From contig JAABTS010000025.1 of the NCBI GenBank assembly GCA_011389735.1, positions 1-48,708 of the forward strand: a stretch of DNA of 48,708 bases, given 5' to 3'. Each line of letters begins with the position of its first letter. The first letter of the stretch is position 1. The position numbers and the translations under genes were made by a program. The stretch comes from Desulfobacteraceae bacterium (lineage in GTDB: Bacteria; Desulfobacterota; Desulfobacteria; Desulfobacterales; JAABTS01). The notes beneath the pieces are model-generated. The model saw nothing but the letters and a program-made list of their open reading frames with translations. It was not told the DNA's origin and made no database searches. Below are positions 1 through 48,708 of the stretch, piece after piece.

Positions 1-260
1 ATCCCTTTACTGTCGTGGGTTTCCTGTTTTTGTATACCTACGACTGTCGAATGGGGGTGAAAAGGCGGATCAAATTGAAAGTATTCCTTGACAAGCGCAA
101 TAGATTCCAGGAGAGAAAATGGATTGATAACCGGTATTTCAGAAATGGAGAAATTTTCAGCGGATGGTTCAGTCATCCATTTAGGCACATTCAATTGACG
201 GAAGTCATCAATACGGCAGATAAATGCCGGTTCTGGTTTATTGGTTTCATGAATAACTTG
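1..260 (-). CDS. Partial unrecognised reading frame running off the left edge
   Basis: On the minus strand there is no stop codon from position 260 to the window edge, about 86 codons, and the translation has ordinary protein composition (for example the stretch INPFSLLESIALVKEYFQF). I do not recognise the family. Possible starts are TTG at 194, GTG at 188 and ATG at 176, none with a clear ribosome binding site. Residues upstream of these starts still look protein-like, so the gene may have lost its true 5' end. The plus-strand frame over the same bases is also open but is rich in Phe, Trp and Arg and looks like the shadow. A repeat of family D lies just upstream. Whether this is an intact gene start or a remnant cannot be decided here. 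Confidence 0.4.
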
Positions 261-297
261 TCATTCGCTTTTAGATTTTGTGTATTCGTTAATTTCG

Positions 298-505
298 TAC
301 ACAATATATTGTGGTTTGGTTTTGTTATCCCGCAACATTGAACTGTTTAACGCCTGTACGAATAGTTTCTAAATACCGCTCTCAGCGGGTTTGCAACTCT
401 CGGCTTTCCTCTCCGACTGACGGGGGTTACAAACCCCCTGGAGCGCCGGGTGGTTTTCATTCAGGAGCTATCGCATCCCCCAAAACACAATATGTTGTGG
501 TGTGA
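298..505. repeat. Palindromic intergenic element, family D
   Basis: The segment is bracketed by two short palindromes, CACAATATATTGTG at the left and CACAATATGTTGTGG at the right. Inside are a CAGCGGGTTTGCAACTC segment and the hairpin GGGGGTTACAAACCCCC, followed by GGAGCGCCGG. The interior shares its theme of AACCC/GGGTT hairpins and GGAGCGCC-type words with the repeat at 26882-27054. No gene is supported here. Confidence 0.5.
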
Positions 506-848
506 AATTAAACATTATCTATATGTAAAAGCGAATGGCAAGTGAATAAGGGGCAGGAATTGCCCAAAAAGCGGATGAAAAGGATAGGTAATTTTTATGT
601 ATGAATCATTGGTATTGTGTGTTATGTTTCCAGCTCACCAGGTCGGCGGATACAGACTTGCTGACCAACGGACGGAATCCCGCCCCTCGGCGCAGAGAAA
701 AATGCCCTGTTTTAGCGAAAGGGGCGCGCGCCAAGGGCAAAAAGAGGACACCCTGCCGGTGTTGGTAGCCGGGATCGGATGATCCGGTCGAAGGCTCCGG
801 CAGGGTTTATCTCTTCATGTAAATATGTGAGAACCAAAGAGGTGCGCC
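506..848. other. Gene-free spacer with several hairpins
   Basis: No convincing gene lies between the family D repeat and the GTG at 849. Visible pairings are GGGCA/TGCCC at 551-565, GGTC/GACC and TTCC/GGAA around 625-680, TGCCC/GGGCA around 703-739 with an internal GGCGCGCGCC palindrome, and the strong hairpin at 742-815 listed separately. I compared it by memory with 6S RNA, SRP RNA, RNase P and the common riboswitch classes and found no match. It may be a small RNA or a structured leader for the gene pair that follows. Confidence 0.35.
742..815 (+). ncRNA. Long hairpin in the leader of the toxin pair
   Basis: ACCCTGCCGG at 750-759 pairs perfectly with CCGGCAGGGT at 797-806. The stem is extended by AAGAG (742-746) against CTCTT (811-815) across small internal loops. 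A nested hairpin of the form CCGG(G)ATC-ggat-GATCCGG fills the loop. It ends about 33 bases before the GTG of the next gene and has no proper T-run, so a leader structure fits better than a terminator. The function is unknown. Confidence 0.45.
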
Positions 849-1124
849 GTGACAAGAATTATTGTCGAAAAAAACGACGGTTGGACATTAAAAAAAATAC
901 AATCGTGGGTTGATCTGGAAACCGTAATCCTAAAAAAAGAGATCGGGAATATCGAAAACAAGATAAAAACGTTTGAGAATCGATACGGAAATGTCGCCAG
1001 AGACGACTTGTACGGGCAAGTCGATGACATGGACCTTCTCGAATGGGAAGGGGAGATCGAGACCATGAAGCGCCTGCGGGAAAAATTGACCCGCCTTGAC
1101 CGAATCGTTTTTGAAAATGAATGA
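849..1124 (+). CDS. Small coiled-coil protein, probable antitoxin partner of TumE
   Basis: This is a 91-residue charged helical protein. A GTG start is preceded by an AGAGG ribosome binding site six bases upstream. Residues about 25-90 are rich in Lys, Glu and Leu with a coiled-coil look. Its TGA stop abuts the ATG of the TumE-family gene without any gap, which implies co-translation. By position it is the likely antitoxin or partner, but I see no recognisable DNA-binding or antitoxin domain, so the role is inferred from context. A long hairpin in the leader could contribute to regulation. Confidence 0.7.
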   Translation: MTRIIVEKNDGWTLKKIQSWVDLETVILKKEIGNIENKIKTFENRYGNVARDDLYGQVDDMDLLEWEGEIETMKRLREKLTRLDRIVFENE

Positions 1125-1514
1125 ATGGATACGTACCTTTCAAACATGGAGCATCTGATTCGATCCTGCTTTGTCATTACCGGATATCGGTTGAACATCG
1201 AGAGAAGAACACCGGATATCGCCTTTATTCACGGGCAGATCGATTTTATCGACACATCTTCGCTCGATTTCAAGGAATTTGTCGAAATGACCGACAGTGG
1301 AATCGAGAAATACAAATACGGATACAATTACCGGAGGGGCGCCGTCGTATTGTTCAGATACGATAACGCGCATGATCCGGGAGCAAGGCGTCTGAACTCT
1401 TTTCCGCACCACAAACACATTCAAGACGGCCCTATTGAGGAGTCCCGTTCGGTGACCCTTTCAGAAGTTATTGATGAAATTCAGGACGTCATCATAAAAA
1501 AATGGGTTTTCTGA
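1125..1514 (+). CDS. TumE-family toxin (DUF6516)
   Basis: The protein has 129 residues and matches the TumE/DUF6516 family. The hallmark RTPDIAFI segment followed by G-x-I-x-FID lies near residue 28, then KYKYGYNY and FRYDNA, and the strongly conserved FPHHKH motif near residue 93. Family members are small toxins of two-gene addiction modules. The basic, His-rich motif is consistent with an RNA-directed activity, but this was not established from the sequence. The start codon directly follows the stop of the upstream 91-residue gene. The length is normal for the family and no disruption is visible. Confidence 0.8.
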   Translation: MDTYLSNMEHLIRSCFVITGYRLNIERRTPDIAFIHGQIDFIDTSSLDFKEFVEMTDSGIEKYKYGYNYRRGAVVLFRYDNAHDPGARRLNSFPHHKHIQDGPIEESRSVTLSEVIDEIQDVIIKKWVF

Positions 1515-1570
1515 TTTTGAATGCATACTCATTACATGAAAAAAACCGAAAATGACGAAAATCGTGAAAC

Positions 1571-1660
1571 GACATTCCTGAAATTGGATAGAATGGCATA
1601 ACCAGCCGGCCAACCGGCGCCTGCCCCTGCCGCTTTGTGAAATTTAATTCCTGAAAAGTG
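1571..1660. repeat. Degenerate family A palindromic repeat
   Basis: The right arm is clear: CGCTTTGTGAAATTTAATTC then CTGAAAA, closely matching the right ends of the copies at 15823, 19907 and 41951. The left arm (TTCCTGAAATTGGATA) is much decayed. The copy lies between the convergent TumE-type gene and the DUF169 gene. Confidence 0.5.
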
Positions 1661-1694
1661 AGACGGGTCGTTTATTGCCTGTAATATTCCAAAA

Positions 1695-2531
1695 TCAAGG
1701 AGTTTCTTTCCAAACCGATTTGCTTTTGTCTATCTTTTTACGAACAGTATCCCATGTTTTGGTGGTCAAAAAAGATTCGTCATATCGTTCACACATTTGA
1801 GTAAACATTTTCATGGGCATGGTGAACGAAAGTTCGTCGATTTTGTAGAATTTTCTGGCCGAAGGATCCCATCCGCCGACAACCGCCTTGTTCAATCCTT
1901 TCTGAAGGTATCTCAGGGGCCATGCTCCAAGGCCGCCGCAGGCCGCAGTCCATGGAGACGCCACAGCTTCCGGGTCGTTGGTGACGAAAGTCGCAAGTTG
2001 ATGAAGGCCGCACAGAGATTCCGGCCGGGTGAAAAAGATGACCAGTTCAGGAGTCTCGTCCGCCTGGAACAGGCTGATCGGTTTGACCGCCACAAATTGT
2101 TTCGGCGCAGGCCGGGGATCGATGAATTCAAATATATCCCTCAGATGATCCGCTGAATCGCAATACAATTCGCCTTCCATTTGTCCCGGAACGCCGCTCG
2201 ACACATAGTGAATGATCGTTTCGGTCTGAGGTTTGATAAATCCTAGCCAGAATGCGGCGCCGGGACATCCGAACCGGTCGTAACCGATATAGGCCGCGGT
2301 TTTTTTTGTGCGCGCCCGCCGGATACTACCCAGAAAACAGGAAAAGTTCCCGAAAACTTCTCCCCAATTGATTTCGTTCTTGATTTCTTTTTCACGCGTC
2401 GGCAATGGAGCCGGCTTTGGGCTGAGTCCTGATTCGGGTTCGCGATCTGTGTAAAAAAGCCCCATTGGTTCTTCGGTCAAGCCCAGGCGGTCGAGCAGTC
2501 CCTGGATACGGTCTTGGTCTAACGCTGCCAT
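1695..2531 (-). CDS. DUF169 domain protein
   Basis: The ATG at 2531 was chosen because it has a strong AGGAGG site in the leader and because the reading frame upstream of it has poor coding character. The 278-residue product resembles DUF169 proteins, which are common in anaerobic bacteria and archaea and whose function is unknown. Visible features are the N-terminal GLTEEPMGLFYTD segment, NFSCFLG near residue 63, GYDRFGCPGAAFWLGF near residue 81, and a C-terminal half with FFTRPESLCGLHQL and ACGGLGAWPL. Several cysteines are conserved-looking but no known metal motif is evident. No membrane segment or signal peptide is seen. It is the last gene of the minus-strand series, and a family A arm sits in its leader. 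Confidence 0.7.
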   Translation of the reverse strand: MAALDQDRIQGLLDRLGLTEEPMGLFYTDREPESGLSPKPAPLPTREKEIKNEINWGEVFGNFSCFLGSIRRARTKKTAAYIGYDRFGCPGAAFWLGFIKPQTETIIHYVSSGVPGQMEGELYCDSADHLRDIFEFIDPRPAPKQFVAVKPISLFQADETPELVIFFTRPESLCGLHQLATFVTNDPEAVASPWTAACGGLGAWPLRYLQKGLNKAVVGGWDPSARKFYKIDELSFTMPMKMFTQMCERYDESFLTTKTWDTVRKKIDKSKSVWKETP

Positions 2532-2542
2532 GATTGTCCTCC

Positions 2543-2562
2543 TTATTTTCTGAAAACCTGTA
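2543..2562. repeat. Solo family A arm in the leader of the DUF169 gene
   Basis: TTATTTTCTGAAAACCTGTA matches the right end of the family A repeats (consensus ATTTCTGAAAACCTGTA). There is no partner arm nearby. It overlaps the region just upstream of the ribosome binding site of the DUF169 gene. Confidence 0.5.
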
Positions 2563-2630
2563 TGTTGCGAATCCGTTGGCGAAAACGGCCGGGAACGGAA
2601 ATGCGATGTAAAAACCAAAATGGTTATATA

Positions 2631-3392
2631 TCAGAAAAGGGTGGAATACGTCAATTTCATGATGGTCAGAGCCACGATGCTTAGAAAAAAAATCCGAATG
2701 AACCGGACGCCTTTTCGGATCATCAATGTCGATCCGATAACGGCGCCGAAAAGCTGTCCCGCGCCCATCACGATTCCCGCCGAAAAAAGCACGTTGCCGC
2801 CGATGACAAACGCTGTCAATGATACGATATTGCTCGTAAAATTCATGATTTTCGTATAGGCGGTGGCTTTTTTCAGGTTGTTTCCGAGAAACATAACAAA
2901 GGCCACGGCCCAGAACGACCCTGTGCCGGGGCCGAAAAAACCGTCGTAAAATCCAAGGCCCAGTCCGAAAACTATGAAAAAGGAAATTACGGGCATGGCG
3001 GCGAGCCGGTCCGATACCCCGAATTGCGGGGAGAACAGAGTGTAAAAAAAGACGGCGATGAGTAACACCGGAATCAGATAATTTAGAAAATCCGTGGGTA
3101 AAAGCTGGATTGTGAAGGTTCCGGCCGCGGCTCCGACGGCGGTGAAAACGATCCCAGGAACCGCCTGCCGGATTTCCGCCAGTCCTTCCCGGCAATAGTT
3201 GACCGTGGCGGTGAAGCTTCCGAAAGAACTTTGAAGCTTGTTGGTTCCCAGGGCGAGATGAGGCGGAATGCCACAGGCCAGCAACGTGGGGACGGAAATC
3301 AATCCGCCGCCGCCCGCGATGGAATCCACAAATCCGGCCAGACCGCCCGCAAAAAAAAGAATGATATAGGTAGTGAGTGAAAGCGGTTCCAA
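2631..3392 (-). CDS. TauE/SafE-family membrane exporter
   Basis: This 253-residue inner-membrane protein has about eight hydrophobic segments. The N-terminal repeat carries GGLAGFVDSIAGGGGLISVP and LGTNKLQSSFGS, the hallmark of the TauE/SafE (DUF81) family. The second half repeats the theme with GFYDGFFGPGTGSFW. Family members export or import sulfite, sulfonates or related anions; the substrate cannot be read from the sequence, though sulfite would suit a sulfur-metabolising host. The ATG at 3392 places the first membrane helix at once, as is usual. It lies about 100 bases upstream of the DUF169 gene on the same strand, so co-transcription is possible. Confidence 0.88.
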   Translation of the reverse strand: MEPLSLTTYIILFFAGGLAGFVDSIAGGGGLISVPTLLACGIPPHLALGTNKLQSSFGSFTATVNYCREGLAEIRQAVPGIVFTAVGAAAGTFTIQLLPTDFLNYLIPVLLIAVFFYTLFSPQFGVSDRLAAMPVISFFIVFGLGLGFYDGFFGPGTGSFWAVAFVMFLGNNLKKATAYTKIMNFTSNIVSLTAFVIGGNVLFSAGIVMGAGQLFGAVIGSTLMIRKGVRFIRIFFLSIVALTIMKLTYSTLF

Positions 3393-3594
3393 TGTGACGG
3401 GGGTTCCTTTTTTGGAGATGGGAATTCTGAATATTTATCTGTAACGCCCTGATATTAAAGTAAATTATGGTGATCGGGCGGGCGGGGCGCGTACAGGCCG
3501 CAATGGATTGACGCTGCGGCGGGGTCGCCATAAACAAACGGCCGCATAAAAAACACCGCCGGATATATTTCAATGAAAATCAACAGCAAATCGG

Positions 3595-5895
3595 CTATTT
3601 GGACGTCATCACCCAGGCGCCGTCCCATTCGTCGCCCGGCGGATTTTCCATATAATGCCGGCATCGTTCGACGTACAAATGAGAGACCTTGTCGTTTTTG
3701 TTGTATTCGAGCGACTGGTTGAATGACACCAGCGCTTTTTCCCAATTGGCGTCCCGGTAGTGTTTGAGTCCGTTTCTGAAATGCAGTAAAAGTTCCATCA
3801 TATTGGGGAAAGTTTCTTCCGTATGATAGTCCAGGACTTCGAAAATGCCGATCGGTTCGGTTTTTCCCTTTACGATGACGCGGTCGATTTCCCGGGTGGT
3901 GTAAGACCGTTTCAGTTTTTTGACGGTGTTTTCACTGATCAGAATCCGCGTGGAATAGATTTTACAGGCGCTTTCCAGGCGGGAGGCGATATTGACGCCG
4001 TCTCCGATACAGGTGTAATCCATGCGTTTCGGCGAACCGATATTGCCGGTTACGATCATGTCTGTGCAGATGCCGATGCCCATGTCCACGATTTTTTTCC
4101 CGTGGGCCACACGTTCCTTGTTCCATTGGATCAGCTCGTTGATCATGCTGATGGCGGCTCGGACAGACCGGTCTTCGTCATCTTCGTGGGGGATGGGCAG
4201 TCCGAAAGCCGCCATGATGGCGTCGCCGATGAACTTATCGAGCATTCCGCCTTCTTTTTGGATACATTCGACCATGAGGGTGAAATATTCGTTGAGGAGG
4301 GAAACGGTTCCCTGGGCGCCGAGTTCTTCGGTCAGGGTTGTGAAACCCCGGATATCGGAAAACAGGCATGTGGCGAACACGCTTTTGCCGCCGAGGATAT
4401 CGTCGCCGCCCGCCAGAAGTTTATCGGCAAGCCCCGGGTCCATGTACCTGGACATTGTCGATTTCATCCGTTTTTCATTGCTGATGTCTTCGATCATGAT
4501 CATTGTGCCGAGCTTTTTGCTTTCCACGCTGCGAAGCGGCACCACGGTGATATTCACTGAAATCTTTTCACCGCCGAATTCCAGTTCGGCGTCCATTGTT
4601 ACTTCCGATGTCTGAGTTTCCTCGATTCGATTGATTTTTTCCAGAATCCAGGCGTTGGCGCCTTTGAAGAAATCTTCGGCTTTACGTTCCAGTATGGCGT
4701 CGGGATTGATCTGCATGATTCTGAGGCCGGCGGTGTTGCAGGTAATGATTTTTCCGTCCTCGTTCAAGGTGATGACGCCGTTGGTCATACTTTCGAGCAT
4801 GCTTTCGCTGTAGTTTTTCATGTTCTGCACATCGTCGAACAGCTTGGCGTTTTCGAGGGCTATGGACACCTGCGCGGTAAAAGCTCGGAGCCGGAATTCG
4901 TCTTCGTCCGTGAACGGGCCGCCCCGTTTGTTCAAAACCTGAGTTACCCCGATAACCTTTCCTTTTTTGTTGACGACCGGGACACAAAGTACGGATCGTG
5001 TAAAATAGCCTGTTTTTTGATCGAACGACGGATTGAATCGAAGATCGGCGTAGGCGTGGGGAATATTGACGGATTCTCCGGATGTGAAAACGGCGCCGGC
5101 GATTCCGAGATGGTTCGGCAGGCGGATTTGTTCCGCTCCAAGCCCTTCGCCGACCTGGGAAAAGAGTTCATTGGTTTTCTCATCGTTCAAAAAGAGCGTG
5201 GACCGTTCGGAATTCAACATTTTCGTAGCCTGGGACATAACCTTTTGCAGGATGGCGCCCAGATCGATTTCGGAGATAACATCGGAAACGACATCGAAAA
5301 ATTCCATTTCCTGAAGGCGCGCCTTTTTCATATGTTCCACGATTTGAGTGGTTTGAAGGGCGACGGCGGCCTGGCTTGTTATGGCGACGAGGAGTTCGAG
5401 GTCGTCTTGAGTGAAATCCCCCTCCCGTTTGTTCAACGCCTGGGCCACGCCGATAACTTCGGATTTGACTGTCTTGATAGGGACGCATAAGACACTTCGA
5501 GTCGTATAACCGGTTTTTTGGTCGATCGATGGGTTGAAATGCTCGTTATTATAAGCGTCGTGTACGATGATCGGTTCTCCGGTGGAAAAAACGAGCCCCG
5601 CGATTCCGCTTTTTTCAAGAATCCGGATTTCCCGTTTAAAGGTGCCGTGGGCGACGCGGGAATAAAGTTCATCGGTTTCCGGGTCGTTGAGAAAAATGGT
5701 GCATCTTTCGGCGCCGGTTTCCGTGGTGATGATGTCCATCAAGGCTTCGAGCATCTGATCTAATGTTTCGAAGGCCGCCAGACGTTTTGAAATGTTCAGC
5801 AGCTTCAACGCCTGATTCAGTTCGGAAACTTTTTCGAACTCTTGAGATTTTTGGTTTTGGTCTATTTGGGGGCTTTGAAGATTATCGGTTTGCAT
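3595..5895 (-). CDS. Class III adenylate cyclase with two GAF domains and a PAS domain
   Basis: The 766-residue protein is predicted soluble. GAF domains lie at about 45-185 and 205-355, PAS at about 365-475, the class III cyclase catalytic domain at about 505-685, and a TPR-like tail at 700-766. Metal-binding Asp514 (FSDIRGF) and Asp558 (FIGDAIM), purine-specifying Lys554 and Asp626, and transition-state Asn635 and Arg639 are all present, so it should be active and make cAMP. The second GAF carries a full N-K-Xn-F-X3-D-E motif (Asn322, Lys323, Phe328, Asp332, Glu333), typical of GAFs that bind cyclic nucleotides; the first has it imperfectly (Asn155, Lys156, Phe161). Feedback by cAMP or cGMP is therefore plausible. 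Its ATG, with AGAGGAAG upstream, overlaps the end of the coiled-coil gene by 14 bases. Confidence 0.92.
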   Translation of the reverse strand: MQTDNLQSPQIDQNQKSQEFEKVSELNQALKLLNISKRLAAFETLDQMLEALMDIITTETGAERCTIFLNDPETDELYSRVAHGTFKREIRILEKSGIAGLVFSTGEPIIVHDAYNNEHFNPSIDQKTGYTTRSVLCVPIKTVKSEVIGVAQALNKREGDFTQDDLELLVAITSQAAVALQTTQIVEHMKKARLQEMEFFDVVSDVISEIDLGAILQKVMSQATKMLNSERSTLFLNDEKTNELFSQVGEGLGAEQIRLPNHLGIAGAVFTSGESVNIPHAYADLRFNPSFDQKTGYFTRSVLCVPVVNKKGKVIGVTQVLNKRGGPFTDEDEFRLRAFTAQVSIALENAKLFDDVQNMKNYSESMLESMTNGVITLNEDGKIITCNTAGLRIMQINPDAILERKAEDFFKGANAWILEKINRIEETQTSEVTMDAELEFGGEKISVNITVVPLRSVESKKLGTMIMIEDISNEKRMKSTMSRYMDPGLADKLLAGGDDILGGKSVFATCLFSDIRGFTTLTEELGAQGTVSLLNEYFTLMVECIQKEGGMLDKFIGDAIMAAFGLPIPHEDDEDRSVRAAISMINELIQWNKERVAHGKKIVDMGIGICTDMIVTGNIGSPKRMDYTCIGDGVNIASRLESACKIYSTRILISENTVKKLKRSYTTREIDRVIVKGKTEPIGIFEVLDYHTEETFPNMMELLLHFRNGLKHYRDANWEKALVSFNQSLEYNKNDKVSHLYVERCRHYMENPPGDEWDGAWVMTSK

Positions 5896-6778
5896 AAGCT
5901 TCCTCTAATTGGTTGCGAAGGGTTTTTATGCCGGCTTGAAGATGGTTGATTTCCTCTTGCGCCGCTTGTTTCTCTTTGAAAAGCGTGTCCTGATATTTCA
6001 ATTTATTGATTTCCAGTTCCTCGCGTAAAATTGCGATTGTCTGTTTGAGCTGTTTTATTTCGCCGGAAGTGGCCGACTCCATCTCCAGAATCGCCTGCTG
6101 TTTATCCGCCGTCATGAATTCTAGCCTGCCTCGGAGCTCGGCTATGGTCAGCTTGAACTGAGCGGTTTCGCCCTGTGATGAATAGGCCGCTTCCCGGATC
6201 GCCTCCCGGGTGTCCACTTCCATGACCTCCATCCGGGATCGCAATTCGGCAATGGTCGATTTCAGTTGTGTAATTTCACCCTGGGCGTCAGCAGTCGTCT
6301 TTTGAACCAGCTCCCGCTTTTCCGTTTCAGCCGATTCCAGACGCTCCCGCAATTCCGCAATGGTCGATTTGAGTTGAGAGATTTCACTTTCGGCGTCGGA
6401 TAACACCGCACGGATGCTTTCCTCTTTATCCGTTTCCATGTATTCCAGTTTGTTTCGAAGTTCGCCGATGGTCGATTTGAGCTGCATGTTTTCCGTCGAC
6501 AGCGTGCTTTCCGCCTCCCGTATAAATTTTTCCCGTTCAGATTCGGCTTTTTCAAGCTCTTTTCGAAGTTCCTGAATGGTTGAATGAAGATAGGTGATTT
6601 CTTTCCGGTTTTCCGCTGTCGCCGCTTTGATCTTTAAATCTCTGTCTGCGTGAAGGGTTTCCAGTTTTCGCCGAAGTTCGATGATCGTATCTTTAAGGTG
6701 CTTGTTTTCGGATTCTACACTCTCCTTATCATCGGTTTCCCGGTTCAAGAGCGCATTGTTTGTATGATGTTCGGTCAT
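5882..6778 (-). CDS. Long coiled-coil protein built of 36-residue repeats
   Basis: This 298-residue protein has no signal peptide or membrane segment and is almost wholly helical. From about residue 30 the sequence is seven and a half tandem repeats of exactly 36 residues, each starting TI-x-ELR-x-(K/R)-LE and ending E-I-x-x-LKS. Thirty-six residues equal ten turns of an undistorted alpha helix, so each repeat presents the same face. The gene overlaps the cyclase start by 14 bases (its stop lies inside the cyclase coding region), which implies translational coupling and a shared task, perhaps as a scaffold or partner of the cyclase. I know no named family for it; the function is inference. 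Confidence 0.75.
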   Translation of the reverse strand: MTEHHTNNALLNRETDDKESVESENKHLKDTIIELRRKLETLHADRDLKIKAATAENRKEITYLHSTIQELRKELEKAESEREKFIREAESTLSTENMQLKSTIGELRNKLEYMETDKEESIRAVLSDAESEISQLKSTIAELRERLESAETEKRELVQKTTADAQGEITQLKSTIAELRSRMEVMEVDTREAIREAAYSSQGETAQFKLTIAELRGRLEFMTADKQQAILEMESATSGEIKQLKQTIAILREELEINKLKYQDTLFKEKQAAQEEINHLQAGIKTLRNQLEEAYANR

Positions 6779-6820
6779 GTTACAATCGTCCGGCTATCGA
6801 AGATCCATTTATTGGGTTTA

Positions 6821-6857
6821 CGCCTGAACACCGGTTTCAAGCCGGTCATGTCAGGCG
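6821..6857. repeat. Isolated hairpin
   Basis: CGCCTGA at 6821-6827 pairs with TCAGGCG at 6851-6857, and inside it ACCGG pairs with CCGGT around the loop TTTCAAG. No T-run follows on either strand. It lies between the NrtR-like gene and the coiled-coil/cyclase pair, so it could be a leader structure or a REP-like sequence. Confidence 0.45.
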
Positions 6858-6996
6858 ATTGAAAAACAGGCGTAAATGTTCGGATTGAGTGATCGCCATT
6901 CATTACACGTAAATCCGGATAAGTGTCAAGCGTGAATCGTTCCACGCAGACGGGTCTGTTATTTTTTTCGAAAAAACCCGGCGATTTACGGTTCGA

Positions 6997-7716
6997 TCAC
7001 ACAAAATCGCGATCCTGGGCGTAAACGCCATCCTGCGTGAATCGATACAAATGCGGGGGCCGGCCGCCTTTTTTCCCGACCGCCTCCTGAAGCACGTCAG
7101 TCTGCTCGATCAATTTGATTTTCAGCAGCTTATTCCGGAAATTGGAACGGTTCAGGGAATGCCCCAGAAATGCTTCATAAACCTCTTGAAGAGCTTCGAT
7201 CCTGAAATATTCCGGTAAAAACGCTTTTGCAATATTGGTGTAACGCAGCTTTCCTTTGACACGGGTGATCGCGGTTCTTAAAATAAGGTGATGATCGAAC
7301 GGCAGATCCCCTTCTCTAATGTTCGCCGCCGGTTCCCGAAATTTTTCATACCGGGCCGCCGTATCTGCTTGAATAAGGCCGATGTAGGCGATACTGACGG
7401 TTCGGCCCCGAGGGTCCCGGTGAAGCCCGTCAAAGGCGGCCAGTTGATCTAAATATACTCTTTCATTGGAGGCCGGGTCGCCGATACGTTCTTTGAGCGC
7501 TCTTATAGCCGCTGCTTCAAGGGTTTCATCGGTTCTGACCGCCACGCCGGGCAGGGCCCGGGCGCCCTTGTAAGGCTCTTTGTCTCTCGTATATAGAACT
7601 ACTGAAAGCGAGCCCCGGTAAATTCCCAGTAGCACTACATCGACGGATAAAATCGGTCTTTCAAGTTTTACTGGTCGCGTGGTTGTGTTCATGTGTTTTC
7701 CAGTTATTTTTTTCAT
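6997..7716 (-). CDS. NrtR-like transcription factor (Nudix plus winged helix)
   Basis: The protein has 239 residues, or 231 if the second ATG at 7692 is used. An N-terminal Nudix fold (about 20-150) is followed by a winged-helix domain (about 160-235) with GRPPHLYRF, the architecture of NrtR regulators of NAD metabolism. The Nudix box is degenerate: after LPGVAVRTDETLEAAAI it reads RALKERIG instead of REXXEE, so hydrolysis is probably lost and the domain acts as a ligand sensor, as in known NrtR proteins that sense ADP-ribose. No NAD synthesis gene is adjacent, so its targets lie elsewhere or it regulates another sugar-nucleotide pathway. It appears to be transcribed alone. Confidence 0.8.
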   Translation of the reverse strand: MKKITGKHMNTTTRPVKLERPILSVDVVLLGIYRGSLSVVLYTRDKEPYKGARALPGVAVRTDETLEAAAIRALKERIGDPASNERVYLDQLAAFDGLHRDPRGRTVSIAYIGLIQADTAARYEKFREPAANIREGDLPFDHHLILRTAITRVKGKLRYTNIAKAFLPEYFRIEALQEVYEAFLGHSLNRSNFRNKLLKIKLIEQTDVLQEAVGKKGGRPPHLYRFTQDGVYAQDRDFV

Positions 7717-8078
7717 GAATCGTCTTGGGAAATCGTCATGAACGAGATTTGCGGTTTCTTATTGAATCGGGCTTCCGGCGTATTTAGACTCCCGAATATC
7801 CGGCGCATTCTGATGTTTTCCGCCGTTTTCGTTCAAGAAAAAAGTTGACGGGTTCCCTAAAATGATTATTCGTATTGAATTCCTTATTATCGTTGAATGA
7901 CCGGTTTGACAAGAAAAATCCGAACAGGCGGTTTTGATATTGATTTTTTCCATTCAGGTGATATAGCCTTCCTGAATTTTTATCGCGAAAAATACATTTT
8001 CATGATCGGGAGCGAACCATTCGATCATGAAGGTATATTTCTGCAAGACGTATATATATAACCAAAGGCGGGTAAATA
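7717..8078. other. Divergent spacer between the NrtR-like gene and phoH
   Basis: About 360 bases without a supported gene separate two divergent genes, so promoters for both must lie here. A TTGACA is visible at 7906-7911, but the nearest TATAAT-like box is too distant to call a promoter with confidence. AT-rich runs occur at 8050-8060. No member of the palindromic repeat families was seen. Confidence 0.4.
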
Positions 8079-9089
8079 TTGGAAGAAAACACCGATACGC
8101 AATTCAAGATGTCATTGGCGGACAACGAACTTTCAAGGCGGCTTTTCGGCGAACACAATAAAAATTTGAAACGGATCGCCGGCGCAATGGGTATTGCGAT
8201 CCAGGCCAGGGGCGCCACGCTCATTCTGCAAGGGGATGACGACGACGTAAAACTGGCTGAAAATTTATTGACACAGCTTTATGAGTTGTTGCGAAGCGGA
8301 TATCCGGTCTATCCGAACGATATCGACTATGCGGCCAGGCTTTTGTGCGAAGACGAACGGGCGAAACTGAAGGATATTTTTCTGGATACGGTGTATATTA
8401 CCGCCAAAAAAAGACATATCACCCCAAAAAGCAAAAACCAGAAAGAATACATTGACGCCATTCGGGGGGCCGATCTTGTATTCGGGATCGGACCCGCCGG
8501 CACCGGTAAAACCTATCTGGCCATGGCCATGGCCGTATCCGCTTTGACCAAGGGGATCGTAAACCGGATCGTTCTGACGAGGCCCGCGGTCGAAGCAGGT
8601 GAAACGCTGGGATTTCTTCCCGGGGATCTGGCCGATAAGGTGGATCCCTACCTCCGCCCTCTATATGATGCATTGCATGATATGATGCGGTTTGAAAAAG
8701 CGTCGGGGTTGATGAGCCAGGGGGCGATCGAAGTCGCTCCGATCGCTTTTATGCGAGGTCGAACTCTTAACGATTCGTTTATTATTCTGGATGAGGCTCA
8801 AAACACCACATCCGAGCAGATGAAGATGTTTTTAACCCGAATCGGATTTAATTCCAAGGCGGTGGTCACCGGGGATATCACTCAGGTGGATCTTCCGTCG
8901 GGAAAATCGTCGGGATTGATTCAATCAAATGAAATTTTACAAGGCGTTGACGGGATTAAATTTGTTTACTTTTCAAAAACGGATGTTGTCAGACATAAAC
9001 TTGTACAGGAAATCATTCGAGCTTACGAAGAACACGACGCAAGCAGGAAGAATAATCACCGGCTTGAAGGTGATCTCGATGGACAATAA
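8079..9089 (+). CDS. phoH: PhoH family ATPase
   Basis: This 336-residue cytoplasmic protein has an N-terminal KH-like region (about 15-75) and a PhoH ATPase domain from about 120. Walker A GPAGTGKT is at 138-145 and Walker B FIILDEAQN near residue 233, followed by the GD-x-x-Q-x-D-L segment typical of PhoH. The family is predicted to act on RNA and is regularly found beside ybeY, as here. The best start is the TTG at 8079 with an AGGCGGG stretch upstream; the next ATG at 8109 has no ribosome binding site. The last 11 bases overlap the start of the downstream HD-domain gene. Confidence 0.92.
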   Translation: MEENTDTQFKMSLADNELSRRLFGEHNKNLKRIAGAMGIAIQARGATLILQGDDDDVKLAENLLTQLYELLRSGYPVYPNDIDYAARLLCEDERAKLKDIFLDTVYITAKKRHITPKSKNQKEYIDAIRGADLVFGIGPAGTGKTYLAMAMAVSALTKGIVNRIVLTRPAVEAGETLGFLPGDLADKVDPYLRPLYDALHDMMRFEKASGLMSQGAIEVAPIAFMRGRTLNDSFIILDEAQNTTSEQMKMFLTRIGFNSKAVVTGDITQVDLPSGKSSGLIQSNEILQGVDGIKFVYFSKTDVVRHKLVQEIIRAYEEHDASRKNNHRLEGDLDGQ

Positions 9090-11550
9090 AAAAGATCCGA
9101 AAAGAGATCCGAAAACGGACGCCAAAAAGAAACGCGCCAAAAGGCGGAAAACGATCGACCATTTTCTGACCAACGGCCTTTTACCGCGTTATTTTATTCT
9201 GGCCGCGGTGATGGCGGTTTTTACGGTAGTTCTGTACCCTAATCTGGTCATCACGGAACACGAATATCAATTGGGGGATGTAGTCAACACGGACATCAAG
9301 GCTTCGCGGGACTTTTTTTTCGAAGACGAAGAGGCGACGGAGACCAGCCGGCGAAAGGCCGTCAAGAAAGTTTTGACCGTATACGATTATGATGCGGGCC
9401 TGGTTCCTGAGGCGACGCATCGCGTCATGACCGCGTTTGAAAAAATGCGGATACATCTCGAAAATGAAAAACAAAAACTTGAAAACGAAAAGCAAAAACC
9501 GGTAATTTCCGGGGCGGCCGATTTCGGAGTTCTTTTGAAACACATGGAGCCCTACAGGGAAAACTTCGAAAACGATTTGGGATTCCCGGTCGATAAAGAT
9601 ACGTTCCGGACTCTGGTGAAAAACGAGTTCTCCAGTCAGGTCGCCGGTTTAATCATTCGGGTTGTTTCGGAAGTGTTGAACAACGGAGTCGTCGCCAACA
9701 AGGAGTTTTTACTTCAGGAAAGCGACACCGGCATTGTTCTCAGGACTGTGGGGACCGAGACCGAAAAAGTGGTCTACACGTTGAAACAATTTTACGGCGT
9801 GGAGCAGGCCAAGACCATGGTTCGTGTTATCGCCCAGCCTCTCGTTGAAGAAATGAATCTACATTACGCCACGGTTAATCTGGTGGTTGATTTCTGTAAA
9901 CGATTAATCCGTCCCAATATCACTTTAAACAGAAATGAAACCGAGGAGCGGAAAAAAAAGGCCCGAAACGAAATCAAGCCGATTTTATATAAGATAAAAG
10001 CCGGGGAAATGCTGCTTCGTAACGGTGAAGTGGTCACGCAAACGCAATTGATGAAGCTCAAGGCTCTGGACGCCCGGAAAAAGAAAGACAAACCTTACGT
10101 ACGGGCCGCGGGAGCCATATTGACTATTGTCTGTCTGATTATGGTGCTGTATCATCTTCAAGTCATGCGCCGGAGTATTCCGGTTTCCGTACCGAACAAG
10201 GACGTCCTGTTCATTGCGATCATTTTGATCATTTTTATCTGTCTTCCCAAGATATCGGCCGTTTTGTTTACAGCCGTATCGGAAATCGGAATGTTTCGGG
10301 ATTCCGATTTTTCATTGTATTACGGGATTCCGATGGCGGCTGGGGCGATGCTGACGGCTTTGTTTCTGGGGATAGATGTCGCCGTTTCGGTGGCGGTGAT
10401 TATCGCGGTCTGCACGTCGGTCATTTTTCAAAACCGGTTCGACGTGTTTATTTTTTTTCTGCTCAACGGTCTGATGGCGGGGTACTGGATTCAGAATTGC
10501 CGGGAAAGGAAGGTTTTCATCAAGGCCGGCCTGAAGATAGGCGCCCTCAATCTCATACTCGTGCCTGCGGTGGATATTTTTATGGGACATTTTGCGGGAA
10601 CCAAGCTGCCCATGGATATGCTGATGGGTTTTTTGGGCGGGATCGCCGCTGGAATTCTCGCTGCGGGATTCGCACCGTTGTTCGAGGTGGCCTTTGATTA
10701 TACGACCGATATCACCCTGCTCGAACTCGCAAACCTGGAACGGCCTTTGTTACGACGATTGATGCTCGAAGCCCCCGGCACCTATCATCACTCGGTCATT
10801 GTCGGATCCATGGTCGAGGCGGCGGCGTCGGAAATCGGAGCCAACCCTCTGCTGGCCAAAGTATGCGGATATTACCATGATGTGGGCAAATTAAAAAAAC
10901 CCCTGTATTTCGTGGAAAATCAAATGGACGGGATTAACCGCCATGATAAACTGGCGCCGTCCATGTCGAGTCTGATTTTAATTTCCCATGTGAAACACGG
11001 AGTCGAGTTCGCCAGGCAGAAGAAGCTGGGAAAAGTCATTGTCGACACGATTCAACAGCATCACGGCACCAGCCTGATCAAATTTTTTTATGAAAAGGCC
11101 AGGCAGTTGAAAGGGGAAGACGCGGTTAACATTAATGATTTCAGGTATCCCGGGCCCAAACCGCAGACCAGGGAAGCCGGCCTGGTGATGCTGGCCGACG
11201 CCGTGGAAGCATCCTCCAGAACCCTCGACAATCCTACTCCGTCGCGAATCCAGGGGCATGTTCAAAAAATTATCAACGGCATTTTTTCAGACGGCCAGTT
11301 GGACGACTGTGAATTGACGCTCCGAGATCTCCACAGTATCGCCAAAAGTTTCAATAAGATTTTAAACGGCATCCATCATCATCGAATCGAATATCCGGAA
11401 AAAGCCGCTCCTCAGAACGGAAAGGATAAAAGCGCCCGTTCGGAACAACCTTCGGGAAAATCGGCGAAAGAGTCGTTCCAGGGAAAAGAGTCGTCCAAAA
11501 AGCCGGGCGACGATGACACCCGCCAACTGAAACGGCTGGGAATCAGTTGA
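9079..11550 (+). CDS. pgpH: 7TM-HD phosphohydrolase, c-di-AMP phosphodiesterase PgpH type
   Basis: The ATG at 9079 gives 823 residues and overlaps the end of phoH (ATGGACAATAA), with AAGG upstream. A highly charged cytoplasmic start precedes one membrane helix (about 35-55), then a large extracytoplasmic 7TMR-HDED domain to about 340, a bundle of about seven membrane helices (350-545) and a cytosolic HD domain. HD-type metal ligands are visible as HHS at 570-571 and HD at 600-601, with later His residues in QQHHGTS. PgpH enzymes of this architecture hydrolyse cyclic di-AMP; that substrate is known for the Firmicutes proteins and inferred here. The last 70 residues are a Lys/Ser-rich low-complexity tail. 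The context phoH-pgpH-ybeY is conserved across many bacteria. Confidence 0.93.
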   Translation: MDNKKDPKRDPKTDAKKKRAKRRKTIDHFLTNGLLPRYFILAAVMAVFTVVLYPNLVITEHEYQLGDVVNTDIKASRDFFFEDEEATETSRRKAVKKVLTVYDYDAGLVPEATHRVMTAFEKMRIHLENEKQKLENEKQKPVISGAADFGVLLKHMEPYRENFENDLGFPVDKDTFRTLVKNEFSSQVAGLIIRVVSEVLNNGVVANKEFLLQESDTGIVLRTVGTETEKVVYTLKQFYGVEQAKTMVRVIAQPLVEEMNLHYATVNLVVDFCKRLIRPNITLNRNETEERKKKARNEIKPILYKIKAGEMLLRNGEVVTQTQLMKLKALDARKKKDKPYVRAAGAILTIVCLIMVLYHLQVMRRSIPVSVPNKDVLFIAIILIIFICLPKISAVLFTAVSEIGMFRDSDFSLYYGIPMAAGAMLTALFLGIDVAVSVAVIIAVCTSVIFQNRFDVFIFFLLNGLMAGYWIQNCRERKVFIKAGLKIGALNLILVPAVDIFMGHFAGTKLPMDMLMGFLGGIAAGILAAGFAPLFEVAFDYTTDITLLELANLERPLLRRLMLEAPGTYHHSVIVGSMVEAAASEIGANPLLAKVCGYYHDVGKLKKPLYFVENQMDGINRHDKLAPSMSSLILISHVKHGVEFARQKKLGKVIVDTIQQHHGTSLIKFFYEKARQLKGEDAVNINDFRYPGPKPQTREAGLVMLADAVEASSRTLDNPTPSRIQGHVQKIINGIFSDGQLDDCELTLRDLHSIAKSFNKILNGIHHHRIEYPEKAAPQNGKDKSARSEQPSGKSAKESFQGKESSKKPGDDDTRQLKRLGIS

Positions 11551-11583
11551 CCTCATTCGTCCCGCCGCCCATAAGCCGCTGAA

Positions 11584-12042
11584 CTAATTTTTCGTTTCCC
11601 GGGCTTTTTTTGAAGATTCCGGCGCCCCGGCTTGCGTTTTTTGTTTCTCTTTTTTCGGGTCGGTATCTTTTGCGGATGTGGTTTTCGGTTTCAGGGTCAT
11701 CACCGGAACCAGAACCTTGTTGATTACATAAACTTCTTCCACATCCCGGAGCAGTTCCGGATCAGGATTTTTTTCATCCAGATCTTCCACGAGCGTCAAT
11801 GTTCCGTCGAATTGTTTCAAAATATGCACGGTTGCAATACTCCTTTGTTCAAAAGTTTTAAACGTTCTTTCCATCAACGGCGATATGTTCAGCATACGCA
11901 CGTCGTCCCCGGTCAATTGTGAACACGGAAAACTCCGACAGGCCGGGCAGGCCATGAAAGCGGTGAAATAACCCAGTTTCCGGCATTTGAACGCGACGTT
12001 GATGGATAATGGATCGTCCTTTGTATACGGGATTTCAGACAT
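11584..12042 (-). CDS. Hypothetical Cys-motif protein inside the phoH-ybeY series
   Basis: The protein has 152 residues from the ATG at 12042; a GTG at 12048 is an alternative and neither has a good ribosome binding site. A compact cysteine cluster, ACPACRSFPC, lies near residues 34-43 and may bind metal. The middle (about 60-120) looks like an alpha/beta fold with the segment LLRDVEEVYVINKVLVPVM. The tail is Lys-rich and disordered. I do not recognise a named family. It is transcribed against its neighbours and separates pgpH from ybeY, which are usually adjacent. Confidence 0.65.
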   Translation of the reverse strand: MSEIPYTKDDPLSINVAFKCRKLGYFTAFMACPACRSFPCSQLTGDDVRMLNISPLMERTFKTFEQRSIATVHILKQFDGTLTLVEDLDEKNPDPELLRDVEEVYVINKVLVPVMTLKPKTTSAKDTDPKKEKQKTQAGAPESSKKARETKN

Positions 12043-12089
12043 AGACACAATTTTTCGCTGATTGTTGAAATTAAAAAGGCTCTTATAGA

Positions 12090-12115
12090 ATGTTTGATTT
12101 CATGTTGTCAAACAT
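12090..12115. promoter_or_regulatory. Perfect inverted repeat in a divergent promoter region
   Basis: ATGTTTGA at 12090-12097 is repeated in inverted form as TCAAACAT at 12108-12115, ten bases apart. It lies in the spacer between the minus-strand Cys-motif gene and ybeY, where an operator would be expected. A T-run follows on the plus strand, but no plus-strand gene ends just before it except pgpH over 500 bases upstream, so an operator is at least as likely as a terminator. Confidence 0.4.
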
Positions 12116-12236
12116 CGATTTTTTCTTTATCCTGTTTGCGTGGTCGGGAAAAGGCCCCCGGCGGAGCTTCAAAAGCCCGCCGTATCAAGAGTCGGCGAAT
12201 GATGATGAGCGAAACGCATTATGGAGCGAATTTTGA

Positions 12237-12689
12237 ATGAATATACTGATCACTGATAAACAGAGCCGTTTTACAATCGATCCGGACGATTTGCGCCGAA
12301 AGGCCCAAAAGATTCTAGACATGATGAATTCTGCCGGGCGCGAATTATCCGTCCTCATTGTGGATGATATAGAAATGACCGAATTGAACCGGAATTATCT
12401 TGGGCGGGACAGGCCGACCAATGTCATTGCGTTTCCGATGCAGGAGGGCGCATTCAGTCAAATCAATCCGGGACTTCTGGGGGATGTCGTCATTTCTTCG
12501 GATACGGCGTACAGGGAAAGCCGGGAAGGCGGAATCGATTTCGAAACAAGATTTCTGGAGCTTCTCGTTCACGGTATTCTCCATTTGCTGGGATACGATC
12601 ATGAACAATCGGAAGCGGACGCCGCCGTAATGGAGGAAAAAAGCGAAATGATTATGTCGGCGATTTCGGGCGGTCCGCAAACGCCATGA
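12237..12689 (+). CDS. ybeY: Endoribonuclease YbeY (16S rRNA maturation)
   Basis: This 150-residue protein has the full zinc motif H-G-x-x-H-L-x-G-Y-D-H, with His112, His116 and His122, and the upstream segment NVIAFPM with LGDVVIS that is typical of the family. YbeY takes part in 16S rRNA 3'-end maturation and ribosome quality control. The ATG at 12237 has GGAGCG about ten bases upstream. It follows phoH and pgpH with one reversed gene between them. The spacer of about 140 bases to nnrE/D holds a short family A palindrome. Confidence 0.95.
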   Translation: MNILITDKQSRFTIDPDDLRRKAQKILDMMNSAGRELSVLIVDDIEMTELNRNYLGRDRPTNVIAFPMQEGAFSQINPGLLGDVVISSDTAYRESREGGIDFETRFLELLVHGILHLLGYDHEQSEADAAVMEEKSEMIMSAISGGPQTP

Positions 12690-12731
12690 AATCCTGAACA
12701 ATTTTTTTGAACGTGAATATTTGTAAAGATA

Positions 12732-12803
12732 TATAGTTTTTCAGGACTTGAATTTCGCAAGGCGGCCGAAACCGCATTGGAATTCAATTTACGGAAGACT
12801 ATA
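12732..12803. repeat. Family A palindromic repeat, short form
   Basis: TATAGTTTTTCAGGACTTGA at the left and GAATTCAATTTACGGAAGAC then TATA at the right are imperfect inverted copies of one another. The central loop is shortened to AAGGCGGCCGAAACCGCATT. The copy lies just upstream of the nnrE/D ribosome binding site, in the reverse orientation to most family A copies. Confidence 0.6.
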
Positions 12804-12826
12804 GCGAGACGACAGGAGGATTGACG

Positions 12827-14443
12827 ATGTATCTCGTAACAGCCGAAGAAATGCGGGCGATGGACAGGAACACAATCGAGTCGTTCGGCGTTCCCGGACG
12901 GGTTTTGATGGAAAACGCCGGCAGGGGGGCTACAAGGGCGATGCTAAAATACTTCCCGGATATTCGGGATAAACATGTCGGCGTGGTCGCCGGCCGGGGG
13001 AACAACGGCGGGGACGGATTTGTCATCGCTCGTTATCTGTTTCAACGGGGAGTAAGGGTCAAAGTGTTTTTGCTGGCGGAAAGATCGGCCGTCAAAGGCG
13101 ATGCCGCCGCCAATCTTGATTTGCTCTACAAATTAAATGCGCCTGTAATCGAAATCCCCGACGCTTCAGCCATGTCCTCCCAAAAGATTGCGTTGATGCA
13201 TCAACAAGTCTGGGTCGATGCAATTCTGGGAACGGGGTTGAATTCCGAGGTCAAAGGTTATTTCAGGGAAGTGATCGCTTTTTTGAACGGATCGGGAAAA
13301 CCTGTTTTCTCCGTTGACATTCCGTCGGGACTCAATTCGGACACGGGACAGCCCATGGGGGAATGTATCCGCGCCACGGCCACGGCTACTTTTGCATACG
13401 CCAAGACCGGCCATTGTATTTATCCGGGCGCCGAACTAACGGGAAAATTGACTGTGGTGGATATCGGGATTCCCCCGTATGTCGCCGATAAGGAGGAACC
13501 GCGGCAATATTTGATGACGCAAAAAGATATGAGGCGGCTTTTGACACGAAGATCCCCGGACGCCCACAAAGGATCCGCCGGGAGTCTGCTCGTGGTGGCC
13601 GGCTCGACAGGAAAGAGCGGGGCCGCCGCCATGACGGCTCTGGCCGCAATGCGGACGGGCGCCGGATTGGTTACGGCGGCGGTTCCGGAAACCATTCATG
13701 CATCGCTCGAAACCCTGTTGACTGAAGCCATGACTTTCCCGCTGCCCGACGAAGGCCAGGGAACACTGGGCATGGCGGCTTTCGACGCCGTGATGGAGCA
13801 ATTGGATAAAAAACAATGTCTGGCGCTGGGGCCGGGAATGGGGCATACCGGCGGGGCCCGTTCCCTGACCGCGGCCATTGTAAAGGAAAGCCGGACGCCT
13901 GTCGTGGTCGATGCAGACGGCCTGAATTGTCTGGCTGGACAAACGGACATGTTGAAATCCGTTGAAATTCCCGTGGTGTTGACTCCGCATCCCGGAGAAA
14001 TGTCGAGGCTTACCGGACTTTCGGTCGCCGATATCCAAAAAAACCGGATCGCCTGCTCCCGTGAATTCGCCCAGGAAACCGGGACTCATGTCGTTCTCAA
14101 AGGCGCCGCCACCGTGATCGCTCATCCGGACGGAACCGTCTATATCAATCAAACCGGAAATCCGGGGATGGCGTCCGGAGGCATGGGCGATATCTTGACC
14201 GGGATTATCGCAGGGCTGGTCACACAGGGATATCCATGCGAAATCGCCGCCCGGCTGGGCGTATACATCCATGGCGCGGCGGCGGATATGCTTTCAAAAG
14301 AGACCGGGCCTGTGGGCTACCTGGCGGGGGACTTGATCGAGGCGATACCGCAAACGCAGGCGCGGCTAATCGGCGTTGTGGAAAATTCCAGTCTTTCCGG
14401 AGATCGCGTCCATGTGGACCGGTTTTCTTTTTTGGGCGTTTAA
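12827..14443 (+). CDS. nnr: Bifunctional NAD(P)H-hydrate epimerase / dehydratase
   Basis: The ATG at 12827 follows AGGAGG by seven bases, giving 538 residues; the TTG six bases upstream is too close to that site. The N-terminal epimerase domain (about 1-215) has GRGNNGGDGFVIAR and VDIPSGL. The C-terminal ADP-dependent dehydratase (about 225-535) has the HKGSAGSLLVVAGS loop and the NPGMASGGMGDILTGIIAGL nucleotide motif. Together they repair NADHX and NADPHX, the hydrated and damaged forms of the cofactors. The fused form is the usual bacterial arrangement. The downstream tsaE starts 11 bases after the stop, so the two are co-transcribed. Confidence 0.95.
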   Translation: MYLVTAEEMRAMDRNTIESFGVPGRVLMENAGRGATRAMLKYFPDIRDKHVGVVAGRGNNGGDGFVIARYLFQRGVRVKVFLLAERSAVKGDAAANLDLLYKLNAPVIEIPDASAMSSQKIALMHQQVWVDAILGTGLNSEVKGYFREVIAFLNGSGKPVFSVDIPSGLNSDTGQPMGECIRATATATFAYAKTGHCIYPGAELTGKLTVVDIGIPPYVADKEEPRQYLMTQKDMRRLLTRRSPDAHKGSAGSLLVVAGSTGKSGAAAMTALAAMRTGAGLVTAAVPETIHASLETLLTEAMTFPLPDEGQGTLGMAAFDAVMEQLDKKQCLALGPGMGHTGGARSLTAAIVKESRTPVVVDADGLNCLAGQTDMLKSVEIPVVLTPHPGEMSRLTGLSVADIQKNRIACSREFAQETGTHVVLKGAATVIAHPDGTVYINQTGNPGMASGGMGDILTGIIAGLVTQGYPCEIAARLGVYIHGAAADMLSKETGPVGYLAGDLIEAIPQTQARLIGVVENSSLSGDRVHVDRFSFLGV

Positions 14444-14454
14444 GGATGCGCCCT

Positions 14455-14964
14455 ATGACGACCGCTTGTTTCGAGATAATTGTTCAAGACGAGGCTCAGA
14501 CGCGCCGGTTCGGCCAAATATTGGGGGAAATCGCCGAACCGGGGTTGATTATCGGGCTGGTCGGGGACCTGGGGGCCGGAAAAACCTGCTTTGTCAAAGG
14601 GCTCGCCGACGGATTGGGCGTCGATACGGAACAATGCGTTGCGAGCCCTACATTCGCCCTCATTAACGAATATGAAGGACGGATTGTCTTGTTTCACGTC
14701 GATCTGTACCGGCTAGGCGGAATCGAAGATCCTGACGATGTCGGATTTTTCGATTTGATGGACGCCAATGGCGTTATGGCTGTTGAGTGGGCCGATAAAC
14801 TGGCGGAATCCGATTTCGGCGATCATCTGCGAATTAATTTCGATGAATCGGATCAAACAGATCGACCGGATTTTCGAAAAATCAGCGTTAAAGGCGTGGG
14901 AACGGATTCGGAGAAATTCTGCGCCCGGCTCTGGAAGGCGGCTAAACTCCTTGAATTTAAGTGA
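14455..14964 (+). CDS. tsaE: tRNA threonylcarbamoyladenosine biosynthesis ATPase TsaE
   Basis: The protein has 169 residues with Walker A GDLGAGKT at 37-44, then SPTFALINEYEG and HVDLYRL, which are diagnostic for TsaE. It works with TsaB and TsaD to make the t6A37 modification of ANN-decoding tRNAs. I chose the ATG at 14455 because AAGG lies nine bases upstream; the ATG at 14446 is possible and would add three residues. It overlaps the 3' end of the convergent Nudix gene by eight bases. The linkage to nnr is common in bacteria. Confidence 0.95.
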   Translation: MTTACFEIIVQDEAQTRRFGQILGEIAEPGLIIGLVGDLGAGKTCFVKGLADGLGVDTEQCVASPTFALINEYEGRIVLFHVDLYRLGGIEDPDDVGFFDLMDANGVMAVEWADKLAESDFGDHLRINFDESDQTDRPDFRKISVKGVGTDSEKFCARLWKAAKLLEFK

Positions 14965-15799
14965 TCTTTATTCGATTCCGATTTGCGGAATTTGATTTTC
15001 CGGCGCCTGTGATATACGATAGATCCAGGTTTCCGTAAACCACTGGAAGCGTGGCGATATCCGGAGGCGCAAAGCCGAATACGATGTCCAAAAATGTTTT
15101 CAGGATGCGGTAAGTGGCGCCCCATACCAGATCTTTCCTGTTCGGAAGCAGGAAGCACGGATAATCACTGGCCGGCGTACTGAAATGCGCCTGAAAACCC
15201 GGGGGAAAAGTGAGACGGTAGCAGGCGTAATTTCCCGGATCAAGCAGTTCCCGGATCGGAACCGGCACGATTTTATCGACTTCCCAATTGGGAAAAAATC
15301 GTGTTTGATATTGAACCGCCACCGCCATGGGATGAATGATACGGGCGAAGGAGGACAAACGCTGACGCGGAATGGGACCCAGAAATTTGGCGCCCAGCGG
15401 ATTCAGGCGCATTTCTTCGAATGCTTCCCGAAGCCCGGCGGCAAGCATCAGTGAAAGGGGGCCTACTGCACCCGGCGCTTTCCGACGCACCTCCTCAAAG
15501 TAGGTCCAGCGGTCGAGTGGAAAAAAAGGAAGGCTTAACAGCTTCGCGGTTACGCGATCCATCCCGGAAACGCCGCCGCCGGGAAAACACAAATCCCCGC
15601 CCTGGCGAACCTTGTTGGATCTTTTGTTCAGAATCAAGCAGGGTTCGCCGTTTCGGCGGCCCGGTCCGCCGCATCGGCCCAATACGAAAAGCACCGCCGA
15701 CGGCCTGGAATCATCAATGAATTGAGATTCACCGGTTCCGTTGGATAAAAACCTTTCCGACAGGCTACGTTCGATTCGTCGTTCGATATTTTGAATCAT
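14957..15799 (-). CDS. Nudix hydrolase of the CoA-pyrophosphatase type with an insertion
   Basis: This 280-residue protein has the CoA-Nudix signature near residues 58-75 (NKRSNKVRQGGDLCFPGGG) and the catalytic helix AAGLREAFEEMRLNP near 122-136. In ordinary family members these are separated by only a few residues. Here about 45 residues are inserted between GGG and REAFEE, including the segment LPFFPLDRWTYFEEVRRK. REAFEE retains the metal-binding Glu residues, so activity is plausible. Family enzymes split CoA and its derivatives or related nucleoside diphosphates. A family A repeat begins 24 bases upstream of the start. It converges on tsaE. Confidence 0.8.
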   Translation of the reverse strand: MIQNIERRIERSLSERFLSNGTGESQFIDDSRPSAVLFVLGRCGGPGRRNGEPCLILNKRSNKVRQGGDLCFPGGGVSGMDRVTAKLLSLPFFPLDRWTYFEEVRRKAPGAVGPLSLMLAAGLREAFEEMRLNPLGAKFLGPIPRQRLSSFARIIHPMAVAVQYQTRFFPNWEVDKIVPVPIRELLDPGNYACYRLTFPPGFQAHFSTPASDYPCFLLPNRKDLVWGATYRILKTFLDIVFGFAPPDIATLPVVYGNLDLSYITGAGKSNSANRNRIKIT

Positions 15800-15822
15800 C
15801 GTACAGTGTCAACAGCGAATTA

Positions 15823-15928
15823 TATAGCCTTACGGAAATCAATTTGCATTGTGTCGCCGTCTCTGGATATACGAATCGTATGATCCCAGGGCCGCCGCCT
15901 TGTGAGATTTGATTTCTGAAAACCTGTA
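15823..15928. repeat. Family A palindromic repeat, full length
   Basis: The left arm TATAGCCTTACGGAAATCAA and the right arm TTGATTTCTGAAAACCTGTA are imperfect inverted repeats. An inner stem is formed by the GGATATACG and CGTATGATCC segments. The 106-base unit can fold into one long hairpin. It lies directly upstream of the Nudix gene (minus strand) and downstream of ferritin. Confidence 0.75.
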
Positions 15929-15940
15929 GCTATCACAAAG

Positions 15941-16474
15941 TTACGCCGCTTTGACGGCTGCCGGATCTAACGGCGATCCCGTTGGATAAGGTCTTGCGCC
16001 GAGTTCCCGGTCGATCATGAAAACGGCGGAACGGTCGTTACCCGCCATTTCCATTTGGTCCACGATTTTGGAGGCATTGGCCTCTTCCTCGATCTGCTCG
16101 TCCAGAAACCAGTTCAACAAAGGTTCCGACGGAAAGTCCCGGTTTTCCCGGGCGACGGCCGTCAAATCATTGATGTTCGAGGAAATTTTTTGTTCGTGGG
16201 CGTATGCGTCTTTCCATGCTTCCATCGGGCTTTCCCAGTCGATCTTGATCTGTTTTAAATCCTGCAGCGCCACCTGCGCTCCTCTATCCACCAGATGATC
16301 AAAAAATTTCATGGCGTGAACCATCTCTTCGTGAGCCTGGCATCGCATCCAGTGGGCCATCCCGTCCAGGCTTTTGGAATGAAAATAAGACGCCATGGAC
16401 AGATAAAGGTAATAAGATTCAAGTTCGTTTTTAATCTGATCGTTCATGCCCTTGCTCAGTTTTTCGCTGATCAT
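15941..16474 (-). CDS. ftnA: Ferritin
   Basis: The 177-residue protein is a bacterial non-haem ferritin. The ferroxidase-centre residues fall at Glu17, Glu50, His53, Glu94, Gln127 and Glu130, the same numbers as in Escherichia coli FtnA. It oxidises Fe(II) and stores iron in a 24-subunit shell, limiting Fenton chemistry. The start has AAAGGAG upstream. The C-terminal tail (PYPTGSPLDPAAVKAA) is an extension of the usual fold. It fits the oxygen-defence theme of the window but is about 12 kb from that island. Confidence 0.95.
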   Translation of the reverse strand: MISEKLSKGMNDQIKNELESYYLYLSMASYFHSKSLDGMAHWMRCQAHEEMVHAMKFFDHLVDRGAQVALQDLKQIKIDWESPMEAWKDAYAHEQKISSNINDLTAVARENRDFPSEPLLNWFLDEQIEEEANASKIVDQMEMAGNDRSAVFMIDRELGARPYPTGSPLDPAAVKAA

Positions 16475-16507
16475 GATAAACTCCTTTCAAAATCGCGGAT
16501 AATGGTT

Positions 16508-16720
16508 TCAAGAATTTCCAAAATGGAACGTAAACGGCGTCGGAGACGATTCGTTCGCGGATTGACGTATTCGCGCCTTCTCGTGTTGCAAAATGTCGAT
16601 CAACATCAAGGCTTCGACACTGGTAAACCAAAGCTCGGCAGGCTGTCCGTTCTTATCGGCTCCTGAAATCAAAACGCCGTCCTCTTTTATTTTGACAGTA
16701 AATTTGTCTTTTGGCTCCAT
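16508..16720 (-). CDS. Small hypothetical protein upstream of ferritin
   Basis: This 70-residue soluble protein starts at the ATG at 16720, with AGGA six bases upstream. Its first half alternates as beta strands (KFTVKIKEDGVLISG), then comes AELWFTSVEALMLIDILQHEKARI, a helix. I do not recognise a family. It is 33 bases upstream of ftnA on the same strand and so probably in the same transcript. Confidence 0.6.
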   Translation of the reverse strand: MEPKDKFTVKIKEDGVLISGADKNGQPAELWFTSVEALMLIDILQHEKARIRQSANESSPTPFTFHFGNS

Positions 16721-16843
16721 TTGTATCCTGTAAGGGAAGTCACAGAAAATAAACTTCCCATCTTGCTTGCCTTTCGGCCTGTATTCCGTATTGCGTCAAG
16801 ATGTGAATATTTCAATATGCACGCTCTTGACACAACACGGAAT

Positions 16844-17005
16844 GGGCTTGGTTCTATTTTCGGCCAATCGATATGTTCAAATCGGGATCGGGATCGTAAT
16901 CGGTATCGAAGGATTCAATTTCGATCCCGATCCCGATCCCGATCCCGATATCGATATCGATATCGATCCCGATAAATGAAAATGGCCGAAGTTAGAACCA
17001 AGCCC
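16844..17005. repeat. Family C inverted-repeat element with GATCCC tract
   Basis: The left end GGGCTTGGTTCTATTTTCGG and the right end CCGAAGTTAGAACCAAGCCC are near-perfect inverted repeats over 23 bases. The interior holds GGGATC hexamers on the left and CCCGATCCCGATCCCGAT with GATATC units on the right, so the whole unit forms one long hairpin. Open frames through it (strings of Asp-Pro and Ile-Asp) are artefacts. It occupies most of the spacer between the 70-residue gene and uspA. Confidence 0.75.
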
Positions 17006-17224
17006 ACACAGAATAAGAACCAAAATTCAGCGCAACATCGGGTAGGTTATTTCCAGTAACTTCCCTAACCTGAAAATATCGTTTAAAAAAACGAACCTAT
17101 CACATCGAAAGGAAATTGCAAATATTTTCGTGATCTCCCGTGCGCCATATTTGAGTGAAATTATGTATTGTTTTTAATGGTCGCGTTTGTTATGATTTTT
17201 TTGTGTTTAAGTTTCAGAAGGATA

Positions 17225-17331
17225 TATAGCCTTCCAGAAATCAAATTTCACCGTGTTGTCAGTCCGGGATATACGAATAGCAGTATGATCCCGAGCCCGC
17301 CGCTCGTGAAATTGAATTCCAGGAAAGATAC
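17225..17331. repeat. Family A palindromic repeat upstream of the UspA gene
   Basis: The left arm TATAGCCTTCCAGAAATCAA and the right arm TTGAATTCCAGGAAAGATAC pair with each other, with the inner stem CGGGATATACG / GTATGATCCCG. The unit ends ten bases before the ribosome binding site of the UspA gene, so it should lie in its leader or promoter. Confidence 0.72.
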
Positions 17332-17350
17332 ATCAAAGAAAGGAGGGGAT

Positions 17351-17815
17351 ATGACGGCAAGAAAGATACTCATTCCTTATAATTTTTCGGCTCATGATGA
17401 AAAATCATTGGATTATGTGATTGAGAGGTTCAGTAGTGAAAAAGATGTCGAGGTGACGCTTTTCAACGCTTATACGCCGGTTCCTCAGATTGATACGCAA
17501 AAAGATCCGATTATGCGGAAGATGGACGAGAATCTGGCGTACTTGCAACACAATGTGTACGGTCATGAAACAAAGCTTGACGAGGCTGCTCAGCGGCTGG
17601 TCAAAAGCGGGTTTCCGGGCGATAAAGTTCATTGTGTCTTTACGCCTCGGAAAAAAGACATGGGACAGGAAATAATCGATATGGCGCACAAGCTTAATGC
17701 GGACACGGTTGTTTTAAGCCGAAGCCCCAGGAAAATCACCCGGTTTTTCACAAAAAGCAATTCAGAAAAAGTTATGCGGGAACTTGAACAAGAAGACGTT
17801 TTCATTGTAAATTAA
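17351..17815 (+). CDS. Universal stress protein family (UspA-like)
   Basis: The ATG at 17351 follows AAAGGAGGGG, giving 154 residues. The N-terminal KILIPYNFSAHDEKSLDYVI strand-helix and the C-terminal ADTVVLSRSPRK segment are typical of the Usp fold. The ATP-binding signature G-x2-G-x9-G(S/T) is not present in its canonical form (LSRSPRKITRFFTKSNSEKV replaces it), so this may be a non-ATP-binding member. A GAF protein gene follows after about 80 bases on the same strand. A family A repeat lies immediately upstream. Confidence 0.8.
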   Translation: MTARKILIPYNFSAHDEKSLDYVIERFSSEKDVEVTLFNAYTPVPQIDTQKDPIMRKMDENLAYLQHNVYGHETKLDEAAQRLVKSGFPGDKVHCVFTPRKKDMGQEIIDMAHKLNADTVVLSRSPRKITRFFTKSNSEKVMRELEQEDVFIVN

Positions 17816-17898
17816 GCACAGGCGTTATTTGATAACGGTCCCCGAAGAAAACGGATCAACGTCGCGCCGGCGGACGCAGGCGTGGTAAGGAGGATTTT

Positions 17899-18447
17899 AT
17901 GAGCGTTAACACCATTCACCCCGAGGTTGTCAAACTTGTGAGCGACACTATAACCCAGTCCAACGATCTGAATTTCATGGCCGATCAGGTGGCCCATCTT
18001 CTTGTGGGAGCGCTGGGCGTGAAAGGCGTCGGAATATTCATTATCAACACGGACACCAATGAATTGGATGTTTTATCCAGTTCCGGGCTGAGCGTCGATT
18101 ATGTACATAAAGGCCCGATTCTGATCGATGAAAGCATAAAGCCGGCTTCAAAAGATGAACCGGTGATTGTCAGCGACATATCGAAAAGCAGTGTTTTGCA
18201 ATATCCTGAAAAAGCCAGAAAAGAAGGGATAAATGCAATCGTTTCCCTTCCGATAAACGTACGGGGCAAGATTATCGGAGCGCTGAGGTTGTATCACGGG
18301 GAAACCTGGGATGTTTCAACCCAGGATATCAACAATTTACAGATTATCTGCGCCTCCGTCGGCATGGCTCTAATGTATTTTCGGCTTTCGACGGCCGTAA
18401 AAATGATGAAAGACACCATAGACGACATACATTCGATATGGCTTTGA
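17899..18447 (+). CDS. Stand-alone GAF domain protein
   Basis: The protein has 182 residues with AAGGAGG at the right distance from the ATG. Residues about 15-165 form one GAF domain, with VGIFIINTDTNELDVLSSSG in the first half and the IIGALRLYHGE strand plus the WDVSTQDINNLQIICASVGMAL helix at the end. No output domain is attached, so it probably senses a small ligand or redox state for a partner protein. It lies behind the UspA gene and may share its transcript. The C-terminus ends in a short helix. Confidence 0.82.
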   Translation: MSVNTIHPEVVKLVSDTITQSNDLNFMADQVAHLLVGALGVKGVGIFIINTDTNELDVLSSSGLSVDYVHKGPILIDESIKPASKDEPVIVSDISKSSVLQYPEKARKEGINAIVSLPINVRGKIIGALRLYHGETWDVSTQDINNLQIICASVGMALMYFRLSTAVKMMKDTIDDIHSIWL

Positions 18448-18472
18448 TACGTTGAAAATTCGGGCTTGATTC

Positions 18473-18558
18473 TATAGCTTTTCAGAAATCGAATTTCACT
18501 GTATTGTCGACCCGAGGTATACATACGAATGGTATGCCGATTCCTGAAAAAACCTGTG
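18473..18558. repeat. Family A palindromic repeat between convergent genes
   Basis: The left arm TATAGCTTTTCAGAAATCGA and the right part CCTGAAAAAACCTGTG are recognisable. The right half is shortened and lacks the usual CCGCCTTGTGAAAT block. It lies between the 3' ends of the GAF gene and the TPR gene. Confidence 0.6.
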
Positions 18559-18610
18559 GCGCCGGCCTCGAAAATTCGTTTCAATCATAGCGCAAACCAT
18601 TTTCACAGCT

Positions 18611-19573
18611 TTATCTGTTCAACATATTTTTGATTTTTCGAACATGGTCATTGATTTTGAGGGCGTGAGGATTACCGGCTATCAGCCGGGAATAGAATTC
18701 GAGACCCCGTTGCAACCGTCCTGTTCTTTTCAGGGCGGCTCCGTAGGACGCATTCAAATAAATATCCTCGGGTTCACGTGCGAGCAGTTCTTCCAGAAGC
18801 GGAATGGCTTCGCTTTCGTTCCCGGATCGCGCAAGCGAAAACGCCTGCTTTTTCAATATTCGAGGATCGGCGCAGTATCCGGATAAATCCTCGTAGGCCT
18901 TGACCGCCCTGCCCTCCCTGCCGGCACGCCTCAGCAGCGATGCATAGATTTCTTTATATATCGGCGGCCTTGAAGGGATTTTGGAAATCCGTTCCATTTT
19001 ATGAAGCACGTATTCAAGCCCGTCTCTTTGAATTTCCAGATCCATCAGCGCCCACAGGGCCTTTGGATCGTCGGGGCGGAGTTTCAACCATTCGGCGCAT
19101 GTTTCAATGGCTTCGGGCAGTTTGTTCCGGCGGCTTAAAATTTTGGTTTTCCATTCCAATTGAACTGGCCGGGGCAAACGCCAGGCGGCGATATATTCGG
19201 TAATTCTATCCCATTGGGCTGTTTTCAATAAACAATCGAGTATGGCCTCTTTTGCGTAATCGCTGAATTTGAGGGAGGGGAGCAGAGCTTCATAGCACCC
19301 CGCGGCGTCCTCGTGGCCGCCGGCCGCTTTCAGCGCATCGCCCAGGGCTCGGATGCAATAAGGATTGTTGGGTTGGCGGGCGAACGCCTGCTTCGATACG
19401 GATACAGCTTCCGCGTATTGTCCGGCGCGTATAAGCGCGATCGTTTTCATGTTGAGCCAGAACGGGTTGTCGGGGTTTCCCTGGAGATACGCCCGGTCTG
19501 CATACTCCGCGGCCTCCCGGCCGCGTCCCTGATTCAGAAGGTATCGAAATTGCTGATATGACGGCGAATTCAT
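18611..19573 (-). CDS. TPR repeat protein
   Basis: The ATG at 19573 (AGGA upstream) gives 320 residues. The open frame continues 216 bases upstream, but that part translates through a GATCGG repeat and is rejected. From about residue 8 to 310 there are roughly eight to nine TPR-like helical pairs, for example YLLNQGRGREAAEYADRAYL and GNESEAIPLLEELLAREPED. No signal peptide, membrane helix or catalytic domain is visible. It is probably a cytosolic adaptor. No operon partner is evident; the upstream neighbour on the same strand is over 2 kb away. Confidence 0.8.
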   Translation of the reverse strand: MNSPSYQQFRYLLNQGRGREAAEYADRAYLQGNPDNPFWLNMKTIALIRAGQYAEAVSVSKQAFARQPNNPYCIRALGDALKAAGGHEDAAGCYEALLPSLKFSDYAKEAILDCLLKTAQWDRITEYIAAWRLPRPVQLEWKTKILSRRNKLPEAIETCAEWLKLRPDDPKALWALMDLEIQRDGLEYVLHKMERISKIPSRPPIYKEIYASLLRRAGREGRAVKAYEDLSGYCADPRILKKQAFSLARSGNESEAIPLLEELLAREPEDIYLNASYGAALKRTGRLQRGLEFYSRLIAGNPHALKINDHVRKIKNMLNR

Positions 19574-19632
19574 AATGGTATAATCCTGTTTTAAATCAAA
19601 AATAGTGCATCCTTCATAAACCCAGGAAAGTG

Positions 19633-19731
19633 GTTGACACTTTCCAAGTCGGGATCGGGATCGGGATCGAAACAATTCGCTCTCGATAGCGCTAGCGATC
19701 CCGATAGCGATCCCGATTTCAAAGTGTAAAC
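19633..19731. repeat. Inverted-repeat element with GGGATC tract (family E)
   Basis: GTTGACACTTT at the left is repeated in inverted form as AAAGTGTAAAC at the right. Inside, GGGATCGGGATCGGGATCG faces GCGATCCCGATAGCGATCCC. The interior resembles that of the family C copy at 16844, but the ends are different. It lies upstream of the TPR gene start. Confidence 0.65.
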
Positions 19732-19906
19732 TTACAGATGAAGGATGCCAAAAATAGCCCACAATTCCGGATAAGTCAATTTTAAACACCGTTCGAAAAG
19801 TTTTCCGCCGTACCCTCCGCCCCTATTCGAACCGCTATTGAACGTACAAGCCGGTAGCCGAAATGAAAACATTTGCATAATCAGCTCAAACATCGTAAGA
19901 GAATCG

Positions 19907-20012
19907 TATAGTCTTCCAGAAATTAAATTTCGCTTCGTTGTCGGGTTGAGATACACGAATAGTATAATCCCGGGCCTGCCGCCTTGTGAGATTTAATTTC
20001 TGAAAACCTGTA
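19907..20012. repeat. Family A palindromic repeat upstream of fcl
   Basis: The left arm TATAGTCTTCCAGAAATTAA and the right arm TTTAATTTCTGAAAACCTGT pair almost perfectly. The inner block reads ATAGTATAATCCCGGGCCTG followed by CCGCCTTGTGAGA. The unit ends about 20 bases before the ribosome binding site of the fucose synthase gene. Confidence 0.75.
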
Positions 20013-20048
20013 ACGGAAAAGAGCAAATTCAGCGGGAGGTTGTTTTTC

Positions 20049-20987
20049 ATGAAAGATAAAAAAGTGTTCGTCGCCGGCCATAAAGGACTCGCGGGAAGCG
20101 CTATCATACGGGAATTGAATCGAAAAGGTTACGCCGGGATCGTCGTAAGGGATCGAAAAGCGCTTGACCTGGCGAAGCAGGACGCTGTTTTTGATTTCAT
20201 TGAGTCGGAAAGGCCGGAATGGGTTTTCCTGGCGGCGGCTAAAGTCGGCGGAATTTATGCAAACAATACCTATCCAGTTGAATTTCTGCTGGAAAATTTA
20301 AAAATCCAGAACAATGTGATCGAGGCAGCCTATCGATTCGGCGTTGAAAAACTGTTGTTTCTTGGATCGAGCTGTATTTATCCGAAATTAGCGCCTCAGC
20401 CCATGAAAGAGGAATACCTTTTGACCGGGGAGCTCGAATCCACCAACGAATCCTACGCCATTGCAAAGATAGCCGGTATCAAGCTTTGCTTCGCCATGCA
20501 CCGGCAATACGGAAAAGAATTTTTATCCGTGATGCCGACCAATCTGTTCGGGGTCAATGACAATTATCATCCTGAAAACGCTCATGCGCTTCCCATGCTG
20601 CTCAGAAGATTCCATGAAACCAAAATGCGAGGAAACAAGGAAGTCGTTGTCTGGGGAACGGGCGCTCCTAAACGGGAATTCATGCTCAGCGACGATCTGG
20701 CCGCCGCCTGCGTTTTTATCATGGAAAATTATAAGGTCGCGGATATCGGCGAATTCGTCAATATCGGAACCGGAAAAGAAATCAGCATCATCGAGCTGGC
20801 GGAGCTGATTAAAGATGTGGTCGGGTTTGAAGGAAATATCGTGCTGGATAAATCGAAACCGGACGGCATGCCTAGAAAATTATTGGATGTTTCGCGCATT
20901 AACCGGCTCGGCTGGAAAGCGTCTTACTCCTTAAAGGAGGGGCTTCGAATCGCCTACGATGATTTTTTGAAGAGTCAAGCGGTTTGA
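20049..20987 (+). CDS. fcl: GDP-L-fucose synthase
   Basis: The ATG at 20049, nine bases after GGGAGG, gives 312 residues. The Rossmann motif GHKGLAG is at 10-16. The catalytic residues Ser107 (GSSCIYP), Tyr136 and Lys140 (YAIAK) fall at the same positions as in the Escherichia coli enzyme. It converts GDP-4-keto-6-deoxymannose to GDP-L-fucose with NADPH, a step in surface polysaccharide synthesis. No gmd or glycosyltransferase gene is adjacent, so it is an orphan here and its substrate must come from a distant locus. A terminator-like hairpin follows directly after the stop. Confidence 0.93.
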   Translation: MKDKKVFVAGHKGLAGSAIIRELNRKGYAGIVVRDRKALDLAKQDAVFDFIESERPEWVFLAAAKVGGIYANNTYPVEFLLENLKIQNNVIEAAYRFGVEKLLFLGSSCIYPKLAPQPMKEEYLLTGELESTNESYAIAKIAGIKLCFAMHRQYGKEFLSVMPTNLFGVNDNYHPENAHALPMLLRRFHETKMRGNKEVVVWGTGAPKREFMLSDDLAAACVFIMENYKVADIGEFVNIGTGKEISIIELAELIKDVVGFEGNIVLDKSKPDGMPRKLLDVSRINRLGWKASYSLKEGLRIAYDDFLKSQAV

Positions 20988-20997
20988 AATCAGGCTG

Positions 20998-21015
20998 CGA
21001 CGGTGCGTCGTTTTT
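20998..21015 (+). terminator. Intrinsic terminator after fcl
   Basis: CGACG at 20998-21002 pairs with CGTCG at 21006-21010 around the loop GTG, and five T residues follow at 21011-21015. It lies 11 bases after the fcl stop codon. The stem is short but GC-rich. Confidence 0.55.
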
Positions 21016-21309
21016 ACCAATTCTCTTCGCAAAACCCATAGAATCAAGGAAGAAGGGGATTTCTACCCGTTGAATACCTTTTTCCCCCTATTGACTTCCC
21101 GTATCTTTTCGATGACAATTTTGACTGTTGACAATCACTCTCTTTGAATCGTCCAGTATGATTGTTCAAGTATCCGGACGGCCGGTTTCACAATGGAAAA
21201 CCTCTAAGCGACGAAAAAGATCGCAAACGGTTTTTCGGATCGGCGCCGCGGATGTTGGACGAATCGTTAAGCATGTTTTTTTAATCTGTTTGAATTTCAA
21301 TACATATCC
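21016..21309. other. Spacer with one promoter-like pair
   Basis: No gene is supported. TTGACT at 21091-21096 and GACAAT at 21114-21119 are separated by 17 bases and form a plausible sigma-70 promoter, which could serve the kinase locus downstream. The match at the -10 box is only partial. Confidence 0.3.
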
Positions 21310-21415
21310 TGTAGATTTTTCAGATATTACATTTCAGAAGACTATAGGGTGGAGATAATAAAAGGCGTATATCTCCGACCGATAACCCAATGAATTTTAA
21401 TATCTGAAGGCTATA
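21310..21415. repeat. Family B palindromic repeat upstream of the kinase
   Basis: The left arm GATTTTTCAGATATTACATT and the right arm AATTTTAATATCTGAAGGCT are imperfect inverted repeats. The core has the hairpin GGAGATA / TATCTCC followed by CGACCGATAAC at 21376-21386, identical in the other three copies of the family. It ends about 37 bases before the kinase start. Confidence 0.75.
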
Positions 21416-21452
21416 TGAATCATCGAAAACGCGTTCGGTCATATATAAAAAA

Positions 21453-23630
21453 ATGAAATCGAAAATCGGTAAGCTCCAAATCGCAAATTTTTTTCTTGAC
21501 CTGTACAAGTTGCAATCGGGCCGACCCAAAACCAACGACGCTGAAGTCAGAGCCGTTACCTCGGAGAAAAAAGAGAAAGATTCCATTTACGAGCTTCGGG
21601 TTAAAAGCGAAGATCGATGGCTTAAACGGCGCATGTCGGTTGGACGGCTTGGAGAAAGTACGGGAAGCAAAAGTCTGTGTTACAAAGTCGTTTATGACGA
21701 GTTGATCGTTATAAAAATCCCCGTCAAACCAATCACGGATTTCAAGGACTATTTGAACCATATTCAAAAAGAAAGCCGGATTGCGGCTCGCCTGGGAAAA
21801 GACATTGAATGCGTGTCCCCTGGACTTTCCGCCATCTTTAAACGGATTCACAGGTTTCAGGATGAAGCCCGGCTCGATTCAGTCGAACTTGAAAAACGTT
21901 ATCTGATGTGGCTGGACGACAATTATCAGCATTTGAAATACCTGAGAATCGGCGATTCTTTTGTTTTTTTCATGGATCTTTCAAAATATATGTTTTTGTC
22001 GAGCGTTATTTCGGAGATGCATCAAAAAGACGATTTCGAAGGTAAAGTCGTCGAGGAGATCGGCCATTCGTCGAGCCTGGTGACGAACGCATCTGAAATC
22101 CGGGCAAAGTCCGACGATGAAGAAGATCTGATTTATTCCAGGATGAAACAATTGTACGGCCTGTACGAAGCCAAGGTGCAATTTTTGATTAAACATTACC
22201 AAGGGCTGCCGCCCGTATCCGGTTACGATATTCAGAACTGGTTCATCGCCTATATTACGGGAACCCCGTTGATCAGCAAAGACCAGGTGTTGCCGGAATC
22301 GTTTGTCAGTGAGCTCGTGGAAACGATCCGGGGGGTCGTCAGTGAACACGGCCGTGAGCTTAAAAACTATAAACAAATGATTGTGGAAACGATCATCGAA
22401 CGAACGGAAATTCAAAACAGGCCCAAAATGCGCGGTCTGGTCACTAATATGCTCAATGTTCTGGCCTTGCTGATGGAAAAAGAAGTGTCCATTCGGGATT
22501 TGAAACCGGATAATATATTCGTGGCCGGGGAGGCTGAAAAATATCCGGTTTTTTTAACGCACCCGGATGAATTTTCACTCGGCCTCATTGATTTTGAAAC
22601 CGCGATCCGGCTGGATAACGGAGACGGCGGCCAGATCGGCCAGCCTGTTATCGGAGGCACGCCGTCCTACGCCACGCCCTCCCACTTTTTTCCCAATGAT
22701 ATCCTTCAAAATGAATACGGATCATTGAAACGGATTTTTTTTCTCCAAGATTGGTATGCGGCGATCGGAATAATATACAATATCATGAAAAGCCGGCCTC
22801 TTTTTGTGAACACACGGAAAACGCTTCATAAAATCCTTACCATGCGCCGGGCTTTTGTCGAAAAAAGTATTCCGTTGACTGAAGTATTCGTATACGGCGG
22901 CAAATTGTTCTGGGGTGTTGCATATCAGGAATTCAAGGCGGCGTTATCAAGAGATGAGCACCTGTTCAAATCGGTGGCCGTAACGCTTCCCGATAACGTC
23001 CGTGAGATGATTCACAAGACCATAGTCACCGAAAGAAGCCAGATTCAGGAATCGATCGGTATGACGGTTATTTCACAGGCTTTTTTCGATAGTTATGATA
23101 AACGGAAGAGCTTGATCCAGGGTAGCCTCAAGGATATCAAGGGGCTTAGAAAGCGTATGGAGCGGGAAAAAAAATCGGAAAAAGCGTCGATCCGGGAAAA
23201 ACAACGCAAAGCCGTTGTTTTTCTAAAAAAACTCGAGTATCTGAAAACACAAGCCGAACATCACGACCGGATGGGCAAGCTGCTTGAAAAATCGTCCGTA
23301 CAAATGACGGTCTTTCAGATTCTGGAGATCATGTTCCAAATCGTTGTTTCCTCCATGTATAAACCGGAATGGGGGAAACTCGATATGGCAAACGAAGGCA
23401 GCGGCCATGCAAAATCAAACGACTCCGGAACACCGAACGGGCCTGGTCCCGATACAAAATCCGCGCCCGACGAAAATGTCGAAAAAACCCGATTCGATTT
23501 TGCAAACGAACCCACGGTCGTTTGCGAAATCGATCAGGTTCCGGTCAACGCTCAGGATAAGGATATGGAATCCCAAGACATTGCATCCGACGAAGATCCC
23601 ACTTTGGTTTGCGATATCGACGAAGAATGA
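21453..23630 (+). CDS. Divergent Hanks-type Ser/Thr protein kinase
   Basis: This 725-residue protein has no membrane helix. A glycine-rich region GESTGSKS (68-74) is followed by the ATP-binding lysine in IVIKIP (Lys88). The catalytic loop is IRDLKPDN (Asp349, Asn353), the metal motif DFE replaces DFG (Asp380), and the activation segment GGTPSYATPS is at 401-410. About 250 residues, mainly helical, lie between Lys88 and the catalytic loop, far more than in a standard kinase. After the kinase domain come a long helical and coiled-coil part (about 480-640) and an acidic tail. The tail holds two copies of an (E/D)PT(V/L)VC(E/D)ID motif at about 686-694 and 715-723. The essential residues are present, so activity is plausible. 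No clear ribosome binding site is seen before the ATG. Confidence 0.8.
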   Translation: MKSKIGKLQIANFFLDLYKLQSGRPKTNDAEVRAVTSEKKEKDSIYELRVKSEDRWLKRRMSVGRLGESTGSKSLCYKVVYDELIVIKIPVKPITDFKDYLNHIQKESRIAARLGKDIECVSPGLSAIFKRIHRFQDEARLDSVELEKRYLMWLDDNYQHLKYLRIGDSFVFFMDLSKYMFLSSVISEMHQKDDFEGKVVEEIGHSSSLVTNASEIRAKSDDEEDLIYSRMKQLYGLYEAKVQFLIKHYQGLPPVSGYDIQNWFIAYITGTPLISKDQVLPESFVSELVETIRGVVSEHGRELKNYKQMIVETIIERTEIQNRPKMRGLVTNMLNVLALLMEKEVSIRDLKPDNIFVAGEAEKYPVFLTHPDEFSLGLIDFETAIRLDNGDGGQIGQPVIGGTPSYATPSHFFPNDILQNEYGSLKRIFFLQDWYAAIGIIYNIMKSRPLFVNTRKTLHKILTMRRAFVEKSIPLTEVFVYGGKLFWGVAYQEFKAALSRDEHLFKSVAVTLPDNVREMIHKTIVTERSQIQESIGMTVISQAFFDSYDKRKSLIQGSLKDIKGLRKRMEREKKSEKASIREKQRKAVVFLKKLEYLKTQAEHHDRMGKLLEKSSVQMTVFQILEIMFQIVVSSMYKPEWGKLDMANEGSGHAKSNDSGTPNGPGPDTKSAPDENVEKTRFDFANEPTVVCEIDQVPVNAQDKDMESQDIASDEDPTLVCDIDEE

Positions 23631-23651
23631 ACGACTCTCGAACCTTCTCGG

Positions 23652-23752
23652 TATAGTCTTTCGGAAATTGAATTTTCGAAAAACCATATTTTTGCTCGAA
23701 ATGAATTCAAATCGCCGTCGGTTTTCAGAAAATTATATCTGAAAAACCATAG
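23652..23752. repeat. Composite family A-like palindrome
   Basis: A left arm, TATAGTCTTTCGGAAATTGA, is followed by divergent sequence. The segment GGTTTTCAGA-N8-TCTGAAAAACC at 23720-23747 is itself a palindrome made of two right arms facing each other. This suggests rearrangement between copies. Confidence 0.5.
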
Positions 23753-23941
23753 TAGAGGCTTCTCGAAAAATAACGCTTTACAATAAAAACGGTTAATGGT
23801 AGGTGTTAATCGTCGGTTATTCAATTTCAGTGAGGTGTTTGCAAAACCGTGAAGCAATTCTCAACAACGGCGGCGTCCGGCCGACCATGCTCGACATGGA
23901 TTCCGGCGCTTACCTGATCAACCTGTGCAGGGAGGGTTAGA

Positions 23942-25429
23942 ATGCCCAAACGGATAAGCTGTATTGTATTGACGGCGGCGGTGATTCTTTGTTTTGCCGG
24001 CCGGGTTTTTCCGGCGGACGCTTCAGGCCGCGCTTATTATGATTTGGGCGTTTTTGCCTACGAGGACGGGGATTACGAGGCGGCGGAAAGCAATTTCAGG
24101 CGGGCGGCCGCTTTGGAACCGGATCGTCCGGATTATCTTCATTATCTCGGAAAAACATTGCTGAAGAAAAAGGAATACCGGGAGGCCGGCCGGCGGCTGG
24201 CCAAAGCGTTTCAAATGGATCCCGCCGTTCCGGGATTGATGTTCGATCTGGCGCTTTTCCATTATGAGACGGAAGACTACGAGGTCGCCTCGGAGTTGTT
24301 TTCGGAAGTTTCGGATCGCGACCCGGACAATGAAGCGGCAATCTATTTTATCGGGCTTTGCCTGTTCAAAGAAGAACGGTATCACGGCAGCGCTCGTTAT
24401 TTTTCCCAGGTTGAGTGGCGTTCGCCGGTGTATGAATCTCTCGCCGCGTATTATTCGGGAGTCAGCCAGGTTAAAATCGGAGGTCTGGACGAGGCTGAAC
24501 GGAAATTCAACCATGTTCTGAAATCCGGGACTTCCGAAAAGCTGGTTAAGCACGCGGGCCGATGGTTAAAAGCGATAGAAATGATCCGGGATTCACGCAG
24601 ACCTTACAGTCTTTACGCATCCGTTGGATACGTGTATGACGACAATATTCGGCTGGAGCCCCTTGATGAAGACATCTACACGGATGAAGCCGACGGATTT
24701 TTGAGGGCCTACCTTTCAGGATCGTATCATTTCATCAATCACGACCGGTTCAAGCTGGGCGCGGGATACAGCCATTATCAAACCGTGCATCAGGAATTAT
24801 CGGAGTATGATTTGATGGGGAGTATCGGCGGAATTTACACGAAACTGAATTTCCACCCTTATTCGATCGGTCTTTCATACGCGCCGTCATATTACCGGCT
24901 GGATGGGGAATCGTATTTACTGAGGCATAAGATATCACCGGTGTTGACGATGATCGTGGATCAAAAATCTATTGCGGCTTTGTCTTACGGTTATTCGATC
25001 AACGATTATGATAAGGATTCAAACGACGGAGATTCCCACGAATTGTTGTTTGACTGGGCGGCCTCGTTTGCGGACGGACAAATCAAGATATCATGGACGA
25101 TTGGCTATGAAGATGTCGACAGCGACAATACGGACAGAGAGTACGAACAACTGAAGACCGGTTTGAAAACCGTTTTCCGGCTTCCGCTGGACATTTTTTT
25201 CGGGCTGGAAGGTAAATACTATAACCGCCGGTACGACCATGTGGATTCAACGGCGTTGTTCAAGCGGCGGGATTTAAAATATTATGGGGGCGCTTCGATT
25301 TCCCGCAGCTTGTTTTTCGAATGGCTGGATCTGAAGCTGGAGGCGGATTATACAAAAAACGACGCGAATCACCTAAGCTATGATTATGAAAAGACGGCCG
25401 TGAGCGCTTTCCTGGAAGCTAAATATTAG
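23942..25429 (+). CDS. Outer-membrane beta-barrel protein with periplasmic TPR domain
   Basis: The protein has 495 residues. A signal peptide (about 1-27, ending VFPADA) precedes five to six TPR-like pairs (about 28-220; for example YYDLGVFAYEDGDYEAAESNF). From about 225 there are alternating amphipathic strands rich in Tyr, Asp and Gly, ending SAFLEAKY, which fits an outer-membrane barrel of 12-14 strands. This TPR-plus-barrel design is known from the Slam (DUF560) family and from polysaccharide-export barrels; I cannot assign it to either with certainty. GGAGGG precedes the ATG. It follows the kinase gene and precedes the FecR gene on the same strand. Confidence 0.75.
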   Translation: MPKRISCIVLTAAVILCFAGRVFPADASGRAYYDLGVFAYEDGDYEAAESNFRRAAALEPDRPDYLHYLGKTLLKKKEYREAGRRLAKAFQMDPAVPGLMFDLALFHYETEDYEVASELFSEVSDRDPDNEAAIYFIGLCLFKEERYHGSARYFSQVEWRSPVYESLAAYYSGVSQVKIGGLDEAERKFNHVLKSGTSEKLVKHAGRWLKAIEMIRDSRRPYSLYASVGYVYDDNIRLEPLDEDIYTDEADGFLRAYLSGSYHFINHDRFKLGAGYSHYQTVHQELSEYDLMGSIGGIYTKLNFHPYSIGLSYAPSYYRLDGESYLLRHKISPVLTMIVDQKSIAALSYGYSINDYDKDSNDGDSHELLFDWAASFADGQIKISWTIGYEDVDSDNTDREYEQLKTGLKTVFRLPLDIFFGLEGKYYNRRYDHVDSTALFKRRDLKYYGGASISRSLFFEWLDLKLEADYTKNDANHLSYDYEKTAVSAFLEAKY

Positions 25430-25464
25430 CTTTTCAGGAATTTTGTTTACGTCAAAGCGGCTAA

Positions 25465-25499
25465 TATAGGTTTTCAGATATTACATTTCAGAAGGCTAT
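25465..25499. repeat. Truncated family B left arm
   Basis: TATAGGTTTTCAGATATTAC followed by ATTTCAGAAGGCTAT matches the left end of the copies at 31677 and 43605. The core and right arm are missing. It lies directly before the ribosome binding site of the FecR gene. Confidence 0.6.
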
Positions 25500-25536
25500 G
25501 GAACTAAACGGATTATCCGTTCCTGGAGGAAAGGCG

Positions 25537-26823
25537 ATGAACGAGAAAAGGGGATCATGGACATTCAGCCGGGTTGCAAAACGTTTGCCGGGCGCAATCA
25601 CCCTATCCTTGTGTTTCCTTGCGGCGGGGATGCTGTCCGGCGCCGGTGCGTTTGCAGATTCGTTGATTCCGCCCGAAATAGTCATCAAGTCCGAATTCAA
25701 AAGCTCGGACGAAAATAAAGTCGGCCGGCTCGATATTGTTCAGGGCGATGTAATTCTGATTCATAAAGATGAAAAGACCGGTTATGAAGGAAGAACCGGT
25801 CTTCCGATTTTTAAGAACGACACCATTGTCACGCTCCAAAAAAGCCGGGCCCGGATGATTTTGCATGACCGCAGCCGCCTCACAATGGCCGCGGAAACCA
25901 AAATTGTGATGACGTCGAGTATTTACAACGAGGCGGATAAACGGCGCCGGACTCTTGTGGAAATGGGATTCGGCAAAGCGAGGTTTTTGATACGTAAGTT
26001 GTTCGATTTTAACCAATCGGAGTTCAAGGTGAAAACCAAAACCGCCATTCTTGGCGTAAGGGGTTCGGATTTTATCGTAAAAGCCGGAGACGATTTTACC
26101 GAAGTCACGGCATTGGAAAACACCGTCCTCGAAGTATACAGCCTGGCGAATCTTGAAAGTCCATTGCTAATCGAGGACTTTGAACGTACGATGGTCGCCG
26201 GAGACGCTCTTCCCTCCGAAGCCGTCGGAATCTCGCCTGAAGAAATCGAGCGGATGATCATCGATCTTGATATCCGGCCCGGCGACTTCGATGCGGATAC
26301 TCCCGAAGGCGATAAAACCGTGAAACGGACACGCGAAGAATCGGAAACCGGACAAACCTCCGAAGCTGGTGAATCGACATCAATATCCGCCGACGAACCG
26401 GAAAAAGCAGGCGAATCGGAAGGTTATCGGGAGACGGCGGACGCCGACCCTGCGCCGGCGGACAACGCCTCCGAAACGAAATCCGACCCCGGTTCCATAA
26501 CGGATGCTGGCGAATCGGCCGATATCGACGGTTATGAAGACAGCGGGCAAGACGGCTATTACGAGGAATCGGACGCCATAAGCGATCAATCCGCTTACTT
26601 CGATACGGATTCGGAGATCAAGGGCCCCGGCGCCGCGGATGTTTATCTTTCGGATGATTCTTTGGGTTTCGACGTTGATGAACAGGACCCGGCTCCGGAC
26701 GTGGATGATATCGAAGACGACCTGAACGATACGGTCAAAGAACAAATACGACAGGATATATTGGATGAAATGAGCCTGCCGGATCTGCCCCGCCCGCCCC
26801 CGAATCCGAATCGAAATAATTGA
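25537..26823 (+). CDS. Secreted FecR-domain protein with acidic tail
   Basis: The ATG at 25537 follows GGAGG by seven bases, giving 428 residues. A signal sequence or membrane anchor lies at about 15-42. A FecR domain covers about 60-215, with GDVILIHKDEKTG, DRSRLTMAAETKIVM, TKTAILGVRGSDFIVKAG and TVLEVYSL, the pattern of stand-alone FecR proteins in this phylum. From about 250 the protein is a very acidic, low-complexity region rich in Glu, Asp, Ser and Gly. It ends in a short helix and a proline-rich tail (PRPPPNPN). FecR domains sit in the periplasm and relay envelope signals. The neighbours (kinase, TPR barrel) suggest a shared envelope system. Confidence 0.8.
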   Translation: MNEKRGSWTFSRVAKRLPGAITLSLCFLAAGMLSGAGAFADSLIPPEIVIKSEFKSSDENKVGRLDIVQGDVILIHKDEKTGYEGRTGLPIFKNDTIVTLQKSRARMILHDRSRLTMAAETKIVMTSSIYNEADKRRRTLVEMGFGKARFLIRKLFDFNQSEFKVKTKTAILGVRGSDFIVKAGDDFTEVTALENTVLEVYSLANLESPLLIEDFERTMVAGDALPSEAVGISPEEIERMIIDLDIRPGDFDADTPEGDKTVKRTREESETGQTSEAGESTSISADEPEKAGESEGYRETADADPAPADNASETKSDPGSITDAGESADIDGYEDSGQDGYYEESDAISDQSAYFDTDSEIKGPGAADVYLSDDSLGFDVDEQDPAPDVDDIEDDLNDTVKEQIRQDILDEMSLPDLPRPPPNPNRNN

Positions 26824-26881
26824 CCCTCCTCCATTACGATTTTCGGAATTTGAACCAAAAACGCGGTAACGGGCAATCTCC

Positions 26882-27054
26882 GGGCTTGGTTCTAATTTCG
26901 GCCATAATTTATCGGGTTGCTCTGGAGCGCCAAAGCCGGAGACCGCGCTTCGTAAGTCGCGGGTTCCAAACCCGCTCGGAGCAAGAGACCCGCTCAGAGG
27001 GGTTTTCAACCCCCGGCTTACCCTGGGGCGCTCCGGCCGATCTTAGAAACAAGC
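26882..27054. repeat. Family C element with a GGAGCGCC-type interior
   Basis: The left end GGGCTTGGTTCTAATTTCGG is intact. The right end GGCCGATCTTAGAAACAAGC is a decayed inverted copy. Between them are CTCTGGAGCGCC and GGGGCGCTCCGG facing each other, with the smaller hairpins GCGGGTTCCAAACCCGC and GGGGTTTTCAACCCC. This interior is unrelated to the family C copies at 16844 and 48340 but resembles family D at 298. Confidence 0.7.
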
Positions 27055-27462
27055 TTTTCAATTAGCCGCAGCATTCGGCTAACTTCTTGAATTAAAACTA
27101 AATCTTAATGACTTGGTTGGCAGCCCCAATTTCCCGATATCATCATGCCCCCGGCTTTTAAGGCCCAGGCCGGTTATGAACCGGATTAATATATTTTTGT
27201 TATGGAGAATAATTCTTTCTTTATTTTTTTTTTAATGTTTGATAGAAAGGGTTTTAATTTTTTCGCTTAAAGCATGTTTGAAAAGTCGGTTTTGGTTAAA
27301 TTTCAAGGCGGCAGGAAAACTTCAGGTTTTCAGAAATTCAGGTCGTATTTTGAACATTTTCATTTGCCGTCAACGCTGAAACCAGGCAAAAAGGCGTTTT
27401 TCAAAAACGCTCCGGGCGCCGGAACCAATAAATGAAATCAATAACCGTTCAGGAGGAAAAAG
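27055..27462. other. Gene-free spacer before the coiled-coil gene
   Basis: No gene is supported over about 400 bases. It holds a small CCGGTTATGAACCGG palindrome near 27170, AT-rich runs at 27190-27260, and a solo family A arm, CAGGTTTTCAGAAATTC, near 27323. The promoter of the coiled-coil gene probably lies here. Confidence 0.4.
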
Positions 27463-27510
27463 ATGCGTGGGTCTAAATCTGCATATTCGAAAGAAACGGG
27501 AGAATTCTAA
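27463..27510 (+). CDS. Possible 15-residue leader peptide
   Basis: ATG at 27463 is preceded by AGGAGG with a near-ideal spacing. It opens a 15-codon frame (MRGSKSAYSKETGEF) whose TAA stop ends one base before the ATG of the coiled-coil protein. The strong ribosome binding site belongs to this small frame and not to the larger gene. That suggests either a translated leader that couples translation, or an alternative start for the larger frame at GTG 27467. It cannot be settled from sequence alone. Confidence 0.35.
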   Translation: MRGSKSAYSKETGEF

Positions 27511-27511
27511 T

Positions 27512-28189
27512 ATGCCGAACCAAAATGAACCGTCGCCCGCCGATACGGAAACTGAATTAGTTGAAGAAAAAGATTCCGGCCGTTCAAGCGCCGCCCGCCC
27601 GTTATCCGAGGATGCGCCCAAACGGCTTAAATTATATGAATTCGCTTTGATTGTGCTGGCCGTTGCGTTTTTGCTGGTTTTTTGTTTCGGCGTGTTCAAG
27701 GTGATTCAAGGGTATTCGCTCCGCGACGAGATCGCCGGGCTTCATGCGAAAATCGATTCCAGTGAAACAGCGGTGAAGCGTTATCGTGAAACCATTGAAA
27801 CCGTCGAAGCCGAACGGGACGCTGTTCGTATGACGGCTGCGGAACTTGAAGAAAAAAACGCCGAATTGGCGAAAGATAAACATACCCTTCAGAATCAAAA
27901 CCAGCGGCTCGCCGGAGAACGGGCGTCGTTAAAAGCTGAACTGGAGCGGATACGGGCGCAAAACGAGACTCTGTCAAACCTGAAAAAAAAGCAGGAAACC
28001 CGTATATCCGAATTGACGGCCCAGGCGGATACAATCCGTAAGGTCAAGGAAGACCTGGAACGGGAACGTACAAAATTGTCCGAACATATCGAAAGTTTAA
28101 AAATTTCCACCGAAAAAGCGAAAACGTTGATTGATAAAATGGCGGCGGAATTTGATCAATTAGAGGAATCTCGGTCCGGTTCGAACTGA
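27512..28189 (+). CDS. Membrane-anchored coiled-coil protein
   Basis: The ATG at 27512 gives 225 residues, with a weak GGGAG site nine bases upstream. An acidic N-terminal stretch (about 1-38) is cytoplasmic. One membrane helix is at about 43-64 (FALIVLAVAFLLVFCFGVF). From about 70 to the end the protein is an uninterrupted coiled coil rich in Glu, Lys, Leu and Ala. I see no enzymatic domain. It resembles anchored spacer or scaffold proteins. It follows the FecR gene on the same strand, but a 640-base spacer makes co-transcription uncertain. Confidence 0.7.
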   Translation: MPNQNEPSPADTETELVEEKDSGRSSAARPLSEDAPKRLKLYEFALIVLAVAFLLVFCFGVFKVIQGYSLRDEIAGLHAKIDSSETAVKRYRETIETVEAERDAVRMTAAELEEKNAELAKDKHTLQNQNQRLAGERASLKAELERIRAQNETLSNLKKKQETRISELTAQADTIRKVKEDLERERTKLSEHIESLKISTEKAKTLIDKMAAEFDQLEESRSGSN

Positions 28190-28216
28190 TCGATTCCCGG
28201 TATTCCAGGCCGGCGC

Positions 28217-28245
28217 TACAGGGAAATTTTATTCTGGAAGGCTAC
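28217..28245. repeat. Minimal family A palindrome (two arms without interior)
   Basis: TACAGGGAAATTTTATTCTG then GAAGGCTA reads as a right-end arm joined to a left-end arm with almost no loop. It lies between the coiled-coil gene and desulfoferrodoxin. Confidence 0.4.
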
Positions 28246-28333
28246 ATAAACGTCCCGTTATCTATTCGAATATTCTCAGATTCGGATATTCGGGGCGGAC
28301 GTTGAATAACTCGAAATTTTGAAAGGAGGCAAA

Positions 28334-28708
28334 ATGGCTGCAAGGTATGATGTGTTTAAATGTGAAGTCTGTGGAAACATAGTTGAGGTTCTCCATGGGG
28401 GAGCGGGTGAGCTGGTATGCTGCGGACAGCCGATGACTCATCTGGTGGAAAACACGGTTGACGCCGCAAAAGAAAAACATGTTCCCGAAGTCTCCAAAAG
28501 CGGCGGTGAAGTCAAAGTGCAGGTGGGTTCCGTAGCGCATCCCATGGAAGAAAAACATTATATTGAATGGATCGAAGTAATTGTGGACGGGACCAGCCAT
28601 ATCCGCCATTTGAAACCCGGAGATTCGCCCGAAGCGACCTTCGGCGTCACTGAAGGGGATGTGAATGTGAGAGCTTATTGTAATCTGCACGGACTTTGGA
28701 AGGCGTAA
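28334..28708 (+). CDS. dfx: Desulfoferrodoxin (superoxide reductase)
   Basis: This 124-residue cytoplasmic protein reduces superoxide to hydrogen peroxide without making oxygen. Centre I is the rubredoxin-like Cys10, Cys13, Cys29, Cys30 site. Centre II ligands His49, His69, His75, Cys116 and His119 are all present, and Glu47 and Lys48 next to the active site match the Desulfoarculus baarsii enzyme in number. An AAAGGAGG site precedes the ATG at 28334. Two small iron- or zinc-binding proteins and cydAB follow on the same strand. Electrons would come from the rubredoxin encoded downstream. Confidence 0.96.
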
Positions 28709-28741
28709 ACACGCCGTCGGCATAAAAATAAGGAGGCGATT

Positions 28742-28897
28742 ATGGCCAGTTGGAAATGCAGTAATTGCGGGTATTCACTCGAAGCGGACAAGCCGCCGGA
28801 AGAGTGCCCTTCCTGCAAGAAGAAATGCGAGTTCCTGGACAATTCCTGTTATACGCCGGATTGCGAAGGAACAGGCGTAGACAGGCGTATCGGCTGA
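28742..28897 (+). CDS. Small rubredoxin-like protein
   Basis: The protein has 51 residues with AAGGAGG ahead of the ATG. It keeps a rubredoxin-type pair of knuckles, Cys6-x2-Cys9-Gly and Cys22-x2-Cys25, but the spacing between them is only 12 residues instead of about 29. Three more cysteines (29, 36, 41) follow. This shortened rubredoxin fold is known from the C-terminal domain of rubrerythrins. Position directly after dfx suggests an electron carrier for it, which is inference. The stop overlaps nothing and the spacing to the next gene is about 90 bases. Confidence 0.8.
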
Positions 28898-28985
28898 CCG
28901 GAATCCGGTTTCATAATTTGGGAAACCGGAGGCGGCTCGCCGGATCATTGCGTAACACAAAACCATATTAAACAGGGAGGAAACC

Positions 28986-29171
28986 ATGAGCACACCTAAA
29001 CATTGTCCAGGCTTTGAGCAATTTCAGAATTTAAAATCCTTTAAATGCAAGTGCCCCGCATGTAATGCGGAAAAGGAAATTTTTTCAGATGAATTTGATA
29101 AAATACATAAATGCGATAATTGCGGAAAAGAGATAGACTTTACGCAATGCACTCTTGAGGGCGGCGTATAA
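28986..29171 (+). CDS. Small zinc-ribbon protein
   Basis: The protein has 61 residues with GGGAGG before the ATG. Cysteines at 21, 23 and 26 and at 43 and 46, in the pattern C-x-C-x2-C-N and C-D-N-C-G-K, indicate a zinc ribbon or a small iron site. I do not know its role. It lies between desulfoferrodoxin and cydA on the same strand, close enough for one transcript. Confidence 0.75.
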   Translation: MSTPKHCPGFEQFQNLKSFKCKCPACNAEKEIFSDEFDKIHKCDNCGKEIDFTQCTLEGGV

Positions 29172-29242
29172 TTCAAACCATGCGGGGAGGCTGCGTTTCC
29201 GTTCCTCCCTGCATATCTTAACTCAATCAAAGGAGAAACCTA

Positions 29243-30547
29243 ATGGATGTCGTATTACTATCTCGCTTGCAATTTGCGGCCGCCACAATGTTTCATTTCC
29301 TTTTTGTGCCGCTTACACTGGGATTGTCCATTATGGTGGCCTGGATGGAAACGCAGTATGTGCGAACCGGGGATAAAACATGGCTTTCCATGACCAAATT
29401 CTGGGGCAAAATTTTTCTGATCAATTTCGCTTTGGGCGTTGTTACAGGGATAACTCTTGAATTCCAATTCGGGACGAACTGGTCAAGATATTCCGCTTTT
29501 GTCGGCGATATTTTCGGATCGCTTCTAGCCATTGAAGCGACTGCGGCCTTCTTTTTGGAATCTACACTGATCGGAGTCTGGGTTTTCGGATGGAAAAAGT
29601 TGTCTGCAAAAGCCCACGCCATTGTCATGTGGCTGATCGCCGGGGCTTCAACCCTGTCGGCGGTCTGGATTCTCGCCGCCAACGCCTGGATGCAGCATCC
29701 TGTCGGGTATACGATCCGGGACGGCAGAGCCGAACTGACCAATTTTTTTGAGATTCTGTTTCAAAAATTCGCCATCCTCGAATTCTTTCACACCGTCAGC
29801 GCATCTTATATTCTAAGCGCTTTTGTCGTCATGGGAATCAGCGCCTATTTTTTATTGCACAAACGCCATGTCGATTTTTTCACCCGGTCCTTTAAAATCG
29901 CGCTCGCTTTCGGGCTCGTTTTTTCTTTTTTCGAATTCGTGGAAGGTCATATACACGGCGCCGATCTTGCCGATAAGCAGCCGGCCAAACTGGCCGCCAT
30001 GGACGCTCACTGGGAAACATCCACGCGGGCCCCGGTTTATCTTTTCGCGATCCCGGATGAAAAAAACGAAAGGAATTTTATTGAGATAGGAGAGATGCCC
30101 GGAATGCTGTCTTTGCTGGCGTATCATGATTTCGACGCCGAAGTTCGAGGGCTGAAGGATTTCCCGAGGGAAGAGCGGCCGCCTGTTTTGATTACATCGC
30201 TTGCATTTAAGGGAATGGTCGGCCTTGGCGTTTATTTTTGTTGTATCACGGTTATTGGTTTTTTTCTTCGCAACAGGCTTACTGAAAGCCCCTTGTTTCT
30301 AAAAGTCATGTTGTTTTCGATTCCGTTGCCGTATATCGCCGTGGAATTAGGCTGGGTGTTGGCGGAAGTGGGCCGGCAGCCCTGGATTGTTTACGGATTG
30401 ATGAAAACATCGGACGCCGTGTCCCCCATATCGACCTCACAGGTGGGCGTGTCTTTGATTTCCTTTGTGCTGGTGTATGGTTTCCTGGGGCTTGTCGGAT
30501 TGTATCTGGTCGTCAAACACGTCGCCAGGGGCCCGGAACCCGCTTAA
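29243..30547 (+). CDS. cydA: Cytochrome bd oxidase subunit I
   Basis: This 434-residue membrane protein has about nine helices. The N-terminal SRLQFAAATMFHFLFVPLTLG carries the haem ligand His18 (His19 in Escherichia coli). The segment INFALGVVTGITLEFQFGTNW with following Glu residues, HTVSASYILSA (second haem ligand) and GRQPW are diagnostic. The Q-loop is short, with KLAAMDAHWET replacing KLAAIEAEWET. It oxidises quinol and reduces oxygen to water, serving oxygen removal in an anaerobe. AAAGGAG precedes the ATG. cydB starts 30 bases after the stop. Confidence 0.97.
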   Translation: MDVVLLSRLQFAAATMFHFLFVPLTLGLSIMVAWMETQYVRTGDKTWLSMTKFWGKIFLINFALGVVTGITLEFQFGTNWSRYSAFVGDIFGSLLAIEATAAFFLESTLIGVWVFGWKKLSAKAHAIVMWLIAGASTLSAVWILAANAWMQHPVGYTIRDGRAELTNFFEILFQKFAILEFFHTVSASYILSAFVVMGISAYFLLHKRHVDFFTRSFKIALAFGLVFSFFEFVEGHIHGADLADKQPAKLAAMDAHWETSTRAPVYLFAIPDEKNERNFIEIGEMPGMLSLLAYHDFDAEVRGLKDFPREERPPVLITSLAFKGMVGLGVYFCCITVIGFFLRNRLTESPLFLKVMLFSIPLPYIAVELGWVLAEVGRQPWIVYGLMKTSDAVSPISTSQVGVSLISFVLVYGFLGLVGLYLVVKHVARGPEPA

Positions 30548-30577
30548 CATAAACCAAAAGGCAGATGGAGGTTCCAA

Positions 30578-31606
30578 ATGGAATTGCAAATCATATGGTT
30601 TTTTCTCTGGGGCTTGTTGTGGGCTCTGTTTTTCATTACGGACGGATTTGATTTCGGAATCGGAACGCTCCTTCCGTTCCTCGGAAAAACCAATAATGAA
30701 AAAAGGACCATGCTGAATACGCTGGGTCCTTTATGGGACGGCAACGAGGTCTGGCTGATCACCGCCGGCGGCGTGACGTTCGCCGCTTTTCCCCTGGTGT
30801 ATGCGGTGATGTTTTCATCGCTTTATTCTGCGTTGATGTTGATCCTCTTCGCTTTGATTTTCAGAGGCGTGGCCATTGAATTCCGCAATAAGGTCGAGCA
30901 CCCTGAATGGCGGTTTCTATGGGATGCGATGGTTTTTCTGGGGAGCGCTGCGCCGGCGATATTGTTCGGGGTCGTGTTCGCCAATATATTCAAAGGGATA
31001 CCCTTTGACGGAGATCTGATCTACCGGGGCACTCTGTTTTCGCTTTTCAATTTTTACGGCGTTTTAGGCGGATTGCTGTTTTTGTTGTTGTTCCTGGTTC
31101 ATGGATCCGTCTGGCTTGCGTTTAAAACAACAGGCGCGCTTCACGAAAGGTCCGTCAAAGCCGCCAAACGCCTGTGGCCGGTTTTGCTTGTTGTCGCTGC
31201 GGGCTTTCTCATCGCCAGTGCATACGAGACCAGCCTGTACGACAATTACAAGGCGAATCCCGTTCTTTTTGTGTTTGTTCTGGCCGCTGTGGCCGCTTTG
31301 ATCGCCACGCGTCTGTTTATATCCAAAAGATCGTATTTCAAAGCATGGGTTGCATCCGCCGTATCAATCGCCGGATGCACGTTTTTCGGCGTGATCGGCT
31401 TGTTTCCCAATCTGTTTCCGTCGAGCGTCAGTCCCGAACACAGCCTGACAGCTTATAACGCATCATCCAGCCCGTTGACATTGAAAATTATGTTGATCGT
31501 AACGATTATTCTTATCCCGATCGTTATTTGTTATCAGGGATGGGCGTACAAGCTGTTCAGCGATAAGGAACCGGATGCGGAGACCATGCCGGACGCGCAT
31601 TATTGA
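30578..31606 (+). CDS. cydB: Cytochrome bd oxidase subunit II
   Basis: This 342-residue membrane protein has about eight to nine helices. DGFDFGIGTLLPFLGKTNNE and GPLWDGNEVWLITAGG, followed by AFPLVYAVMFSSLY, are diagnostic of CydB. It pairs with CydA to form the oxidase. No CydX-like or CydDC gene is adjacent. A family A/B repeat composite follows the stop and separates it from the cytochrome gene. Confidence 0.97.
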   Translation: MELQIIWFFLWGLLWALFFITDGFDFGIGTLLPFLGKTNNEKRTMLNTLGPLWDGNEVWLITAGGVTFAAFPLVYAVMFSSLYSALMLILFALIFRGVAIEFRNKVEHPEWRFLWDAMVFLGSAAPAILFGVVFANIFKGIPFDGDLIYRGTLFSLFNFYGVLGGLLFLLLFLVHGSVWLAFKTTGALHERSVKAAKRLWPVLLVVAAGFLIASAYETSLYDNYKANPVLFVFVLAAVAALIATRLFISKRSYFKAWVASAVSIAGCTFFGVIGLFPNLFPSSVSPEHSLTAYNASSSPLTLKIMLIVTIILIPIVICYQGWAYKLFSDKEPDAETMPDAHY

Positions 31607-31625
31607 CGCGATTTAATTCTTAAAT

Positions 31626-31791
31626 TATAGTCTTCCGGAAATCAGATTTCAATGTGTCGCCGGCCCGGGATATAAATATAGGTTTTCAGATATTATATTT
31701 CAGAAGGATAGAGTAAGGAGATAATGCAAGTCGAATATCTCCGACCGATAACGTACTGAAATTAGTTCCTGAAAACCGATACTTCAAAAAA
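31626..31791. repeat. Composite repeat: half of family A fused to full family B
   Basis: From 31626, TATAGTCTTCCGGAAATCAG continues through GCCGGCCCGGGATATA as the left half of family A. At 31677 it changes into a complete family B unit. That unit has the left arm TATAGGTTTTCAGATATTAT, the core GGAGATAA ... ATATCTCC, CGACCGATAAC at 31742-31752, and the right arm ending CTGAAAACCGATA. The right half of A is absent. The composite ends 14 bases before the start of the cytochrome gene. Confidence 0.75.
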
Positions 31792-31804
31792 AGGAGACAA
31801 GGTA

Positions 31805-32155
31805 ATGAAAACGATTCGAATCATCACCATTTTGTTTGTTATCGCCGGCGTTTTCGTGATCGCCGCCTCCGCGGCGGAAGATCAGAACAAAGGCGCGGAA
31901 GAAATGACGCTTAACGGGGGAAGAAAAGGAGATATTGATTTTCCGCATTTAAGGCATCAGGAATCATTGACCAACTGTATGATCTGCCATAATATGTTTC
32001 CTCAAAAAGCCGGAGTTATTGACACTCACAAAGCCGAAGGCAAGCTAAAATCGAAACAGGTGATGAACAAACTGTGTATAAGCTGCCATCGCGCGATGGA
32101 CAGGGACGGCAAAACCACCGGCCCGACGTCCTGTTCAAAATGCCACGTTAAATAA
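31805..32155 (+). CDS. Periplasmic trihaem cytochrome c
   Basis: The protein has 116 residues with a signal peptide (about 1-24). Three haem-binding motifs are present: CMICH (58-62), CISCH (91-95) and CSKCH (110-114). His48, His51 and His75 could be the distal ligands, giving three bis-His haems as in cytochrome c7 or c3. Such cytochromes carry low-potential electrons in the periplasm of sulfate and metal reducers. An AAAAGGAG site lies before the ATG. The next gene starts ten bases after the stop, so both are probably co-transcribed. Confidence 0.9.
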   Translation: MKTIRIITILFVIAGVFVIAASAAEDQNKGAEEMTLNGGRKGDIDFPHLRHQESLTNCMICHNMFPQKAGVIDTHKAEGKLKSKQVMNKLCISCHRAMDRDGKTTGPTSCSKCHVK

Positions 32156-32164
32156 GGATACGCC

Positions 32165-33136
32165 ATGCTCGTTCTTGGATTGCAGGGAAGCCCACGAAAA
32201 AAAGGAAACACCAATTACCTGACTACGGCTTTTATGGACGCGGCCCAAAAGCTCGGTGCCGACACTCAGGTGGTTCACGCCGCAAAAGTGCGTGTCGAAC
32301 CGTGCAAGGAGCTGATCGTATGCGAAAAACAAGGGTATTGTCCCATCAAGGACGATATGAACGATGTTTATGCGCTGCTTCGCCGGGCCGAAGTAGTTGT
32401 TCTGGCGACTCCGGTTTTTTTTTACAACACTACGGCGCAATTGAAGGCGATGATTGACAGAAGCCAGACTCTGTGGGCTCGAACCTATAAGTTGAATTTG
32501 AAAGATCCAGGGAGCAGGGCGCGCAAGGGTTTTATGCTGTCCGTAGGAGCTACGAAAGGGAAGAATTTGTTTGAGGGGCTGCATCTGACGGCGAAATATT
32601 TTTTCGACGCCGTGGGCGCCTCCTATGAGGGCAGTCTGACATATCGGCGGATCGAGCATCCGGGTGATATGGAGAGACACCCGACCGTGCTAGAAGATGT
32701 GGATAACGCTGTCAAAGGCTTGATAACTCCCCTTTTGAATCGAAAAAAAGTGCTTTTTCTGTGCAGAGAAAATGCGTGCAGGAGCCAGATGGCTGCGGCG
32801 TTTGCCAGGTTGTGCGCCGGAGACAAAATTGACGCCATGTCTGCAGGAAGCAATCCAGCCGAGCGGGTTAATCCGCTGATGATCGCCGCCATGCAGGACA
32901 AGGGAATTGATATGGAATATTGTTCGCCCGCGGCGCTGAACGACGTATTGAAAACGGAAAAACCGGAATTGATTGTCGCTATGGGATGTGAAGATGCGTG
33001 TCCGGTTTTGCCGGGCGTCAAAATCCAAACATGGGATTTGCCTGATCCTGCGGGTAAACCGATGACGTTCATGAAAGACATCAGGGATCAGATCGAAAAT
33101 CGAGTCCAAAAACTAATGAAGGAAATCGTTGAATAA
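32165..33136 (+). CDS. FMN-reductase domain fused to an ArsC-type phosphatase domain
   Basis: This 323-residue cytoplasmic protein has two domains. Residues about 1-185 form an NAD(P)H-dependent FMN reductase or iron-sulfur flavoprotein fold (GLQGSPRKKGNT; ATPVFFYNTTAQLKAMIDR), with Cys47, Cys53 and Cys59 in the region where such proteins may carry a cluster. Residues about 194-323 form a low-molecular-weight phosphatase fold of the arsenate reductase type. It has Cys200-x5-Arg206-Ser, the redox pair in MGCEDACPVLPG (Cys275, Cys279), and the acid segment DLPDPAGK. A flavin domain might recycle the ArsC disulfide, which would replace thioredoxin; that is inference. Phosphatase activity is the alternative. 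It lies inside the oxygen-defence island. Confidence 0.85.
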   Translation: MLVLGLQGSPRKKGNTNYLTTAFMDAAQKLGADTQVVHAAKVRVEPCKELIVCEKQGYCPIKDDMNDVYALLRRAEVVVLATPVFFYNTTAQLKAMIDRSQTLWARTYKLNLKDPGSRARKGFMLSVGATKGKNLFEGLHLTAKYFFDAVGASYEGSLTYRRIEHPGDMERHPTVLEDVDNAVKGLITPLLNRKKVLFLCRENACRSQMAAAFARLCAGDKIDAMSAGSNPAERVNPLMIAAMQDKGIDMEYCSPAALNDVLKTEKPELIVAMGCEDACPVLPGVKIQTWDLPDPAGKPMTFMKDIRDQIENRVQKLMKEIVE

Positions 33137-33163
33137 CTGAACCTAAGCGAAGGAGGTGTAAGG

Positions 33164-33322
33164 ATGGACAGGTATGTATGTACTGTTTGTGGTTATGTGT
33201 ACGATCCCGAAAGCGGAGATCCGGACAACGGTGTAGAACCCGGAACTAAATTCGAGGATATTCCCGAAGATTGGGTGTGCCCGATTTGCGGCGCATCCAA
33301 GGATGATTTTGAAACAGAGTGA
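33164..33322 (+). CDS. rub: Rubredoxin
   Basis: The 52-residue rubredoxin has Cys6-x2-Cys9-Gly and Cys39-Pro-x-Cys42-Gly with the classic [14 protein letters not shown] core. The single Fe(Cys)4 site carries one electron. AAGGAGGTGTAAGG before the ATG is one of the strongest ribosome binding sites in the window. In Desulfovibrio, rubredoxin feeds electrons to the flavodiiron protein; the gene order here is the same, with the flavodiiron gene about 100 bases downstream. It probably also serves desulfoferrodoxin. Confidence 0.97.
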
Positions 33323-33420
33323 CACTTGAACGGTGTCGAGTAAACCCGCCGCTCGCGCAGGCAATAAACCCCTTTTGTTTGAACGGGCGGTTTTTTGATC
33401 CAAAAAATGAAGGATGAAAA

Positions 33421-34605
33421 ATGAAACCTGTCCAAATTGCCGGGAAAGTATACGATGTAGGCGTCAACGATTGGAATATCAGGGATTTCCACGGATATTC
33501 CACTCATATGGGAACAAGCTATAACGCCTTTTTGATTCTCGATGAAAAAAAGGTTTTAATCGATACGGTCAAAGCGGAGTACGCCGACAGATTGTTGGAT
33601 CATATTTCCGGGTTGATCGACCCGAAATCCATTGATTATGTGATCAGCAATCACACGGAGATGGATCATTCCGGAGCACTGCCCCGGATTATGCATCGGA
33701 TCGGAGAAGACAAACCGATTTTTTGTTCAAAAATGGGACATCGCAATCTAAGCCGCCATTTTTCGCAAAACTGGAATTACAAGCCCGTCGAGAGCGGCGA
33801 AACCCTATCCCTGGGCGCCGGAACCTTACAATTCATCGAAACCCGGATGCTTCACTGGCCGGACAGCATGTTCACATATCTGGTGGAAGACAAAATTTTA
33901 TTTTCAAGCGATGCATTCGGGCAGCATTATGCGGGCCAGGAAAAATTCGACGATGTGGTAGGCGCCGCTATTATGCCTCATGCGAAAAAATATTTCGCCA
34001 ATATTCTGATGCTTTATGCGCCTCTGATCCTCAAGCTCGTCGATCAAGTGACCCGGATGAACCTGGAGATCGACATGATTTGTCCGGATCATGGAATTAT
34101 CTGGCGCAAAGACCCGGGCAAAATCATCGACGCCTATGTGCAGTGGAGCAAGCAGGAAGGGATCGAAAAACAGGCCGTCATTGTGTATGACACCATGTGG
34201 AAAAGTACTGAAAAAATGGCCTACGCCGTTGCGGAAGGAATAGCGGAGGTTGGAGCCCTGGCGCGCCCCATGAAATTGAGGCAATGGCACAGAAGCGATG
34301 TGATGGCCGAAGTCCTGGACGCCAAAGCCGTCATTGTCGGATCGCCCACCTTGAATAACGGACTTTTTCCCACTGTGGCGGACTTTTTGACATACATGAA
34401 AGGTCTCAAACCGAAAAACAAGCTGGGCGCGGCTTTTGGATCATACGGGTGGAGCGGCGAATCCCCGAAAGTGGTGTACGAAGAACTCGAATCCATGGGA
34501 TTTGACATGATTGAATCACCCTTGAAAGTTCAATATGTCCCAGACAAAGATGCGATTAGCGCCTGCCTTGACCTTGGCCGAAAAATAGGAGAAGCGGTTT
34601 CATGA
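33421..34605 (+). CDS. roo: Flavodiiron protein (rubredoxin:oxygen oxidoreductase)
   Basis: The protein has 394 residues. A metallo-beta-lactamase-like domain (about 1-250) carries the diiron ligands His78-x-Glu80-x-Asp82-His83, with further ligands in MLHWPD, SSDAFGQH and CPDHGIIW. A flavodoxin domain (about 255-394) has TMWKSTEKMA and SPTLNNG for FMN. The enzyme reduces oxygen to water, or NO to N2O, with electrons from rubredoxin. The stop overlaps the next ATG (ATGA), so ferredoxin is translationally coupled. Confidence 0.96.
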   Translation: MKPVQIAGKVYDVGVNDWNIRDFHGYSTHMGTSYNAFLILDEKKVLIDTVKAEYADRLLDHISGLIDPKSIDYVISNHTEMDHSGALPRIMHRIGEDKPIFCSKMGHRNLSRHFSQNWNYKPVESGETLSLGAGTLQFIETRMLHWPDSMFTYLVEDKILFSSDAFGQHYAGQEKFDDVVGAAIMPHAKKYFANILMLYAPLILKLVDQVTRMNLEIDMICPDHGIIWRKDPGKIIDAYVQWSKQEGIEKQAVIVYDTMWKSTEKMAYAVAEGIAEVGALARPMKLRQWHRSDVMAEVLDAKAVIVGSPTLNNGLFPTVADFLTYMKGLKPKNKLGAAFGSYGWSGESPKVVYEELESMGFDMIESPLKVQYVPDKDAISACLDLGRKIGEAVS

Positions 34606-34796
34606 AACACCCCGTGGTCGAATTGAGCGCCTGTGTTCGATGCAACGTGTGTGTCGAAACGTGTCCGGCTGTTTTTGAAATGACCGATTCAGGATTTATC
34701 ATCGTGAAAGAACTGGATGTTTATCCTGAAGAAGACGTGAATGAAGCCATCAAGAATTGCCCGGAAGATTGCATTTTCTGGGAAGAAGAATCTTGA
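34602..34796 (+). CDS. Ferredoxin with one [4Fe-4S] cluster
   Basis: The protein has 64 residues. Cys11-x2-Cys14-x2-Cys17 and the remote Cys53-Pro form one cluster site, as in Desulfovibrio gigas ferredoxin. Cys21 and Cys57 are left over and could form a disulfide. The gene begins within the last codons of roo by an ATGA overlap. It could deliver electrons to the flavodiiron protein or to the neighbouring enzymes. Confidence 0.93.
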   Translation: MKHPVVELSACVRCNVCVETCPAVFEMTDSGFIIVKELDVYPEEDVNEAIKNCPEDCIFWEEES

Positions 34797-34820
34797 CCGC
34801 CTGGTGTCGTTGACCTTGCC

Positions 34821-35483
34821 ATGATTTCGAAAATGAGAGAAACCAGGCGCGTTGTTCGGGAGATCATTTCAAAGGGGGACGGCCGTTTTGACGGACTGCT
34901 CGAAATGCCGGCCCGTAAAGTGGTTAACCCCTTGATTTCGCTTCTGTGCAGCGTCGATGAGCGGATGAAGTGGGGCGCCGTGTCCGCCTTGGGCAGGGTG
35001 GTGTCCCGACTGGCGGAGCATGACAAGGAATCCGCAAGGGTGGTCATGCGCCGTTTGATGTGGCATTTGAATGACGAATCCGGAGGCGTCGGATGGGGAG
35101 TTCCCGAAGCAATGGCGGAGATCATGGCTCAAAGCCGGCCCATGGCTCTGGAATACTCTAAAATACTGGTCTCCTATATACGGGAGGACGGTAATTATCT
35201 TGAACACCCTGCTCTTCAGGCGGGGGCGCTATGGGGAATCGCCCGTATGGCGGAAGTCCGGCCCGAATTGGTTCAGGACGCCGGCCCCTGGATCCTCCCG
35301 TTTCTAACATCTTCCCGGCCTGGATTGCGCGGCCTGGCAGCTCTGGCCGCCGCAGGGCGGGATACGCCCGGATTGAAACCAGCGCTTGAAAAACTGGAAA
35401 CCGATTTCAATGTGATCCAAATTTACCAGAACGGATTCCTGGTTGAACGGTCCATTGCCGAACTGGCGAAATCCGTGCTTTAA
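34821..35483 (+). CDS. HEAT-repeat protein of the oxygen-defence island
   Basis: This 220-residue soluble protein consists of helical pairs of the HEAT type, for example NPLISLLCSVDERMKWGAVSALGRVVSRL and the segments HPALQAGALWGIARMAE and GLRGLAALAAAGRD. No cofactor site is seen. It starts 25 bases after ferredoxin, so it belongs to the same transcript. HEAT proteins of this kind are found with redox genes in Desulfovibrionales and relatives; the function is unknown to me, perhaps as an assembly or docking factor. Confidence 0.78.
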   Translation: MISKMRETRRVVREIISKGDGRFDGLLEMPARKVVNPLISLLCSVDERMKWGAVSALGRVVSRLAEHDKESARVVMRRLMWHLNDESGGVGWGVPEAMAEIMAQSRPMALEYSKILVSYIREDGNYLEHPALQAGALWGIARMAEVRPELVQDAGPWILPFLTSSRPGLRGLAALAAAGRDTPGLKPALEKLETDFNVIQIYQNGFLVERSIAELAKSVL

Positions 35484-35541
35484 ATTCCTGAAACCGGGCG
35501 TCCATGATTTTTGAAAACCACATGATAAAATAGAGATTATT

Positions 35542-36600
35542 ATGAACCCGATCGACTTGATTCCGTCACCGGATTCCATTCCCGTTCATTGGGGATGGTT
35601 TAAATTGTTCTTGACCGTCACTTTTTTCCTGCATTTGCTGCTCATGAACGCCATGGTGGGAACCGCCTTCATTTCGTTCGCCTGCCGGCGAAGTCCGCTG
35701 AAAGACCGGATCGGCGCCCTTGTGTCCAAAAATCTGACGCTTATCATTCCGTTTACAATCAATTTCGGAGTTGCGCCTCTACTTTTTCTTCAATTGCTTT
35801 ACGGCAATTTTATGTATGTGAGTTCACAGCTCATAGCCGTTTACTGGCTCTTTGCGGTGCTGCTGATGATGATCGTGTATTACGCCGCATATTATTCCAA
35901 ATTCAATTTTCCGAAATTGAAGGAAAAGTCCAAACTTTACCTTTCCGGAACGATCGTTATTTTGTTTTTAATGATCGCCTTCATTTTTTCCAACAACATG
36001 ACGCTGATGCTGAATCCTTCCGTGTGGATTCGATATTTCGACAACCCCCATGGAACTTTGCTCAATTTGGCCGATCCGTCGCTTATACCGCGCTTCCTCC
36101 ATTTTATGATCGCATCGGCGGCAGTCGGAGGGCTTTTTATTGCATTGCTGGGGCTAAATCCCATGAAGAAAGCGTCCGCCGACATACCGGTGGTCCATTA
36201 CGGAATGAAATGGTTCACCTATGCGACTTTGGTGCAGACGGTCGCCGGCTTCTGGTTTCTGATGAGCCTGCCGCGGGAGGTGATGCTTTTGTTTATGGGT
36301 GGGAGCGCTGTTCATACCGCGATATTGATGATATCTTTAGTTTTAACGGGCGTCGTCGTTTTATCCGGAATCTCAAACAGAGTGAAAACGTCGCTGGCCT
36401 CGGCGCTCGGACTTATATTCTTGATGGTAGTCATGCGGGATTTTGTCCGAACGGCTTACCTGCAACCGTATTTTGACCTATCCCGGCTTGAAGTGACCGG
36501 GCAATATTCTCCGCTCGTCATATTTCTAGCGGCTCTTGCTTTTGGCCTTGCAGGCGTGGTATATGTTCTTGGAATATCAATGCGAACAAAGGAGGGATAA
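35542..36600 (+). CDS. CydA-like polytopic membrane protein
   Basis: This 352-residue protein has about nine membrane helices. The segment TFFLHLLLMNAMVGT (His31) resembles the first haem region of CydA. INFGVAPLLFLQLLYGNFMYVSS resembles the INFALGVATG...FGTNWSYYS region, and RFLHFMIASAAVGG (His187) resembles the second haem region. The conserved acidic residues of the oxidase site in that region, the GRQPW motif and the Q-loop are missing. I infer a distant CydA-like cytochrome b that may bind one or two haems and pass electrons between quinol and a periplasmic partner. It follows the oxygen-defence genes. Confidence 0.55.
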   Translation: MNPIDLIPSPDSIPVHWGWFKLFLTVTFFLHLLLMNAMVGTAFISFACRRSPLKDRIGALVSKNLTLIIPFTINFGVAPLLFLQLLYGNFMYVSSQLIAVYWLFAVLLMMIVYYAAYYSKFNFPKLKEKSKLYLSGTIVILFLMIAFIFSNNMTLMLNPSVWIRYFDNPHGTLLNLADPSLIPRFLHFMIASAAVGGLFIALLGLNPMKKASADIPVVHYGMKWFTYATLVQTVAGFWFLMSLPREVMLLFMGGSAVHTAILMISLVLTGVVVLSGISNRVKTSLASALGLIFLMVVMRDFVRTAYLQPYFDLSRLEVTGQYSPLVIFLAALAFGLAGVVYVLGISMRTKEG

Positions 36601-36610
36601 ACAAAACATT

Positions 36611-37138
36611 ATGATCAATACAGTGAACACGCTTTCGGCGACCAGGCCGTTCATGAAGCTCCTGATTCTCCTGGCGGGCGTCGTTTTTTCGGCTCAGGCC
36701 GCCGCAGCAAACCCTGACGTAGTCCACCTTCATGATGGAAGCGTCATTACCGGAGAAATCGTAGGCTTTAAAGACGGAGTTTATTCGATTGAAACCGAAA
36801 ATATAGGTACGATTACAATCGAGAAATCCAAGATAAAGTCCATACAAAATCAATTTTCCGGCGACGAACCGGAACCTTCCAAAAAGACCGCTCCCGGCGT
36901 GCGGGTAGATCCGGGCCGGATTCAAAACATGCAGGAAGCCTTGATGGCCGATCAGGAAATTATGGAGATGATTCAAGCCCTGGAAAGCGACCCGAACGTC
37001 CAGGCTCTTATCAATGATCCGGAAATCAAAAAAGCGATTAACTCCGGAGATATCGGAACCCTGTTGTCCAATCCGGATTTCATGGATTTATTGAATAACC
37101 CCAAAATCAAAGAAATCAATAAAAAGATAGTTGAATGA
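36611..37138 (+). CDS. Exported protein with STI1-like repeats
   Basis: From the ATG at 36611 the protein has 175 residues. An export signal spans about 12-33 (PFMKLLILLAGVVFSAQAAA). A small beta domain follows (about 35-75: VVHLHDGSVITGEIVGFKDG), similar to Sm-like or SH3-like segments of lipoproteins. The C-terminal half has two copies of an STI1-like motif, with NPNVQALINDPEI-type and LLSNPDFMDLLNNPKI sequences, as known from chaperone-binding proteins. The GGAGGG of the upstream gene end may serve as its ribosome binding site, though the spacing of about 14 bases is long. It is predicted periplasmic. Confidence 0.7.
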   Translation: MINTVNTLSATRPFMKLLILLAGVVFSAQAAAANPDVVHLHDGSVITGEIVGFKDGVYSIETENIGTITIEKSKIKSIQNQFSGDEPEPSKKTAPGVRVDPGRIQNMQEALMADQEIMEMIQALESDPNVQALINDPEIKKAINSGDIGTLLSNPDFMDLLNNPKIKEINKKIVE

Positions 37139-37171
37139 TTTTTCTTTTAACCAAAACGCGAAAGGAATTGT

Positions 37172-37720
37172 ATGAATTTTAAGAAGCATTTCGAACTTGC
37201 ATGGAACCTCACTCTCAAGAATATTATGTCATTGATTATCATGACACTGGTTTATCTTGTCGTGAGCGGCTTGACGCTGGGTATATTGGCGCCGGTTCTC
37301 ACCGCCGGGTACATGCAATCGCTCCTACAGCTTGTCAGAACCCGCCGCGAACCGAAAGTACAGGATCTGTTTTCGCACATGAATTTGTTCTTGCCGCTGT
37401 TTGCATTTGGACTGGCGGTGTTCATCCTGATACTACTGGGATCGTTGTTGATCCTGCCGGGGATTTTGATCGCTTTGTTTATCAGCTATAGCATGATTTT
37501 CATGATCCCCCTCATGACCGATAAAGGCATGGGGCTGGTTGACGCCGTCAAGGCCAGTTTCAATATTTCTATCGATAAAGCTCATGCGATGGATCACGCG
37601 ATAATGGTGGTCATCTATCTCGCGCTTATATGGGTCGGCGGTTTGGTTGTAGTGGGAACATTGTTCACCTGCCCTCTGGCGACGCTTTTCCTCCTGTCGA
37701 TTTATGAGGAGCGGGTATAA
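37172..37720 (+). CDS. Small polytopic membrane protein
   Basis: This 182-residue protein has four to five membrane helices (for example LIIMTLVYLVVSGLTLGILAP and LFAFGLAVFILILLGSLLILP). The layout, with a soluble LLQLVRTRREPKVQDLF loop between helix pairs and a LVDAVKASFNIS amphipathic helix, resembles YciC/DUF975-type integral membrane proteins. No catalytic residue stands out. It lies between two small genes of the same strand with short spacers, so it is probably part of a four-gene unit from 35542 to 38011. Confidence 0.7.
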   Translation: MNFKKHFELAWNLTLKNIMSLIIMTLVYLVVSGLTLGILAPVLTAGYMQSLLQLVRTRREPKVQDLFSHMNLFLPLFAFGLAVFILILLGSLLILPGILIALFISYSMIFMIPLMTDKGMGLVDAVKASFNISIDKAHAMDHAIMVVIYLALIWVGGLVVVGTLFTCPLATLFLLSIYEERV

Positions 37721-37741
37721 AACAAAACAAGGAGCGAATTC

Positions 37742-38011
37742 ATGGATTCCAAACGATTTAAATATTCGATTTGTTATGTTCAGGATTTGCGGGTCACTCA
37801 TGTGAACGGCCGATGGAACGGAAAAATAAAACTGGAAGACGCTGCGGACAGCCCTGAAGCCGCCTTGAATTCATGCCCGGAATTATACGCCTTTCTCGAT
37901 GAATACGGCGAGGAAGGCTGGGAAATGATCGGCCTTACGGAAAAGGCTGTGGACCAGAACTCCGGAACCGGAGGGGATCGAGAATTATATTTTAAAAAAG
38001 AGATCGCCTGA
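37742..38011 (+). CDS. Small hypothetical protein (DUF4177-like)
   Basis: This 89-residue soluble protein has an AAGGAG site before the ATG. The pattern with an initial strand YSICYVQDL, then LDEYGEEGWEMIGLTEK and a final strand ELYFKKEI, is like the DUF4177 fold. I do not know its role. The gene ends just before a strong bidirectional terminator, so it closes the transcript that began near 35542. Confidence 0.6.
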   Translation: MDSKRFKYSICYVQDLRVTHVNGRWNGKIKLEDAADSPEAALNSCPELYAFLDEYGEEGWEMIGLTEKAVDQNSGTGGDRELYFKKEIA

Positions 38012-38040
38012 ATTTCTTTACGGGAAGATCCGATAAAAAG

Positions 38041-38092
38041 GGCGGAATCGCTACAGGTTTTCAGAAATTAACCTTTTCGATTCCGCCTTTTT
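38041..38092. terminator. Bidirectional terminator with a family A arm in its loop
   Basis: GGCGGAATCG at 38041-38050 pairs perfectly with CGATTCCGCC at 38078-38087. TTTTT follows on the right and AAAAAG precedes on the left, so it works for both convergent genes. The loop contains CTACAGGTTTTCAGAAATTA, a complete family A end. Confidence 0.85.
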
Positions 38093-38121
38093 ATGTGAAA
38101 TGTGCTTTTACCTGAGCATAA

Positions 38122-38784
38122 TTACGATTTTTTCAGCTTTCGCCGTGAAAATGCAACGAGCAGCAACAGGCCCGATCCGACCATGAACAATGTCGCCGGT
38201 TCGGGGACCGTTGTCGGTGTGGCGATAAAAGATTCGCTGCCTTCGCCGGCAAATCCTTGAACGTGGATTCCGACCATCATGGGGCCGTTGTCCAGAGCCT
38301 GGATGATATCGGCAAATTCATACGCCGATCCAGTGGCGTCGTTGTTCAAATTGAACAGGATCCCTAATGCTTCGCCGGGGTTTACGCCGCTGGGCTGGGT
38401 TGGCGAATCTGAATCATAGCTGTAGTTCGAAGAAAAATTAAAACTGTTTCCGCCGGGAAGATTTCCCGGGCTCGCGCCTTCAGTGTAGTCCACCCCGCTG
38501 GTAGAATAAATGAAATCGGCGAATGACAGCATTGGAACATCGTCGTCAAAATAAATATCCGTTATGGACGCATCTTCCGGACCGCTGTTTGAGAATTTGA
38601 ACAATACTTGATCGCTGTCTCCAAAGGCTTCGACATTTAAAAAAAGCTGACTTTCACCGATAACAGCATCAATTGGGTTATTGGCGGTGATATTTTCGAA
38701 TCCGTATGTAACCGCCGATGCGGAGCCCGTCATTAAGAAAAACACAACTAAAAAGCCCATTAAAAATAAAAACCTCTTGTTCAT
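38122..38784 (-). CDS. PEP-CTERM sorted surface protein
   Basis: The protein has 220 residues. A signal peptide (about 1-25, FLFLMGFLVVFFLMTGSASA) begins the sequence. The middle is a secreted, Asp/Asn/Ser-rich beta-type domain (about 28-185). It ends with VPEPATLFMVGSGLLLL, then AFSRRKLKK: the PEP-CTERM signal recognised by exosortase, with the motif, a membrane helix and a basic tail. AAGGAGG precedes the start. No exosortase or EPS genes are in the window, so the processing machinery lies elsewhere. It may be a component of the extracellular matrix. Confidence 0.9.
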   Translation of the reverse strand: MNKRFLFLMGFLVVFFLMTGSASAVTYGFENITANNPIDAVIGESQLFLNVEAFGDSDQVLFKFSNSGPEDASITDIYFDDDVPMLSFADFIYSTSGVDYTEGASPGNLPGGNSFNFSSNYSYDSDSPTQPSGVNPGEALGILFNLNNDATGSAYEFADIIQALDNGPMMVGIHVQGFAGEGSESFIATPTTVPEPATLFMVGSGLLLLVAFSRRKLKKS

Positions 38785-38886
38785 GATGATACCTCCTTGC
38801 TTGAAACAATGTTGAAAAAAAAATGAATTGTGATCATTGATCCCGACTTCAATATTTAAGTTTGTCTCACCTCCTTTAACGGTTGA

Positions 38887-38991
38887 TATAGCCTTTCAGA
38901 CATTAAATTTCAGCAGGTTATCGGTCGGAAACATACGACTTGCATTATCTCCTTCCCCTATCCTTCTGAAACGTAAAATCTGAAAACCTAT
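38887..38991. repeat. Family B palindromic repeat, inverted
   Basis: The left arm TATAGCCTTTCAGACATTAA and the right arm GTAAAATCTGAAAACCTAT pair with each other. The core GTTATCGGTCG at 38917-38927 is the reverse complement of the CGACCGATAAC seen in the other copies. It is followed by ATTATCTCC, the other half of the core hairpin. It lies between the divergent PEP-CTERM and MMPL genes. Confidence 0.75.
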
Positions 38992-38999
38992 GATAAAAG

Positions 39000-39070
39000 A
39001 AAATCCTCAATCAAATTTCACTGCGTTTCGGCCCGCTGCTTTGTGAATTATAATTTCTTAAAATCCTCTT
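39000..39070. repeat. Degenerate family A repeat next to family B
   Basis: ATCAAATTTCACTGCGTTTC and GGCCCGCTGCTTTGTGAATT, then TATAATTTCTTAAAATCC, are recognisable pieces of the family A unit. Both arms are decayed. It directly follows the inverted family B copy, the opposite order to the composite at 31626. Confidence 0.5.
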
Positions 39071-39372
39071 AAATCCATAGATGTTAAAGATTAAATAAAT
39101 ATGAAAGTTTTGTCAAGAGGTATCCTTCTTTATATTCTCCGGCGACAACCAATACCAACATAATCGGGCCTGGTTTTGAAACCTCGGAGATCCGTATCTG
39201 ATTTTCAAATTTCCTATATATCAAGACGAATATGGAATCGAGCCCCACAATGATTTCGACGATTCGATTTTTCTTGAATCAAAACCGATAGGCTGATATG
39301 GATACTATCGTTTTTAAAGTATTTTGAAATTTTCTCGAACAATAATCGTTAACCTGAATTAAAAGAAAAATT

Positions 39373-41898
39373 ATGACATCGTTCACGCAAAAAATCACTG
39401 ATTTTATCGAAAGATATGTTATCGAGCAACCTAAACTCACCATCATCATCTTGATCATCGCCATGTCGATCCTGGGTTACAAGGCCAGGGATTTCACTAT
39501 TGACGCGTCATCCGAAACCCTGCTCCTCGAAAACGACAAGGATTTACAAACCTGGCGAGAGGTGAACAAACGGTACGGGGTAAATGATTTTCTGATCATC
39601 GCCTATACTCCTGAAAACGGCGACCTGTTTTCGGATGACACCCTGGATTCGATTTCACGCCTCAGGAATGAATTGTCCAGTCTGGAAAAAGTCACGTCCG
39701 CCTTTACGATCCTGGATGTTCCACTTCTGGAAAGCCCGCCAATGTCGTATTCGGAAATCAAGGAGGGGGTGAGGAAACTGGAATCTCCGGAAACCGACCG
39801 TGAGCTTGCCAGGATAGAATTCAAGGAAAGTCCGTTTTACCGGAATCTGATCGTCAGTCCCGATCTCAAAACCACCGCTTTGATTTTAAACCTCGAAATC
39901 GACGAGACTTACCGGCGGCTTCAGGAAAAACGCCGGGAATTAGTGGAAAAGAAACACAACGATACGTTAACGCCCGCCGAGTCAAAGGAACTTGACGCTC
40001 TGGTTGAAAGAATTCGGTCAAGATTGGACCGGCTGAACAAGGAGCAGCATGAAAATATAACGGCGGTTCGCGCCATCATGGATAAGTACAGGGATGATGC
40101 GGAGCTTTTTCTAGGCGGAGTCAGCATGATCGCCGATGATATGATCACCTTCATTAAAAACGATCTGAAGGTTTTCGGCCTGGGAGTCTTTTTTCTTTTG
40201 TTGATTATGCTCGGAATCATATTCCGGAAAATTCGCTGGGTAGTTCTTCCGATGCTTTGCTGCGGGATTTCCGTTGTAGCCATGATGGGAATTCTGGGTA
40301 CGTTCGGATGGGATGTTACGGTCATTTCATCCAATTTCGTTTCCCTTCAGCTCATTATCACGCTCGCCATCATTATCCATTTAATGGTCAGGTATAGGGA
40401 ATATTTGATCAATTACCCGGAGGCGAGCCAGAAGGAGCTGGTCGTGATGACAATCCGATCCAAGTTTACTCCGTGTCTTTACGCCGTGATGACCACAATC
40501 GCGGGTTTCAGCTCCCTGCTTTTGTGTGATATTCTGCCGGTGATCAATTTCGGATGGATGATGAGCGCCGGTATAACGGTGTCTCTCATTCTGACCTTTA
40601 TCCTGTTTCCGGCCTGCGTCGTTCTTTTAAAAAAGGAACAGATTCCGAAACAGTCGGACAATCCGAAATTTTCAGTCGTTCATTTAGCCGCCCGATTCAC
40701 CGAAAAAAACGGCGCCCTTGTTCTTACCGCCACCGCCGTTCTTTTTGTATTCAGCGTCATCGGGGTTTCCAGGCTGGCCGTGGAAAACAGTTTTATCGAT
40801 TATTTCAAGGAATCCACTGAAATTCACCAGGGCATGCTGATTATAGATCGTAAACTGGGCGGCACCACGCCTTTGGATGTAATTGTGAAATTCGAAGATA
40901 TGGATGAATTGCTCGGCGAAGAATATGCGATGACCGAGGAGGAAGAGGCCTTTCTCGATCCCTTCGGCGAAGAGAGCGAGGAGCCGGAGGACAAGGGAAA
41001 ATACTGGTTCACGCCCGACCGGATGGAAATAGTTGAAAAGGTTCATGACTATCTTGAAAAACAGCCGGAAACAGGCAAAGTACTCTCCCTCGCCACGCTC
41101 CTTAAAATCGGCCGGAAGCTAAATGACGGAGAGTCTCTGGACAGCCTCGAATTATCGATTCTACACGCCAAGCTTCCGGAAAAATTCAAATCCATGATTT
41201 TAGATCCATATCTTTCCATTGAAAATGATGAAGTCCGGTTCATGATCCGGATTAAGGATTCTCTGGAGGATCTCAAACGGAACGTCTTTCTTGAACGGAT
41301 AAGGCGTGATCTGGAGAGCCGGTTGAACTTGAAACCGGAGCAATTCGAGCTGACCGGAACCATGGTGCTGTATAACAACATGCTGCAAAGCTTGTTCAGG
41401 TCTCAGATTTTGACCCTCGGCTTTGTCGCTCTGGCGCTTACGGCGATGTTTCTTATTCTGTTCAGATCGTTTTCCGTGGCGCTCATCGGATTATTCCCGA
41501 ATCTGTTCGCTTCCGGAGCGGTCCTTGGCGTCATGGGCTGGATGAACATTCCTCTCGATATGATGACCATCACCATCGCGGCCATCAGCGTCGGGATCGC
41601 CGTCGATGACACGATTCATTATATTTACCGGTTCAAGGATGAAATCAGGAAGGACGGAAGCTATATCAACTCGCTTCATAGATGCCACGGAAGTATCGGG
41701 CACGCCATGTATTACACCTCGATCACTGTGATTATCGGTTTTTCGATTCTAATGCTGTCCAATTTTTATCCGACAATCTATTTTGGTCTGTTCACAGGGC
41801 TGGCCATGCTGCTGGCGTTGACTGCGGCCTTGACACTGCTTCCAAGATTGTTGATATTGTTTAAACCTTTCGGACCGGACGCTCAGGACGCAAAATAA
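39373..41898 (+). CDS. RND-superfamily MMPL-type transporter
   Basis: This 841-residue inner-membrane protein has an N-terminal helix at about 20-40, a large periplasmic loop (about 45-260), a bundle of about five helices (265-435), a second periplasmic loop (450-670) and a final helix bundle (675-835). The second half carries VGIAVDDTIHYIYRFKDE and GLFPNLFASGAVLGVMGW, hallmarks of the MMPL group. Such proteins move hydrophobic compounds such as hopanoids or lipids. An acidic insertion (EEEEAFLDPFGEESEEPEDKG) lies in the second loop. No membrane-fusion or outer-membrane partner is next to it. A weak ribosome binding site precedes the ATG. Confidence 0.9.
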   Translation: MTSFTQKITDFIERYVIEQPKLTIIILIIAMSILGYKARDFTIDASSETLLLENDKDLQTWREVNKRYGVNDFLIIAYTPENGDLFSDDTLDSISRLRNELSSLEKVTSAFTILDVPLLESPPMSYSEIKEGVRKLESPETDRELARIEFKESPFYRNLIVSPDLKTTALILNLEIDETYRRLQEKRRELVEKKHNDTLTPAESKELDALVERIRSRLDRLNKEQHENITAVRAIMDKYRDDAELFLGGVSMIADDMITFIKNDLKVFGLGVFFLLLIMLGIIFRKIRWVVLPMLCCGISVVAMMGILGTFGWDVTVISSNFVSLQLIITLAIIIHLMVRYREYLINYPEASQKELVVMTIRSKFTPCLYAVMTTIAGFSSLLLCDILPVINFGWMMSAGITVSLILTFILFPACVVLLKKEQIPKQSDNPKFSVVHLAARFTEKNGALVLTATAVLFVFSVIGVSRLAVENSFIDYFKESTEIHQGMLIIDRKLGGTTPLDVIVKFEDMDELLGEEYAMTEEEEAFLDPFGEESEEPEDKGKYWFTPDRMEIVEKVHDYLEKQPETGKVLSLATLLKIGRKLNDGESLDSLELSILHAKLPEKFKSMILDPYLSIENDEVRFMIRIKDSLEDLKRNVFLERIRRDLESRLNLKPEQFELTGTMVLYNNMLQSLFRSQILTLGFVALALTAMFLILFRSFSVALIGLFPNLFASGAVLGVMGWMNIPLDMMTITIAAISVGIAVDDTIHYIYRFKDEIRKDGSYINSLHRCHGSIGHAMYYTSITVIIGFSILMLSNFYPTIYFGLFTGLAMLLALTAALTLLPRLLILFKPFGPDAQDAK

Positions 41899-41950
41899 TA
41901 AAGACGGTCCCGCAGAAGTACCCAATATTTGGAGAATGTATAATTGGATA

Positions 41951-42143
41951 TACAGCCTTCCGGAAATCAAATTTCACTGTATTGTCGGCAGGGGATATAC
42001 GACTTTTATTATGTTGAATGTGAGCAGCCCCAATTTAGCATTTAACATTTAGCATTCAACATAAATAATAATTGAGCATTAAACACAAAATGCAACAATC
42101 CAGGGCCCGACGCCTTGTGAAATTTAATTTATGATAACCTGTT
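41951..42143. repeat. Family A palindromic repeat with a nested insertion
   Basis: The left arm TACAGCCTTCCGGAAATCAA and the right arm TTTAATTTATGATAACCTGT are intact. About 85 bases are inserted in the centre. They contain the perfect inverted repeat TTATGTTGAATG (42009-42020) / CATTCAACATAA (42053-42064), and several TTTAGCAT/TTGAGCAT motifs follow. The copy abuts the start codon of the radical SAM gene. Confidence 0.7.
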
Positions 42144-43436
42144 ATGAGGGATGAAGTGACGACGATTTCCATGCGCCCCGCCGAAATCTGTTCCATCAGG
42201 CCGCCGACTGAAAATTTCAGTCTCACGTTCCGGCTTACGAGGAATTGTTACTGGAACAAATGCAAGTTTTGTCCGGTATATAAATTCGGATCAAAATTTT
42301 CGAAGCGGCCCATGCAATCGGTCAGGCGGGATATTCAAAATTTGAAAATCCTGAACGACCTTCTTGACGGCGCCGGTATCCGGGCGGGCGGTCTCGACGA
42401 ACACGGGTATCATAAGATCAAATCCTTGATCGAAGAAATTGAGGATTCGTTTCCGGATAGGGATAGCGAGGATCGACATCATACGACTGATCGGGAGGCC
42501 TTTCCGGAAGAGCTATCCTGGTTTTTTCAGTGGTTCAAGGAAACGCCGACTATTGAAGACAACATGAACCACCTGATCCAATGGCGGTTGAACAGCGCCT
42601 TCACCTGTTTTCTAGGGGACGCTGATAATCTGGTGCTCAAACCGGACTTTATCGGCGAAGTGATCGAGGCTGTCCGGGAGGCTTTCCCCACGATTCAACG
42701 GTTTACCATCTATGGAAGAACCCGCACCGCCGCGGAAATCCGTACTTTACCGGAGCTTTCCGAATACCGGCGGGTAGGGCTGGACCGAGTCCATTTCGGC
42801 GTTGAAAGCGGTTCGGATACGGTCCTGAAGTTCATTCAAAAGGGCGTCTCCAAACAGCAGCAAATCGACGGCCTGATAAAAACTCGGGAATCGGGCCTTT
42901 CCTGTTCGGTTTATGTGATGCCGGGCCTCGGAGGAACGGATTGGTCTCAAGAACACGCCCGGGAAACCGCTGACGTGATTTCGCAGGCTTCCCCGGACTA
43001 TGTCAGGCTGAGGACGTTATGCGTTTTTCCGGGAACTCCGCTCTGGAACGCCCAAAAAAACGGTGATTTCACCGAATCGGACGATACGACGACAGTTCGC
43101 GAAATTCGGGATATGATCGAACAGATCGATACGGAAACGGAACTTTTGAGCGACAGCGCATCGAATTTGCTGCCCATTAACGGTGTTTTGCCCCGAGACC
43201 GGGACGCCATGATTCTCATAGCGGACCAATACCTCGATTTACCCGAAAGGGAAAAACGCGTGTTCGCCCTTGAAAGCCGGATCAATGCGTTCATGGGGCA
43301 GTACGGAGGCCTTACGCAAGATATATACCGGTCTATCGCGCCCTACGTCAAAGACGGAACCGTGGATTTTACGGATATGCCGGATAATGAAATCGAGAAA
43401 TCGACCGTGTTCGTTCGATCCAAATTAATGCCTTGA
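42144..43436 (+). CDS. Radical SAM protein with a CX4CX2C cluster motif
   Basis: The protein has 430 residues. The cluster cysteines lie in NCYWNKCKFC: Cys35, Cys40 and Cys43. The spacing is CX4CX2C, not the usual CX3CX2C. Further radical SAM elements follow, such as FTIYGRTRT, the helix with RVHFGVESGSDTVLKFIQKG and YVMPGLGGTDW, which resemble the HemN-like and YgiQ-like groups. The C-terminal region is helical with no obvious second cluster. A GTG at 42156 with GAGGG upstream is a better-supported start than the ATG at 42144. No substrate can be inferred; a family A repeat lies immediately upstream. Confidence 0.8.
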   Translation: MRDEVTTISMRPAEICSIRPPTENFSLTFRLTRNCYWNKCKFCPVYKFGSKFSKRPMQSVRRDIQNLKILNDLLDGAGIRAGGLDEHGYHKIKSLIEEIEDSFPDRDSEDRHHTTDREAFPEELSWFFQWFKETPTIEDNMNHLIQWRLNSAFTCFLGDADNLVLKPDFIGEVIEAVREAFPTIQRFTIYGRTRTAAEIRTLPELSEYRRVGLDRVHFGVESGSDTVLKFIQKGVSKQQQIDGLIKTRESGLSCSVYVMPGLGGTDWSQEHARETADVISQASPDYVRLRTLCVFPGTPLWNAQKNGDFTESDDTTTVREIRDMIEQIDTETELLSDSASNLLPINGVLPRDRDAMILIADQYLDLPEREKRVFALESRINAFMGQYGGLTQDIYRSIAPYVKDGTVDFTDMPDNEIEKSTVFVRSKLMP

Positions 43437-43460
43437 TATCCAGCTATAGCCTTGAACCTG

Positions 43461-43566
43461 GGGATTGGTTCTAACTTCGGCCGTCAGTTTAGTGATTGGG
43501 CTTGAAGTTTTTGAATCCAAATCCCGATCCCGATAAATGAAAATGGCCGAAGATAGAACCAGGCCC
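43461..43566. repeat. Family C inverted-repeat element
   Basis: The left end GGGATTGGTTCTAACTTCGG and the right end GGCCGAAGATAGAACCAGGC are inverted copies. The interior contains a single AATCCCGATCCCGATAAATG block that is identical to the right interior of the copy at 16844. The interior is shorter than in the other copies. Confidence 0.7.
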
Positions 43567-43604
43567 TTGAACCTGCATCGATCTTTTCAGGGCTTGAGAT
43601 ATGA

Positions 43605-43708
43605 TATGGGTTTTCAGAAATTACATTTCAGAAGGATAGAAGGAGGAGATAAAGAAGTCCTATATCTTCGACCGATAACTCGCTGAAACCTGATTTATGA
43701 AAGGATAT
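43605..43708. repeat. Family B palindromic repeat upstream of the patatin gene
   Basis: The left arm TATGGGTTTTCAGAAATTAC and the right arm CTGAAACCTGATTTATGAAA are imperfect inverted repeats. The core GGAGGAGATAA ... CTATATCTTCG is followed by CGACCGATAAC at 43669-43679. It ends 13 bases before the patatin start. Confidence 0.72.
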
Positions 43709-43721
43709 ATCGAAAATCGTT

Positions 43722-44798
43722 ATGGAATCGATACTAAAGCTATACGCAGGAAAAACCGCGCTTTCAATTATTCGGGACGAAGGGCTCCGGCCCGAGCGGA
43801 TCAAAGTTCTTGCCGGAGCCGCAGGCGGGCCTAAATGGCTGATCCTGAGCCGTCTGGATCGTTTTATAATTCCGGAATTTCTGAAAGAACACTCCGGCCC
43901 GGTGTTTTTACTGGGGGCCAGTATCGGCGCCTGGCGATTCGCAGCTCTCTCCCAAAAAGAACCGACGAAGGCCATTGAAAAATTCGAAAACGCATATATC
44001 AATCAACGGTATTCCAGCGATCCCCCGCCGTCGGAAGTCAGCGGACAAAGCCGCCGGATCATGGAATCGTATCTGGAAGACGCCGCCATTGAAGATATCC
44101 TGACCCATCCGGTCATGCGGCTCAATATTCTGGCCGTGCGGTCTCGAGGAATCCTGGCCGATGACCGGAAACGATATCTAATCCCCGGTTTTGGAGCCGC
44201 TGCGGTAATGAACGCCTTCAGTCGGTCGTTTCTATCTCTCTTTTTTAAACGCACCCTGTTTGTTCATCCTGAGACGCCTGAAGGGTTTCCCGCCGGAGAT
44301 CGTTTTAAAACCGAAAGGGTGCCGCTGACGAAAGACAATTTCCGGAAGGCCCTTCTATCGTCCGGATCAATCCCTCTGGTTATGGAAGGCGTGACCAATA
44401 TCAGCGGCGCTCCGCCGGGCGCATACCGGGACGGCGGTATTTTGGACTACCATCTGGATATCCCGTATTTAAAAGACGACGACGGCGTCGTCTTGTTTCC
44501 CCACTATACCGACCGGATTATCCCCGGATGGTTCGATAAAATACACTCCCGGCGCAAACCGAACCCTGTGAACATGGATCGGGTCATTATGGCGGCCCCG
44601 TCCAAAGATTTCGTGAAAAAACTGCCCTACGGAAAAATCGCCGACAGAAAGGATTTCTATAAATTCAAAGGCGATGACAAAGGACGGATCGATTATTGGA
44701 ATTGCGTGGCTGCCGAATCGAAGCGTTTGAAAGACGCCTTTGCGGACGCTGTGCTGTCAGGCCGGATACGCGACATGATCGAACCGACGCCGTTCTGA
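43722..44798 (+). CDS. Patatin-like phospholipase
   Basis: The protein has 358 residues. The nucleophile motif GASIGA carries Ser67, preceded by AGAAGGPKW near 31 (the oxyanion-hole region). The second catalytic residue is the Asp in YRDGGI near residue 235. The Ser-Asp dyad is complete, so it should be an active lipid acyl hydrolase. No signal peptide or membrane helix is visible, so it is probably cytosolic. It converges with the ferredoxin-domain gene, whose end lies only eight bases beyond its stop. A family B repeat sits in the upstream region. Confidence 0.85.
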   Translation: MESILKLYAGKTALSIIRDEGLRPERIKVLAGAAGGPKWLILSRLDRFIIPEFLKEHSGPVFLLGASIGAWRFAALSQKEPTKAIEKFENAYINQRYSSDPPPSEVSGQSRRIMESYLEDAAIEDILTHPVMRLNILAVRSRGILADDRKRYLIPGFGAAAVMNAFSRSFLSLFFKRTLFVHPETPEGFPAGDRFKTERVPLTKDNFRKALLSSGSIPLVMEGVTNISGAPPGAYRDGGILDYHLDIPYLKDDDGVVLFPHYTDRIIPGWFDKIHSRRKPNPVNMDRVIMAAPSKDFVKKLPYGKIADRKDFYKFKGDDKGRIDYWNCVAAESKRLKDAFADAVLSGRIRDMIEPTPF

Positions 44799-44806
44799 AG
44801 CCCGTG

Positions 44807-46120
44807 CTACACTTTCAGCGCCCAGCCCTTGCCTTTCAATTTGATCCCGGCTTCCAGGGTTTTTAGAAAAGTCGATCTCAGCGTATCGCTCATGAGGCTT
44901 TTTTTGACCGGCGGTAATTTCAAAAACGCCCCGACAACGTTTCTCATAAATCCGTGCGTCAAACGTGACGGATCGTCGAAAATCTGGTTTTGAAGCGTTC
45001 CCCTGTCAAGGGATTGCAGGATGACGCGCTGGAATGTCGTTTCCGGATGCAGCACCCTCTGTTCCCGCTTGACCAGGCCGATCGCCTCCGTTTTGCATGG
45101 CATCGAACAAACGCCGCATCCAAGACAAATATCAGTATCCACCTTCGCGGTTTTTTTCTTTTTCCCGGCGGGCGTTTCAAGAGGTAACATTTCGATTGCG
45201 TTGACAGGGCAGGCCCTGGCGCATTTACCGCATCCATTGCAAAGACCGGCGTCGATTTCCGCAATCCAGGTGGAGGTTACAACGATATTGGAATAGCCGA
45301 AGCTGTTGATTCCCAGAAGCACATTGCAGCAACACCCGCAGCAATGGCAGATATAGGTCACGTTCCGCTGAACATTGTCCGCGTTGAGCACCAGACCCAG
45401 CTCACGAGACCGTTCCAGTTGATCCAGAATTTCCCGCTTTTCCGCGGGCCGGGCCAGTTTGCGCCGGATCAGGTATTCGGCGGCGTATCCAAACGCGGTG
45501 CATGTGTCCAGGGGCGTGTCACATCGTTTTTCTCCCACATGATACTTTTCATGCCGGCATGAACACAGCCCGATTGAAAACGCCGACGCCTGGTCTACAA
45601 TCGATTCGGCCTTTTCGTAGTCAAGCACCTCTACATGCGGCCGACGCTTGATCGCTTGAAGATACGGCAATGTTCGCATTAAAGACGTTTGTTCGCCATG
45701 TTCGCAGTTCGCGGCGTAAAAGACTTCGCTTCCCTGCATGTAACGGTGAAAAAGAGCGGCCCATCCGCTGGAATCGAGATTGTCTCCGGTCCGCATCATG
45801 GTGAACTCGAAAATCCCGATCGCCAGCGGCGACGGTGAATAATGCTGTTCCCCTTTGATGAACATGTCAACCACGAGTCCTTTTTCACAGAGCGTTTCAA
45901 GAATCGGCGCAAGTTTCGTTTCAGAGGTTTTAGTCGTTTTGGAAATGCGACTCAGCCTGGACATGCCGTACGGCATACGAGTCACAACCGTGGCTTCTTC
46001 TTCGGAATAAAGCGCCTTGAGGATATTGTGCAAATCTTCGTTCCAGGGCGTCCGAAGCGTCAGTTGATCGATTTTGCGCCCCAATTGTCTGTAAATATCC
46101 TTGCCCGCGATATGTCCCAT
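44807..46120 (-). CDS. 4Fe-4S dicluster protein with N-terminal helical domain
   Basis: The protein has 437 residues. The N-terminal 120 residues are helical and look like a winged-helix or adaptor domain (LSRISKTTKTSETKLAPILETLCEKGLV). The centre is Cys-rich: GLCSCRHEKYHVGEKRCD near 192, CTAFG, and YICHCCGCCCN near 260. Two classical ferredoxin cluster motifs follow at about 292-340: CNGCGKCARACPVNAI and CLGCGVCSMPCKTEAI. In total it may hold two [4Fe-4S] clusters plus a third metal site. The role is unknown, probably electron transfer or redox sensing. It is transcribed alone on the minus strand. Confidence 0.8.
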   Translation of the reverse strand: MGHIAGKDIYRQLGRKIDQLTLRTPWNEDLHNILKALYSEEEATVVTRMPYGMSRLSRISKTTKTSETKLAPILETLCEKGLVVDMFIKGEQHYSPSPLAIGIFEFTMMRTGDNLDSSGWAALFHRYMQGSEVFYAANCEHGEQTSLMRTLPYLQAIKRRPHVEVLDYEKAESIVDQASAFSIGLCSCRHEKYHVGEKRCDTPLDTCTAFGYAAEYLIRRKLARPAEKREILDQLERSRELGLVLNADNVQRNVTYICHCCGCCCNVLLGINSFGYSNIVVTSTWIAEIDAGLCNGCGKCARACPVNAIEMLPLETPAGKKKKTAKVDTDICLGCGVCSMPCKTEAIGLVKREQRVLHPETTFQRVILQSLDRGTLQNQIFDDPSRLTHGFMRNVVGAFLKLPPVKKSLMSDTLRSTFLKTLEAGIKLKGKGWALKV

Positions 46121-46276
46121 ACTTTTCTCCCGTTCCTGATCCGTTTTTTAGCTAACAAGAATATATGGCTTTGTCTTGCTTTGGGTCAGTATTATTTTGA
46201 AAAAAATTTAATATATCACAGAAACGGGCATTTCTACTTTATTTTTCCGAATTATTGCTATAGGATCAGGTACCCT
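46121..46276. other. Short AT-rich spacer beside the transposase remnant
   Basis: No gene is supported. The sequence is clearly more AT-rich than its surroundings. It should contain the promoter of the ferredoxin-domain gene (minus strand). Confidence 0.4.
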
Positions 46277-46450
46277 GTGAACGGTTACGTAAATTCTTAC
46301 GAAACAACAGATGCAGAACACGGGCGAATAGAAATCCGTCGCTATTACATAACGGATGATATCGAATCGCATAGCCTTGAATTTGTTGAAACAAGAAAAG
46401 ACTTCAAAACGGAGCGTAAAAACAAAGCGACTAAAAGCAGGCTGGAATGA
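46277..46450 (+). pseudogene. Remnant of an ISAs1-family transposase
   Basis: The translated segment SYETTDAEHGRIEIRRYYIT followed by DDI matches the HGRIE-x-R-x-Y-x-x-(T/S)-D-DI signature of ISAs1-family DDE transposases. Only about 55 codons remain. The N-terminal part and the C-terminal catalytic residues are missing, and no terminal inverted repeats were found. It is a fossil of a mobile element next to the RiPP locus. Confidence 0.65.
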
Positions 46451-46615
46451 TAGATATTTGGCAAAGGTACTTGCTGGATGATTTCCAAATGCGTTTGCCC
46501 TGCCTGGATTGTGCGTACGGATTGACAAAATTATCGAAAATTGGTATTCAACGGTTTGTCAAGATTGATCCCATGCCAACCGTACAAGAAAGGTCGATAA
46601 ATGAAAGGAAAGAAG

Positions 46616-46666
46616 ATGCAACATACTTCTACAAGCGCGGAAACGACAAGCAAGCGAAAAGCATGA
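46616..46666 (+). CDS. Possible 16-residue leader frame coupled to the PqqD-like gene
   Basis: ATG at 46616 follows GAAAGGAAAGAAG, a good ribosome binding site, and opens a 16-codon frame (MQHTSTSAETTSKRKA). Its TGA overlaps the ATG of the PqqD-like gene (ATGA at 46663-46666). The PqqD-like gene itself lacks a good site. This fits translational coupling by a leader peptide, but it could also be chance. Confidence 0.35.
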   Translation: MQHTSTSAETTSKRKA

Positions 46667-46965
46667 GTAGAATAACAACCGACCGGGATAAGTGCTTCGT
46701 CAAAGATTCATCCGTGGTATTGAGGAAAATTGCGGATGAAACAATTTTGGTACCTATCCGCAAGAAAGCCGCCGATGTCGAGAGCATATACGTCTTGAAC
46801 GAGGTCGCCGGGCGCATCTGGGAACTTGTCGATGGTGAAAAACACGTCCAAGAGATAAGGGATATTATCGTCAAAGAATTCGATGTAAGTTCAGAGGAAG
46901 CGGAGGCTGATCTGGCGGAATACCTCGAACAGTTGGAGGCGGCAGGCGCCGTCAGGGAGGTGTGA
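46663..46965 (+). CDS. PqqD-like RiPP recognition protein
   Basis: The protein has 100 residues and a complete PqqD fold. A beta-rich N-terminal part (DKCFVKDSSVVLRKIADETILVPI) is followed by VYVLNEVAGRIWELVDGEKHVQEI and a C-terminal helix with a LAEYLEQLEAAGAV segment. Such proteins bind the leader of a precursor peptide and deliver it to a radical SAM enzyme. The radical SAM/SPASM gene starts one base after its stop, with GGGAGG in the end of this gene. The frame is open upstream as far as 46447, but that part does not look coding. Its partner precursor is at 48149. Confidence 0.85.
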   Translation: MSRITTDRDKCFVKDSSVVLRKIADETILVPIRKKAADVESIYVLNEVAGRIWELVDGEKHVQEIRDIIVKEFDVSSEEAEADLAEYLEQLEAAGAVREV

Positions 46966-46966
46966 G

Positions 46967-48091
46967 ATGGATTGTCCCCACATTCCAGAACTCAACTATG
47001 CCGAATTTAGCCAACGGCTTCATAAGAAGGTGGTCGCCCGGCGTATTCCCATCACCGGCAGCATCGAGGCCACGGCCCGCTGTAACCTGCACTGCGCCCA
47101 CTGCTTCATCAACCTTCCCCCCGGAGATCGGCGAGCGCGGATGCAAGAATTGACCGGCCAGGAATGGCGCTCGCTGGTCGACCAAATTGTGGACGAGGGC
47201 TGCCTGTGGCTACTGCTCACCGGAGGCGAGCCATTCCTGCGGCCGGATTTTCTCGACATCTATACCTATGCCAGGACTAAAGGCCTGCTGATCACCCTTT
47301 TCAGCAATGGTACGCTTCTCACCCCCGGCATCGCCGATCACCTGGCCGAATGGCCCCCTTTTTCCATCGAGATTACCCTCTACGGCCGCACGCAAAAGAC
47401 GTACGAGGGAGTCACAGGCGTCCCGGGCTCCTACGCACTCTGCATGCGAGGCATCGAATTGATGCTGGAGCGTAAGCTGCCGCTCAAGCTCAAAACAATG
47501 GTTCTGACCCTGAACCGGCATGAATTGGCGAATATGAAGGCGTTCGCCGAAGGCCTGGGGCTATCCTTCCACTACGATCCCATGCTTAATTCACGCGCAG
47601 ACGGCGACCGGTCGCCGGCCGCGTTCCGCCTGTCGCCGGAAGATGTTGTAGCTCTCGATCTGGCGGATGCGAAACGGCTCAAGGAGTGGGACGAGTTCTG
47701 TGAAAAGTTCCTGGGGCCGCAGGCCGACTCTGACTTACTGTACCAGTGCGGCGCCGGGCTGAACACCTTTCACGTCGACCCGTATGGGGGGATGAGCGCC
47801 TGCCTGGTGGCCCGCCGGCCTGCTTACGACCTGCGCCAGGGGACTTTCCACGAGGGCTGGCATAATTTTTTGCCTCAGGTTCGGGCGCAAAAAAGAACGC
47901 GAGAGACCCCTTGCCGGCGCTGCGACCTGATTTCGCTCTGCGGCCAGTGCCCCGGCTGGGCCCAGATGGAGTACGGCGATCAGGAGGAGCCGGTCCCCTA
48001 CCTTTGCCGGACTGCTCACCTGCGGGCAAAGGCGTTTGGATTGAACGAAAGAAACAAACCAACAAGACGGTGTCAAAGCCGCCATCACTGA
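46967..48091 (+). CDS. Radical SAM/SPASM peptide-modifying enzyme
   Basis: The protein has 374 residues. The radical SAM cluster motif Cys39-x3-Cys43-x2-Cys46 (CNLHCAHCF) is followed by LLTGGEPFLRPDF. The C-terminal SPASM part has CGAGLNTFHVDPYGGMSAC, then CRRCDLISLCGQCPGWA and a final CRTAHLR, enough cysteines for two auxiliary [4Fe-4S] clusters. Enzymes of this type install crosslinks or epimerise residues in ribosomal peptides. It is directly linked to the PqqD-like gene and to a precursor about 60 bases downstream. Base composition is visibly more GC-rich than the flanking DNA. The last 15 residues look unlike the family end and may be an extension. Confidence 0.9.
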   Translation: MDCPHIPELNYAEFSQRLHKKVVARRIPITGSIEATARCNLHCAHCFINLPPGDRRARMQELTGQEWRSLVDQIVDEGCLWLLLTGGEPFLRPDFLDIYTYARTKGLLITLFSNGTLLTPGIADHLAEWPPFSIEITLYGRTQKTYEGVTGVPGSYALCMRGIELMLERKLPLKLKTMVLTLNRHELANMKAFAEGLGLSFHYDPMLNSRADGDRSPAAFRLSPEDVVALDLADAKRLKEWDEFCEKFLGPQADSDLLYQCGAGLNTFHVDPYGGMSACLVARRPAYDLRQGTFHEGWHNFLPQVRAQKRTRETPCRRCDLISLCGQCPGWAQMEYGDQEEPVPYLCRTAHLRAKAFGLNERNKPTRRCQSRHH

Positions 48092-48148
48092 GAACCTTGC
48101 TGAAAAAGACGGGCGTCGGATCAAACAAAAGATAATAGGAGGTTGAAG

Positions 48149-48337
48149 ATGAGTAGTAAAGAAACCAGGGTGGAGCGGCGGCTATATCTAAAACCGCAGT
48201 TAAAAGTCGTGCGGCTGGTGGCCGGTGAGGCGGTGCTGCAGTACTGCAAGTGGGTAGGTGTTATAGGTCCCTATGGACAGGGAGTTGGTAGTTGTCAGAA
48301 TCCAGGGGGTAATATCTGTCGTGATCTCGGAAGTTAA
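48149..48337 (+). CDS. Candidate RiPP precursor peptide
   Basis: The ATG at 48149 lies six bases after AGGAGG. The 62-residue peptide has a basic N-terminal leader with LYLKPQLKVVRLVAGEAVLQ, a pattern shared by precursors found next to PqqD and radical SAM genes. A C-terminal core starts at about residue 33 with Cys33, Cys49 and Cys57. The core is rich in Gly (FVGVIGPYGQGVGS-like) and ends CRDLGS. There is no similarity to folded proteins. Modification sites are likely at the cysteines, but the kind of crosslink is unknown. The gene follows the radical SAM enzyme and precedes a family C repeat. Confidence 0.78.
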   Translation: MSSKETRVERRLYLKPQLKVVRLVAGEAVLQYCKWVGVIGPYGQGVGSCQNPGGNICRDLGS

Positions 48338-48339
48338 AG

Positions 48340-48486
48340 GGGCTTGATTTCATTTCCGGCCAATATTTTTTCACCGCAAAGGCGCAAAAAACGCAAAGCA
48401 TTTAATTTATATCACCTTTGCGAACTCTGCGTCCCTGCGGTGAGTCTCTTCAACTTGCGGTTATGGCCGAAGTTGGAACCGGGCCC
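48340..48486. repeat. Family C element with CACCGC palindrome inside
   Basis: The left end GGGCTTGATTTCATTTCCGG and the right end GGCCGAAGTTGGAACCGGGC are decayed inverted copies. Inside are TCACCGCAAAGGCGCAAAAA and CGTCCCTGCGGTGA with CCTTTGCGAACTCTGCG, a palindromic repeat type that is widespread in environmental bacteria. It begins three bases after the precursor stop codon. Confidence 0.75.
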
Positions 48487-48540
48487 AGTCAAAGCGTATC
48501 GGATGCAACCAGGATGAAGCCGCCAAATGGACATGCCCAC

Positions 48541-48708
48541 ATGCGGGTCAGGATTGCGGACCTTGTTTTTGCCGTTACTGCCGGCCCATCGGCCGGGACA
48601 CCTCGGTTGGAGCAGGGTTATAAGGGTTTTCTCAGCGATGACGAGCCCAATGTGACTATCCAGGTACACCACAACGGCCTGCCCGTCATTCCCCTGCGCG
48701 ATGACGAC
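48541..48708 (+). CDS. Start of an HPr kinase-like RiPP-cluster gene (cut by the right edge)
   Basis: From the ATG at 48541 the frame is open to the window end (56 codons). An in-frame ATG at 48514 is also possible, and neither has a clear ribosome binding site. The beginning MRVRIADLVFAV followed by GYKGFLSDDEPNVTIQV resembles the N-terminal domain of HPr kinase-like (PEPCK-fold) proteins found in many PqqD/radical SAM RiPP clusters. The catalytic domain would lie beyond the edge, so the assignment rests on about 40 residues. It follows the precursor after a repeat of about 150 bases. Confidence 0.5.
   Translation, partial: MRVRIADLVFAVTAGPSAGTPRLEQGYKGFLSDDEPNVTIQVHHNGLPVIPLRDDD

Follow-up and report, generated by a model that had tools for sequence, protein, structure and literature searches.

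The final two kb of the window, which is a whole contig of 48,708 bases from a 6.5 Mb genome, probably encode a RiPP of a broad and hitherto unnamed family, whose predicted maturation comprises radical SAM modification of the core, phosphorylation of the terminal Ser and removal of the leader. The family has a recurrent gene set and peptides with conserved Cys and a terminal Ser, and the motif residues of its kinase and peptidase are conserved. The near-universal terminal Ser beside a kinase-like gene suggests, from sequence comparison, that the peptide would first be cross-linked and afterwards gain a phosphate at its C-terminus.

Four genes lie in order on the + strand at the contig end, namely those for a PqqD-type RiPP recognition element (RRE), a radical SAM/SPASM enzyme, a 62-aa precursor and the start of an HprK-like protein (Table 1). 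This is the order given by an earlier, sequence-only reading of the same DNA, which coordinates and Pfam matches confirm (for the kinase, a match to the protein of locus L038), and the three Cys that it assigned to the precursor are indeed in the sequence. The SPASM domain of the enzyme scores 15.4 bits, below the cut-off of 21.5. The RRE-binding motif with which the leader is compared in Table 1 is from PMC13381572. The contig end cuts the HprK-like gene, which starts at ATG 48514 or a later in-frame ATG. The fragment matches the L038 protein with E 4e-7 (among 15 sequences) and scores 10 bits against the HprK-like family profile; Pfam and NCBIfam gave no match for it, its P-loop would fall past the contig end, and a search of its own assembly for the remainder of the gene found only two other HprK-like genes. 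The position of a signal peptidase gene would also fall past the contig end, and the signal peptidase data come from relatives.

Table 1. Features of the RiPP locus at the right end of the window
Feature	Position	Strand	Basis
PqqD-type RiPP recognition element (RRE), 100 aa	46663..46965 (ATG 46663, stop 46965)	+	PF05402 60.5 bits (cut-off 23.4), E 2e-16
Radical SAM/SPASM enzyme, 374 aa	46967..48091	+	PF04055 58.4 bits (cut-off 29.5)
AGGAGG ribosome-binding site of precursor	48137..48142	+	sequence
Precursor peptide, 62 aa, three core Cys, C-terminal Gly-Ser	48149..48337 (ATG 48149, stop 48337)	+	sequence, homologues
Leader motif Y-L-K-P-Q-L	48185..48202	+	fits RRE-binding motif [Y/W]xxPx[L/V/I/A/F/Y]
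Cys33, first core Cys (Cys1), Lys next	48245..48247	+	sequence
Cys49	48293..48295	+	sequence
Cys57	48317..48319	+	sequence
Ser62, C-terminal residue, predicted phosphorylation site	48332..48334	+	Ser last in 120/135 relatives
HprK-like kinase gene, N-terminal part, first 65 codons	48514..48708	+	34% over 50 aa to L038 protein

Homologues of the precursor were sought with a profile made from eight peptides, then with a leader-only profile and then by eye. Leader-profile matches above 10 bits were kept on the enzyme strand in frames of less than 260 aa, and those that run off a contig (L064 and L344) were discarded; the remaining precursors were picked by eye from the leader motif and at least two Cys, with the last residue ignored, and nearly all lie between enzyme and kinase. 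Overall, 138 precursors (135 non-redundant) were found beside the same enzyme family, in loci L033-L086 without L079 (which is on the same contig as L052), L206-L225 and L286-L365; L226-L285, which are short copies, were excluded, and with the exception of three (G1173, G1136 and G1143) these places are counted as longer stretches. Co-occurrence of precursor and enzyme homologues had been set as a test beforehand, and the 135 non-redundant relatives, which adjoin homologous enzymes, support the view that this is a RiPP-type locus and rule out a chance open reading frame. That the 62-aa frame encodes a small folded protein, or arose by accident in non-coding DNA, is exceedingly improbable, given that its homologues have variable cores, a conserved leader and a placement adjoining the enzyme, and that the window precursor has no match among the Pfam and NCBIfam families. 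The leaders carry the Y/WxxPx[hydrophobic] motif bound by PqqD-type RREs, and by analogy with known RREs the discrete PqqD-type protein would bind the YxKPxL leader and present the precursor.

The last residue of the 135 precursors is Ser in 120 and Thr in nine (129 together), and six end otherwise (two in Ile and one each in Gly, Gln, Tyr and Met). By comparison, Ser is last in 7.9% of 1248 frames of at least 250 codons on either strand of the same loci. The leader profile had been seeded from peptides found with the whole-peptide profile, which includes the tail, and for this reason the tails of L206 and later loci, found by enzyme and leader alone, were counted separately; 78 of these 89 end in Ser and eight in Thr. 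Terminal Ser occurs in 43 of 48 precursors from the window's own phylum, 17 of 17 from the phylum of the Nitrospirae record, 26 of 28 from Omnitrophota, 22 of 22 from the phylum of the Aminicenantes record, five of five from other groups, and seven of 15 from Chloroflexota, where a further five end in Thr. We also note that locus L330 includes one short, odd precursor copy ending in Ile.

Position statistics cover 118 of the 135 peptides, those in which a script recognised the motifs, trimmed to their last 60 residues. From Cys1 onward (a median stretch of 27 residues) exactly three Cys are present in 100 of the 118, and Lys directly follows Cys1 in 96; relative to Cys1, Leu is at position -10 in 82 and Glu at -6 in 91. 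The last residue is Ser in 105 of the parsed precursors and is directly preceded by Gly in 62. The residue at -1 is most often small (Gly 41, Ala 27, Ser 12), while the window has Tyr there. Apart from the (mostly) three Cys, the Lys after Cys1 and the tail, the core is otherwise free, with varying inter-Cys spacing and a composition often rich in Gly, Ser, Thr and Pro.

The CX3CX2C motif of the window enzyme comprises C39, C43 and C46, and seven further cysteines (C261, C279, C316, C319, C325, C328 and C347) presumably hold auxiliary clusters, as in SPASM proteins. All of these are invariant across 15 aligned sequences, the window's included. The enzyme would modify the three conserved Cys of the core, with thioether links as the likeliest outcome. 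SPASM enzymes carry out many reactions, and this general versatility, together with the varying Cys spacing, leaves some room for other radical chemistry (a C-C link, epimerisation or a C-O link), with the three Cys forming disulfides or binding metal. We consider this unlikely, while still to be taken seriously, given that strong conservation within the core is limited to the Cys, the Lys after Cys1 and the tail, and that the number of Cys is so constant.

The operon partners were tallied in 108 loci whose sequence extends 3 kb or more downstream and 2 kb or more upstream of the enzyme, 97 of which have a precursor. Within the retrieved stretches of these 97 we found a PqqD gene in 95, an HprK-like gene in 96, a signal peptidase gene in 82, and genes for an NTP_transf_5 protein in 37, a C25 peptidase in 30 and an ABC transporter in 24. 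Of the 11 loci where no precursor was recognised, seven hold an HprK-like gene and nine a signal peptidase gene, so that the HprK-like gene is present in 96/97 loci with versus 7/11 without a precursor (Fisher p 0.0003); L333 is the locus with a precursor and no HprK-like gene in its retrieved stretch. The most frequent arrangement runs PqqD, radical SAM, precursor, HprK-like and signal peptidase; in 12 loci C25 lies upstream of this set, and in eight C25 is lacking. Loci L039-L044, whose enzymes are 44-54% identical to that of the window and which hold ABC, radical SAM and signal peptidase genes, were rejected as homologous systems, being without a recognised PqqD, precursor or HprK-like gene. 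All loci were gathered through enzyme relatives, so the enzyme is present in each by construction, and shared descent inflates locus counts relative to independent events.

In the PDB, a profile of 15 HprK-like proteins matched HprK only weakly (E 7e-4), with two designed P-loop proteins ranking higher. The model predicted for the L073 kinase (pLDDT 89) resembles the PEPCK/HprK fold: its top Foldseek match is HPr kinase 1ko7 (E 6e-6, with a TM-score of only 0.25), and VIA aligned it with PEP carboxykinase (Z 12.5, rmsd 4.6, 227 aligned), the 50 matches listed being PEP carboxykinases only, with no HprK chain among them. PEP carboxykinase and HprK have a P-loop fold in common. Of 118 kinases, 117 retain both the P-loop Lys and the His that precedes the P-loop, the remaining one being unaligned, and 108 have the Asp motif [SNCT]D[DE]R. 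Four Chloroflexota kinases (L075, L078, L289 and L290) read GED[Q/T] in its place, and the peptides beside them end in G, Q, M and T, none in Ser; 106 of the other 114 loci have a Ser-ending peptide. Three of the four were long enough for a quick tree and group there as a single clade (support 100), which makes the change one event instead of four. The peptides of L049 (Ile end) and L215 (Tyr end) accompany kinases with the usual motif.

There is a close precedent for phosphorylation at the tail. PadeK adds phosphate to the last Ser of the paeninodin precursor, a residue called "extremely conserved" wherever a homologous kinase gene is present (PMC9266682); lasso clusters from anaerobes had been found to carry HPr kinase genes in earlier work (PMC4289311). 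From this precedent and the near-universal terminal Ser we infer that the HprK-like kinase would phosphorylate the hydroxyl of the C-terminal Ser. Counting against our overall reading are the six non-Ser/Thr ends, the state of the window kinase as an N-terminal fragment, and the seven loci with an HprK-like gene and no recognised precursor. The nine Thr-ending peptides are awkward for terminal phosphorylation because LppK, which phosphorylates Ser3 of LppA, failed to phosphorylate a Thr variant (PMC13381572). An HprK-like kinase alone implies no terminal Ser, since LPP kinases act on Ser3 and the candidate peptides of SynChlorMet (below) have no Ser end. The Ser might instead mark the peptide for recognition or export by the signal peptidase, the ABC transporter or the C25 peptidase, with the HprK-like protein, for example, phosphorylating some other residue, hydrolysing ATP or acting as a sensor. 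Such a role, which we judge quite unlikely, would accommodate the Thr and other ends and agrees with the choice of Ser3 rather than the C-terminus by the LPP kinase, but terminal Ser is kept alike with C25 and with ABC/NTP5 partners, a change in the kinase motif accompanies its loss in one clade, and PadeK is a direct precedent.

Two features that point to the mechanism escaped the sequence-only reading: the Ser that ends nearly all the peptides and, in relatives, the archaeal-type signal peptidase gene that comes next. Three of four tested signal peptidases pass the archaeal-type model TIGR02228 (56, 62 and 70 bits, cut-off 51.85), and that of L072 scores 47.5 bits, below the cut-off. An alignment of 78 signal peptidases, some of them from loci without a precursor, shows 76 with the GxSMxP Ser, 77 with a conserved Asp and all 78 with a conserved His, which by sequence fits the Ser-His-Asp set of the LppS type; LppS needs S29, H68 and D93 and, aided by the RRE, cleaves the LppA leader (PMC13381572). 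By this analogy with LPP pathways the family's signal peptidase would cut off the leader, perhaps just before Cys1. A cut at that point would fit the small -1 residues of many relatives; the Tyr of the window counts against it, and this makes the placement a weak one.

The simplest order of events would be radical modification of the Cys core, then phosphorylation of the last Ser, then leader removal. Phosphorylation and cleavage may be coupled, since LPP cleavage is poor without phosphorylation (PMC13381572). Export or tailoring would fall to the MsbA-like ABC transporter and NTP_transf_5 protein in some loci and to the C25 peptidase in others. The C25 protein of L059 is PorU-like, with 213 bits of the 420 required by NF033707, and 39 of 39 C25 domains keep the His of GHG and a putative catalytic Cys, which we assume to be the catalytic pair. 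A bolder proposal, which we make tentatively and would put just short of an even chance, is that the whole is a RiPP class across at least five phyla, with a radical-SAM-cross-linked three-Cys core and a C-terminal phosphoserine, the phosphate perhaps serving as a handle for a sugar or anchor (NTP_transf_5) or for the PorU-like C25 peptidase, to give a surface-linked or exported cross-linked peptide. PsmN is reported to add hexoses on phospho-Ser.

The family is present in at least five bacterial phyla. Enzyme matches at E 1e-30 or better occur in 59 of 389 sampled genomes of the window's class. A wider search with a 15-row profile (E 1e-75 or better) found matches in 20 of 395 genomes of the own phylum and, named by the records that represent them, in 12 of 251 of the phylum of the Anaerolineales record, 20 of 178 of the Nitrospirae, 34 of 193 of the Omnitrophota and 32 of 247 of the Aminicenantes, the last phylum being, we believe, Acidobacteriota in GTDB. 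Retrieved stretches hold 153 distinct loci with the enzyme, which are part of all enzyme matches, many weaker ones from the class, Omnitrophota and Aminicenantes searches having been left out. Four pattern matches were found on viral contigs, and none was confirmed as an enzyme relative. Much of the family comes from uncultured lineages.

The suggestion that no named RiPP class fits is supported: the precursor matches no Pfam or NCBIfam family, and the NCBIfam models listed for the window proteins (for the enzyme, the best 25 of 62 models) are all below cut-off. The parts of the locus have precedent, most being shared with the LPP, paeninodin-like lasso and SynChlorMet gene sets. We found no paper describing a RiPP set of radical SAM, HprK-like and signal peptidase genes in the open PMC literature, mostly judged by listing. 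If our reading is right, one widespread and poorly studied family brings together two kinds of RiPP logic, cross-linking by radical chemistry and phosphorylation of a terminal Ser, and leader removal by a signal peptidase, described for LPP peptides in 2026, would extend to radical SAM RiPPs. The family also offers a sequence rule for finding precursors (a YxKPx[hydrophobic] leader, three Cys, a terminal Ser and an HprK-like gene) and a direct test of site choice by HprK-like peptide kinases.

Comparison with known radical SAM systems places the family by its broad features. The precursor, with an RRE-motif leader, adjoins genes for a discrete RRE and a radical SAM/SPASM enzyme, as expected of RRE-dependent radical SAM RiPPs in the broad sense. 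In sactipeptides and ranthipeptides (AlbA, PapB) a radical SAM/SPASM enzyme acts on a Cys-containing precursor, as in the family here, which differs in having an extra kinase and signal peptidase. The window enzyme is neither of the PapB ranthipeptide type (NF047865, 47 of 340 bits) nor of the AlbA type (47 of 850 bits), and PQQ biosynthesis was likewise rejected (PqqD, TIGR03859, 35 of 46 bits; PqqE, TIGR02109, 63 of 381 bits).

The nearest described gene set is the SynChlorMet cassette (TIGR04248-TIGR04251), a computationally defined set of PqqD-like, HprK-like and two radical SAM proteins that exists as NCBIfam models and of which we found no mention in the open PMC literature. That the locus is itself such a cassette is very improbable. 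The kinds of parts are the same, and seven ScmC regions over the cut-off hold signal peptidase (7/7), ABC transporter (5/7) and NTP_transf_5 (6/7) genes, some of them weakly similar. However, there is one radical SAM gene here rather than two, the candidate peptides of four SynChlorMet regions end, by eye, in Arg, Arg, Cys and Asn, and the window scores only 76 of 400 bits for ScmE, 78 of 400 for ScmF and 30 of 100 for ScmD. As the window's kinase gene is cut, ScmC was tested on relatives and the other loci of its own genome, giving 27 and 18 of 125 bits for two relatives, 27.5 and 32.9 for the other two own-genome loci and 50 for L072. With ScmC, ScmD, ScmE and ScmF all below their cut-offs, membership is rejected, and SynChlorMet may be a sister system.

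LPP peptides are described as linear, phosphorylated at core Ser3 and mostly from Bacillota (PMC13381572). They share with the family a discrete RRE, an HprK-like kinase, an archaeal-type signal peptidase (the leader protease in LPP) and a YxxPx leader motif and, in part of the loci here, an NTP transferase and an MsbA-like ABC transporter, whereas the radical SAM enzyme, three Cys and C-terminal Ser set the family apart; the terms "radical SAM", "rSAM" and "SPASM" have no occurrence in the main text of PMC13381572. Of the LPP precursor motif YxxPxVLxHQxIxFETxxS with its core Ser3, the family shares, by eye, only the YxxPx part. Thus, with regard to LPP membership, the RRE and HprK-like kinase are present and the signal peptidase is present in relatives, but a linear product made without a cross-linking enzyme is not what the locus predicts. 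The paeninodin-like lasso peptides (PadeK/PsmK) have in common with the family an HprK-like kinase with a precursor of conserved C-terminal Ser, a discrete RRE (B1) and, in pseudomycoidin, an NTP transferase (PMC9266682). Lasso peptides need in addition a B2 peptidase and a macrolactam synthase, neither of which is among the annotated neighbour genes here (chosen genes only). By its sequences, the family unites the toolkit of LPP and paeninodin with a radical SAM enzyme.

The window's own genome carries two further loci related to its RiPP locus, on separate contigs (L033 and L034, listed below). The L033 precursor ends in AGS, and that of L034, a divergent locus, is of the WERPEL...EEAVLDGCK type and has Ser as its last residue.

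Features in the window and in loci with relatives of its radical SAM enzyme
Feature	Position	Remarks
Second locus (L033)	G000:C77:4000-12570	C25, PqqD, radical SAM, precursor, HprK-like
Third locus (L034)	G000:C151	HprK-like, radical SAM, precursor
C25 peptidase domain	L052:2-5353	adjoins RiPP genes
C25 peptidase domain, PorU-like	L059:3202-5610	adjoins RiPP genes
PRMT-like arginine methyltransferase	L035:8467-9600	between HprK-like gene and signal peptidase
Imperfect inverted repeat	window 48371-48443	between precursor and HprK-like gene; arms 28 nt, 75% complementary
Unrelated radical SAM gene	window 42144-43436	PF04055, 46 bits
Patatin-like gene	window 43722-44798	slightly below Pfam cut-off

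In L324, L326, L327, L330, L333 and L334 (from the phylum of an Omnitrophota record) the precursor leaders resemble KF.P.ITR(V/I)KLNPEQAVL, and the cores are long and variable, with two cysteines close together behind the leader; all of these precursors but one short copy end in Ser, and a single locus may encode two or three of them. Loci L068, L069, L072, L082, L083 and L217-L219 form a subtype that combines PqqD with at least two radical SAM genes, several with a signal peptidase as well, and their peptides, two per locus in some cases, are of the W.KP...PEEAVL.xCK type.

The C25 domains of L052, L059 and 37 others, all adjoining RiPP genes, keep His and Cys, and these peptidases are candidates for a role in processing or anchoring, or as the target. 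The PRMT-like protein of L035 has a weak C-terminal PqqD-like match.

Within the window, the inverted repeat is perhaps a mobile repeat or a terminator; its right arm occurs there once. The unrelated radical SAM protein reaches the cut-off of no NCBIfam model, its closest likeness, below cut-off, being to B12-type enzymes.

The cassettes of L039-L044, in which neither PqqD nor an HprK-like gene nor a precursor was recognised, consist of an ABC transporter, a signal-peptidase-like gene and a radical SAM enzyme that is 44-54% identical to that of the window.
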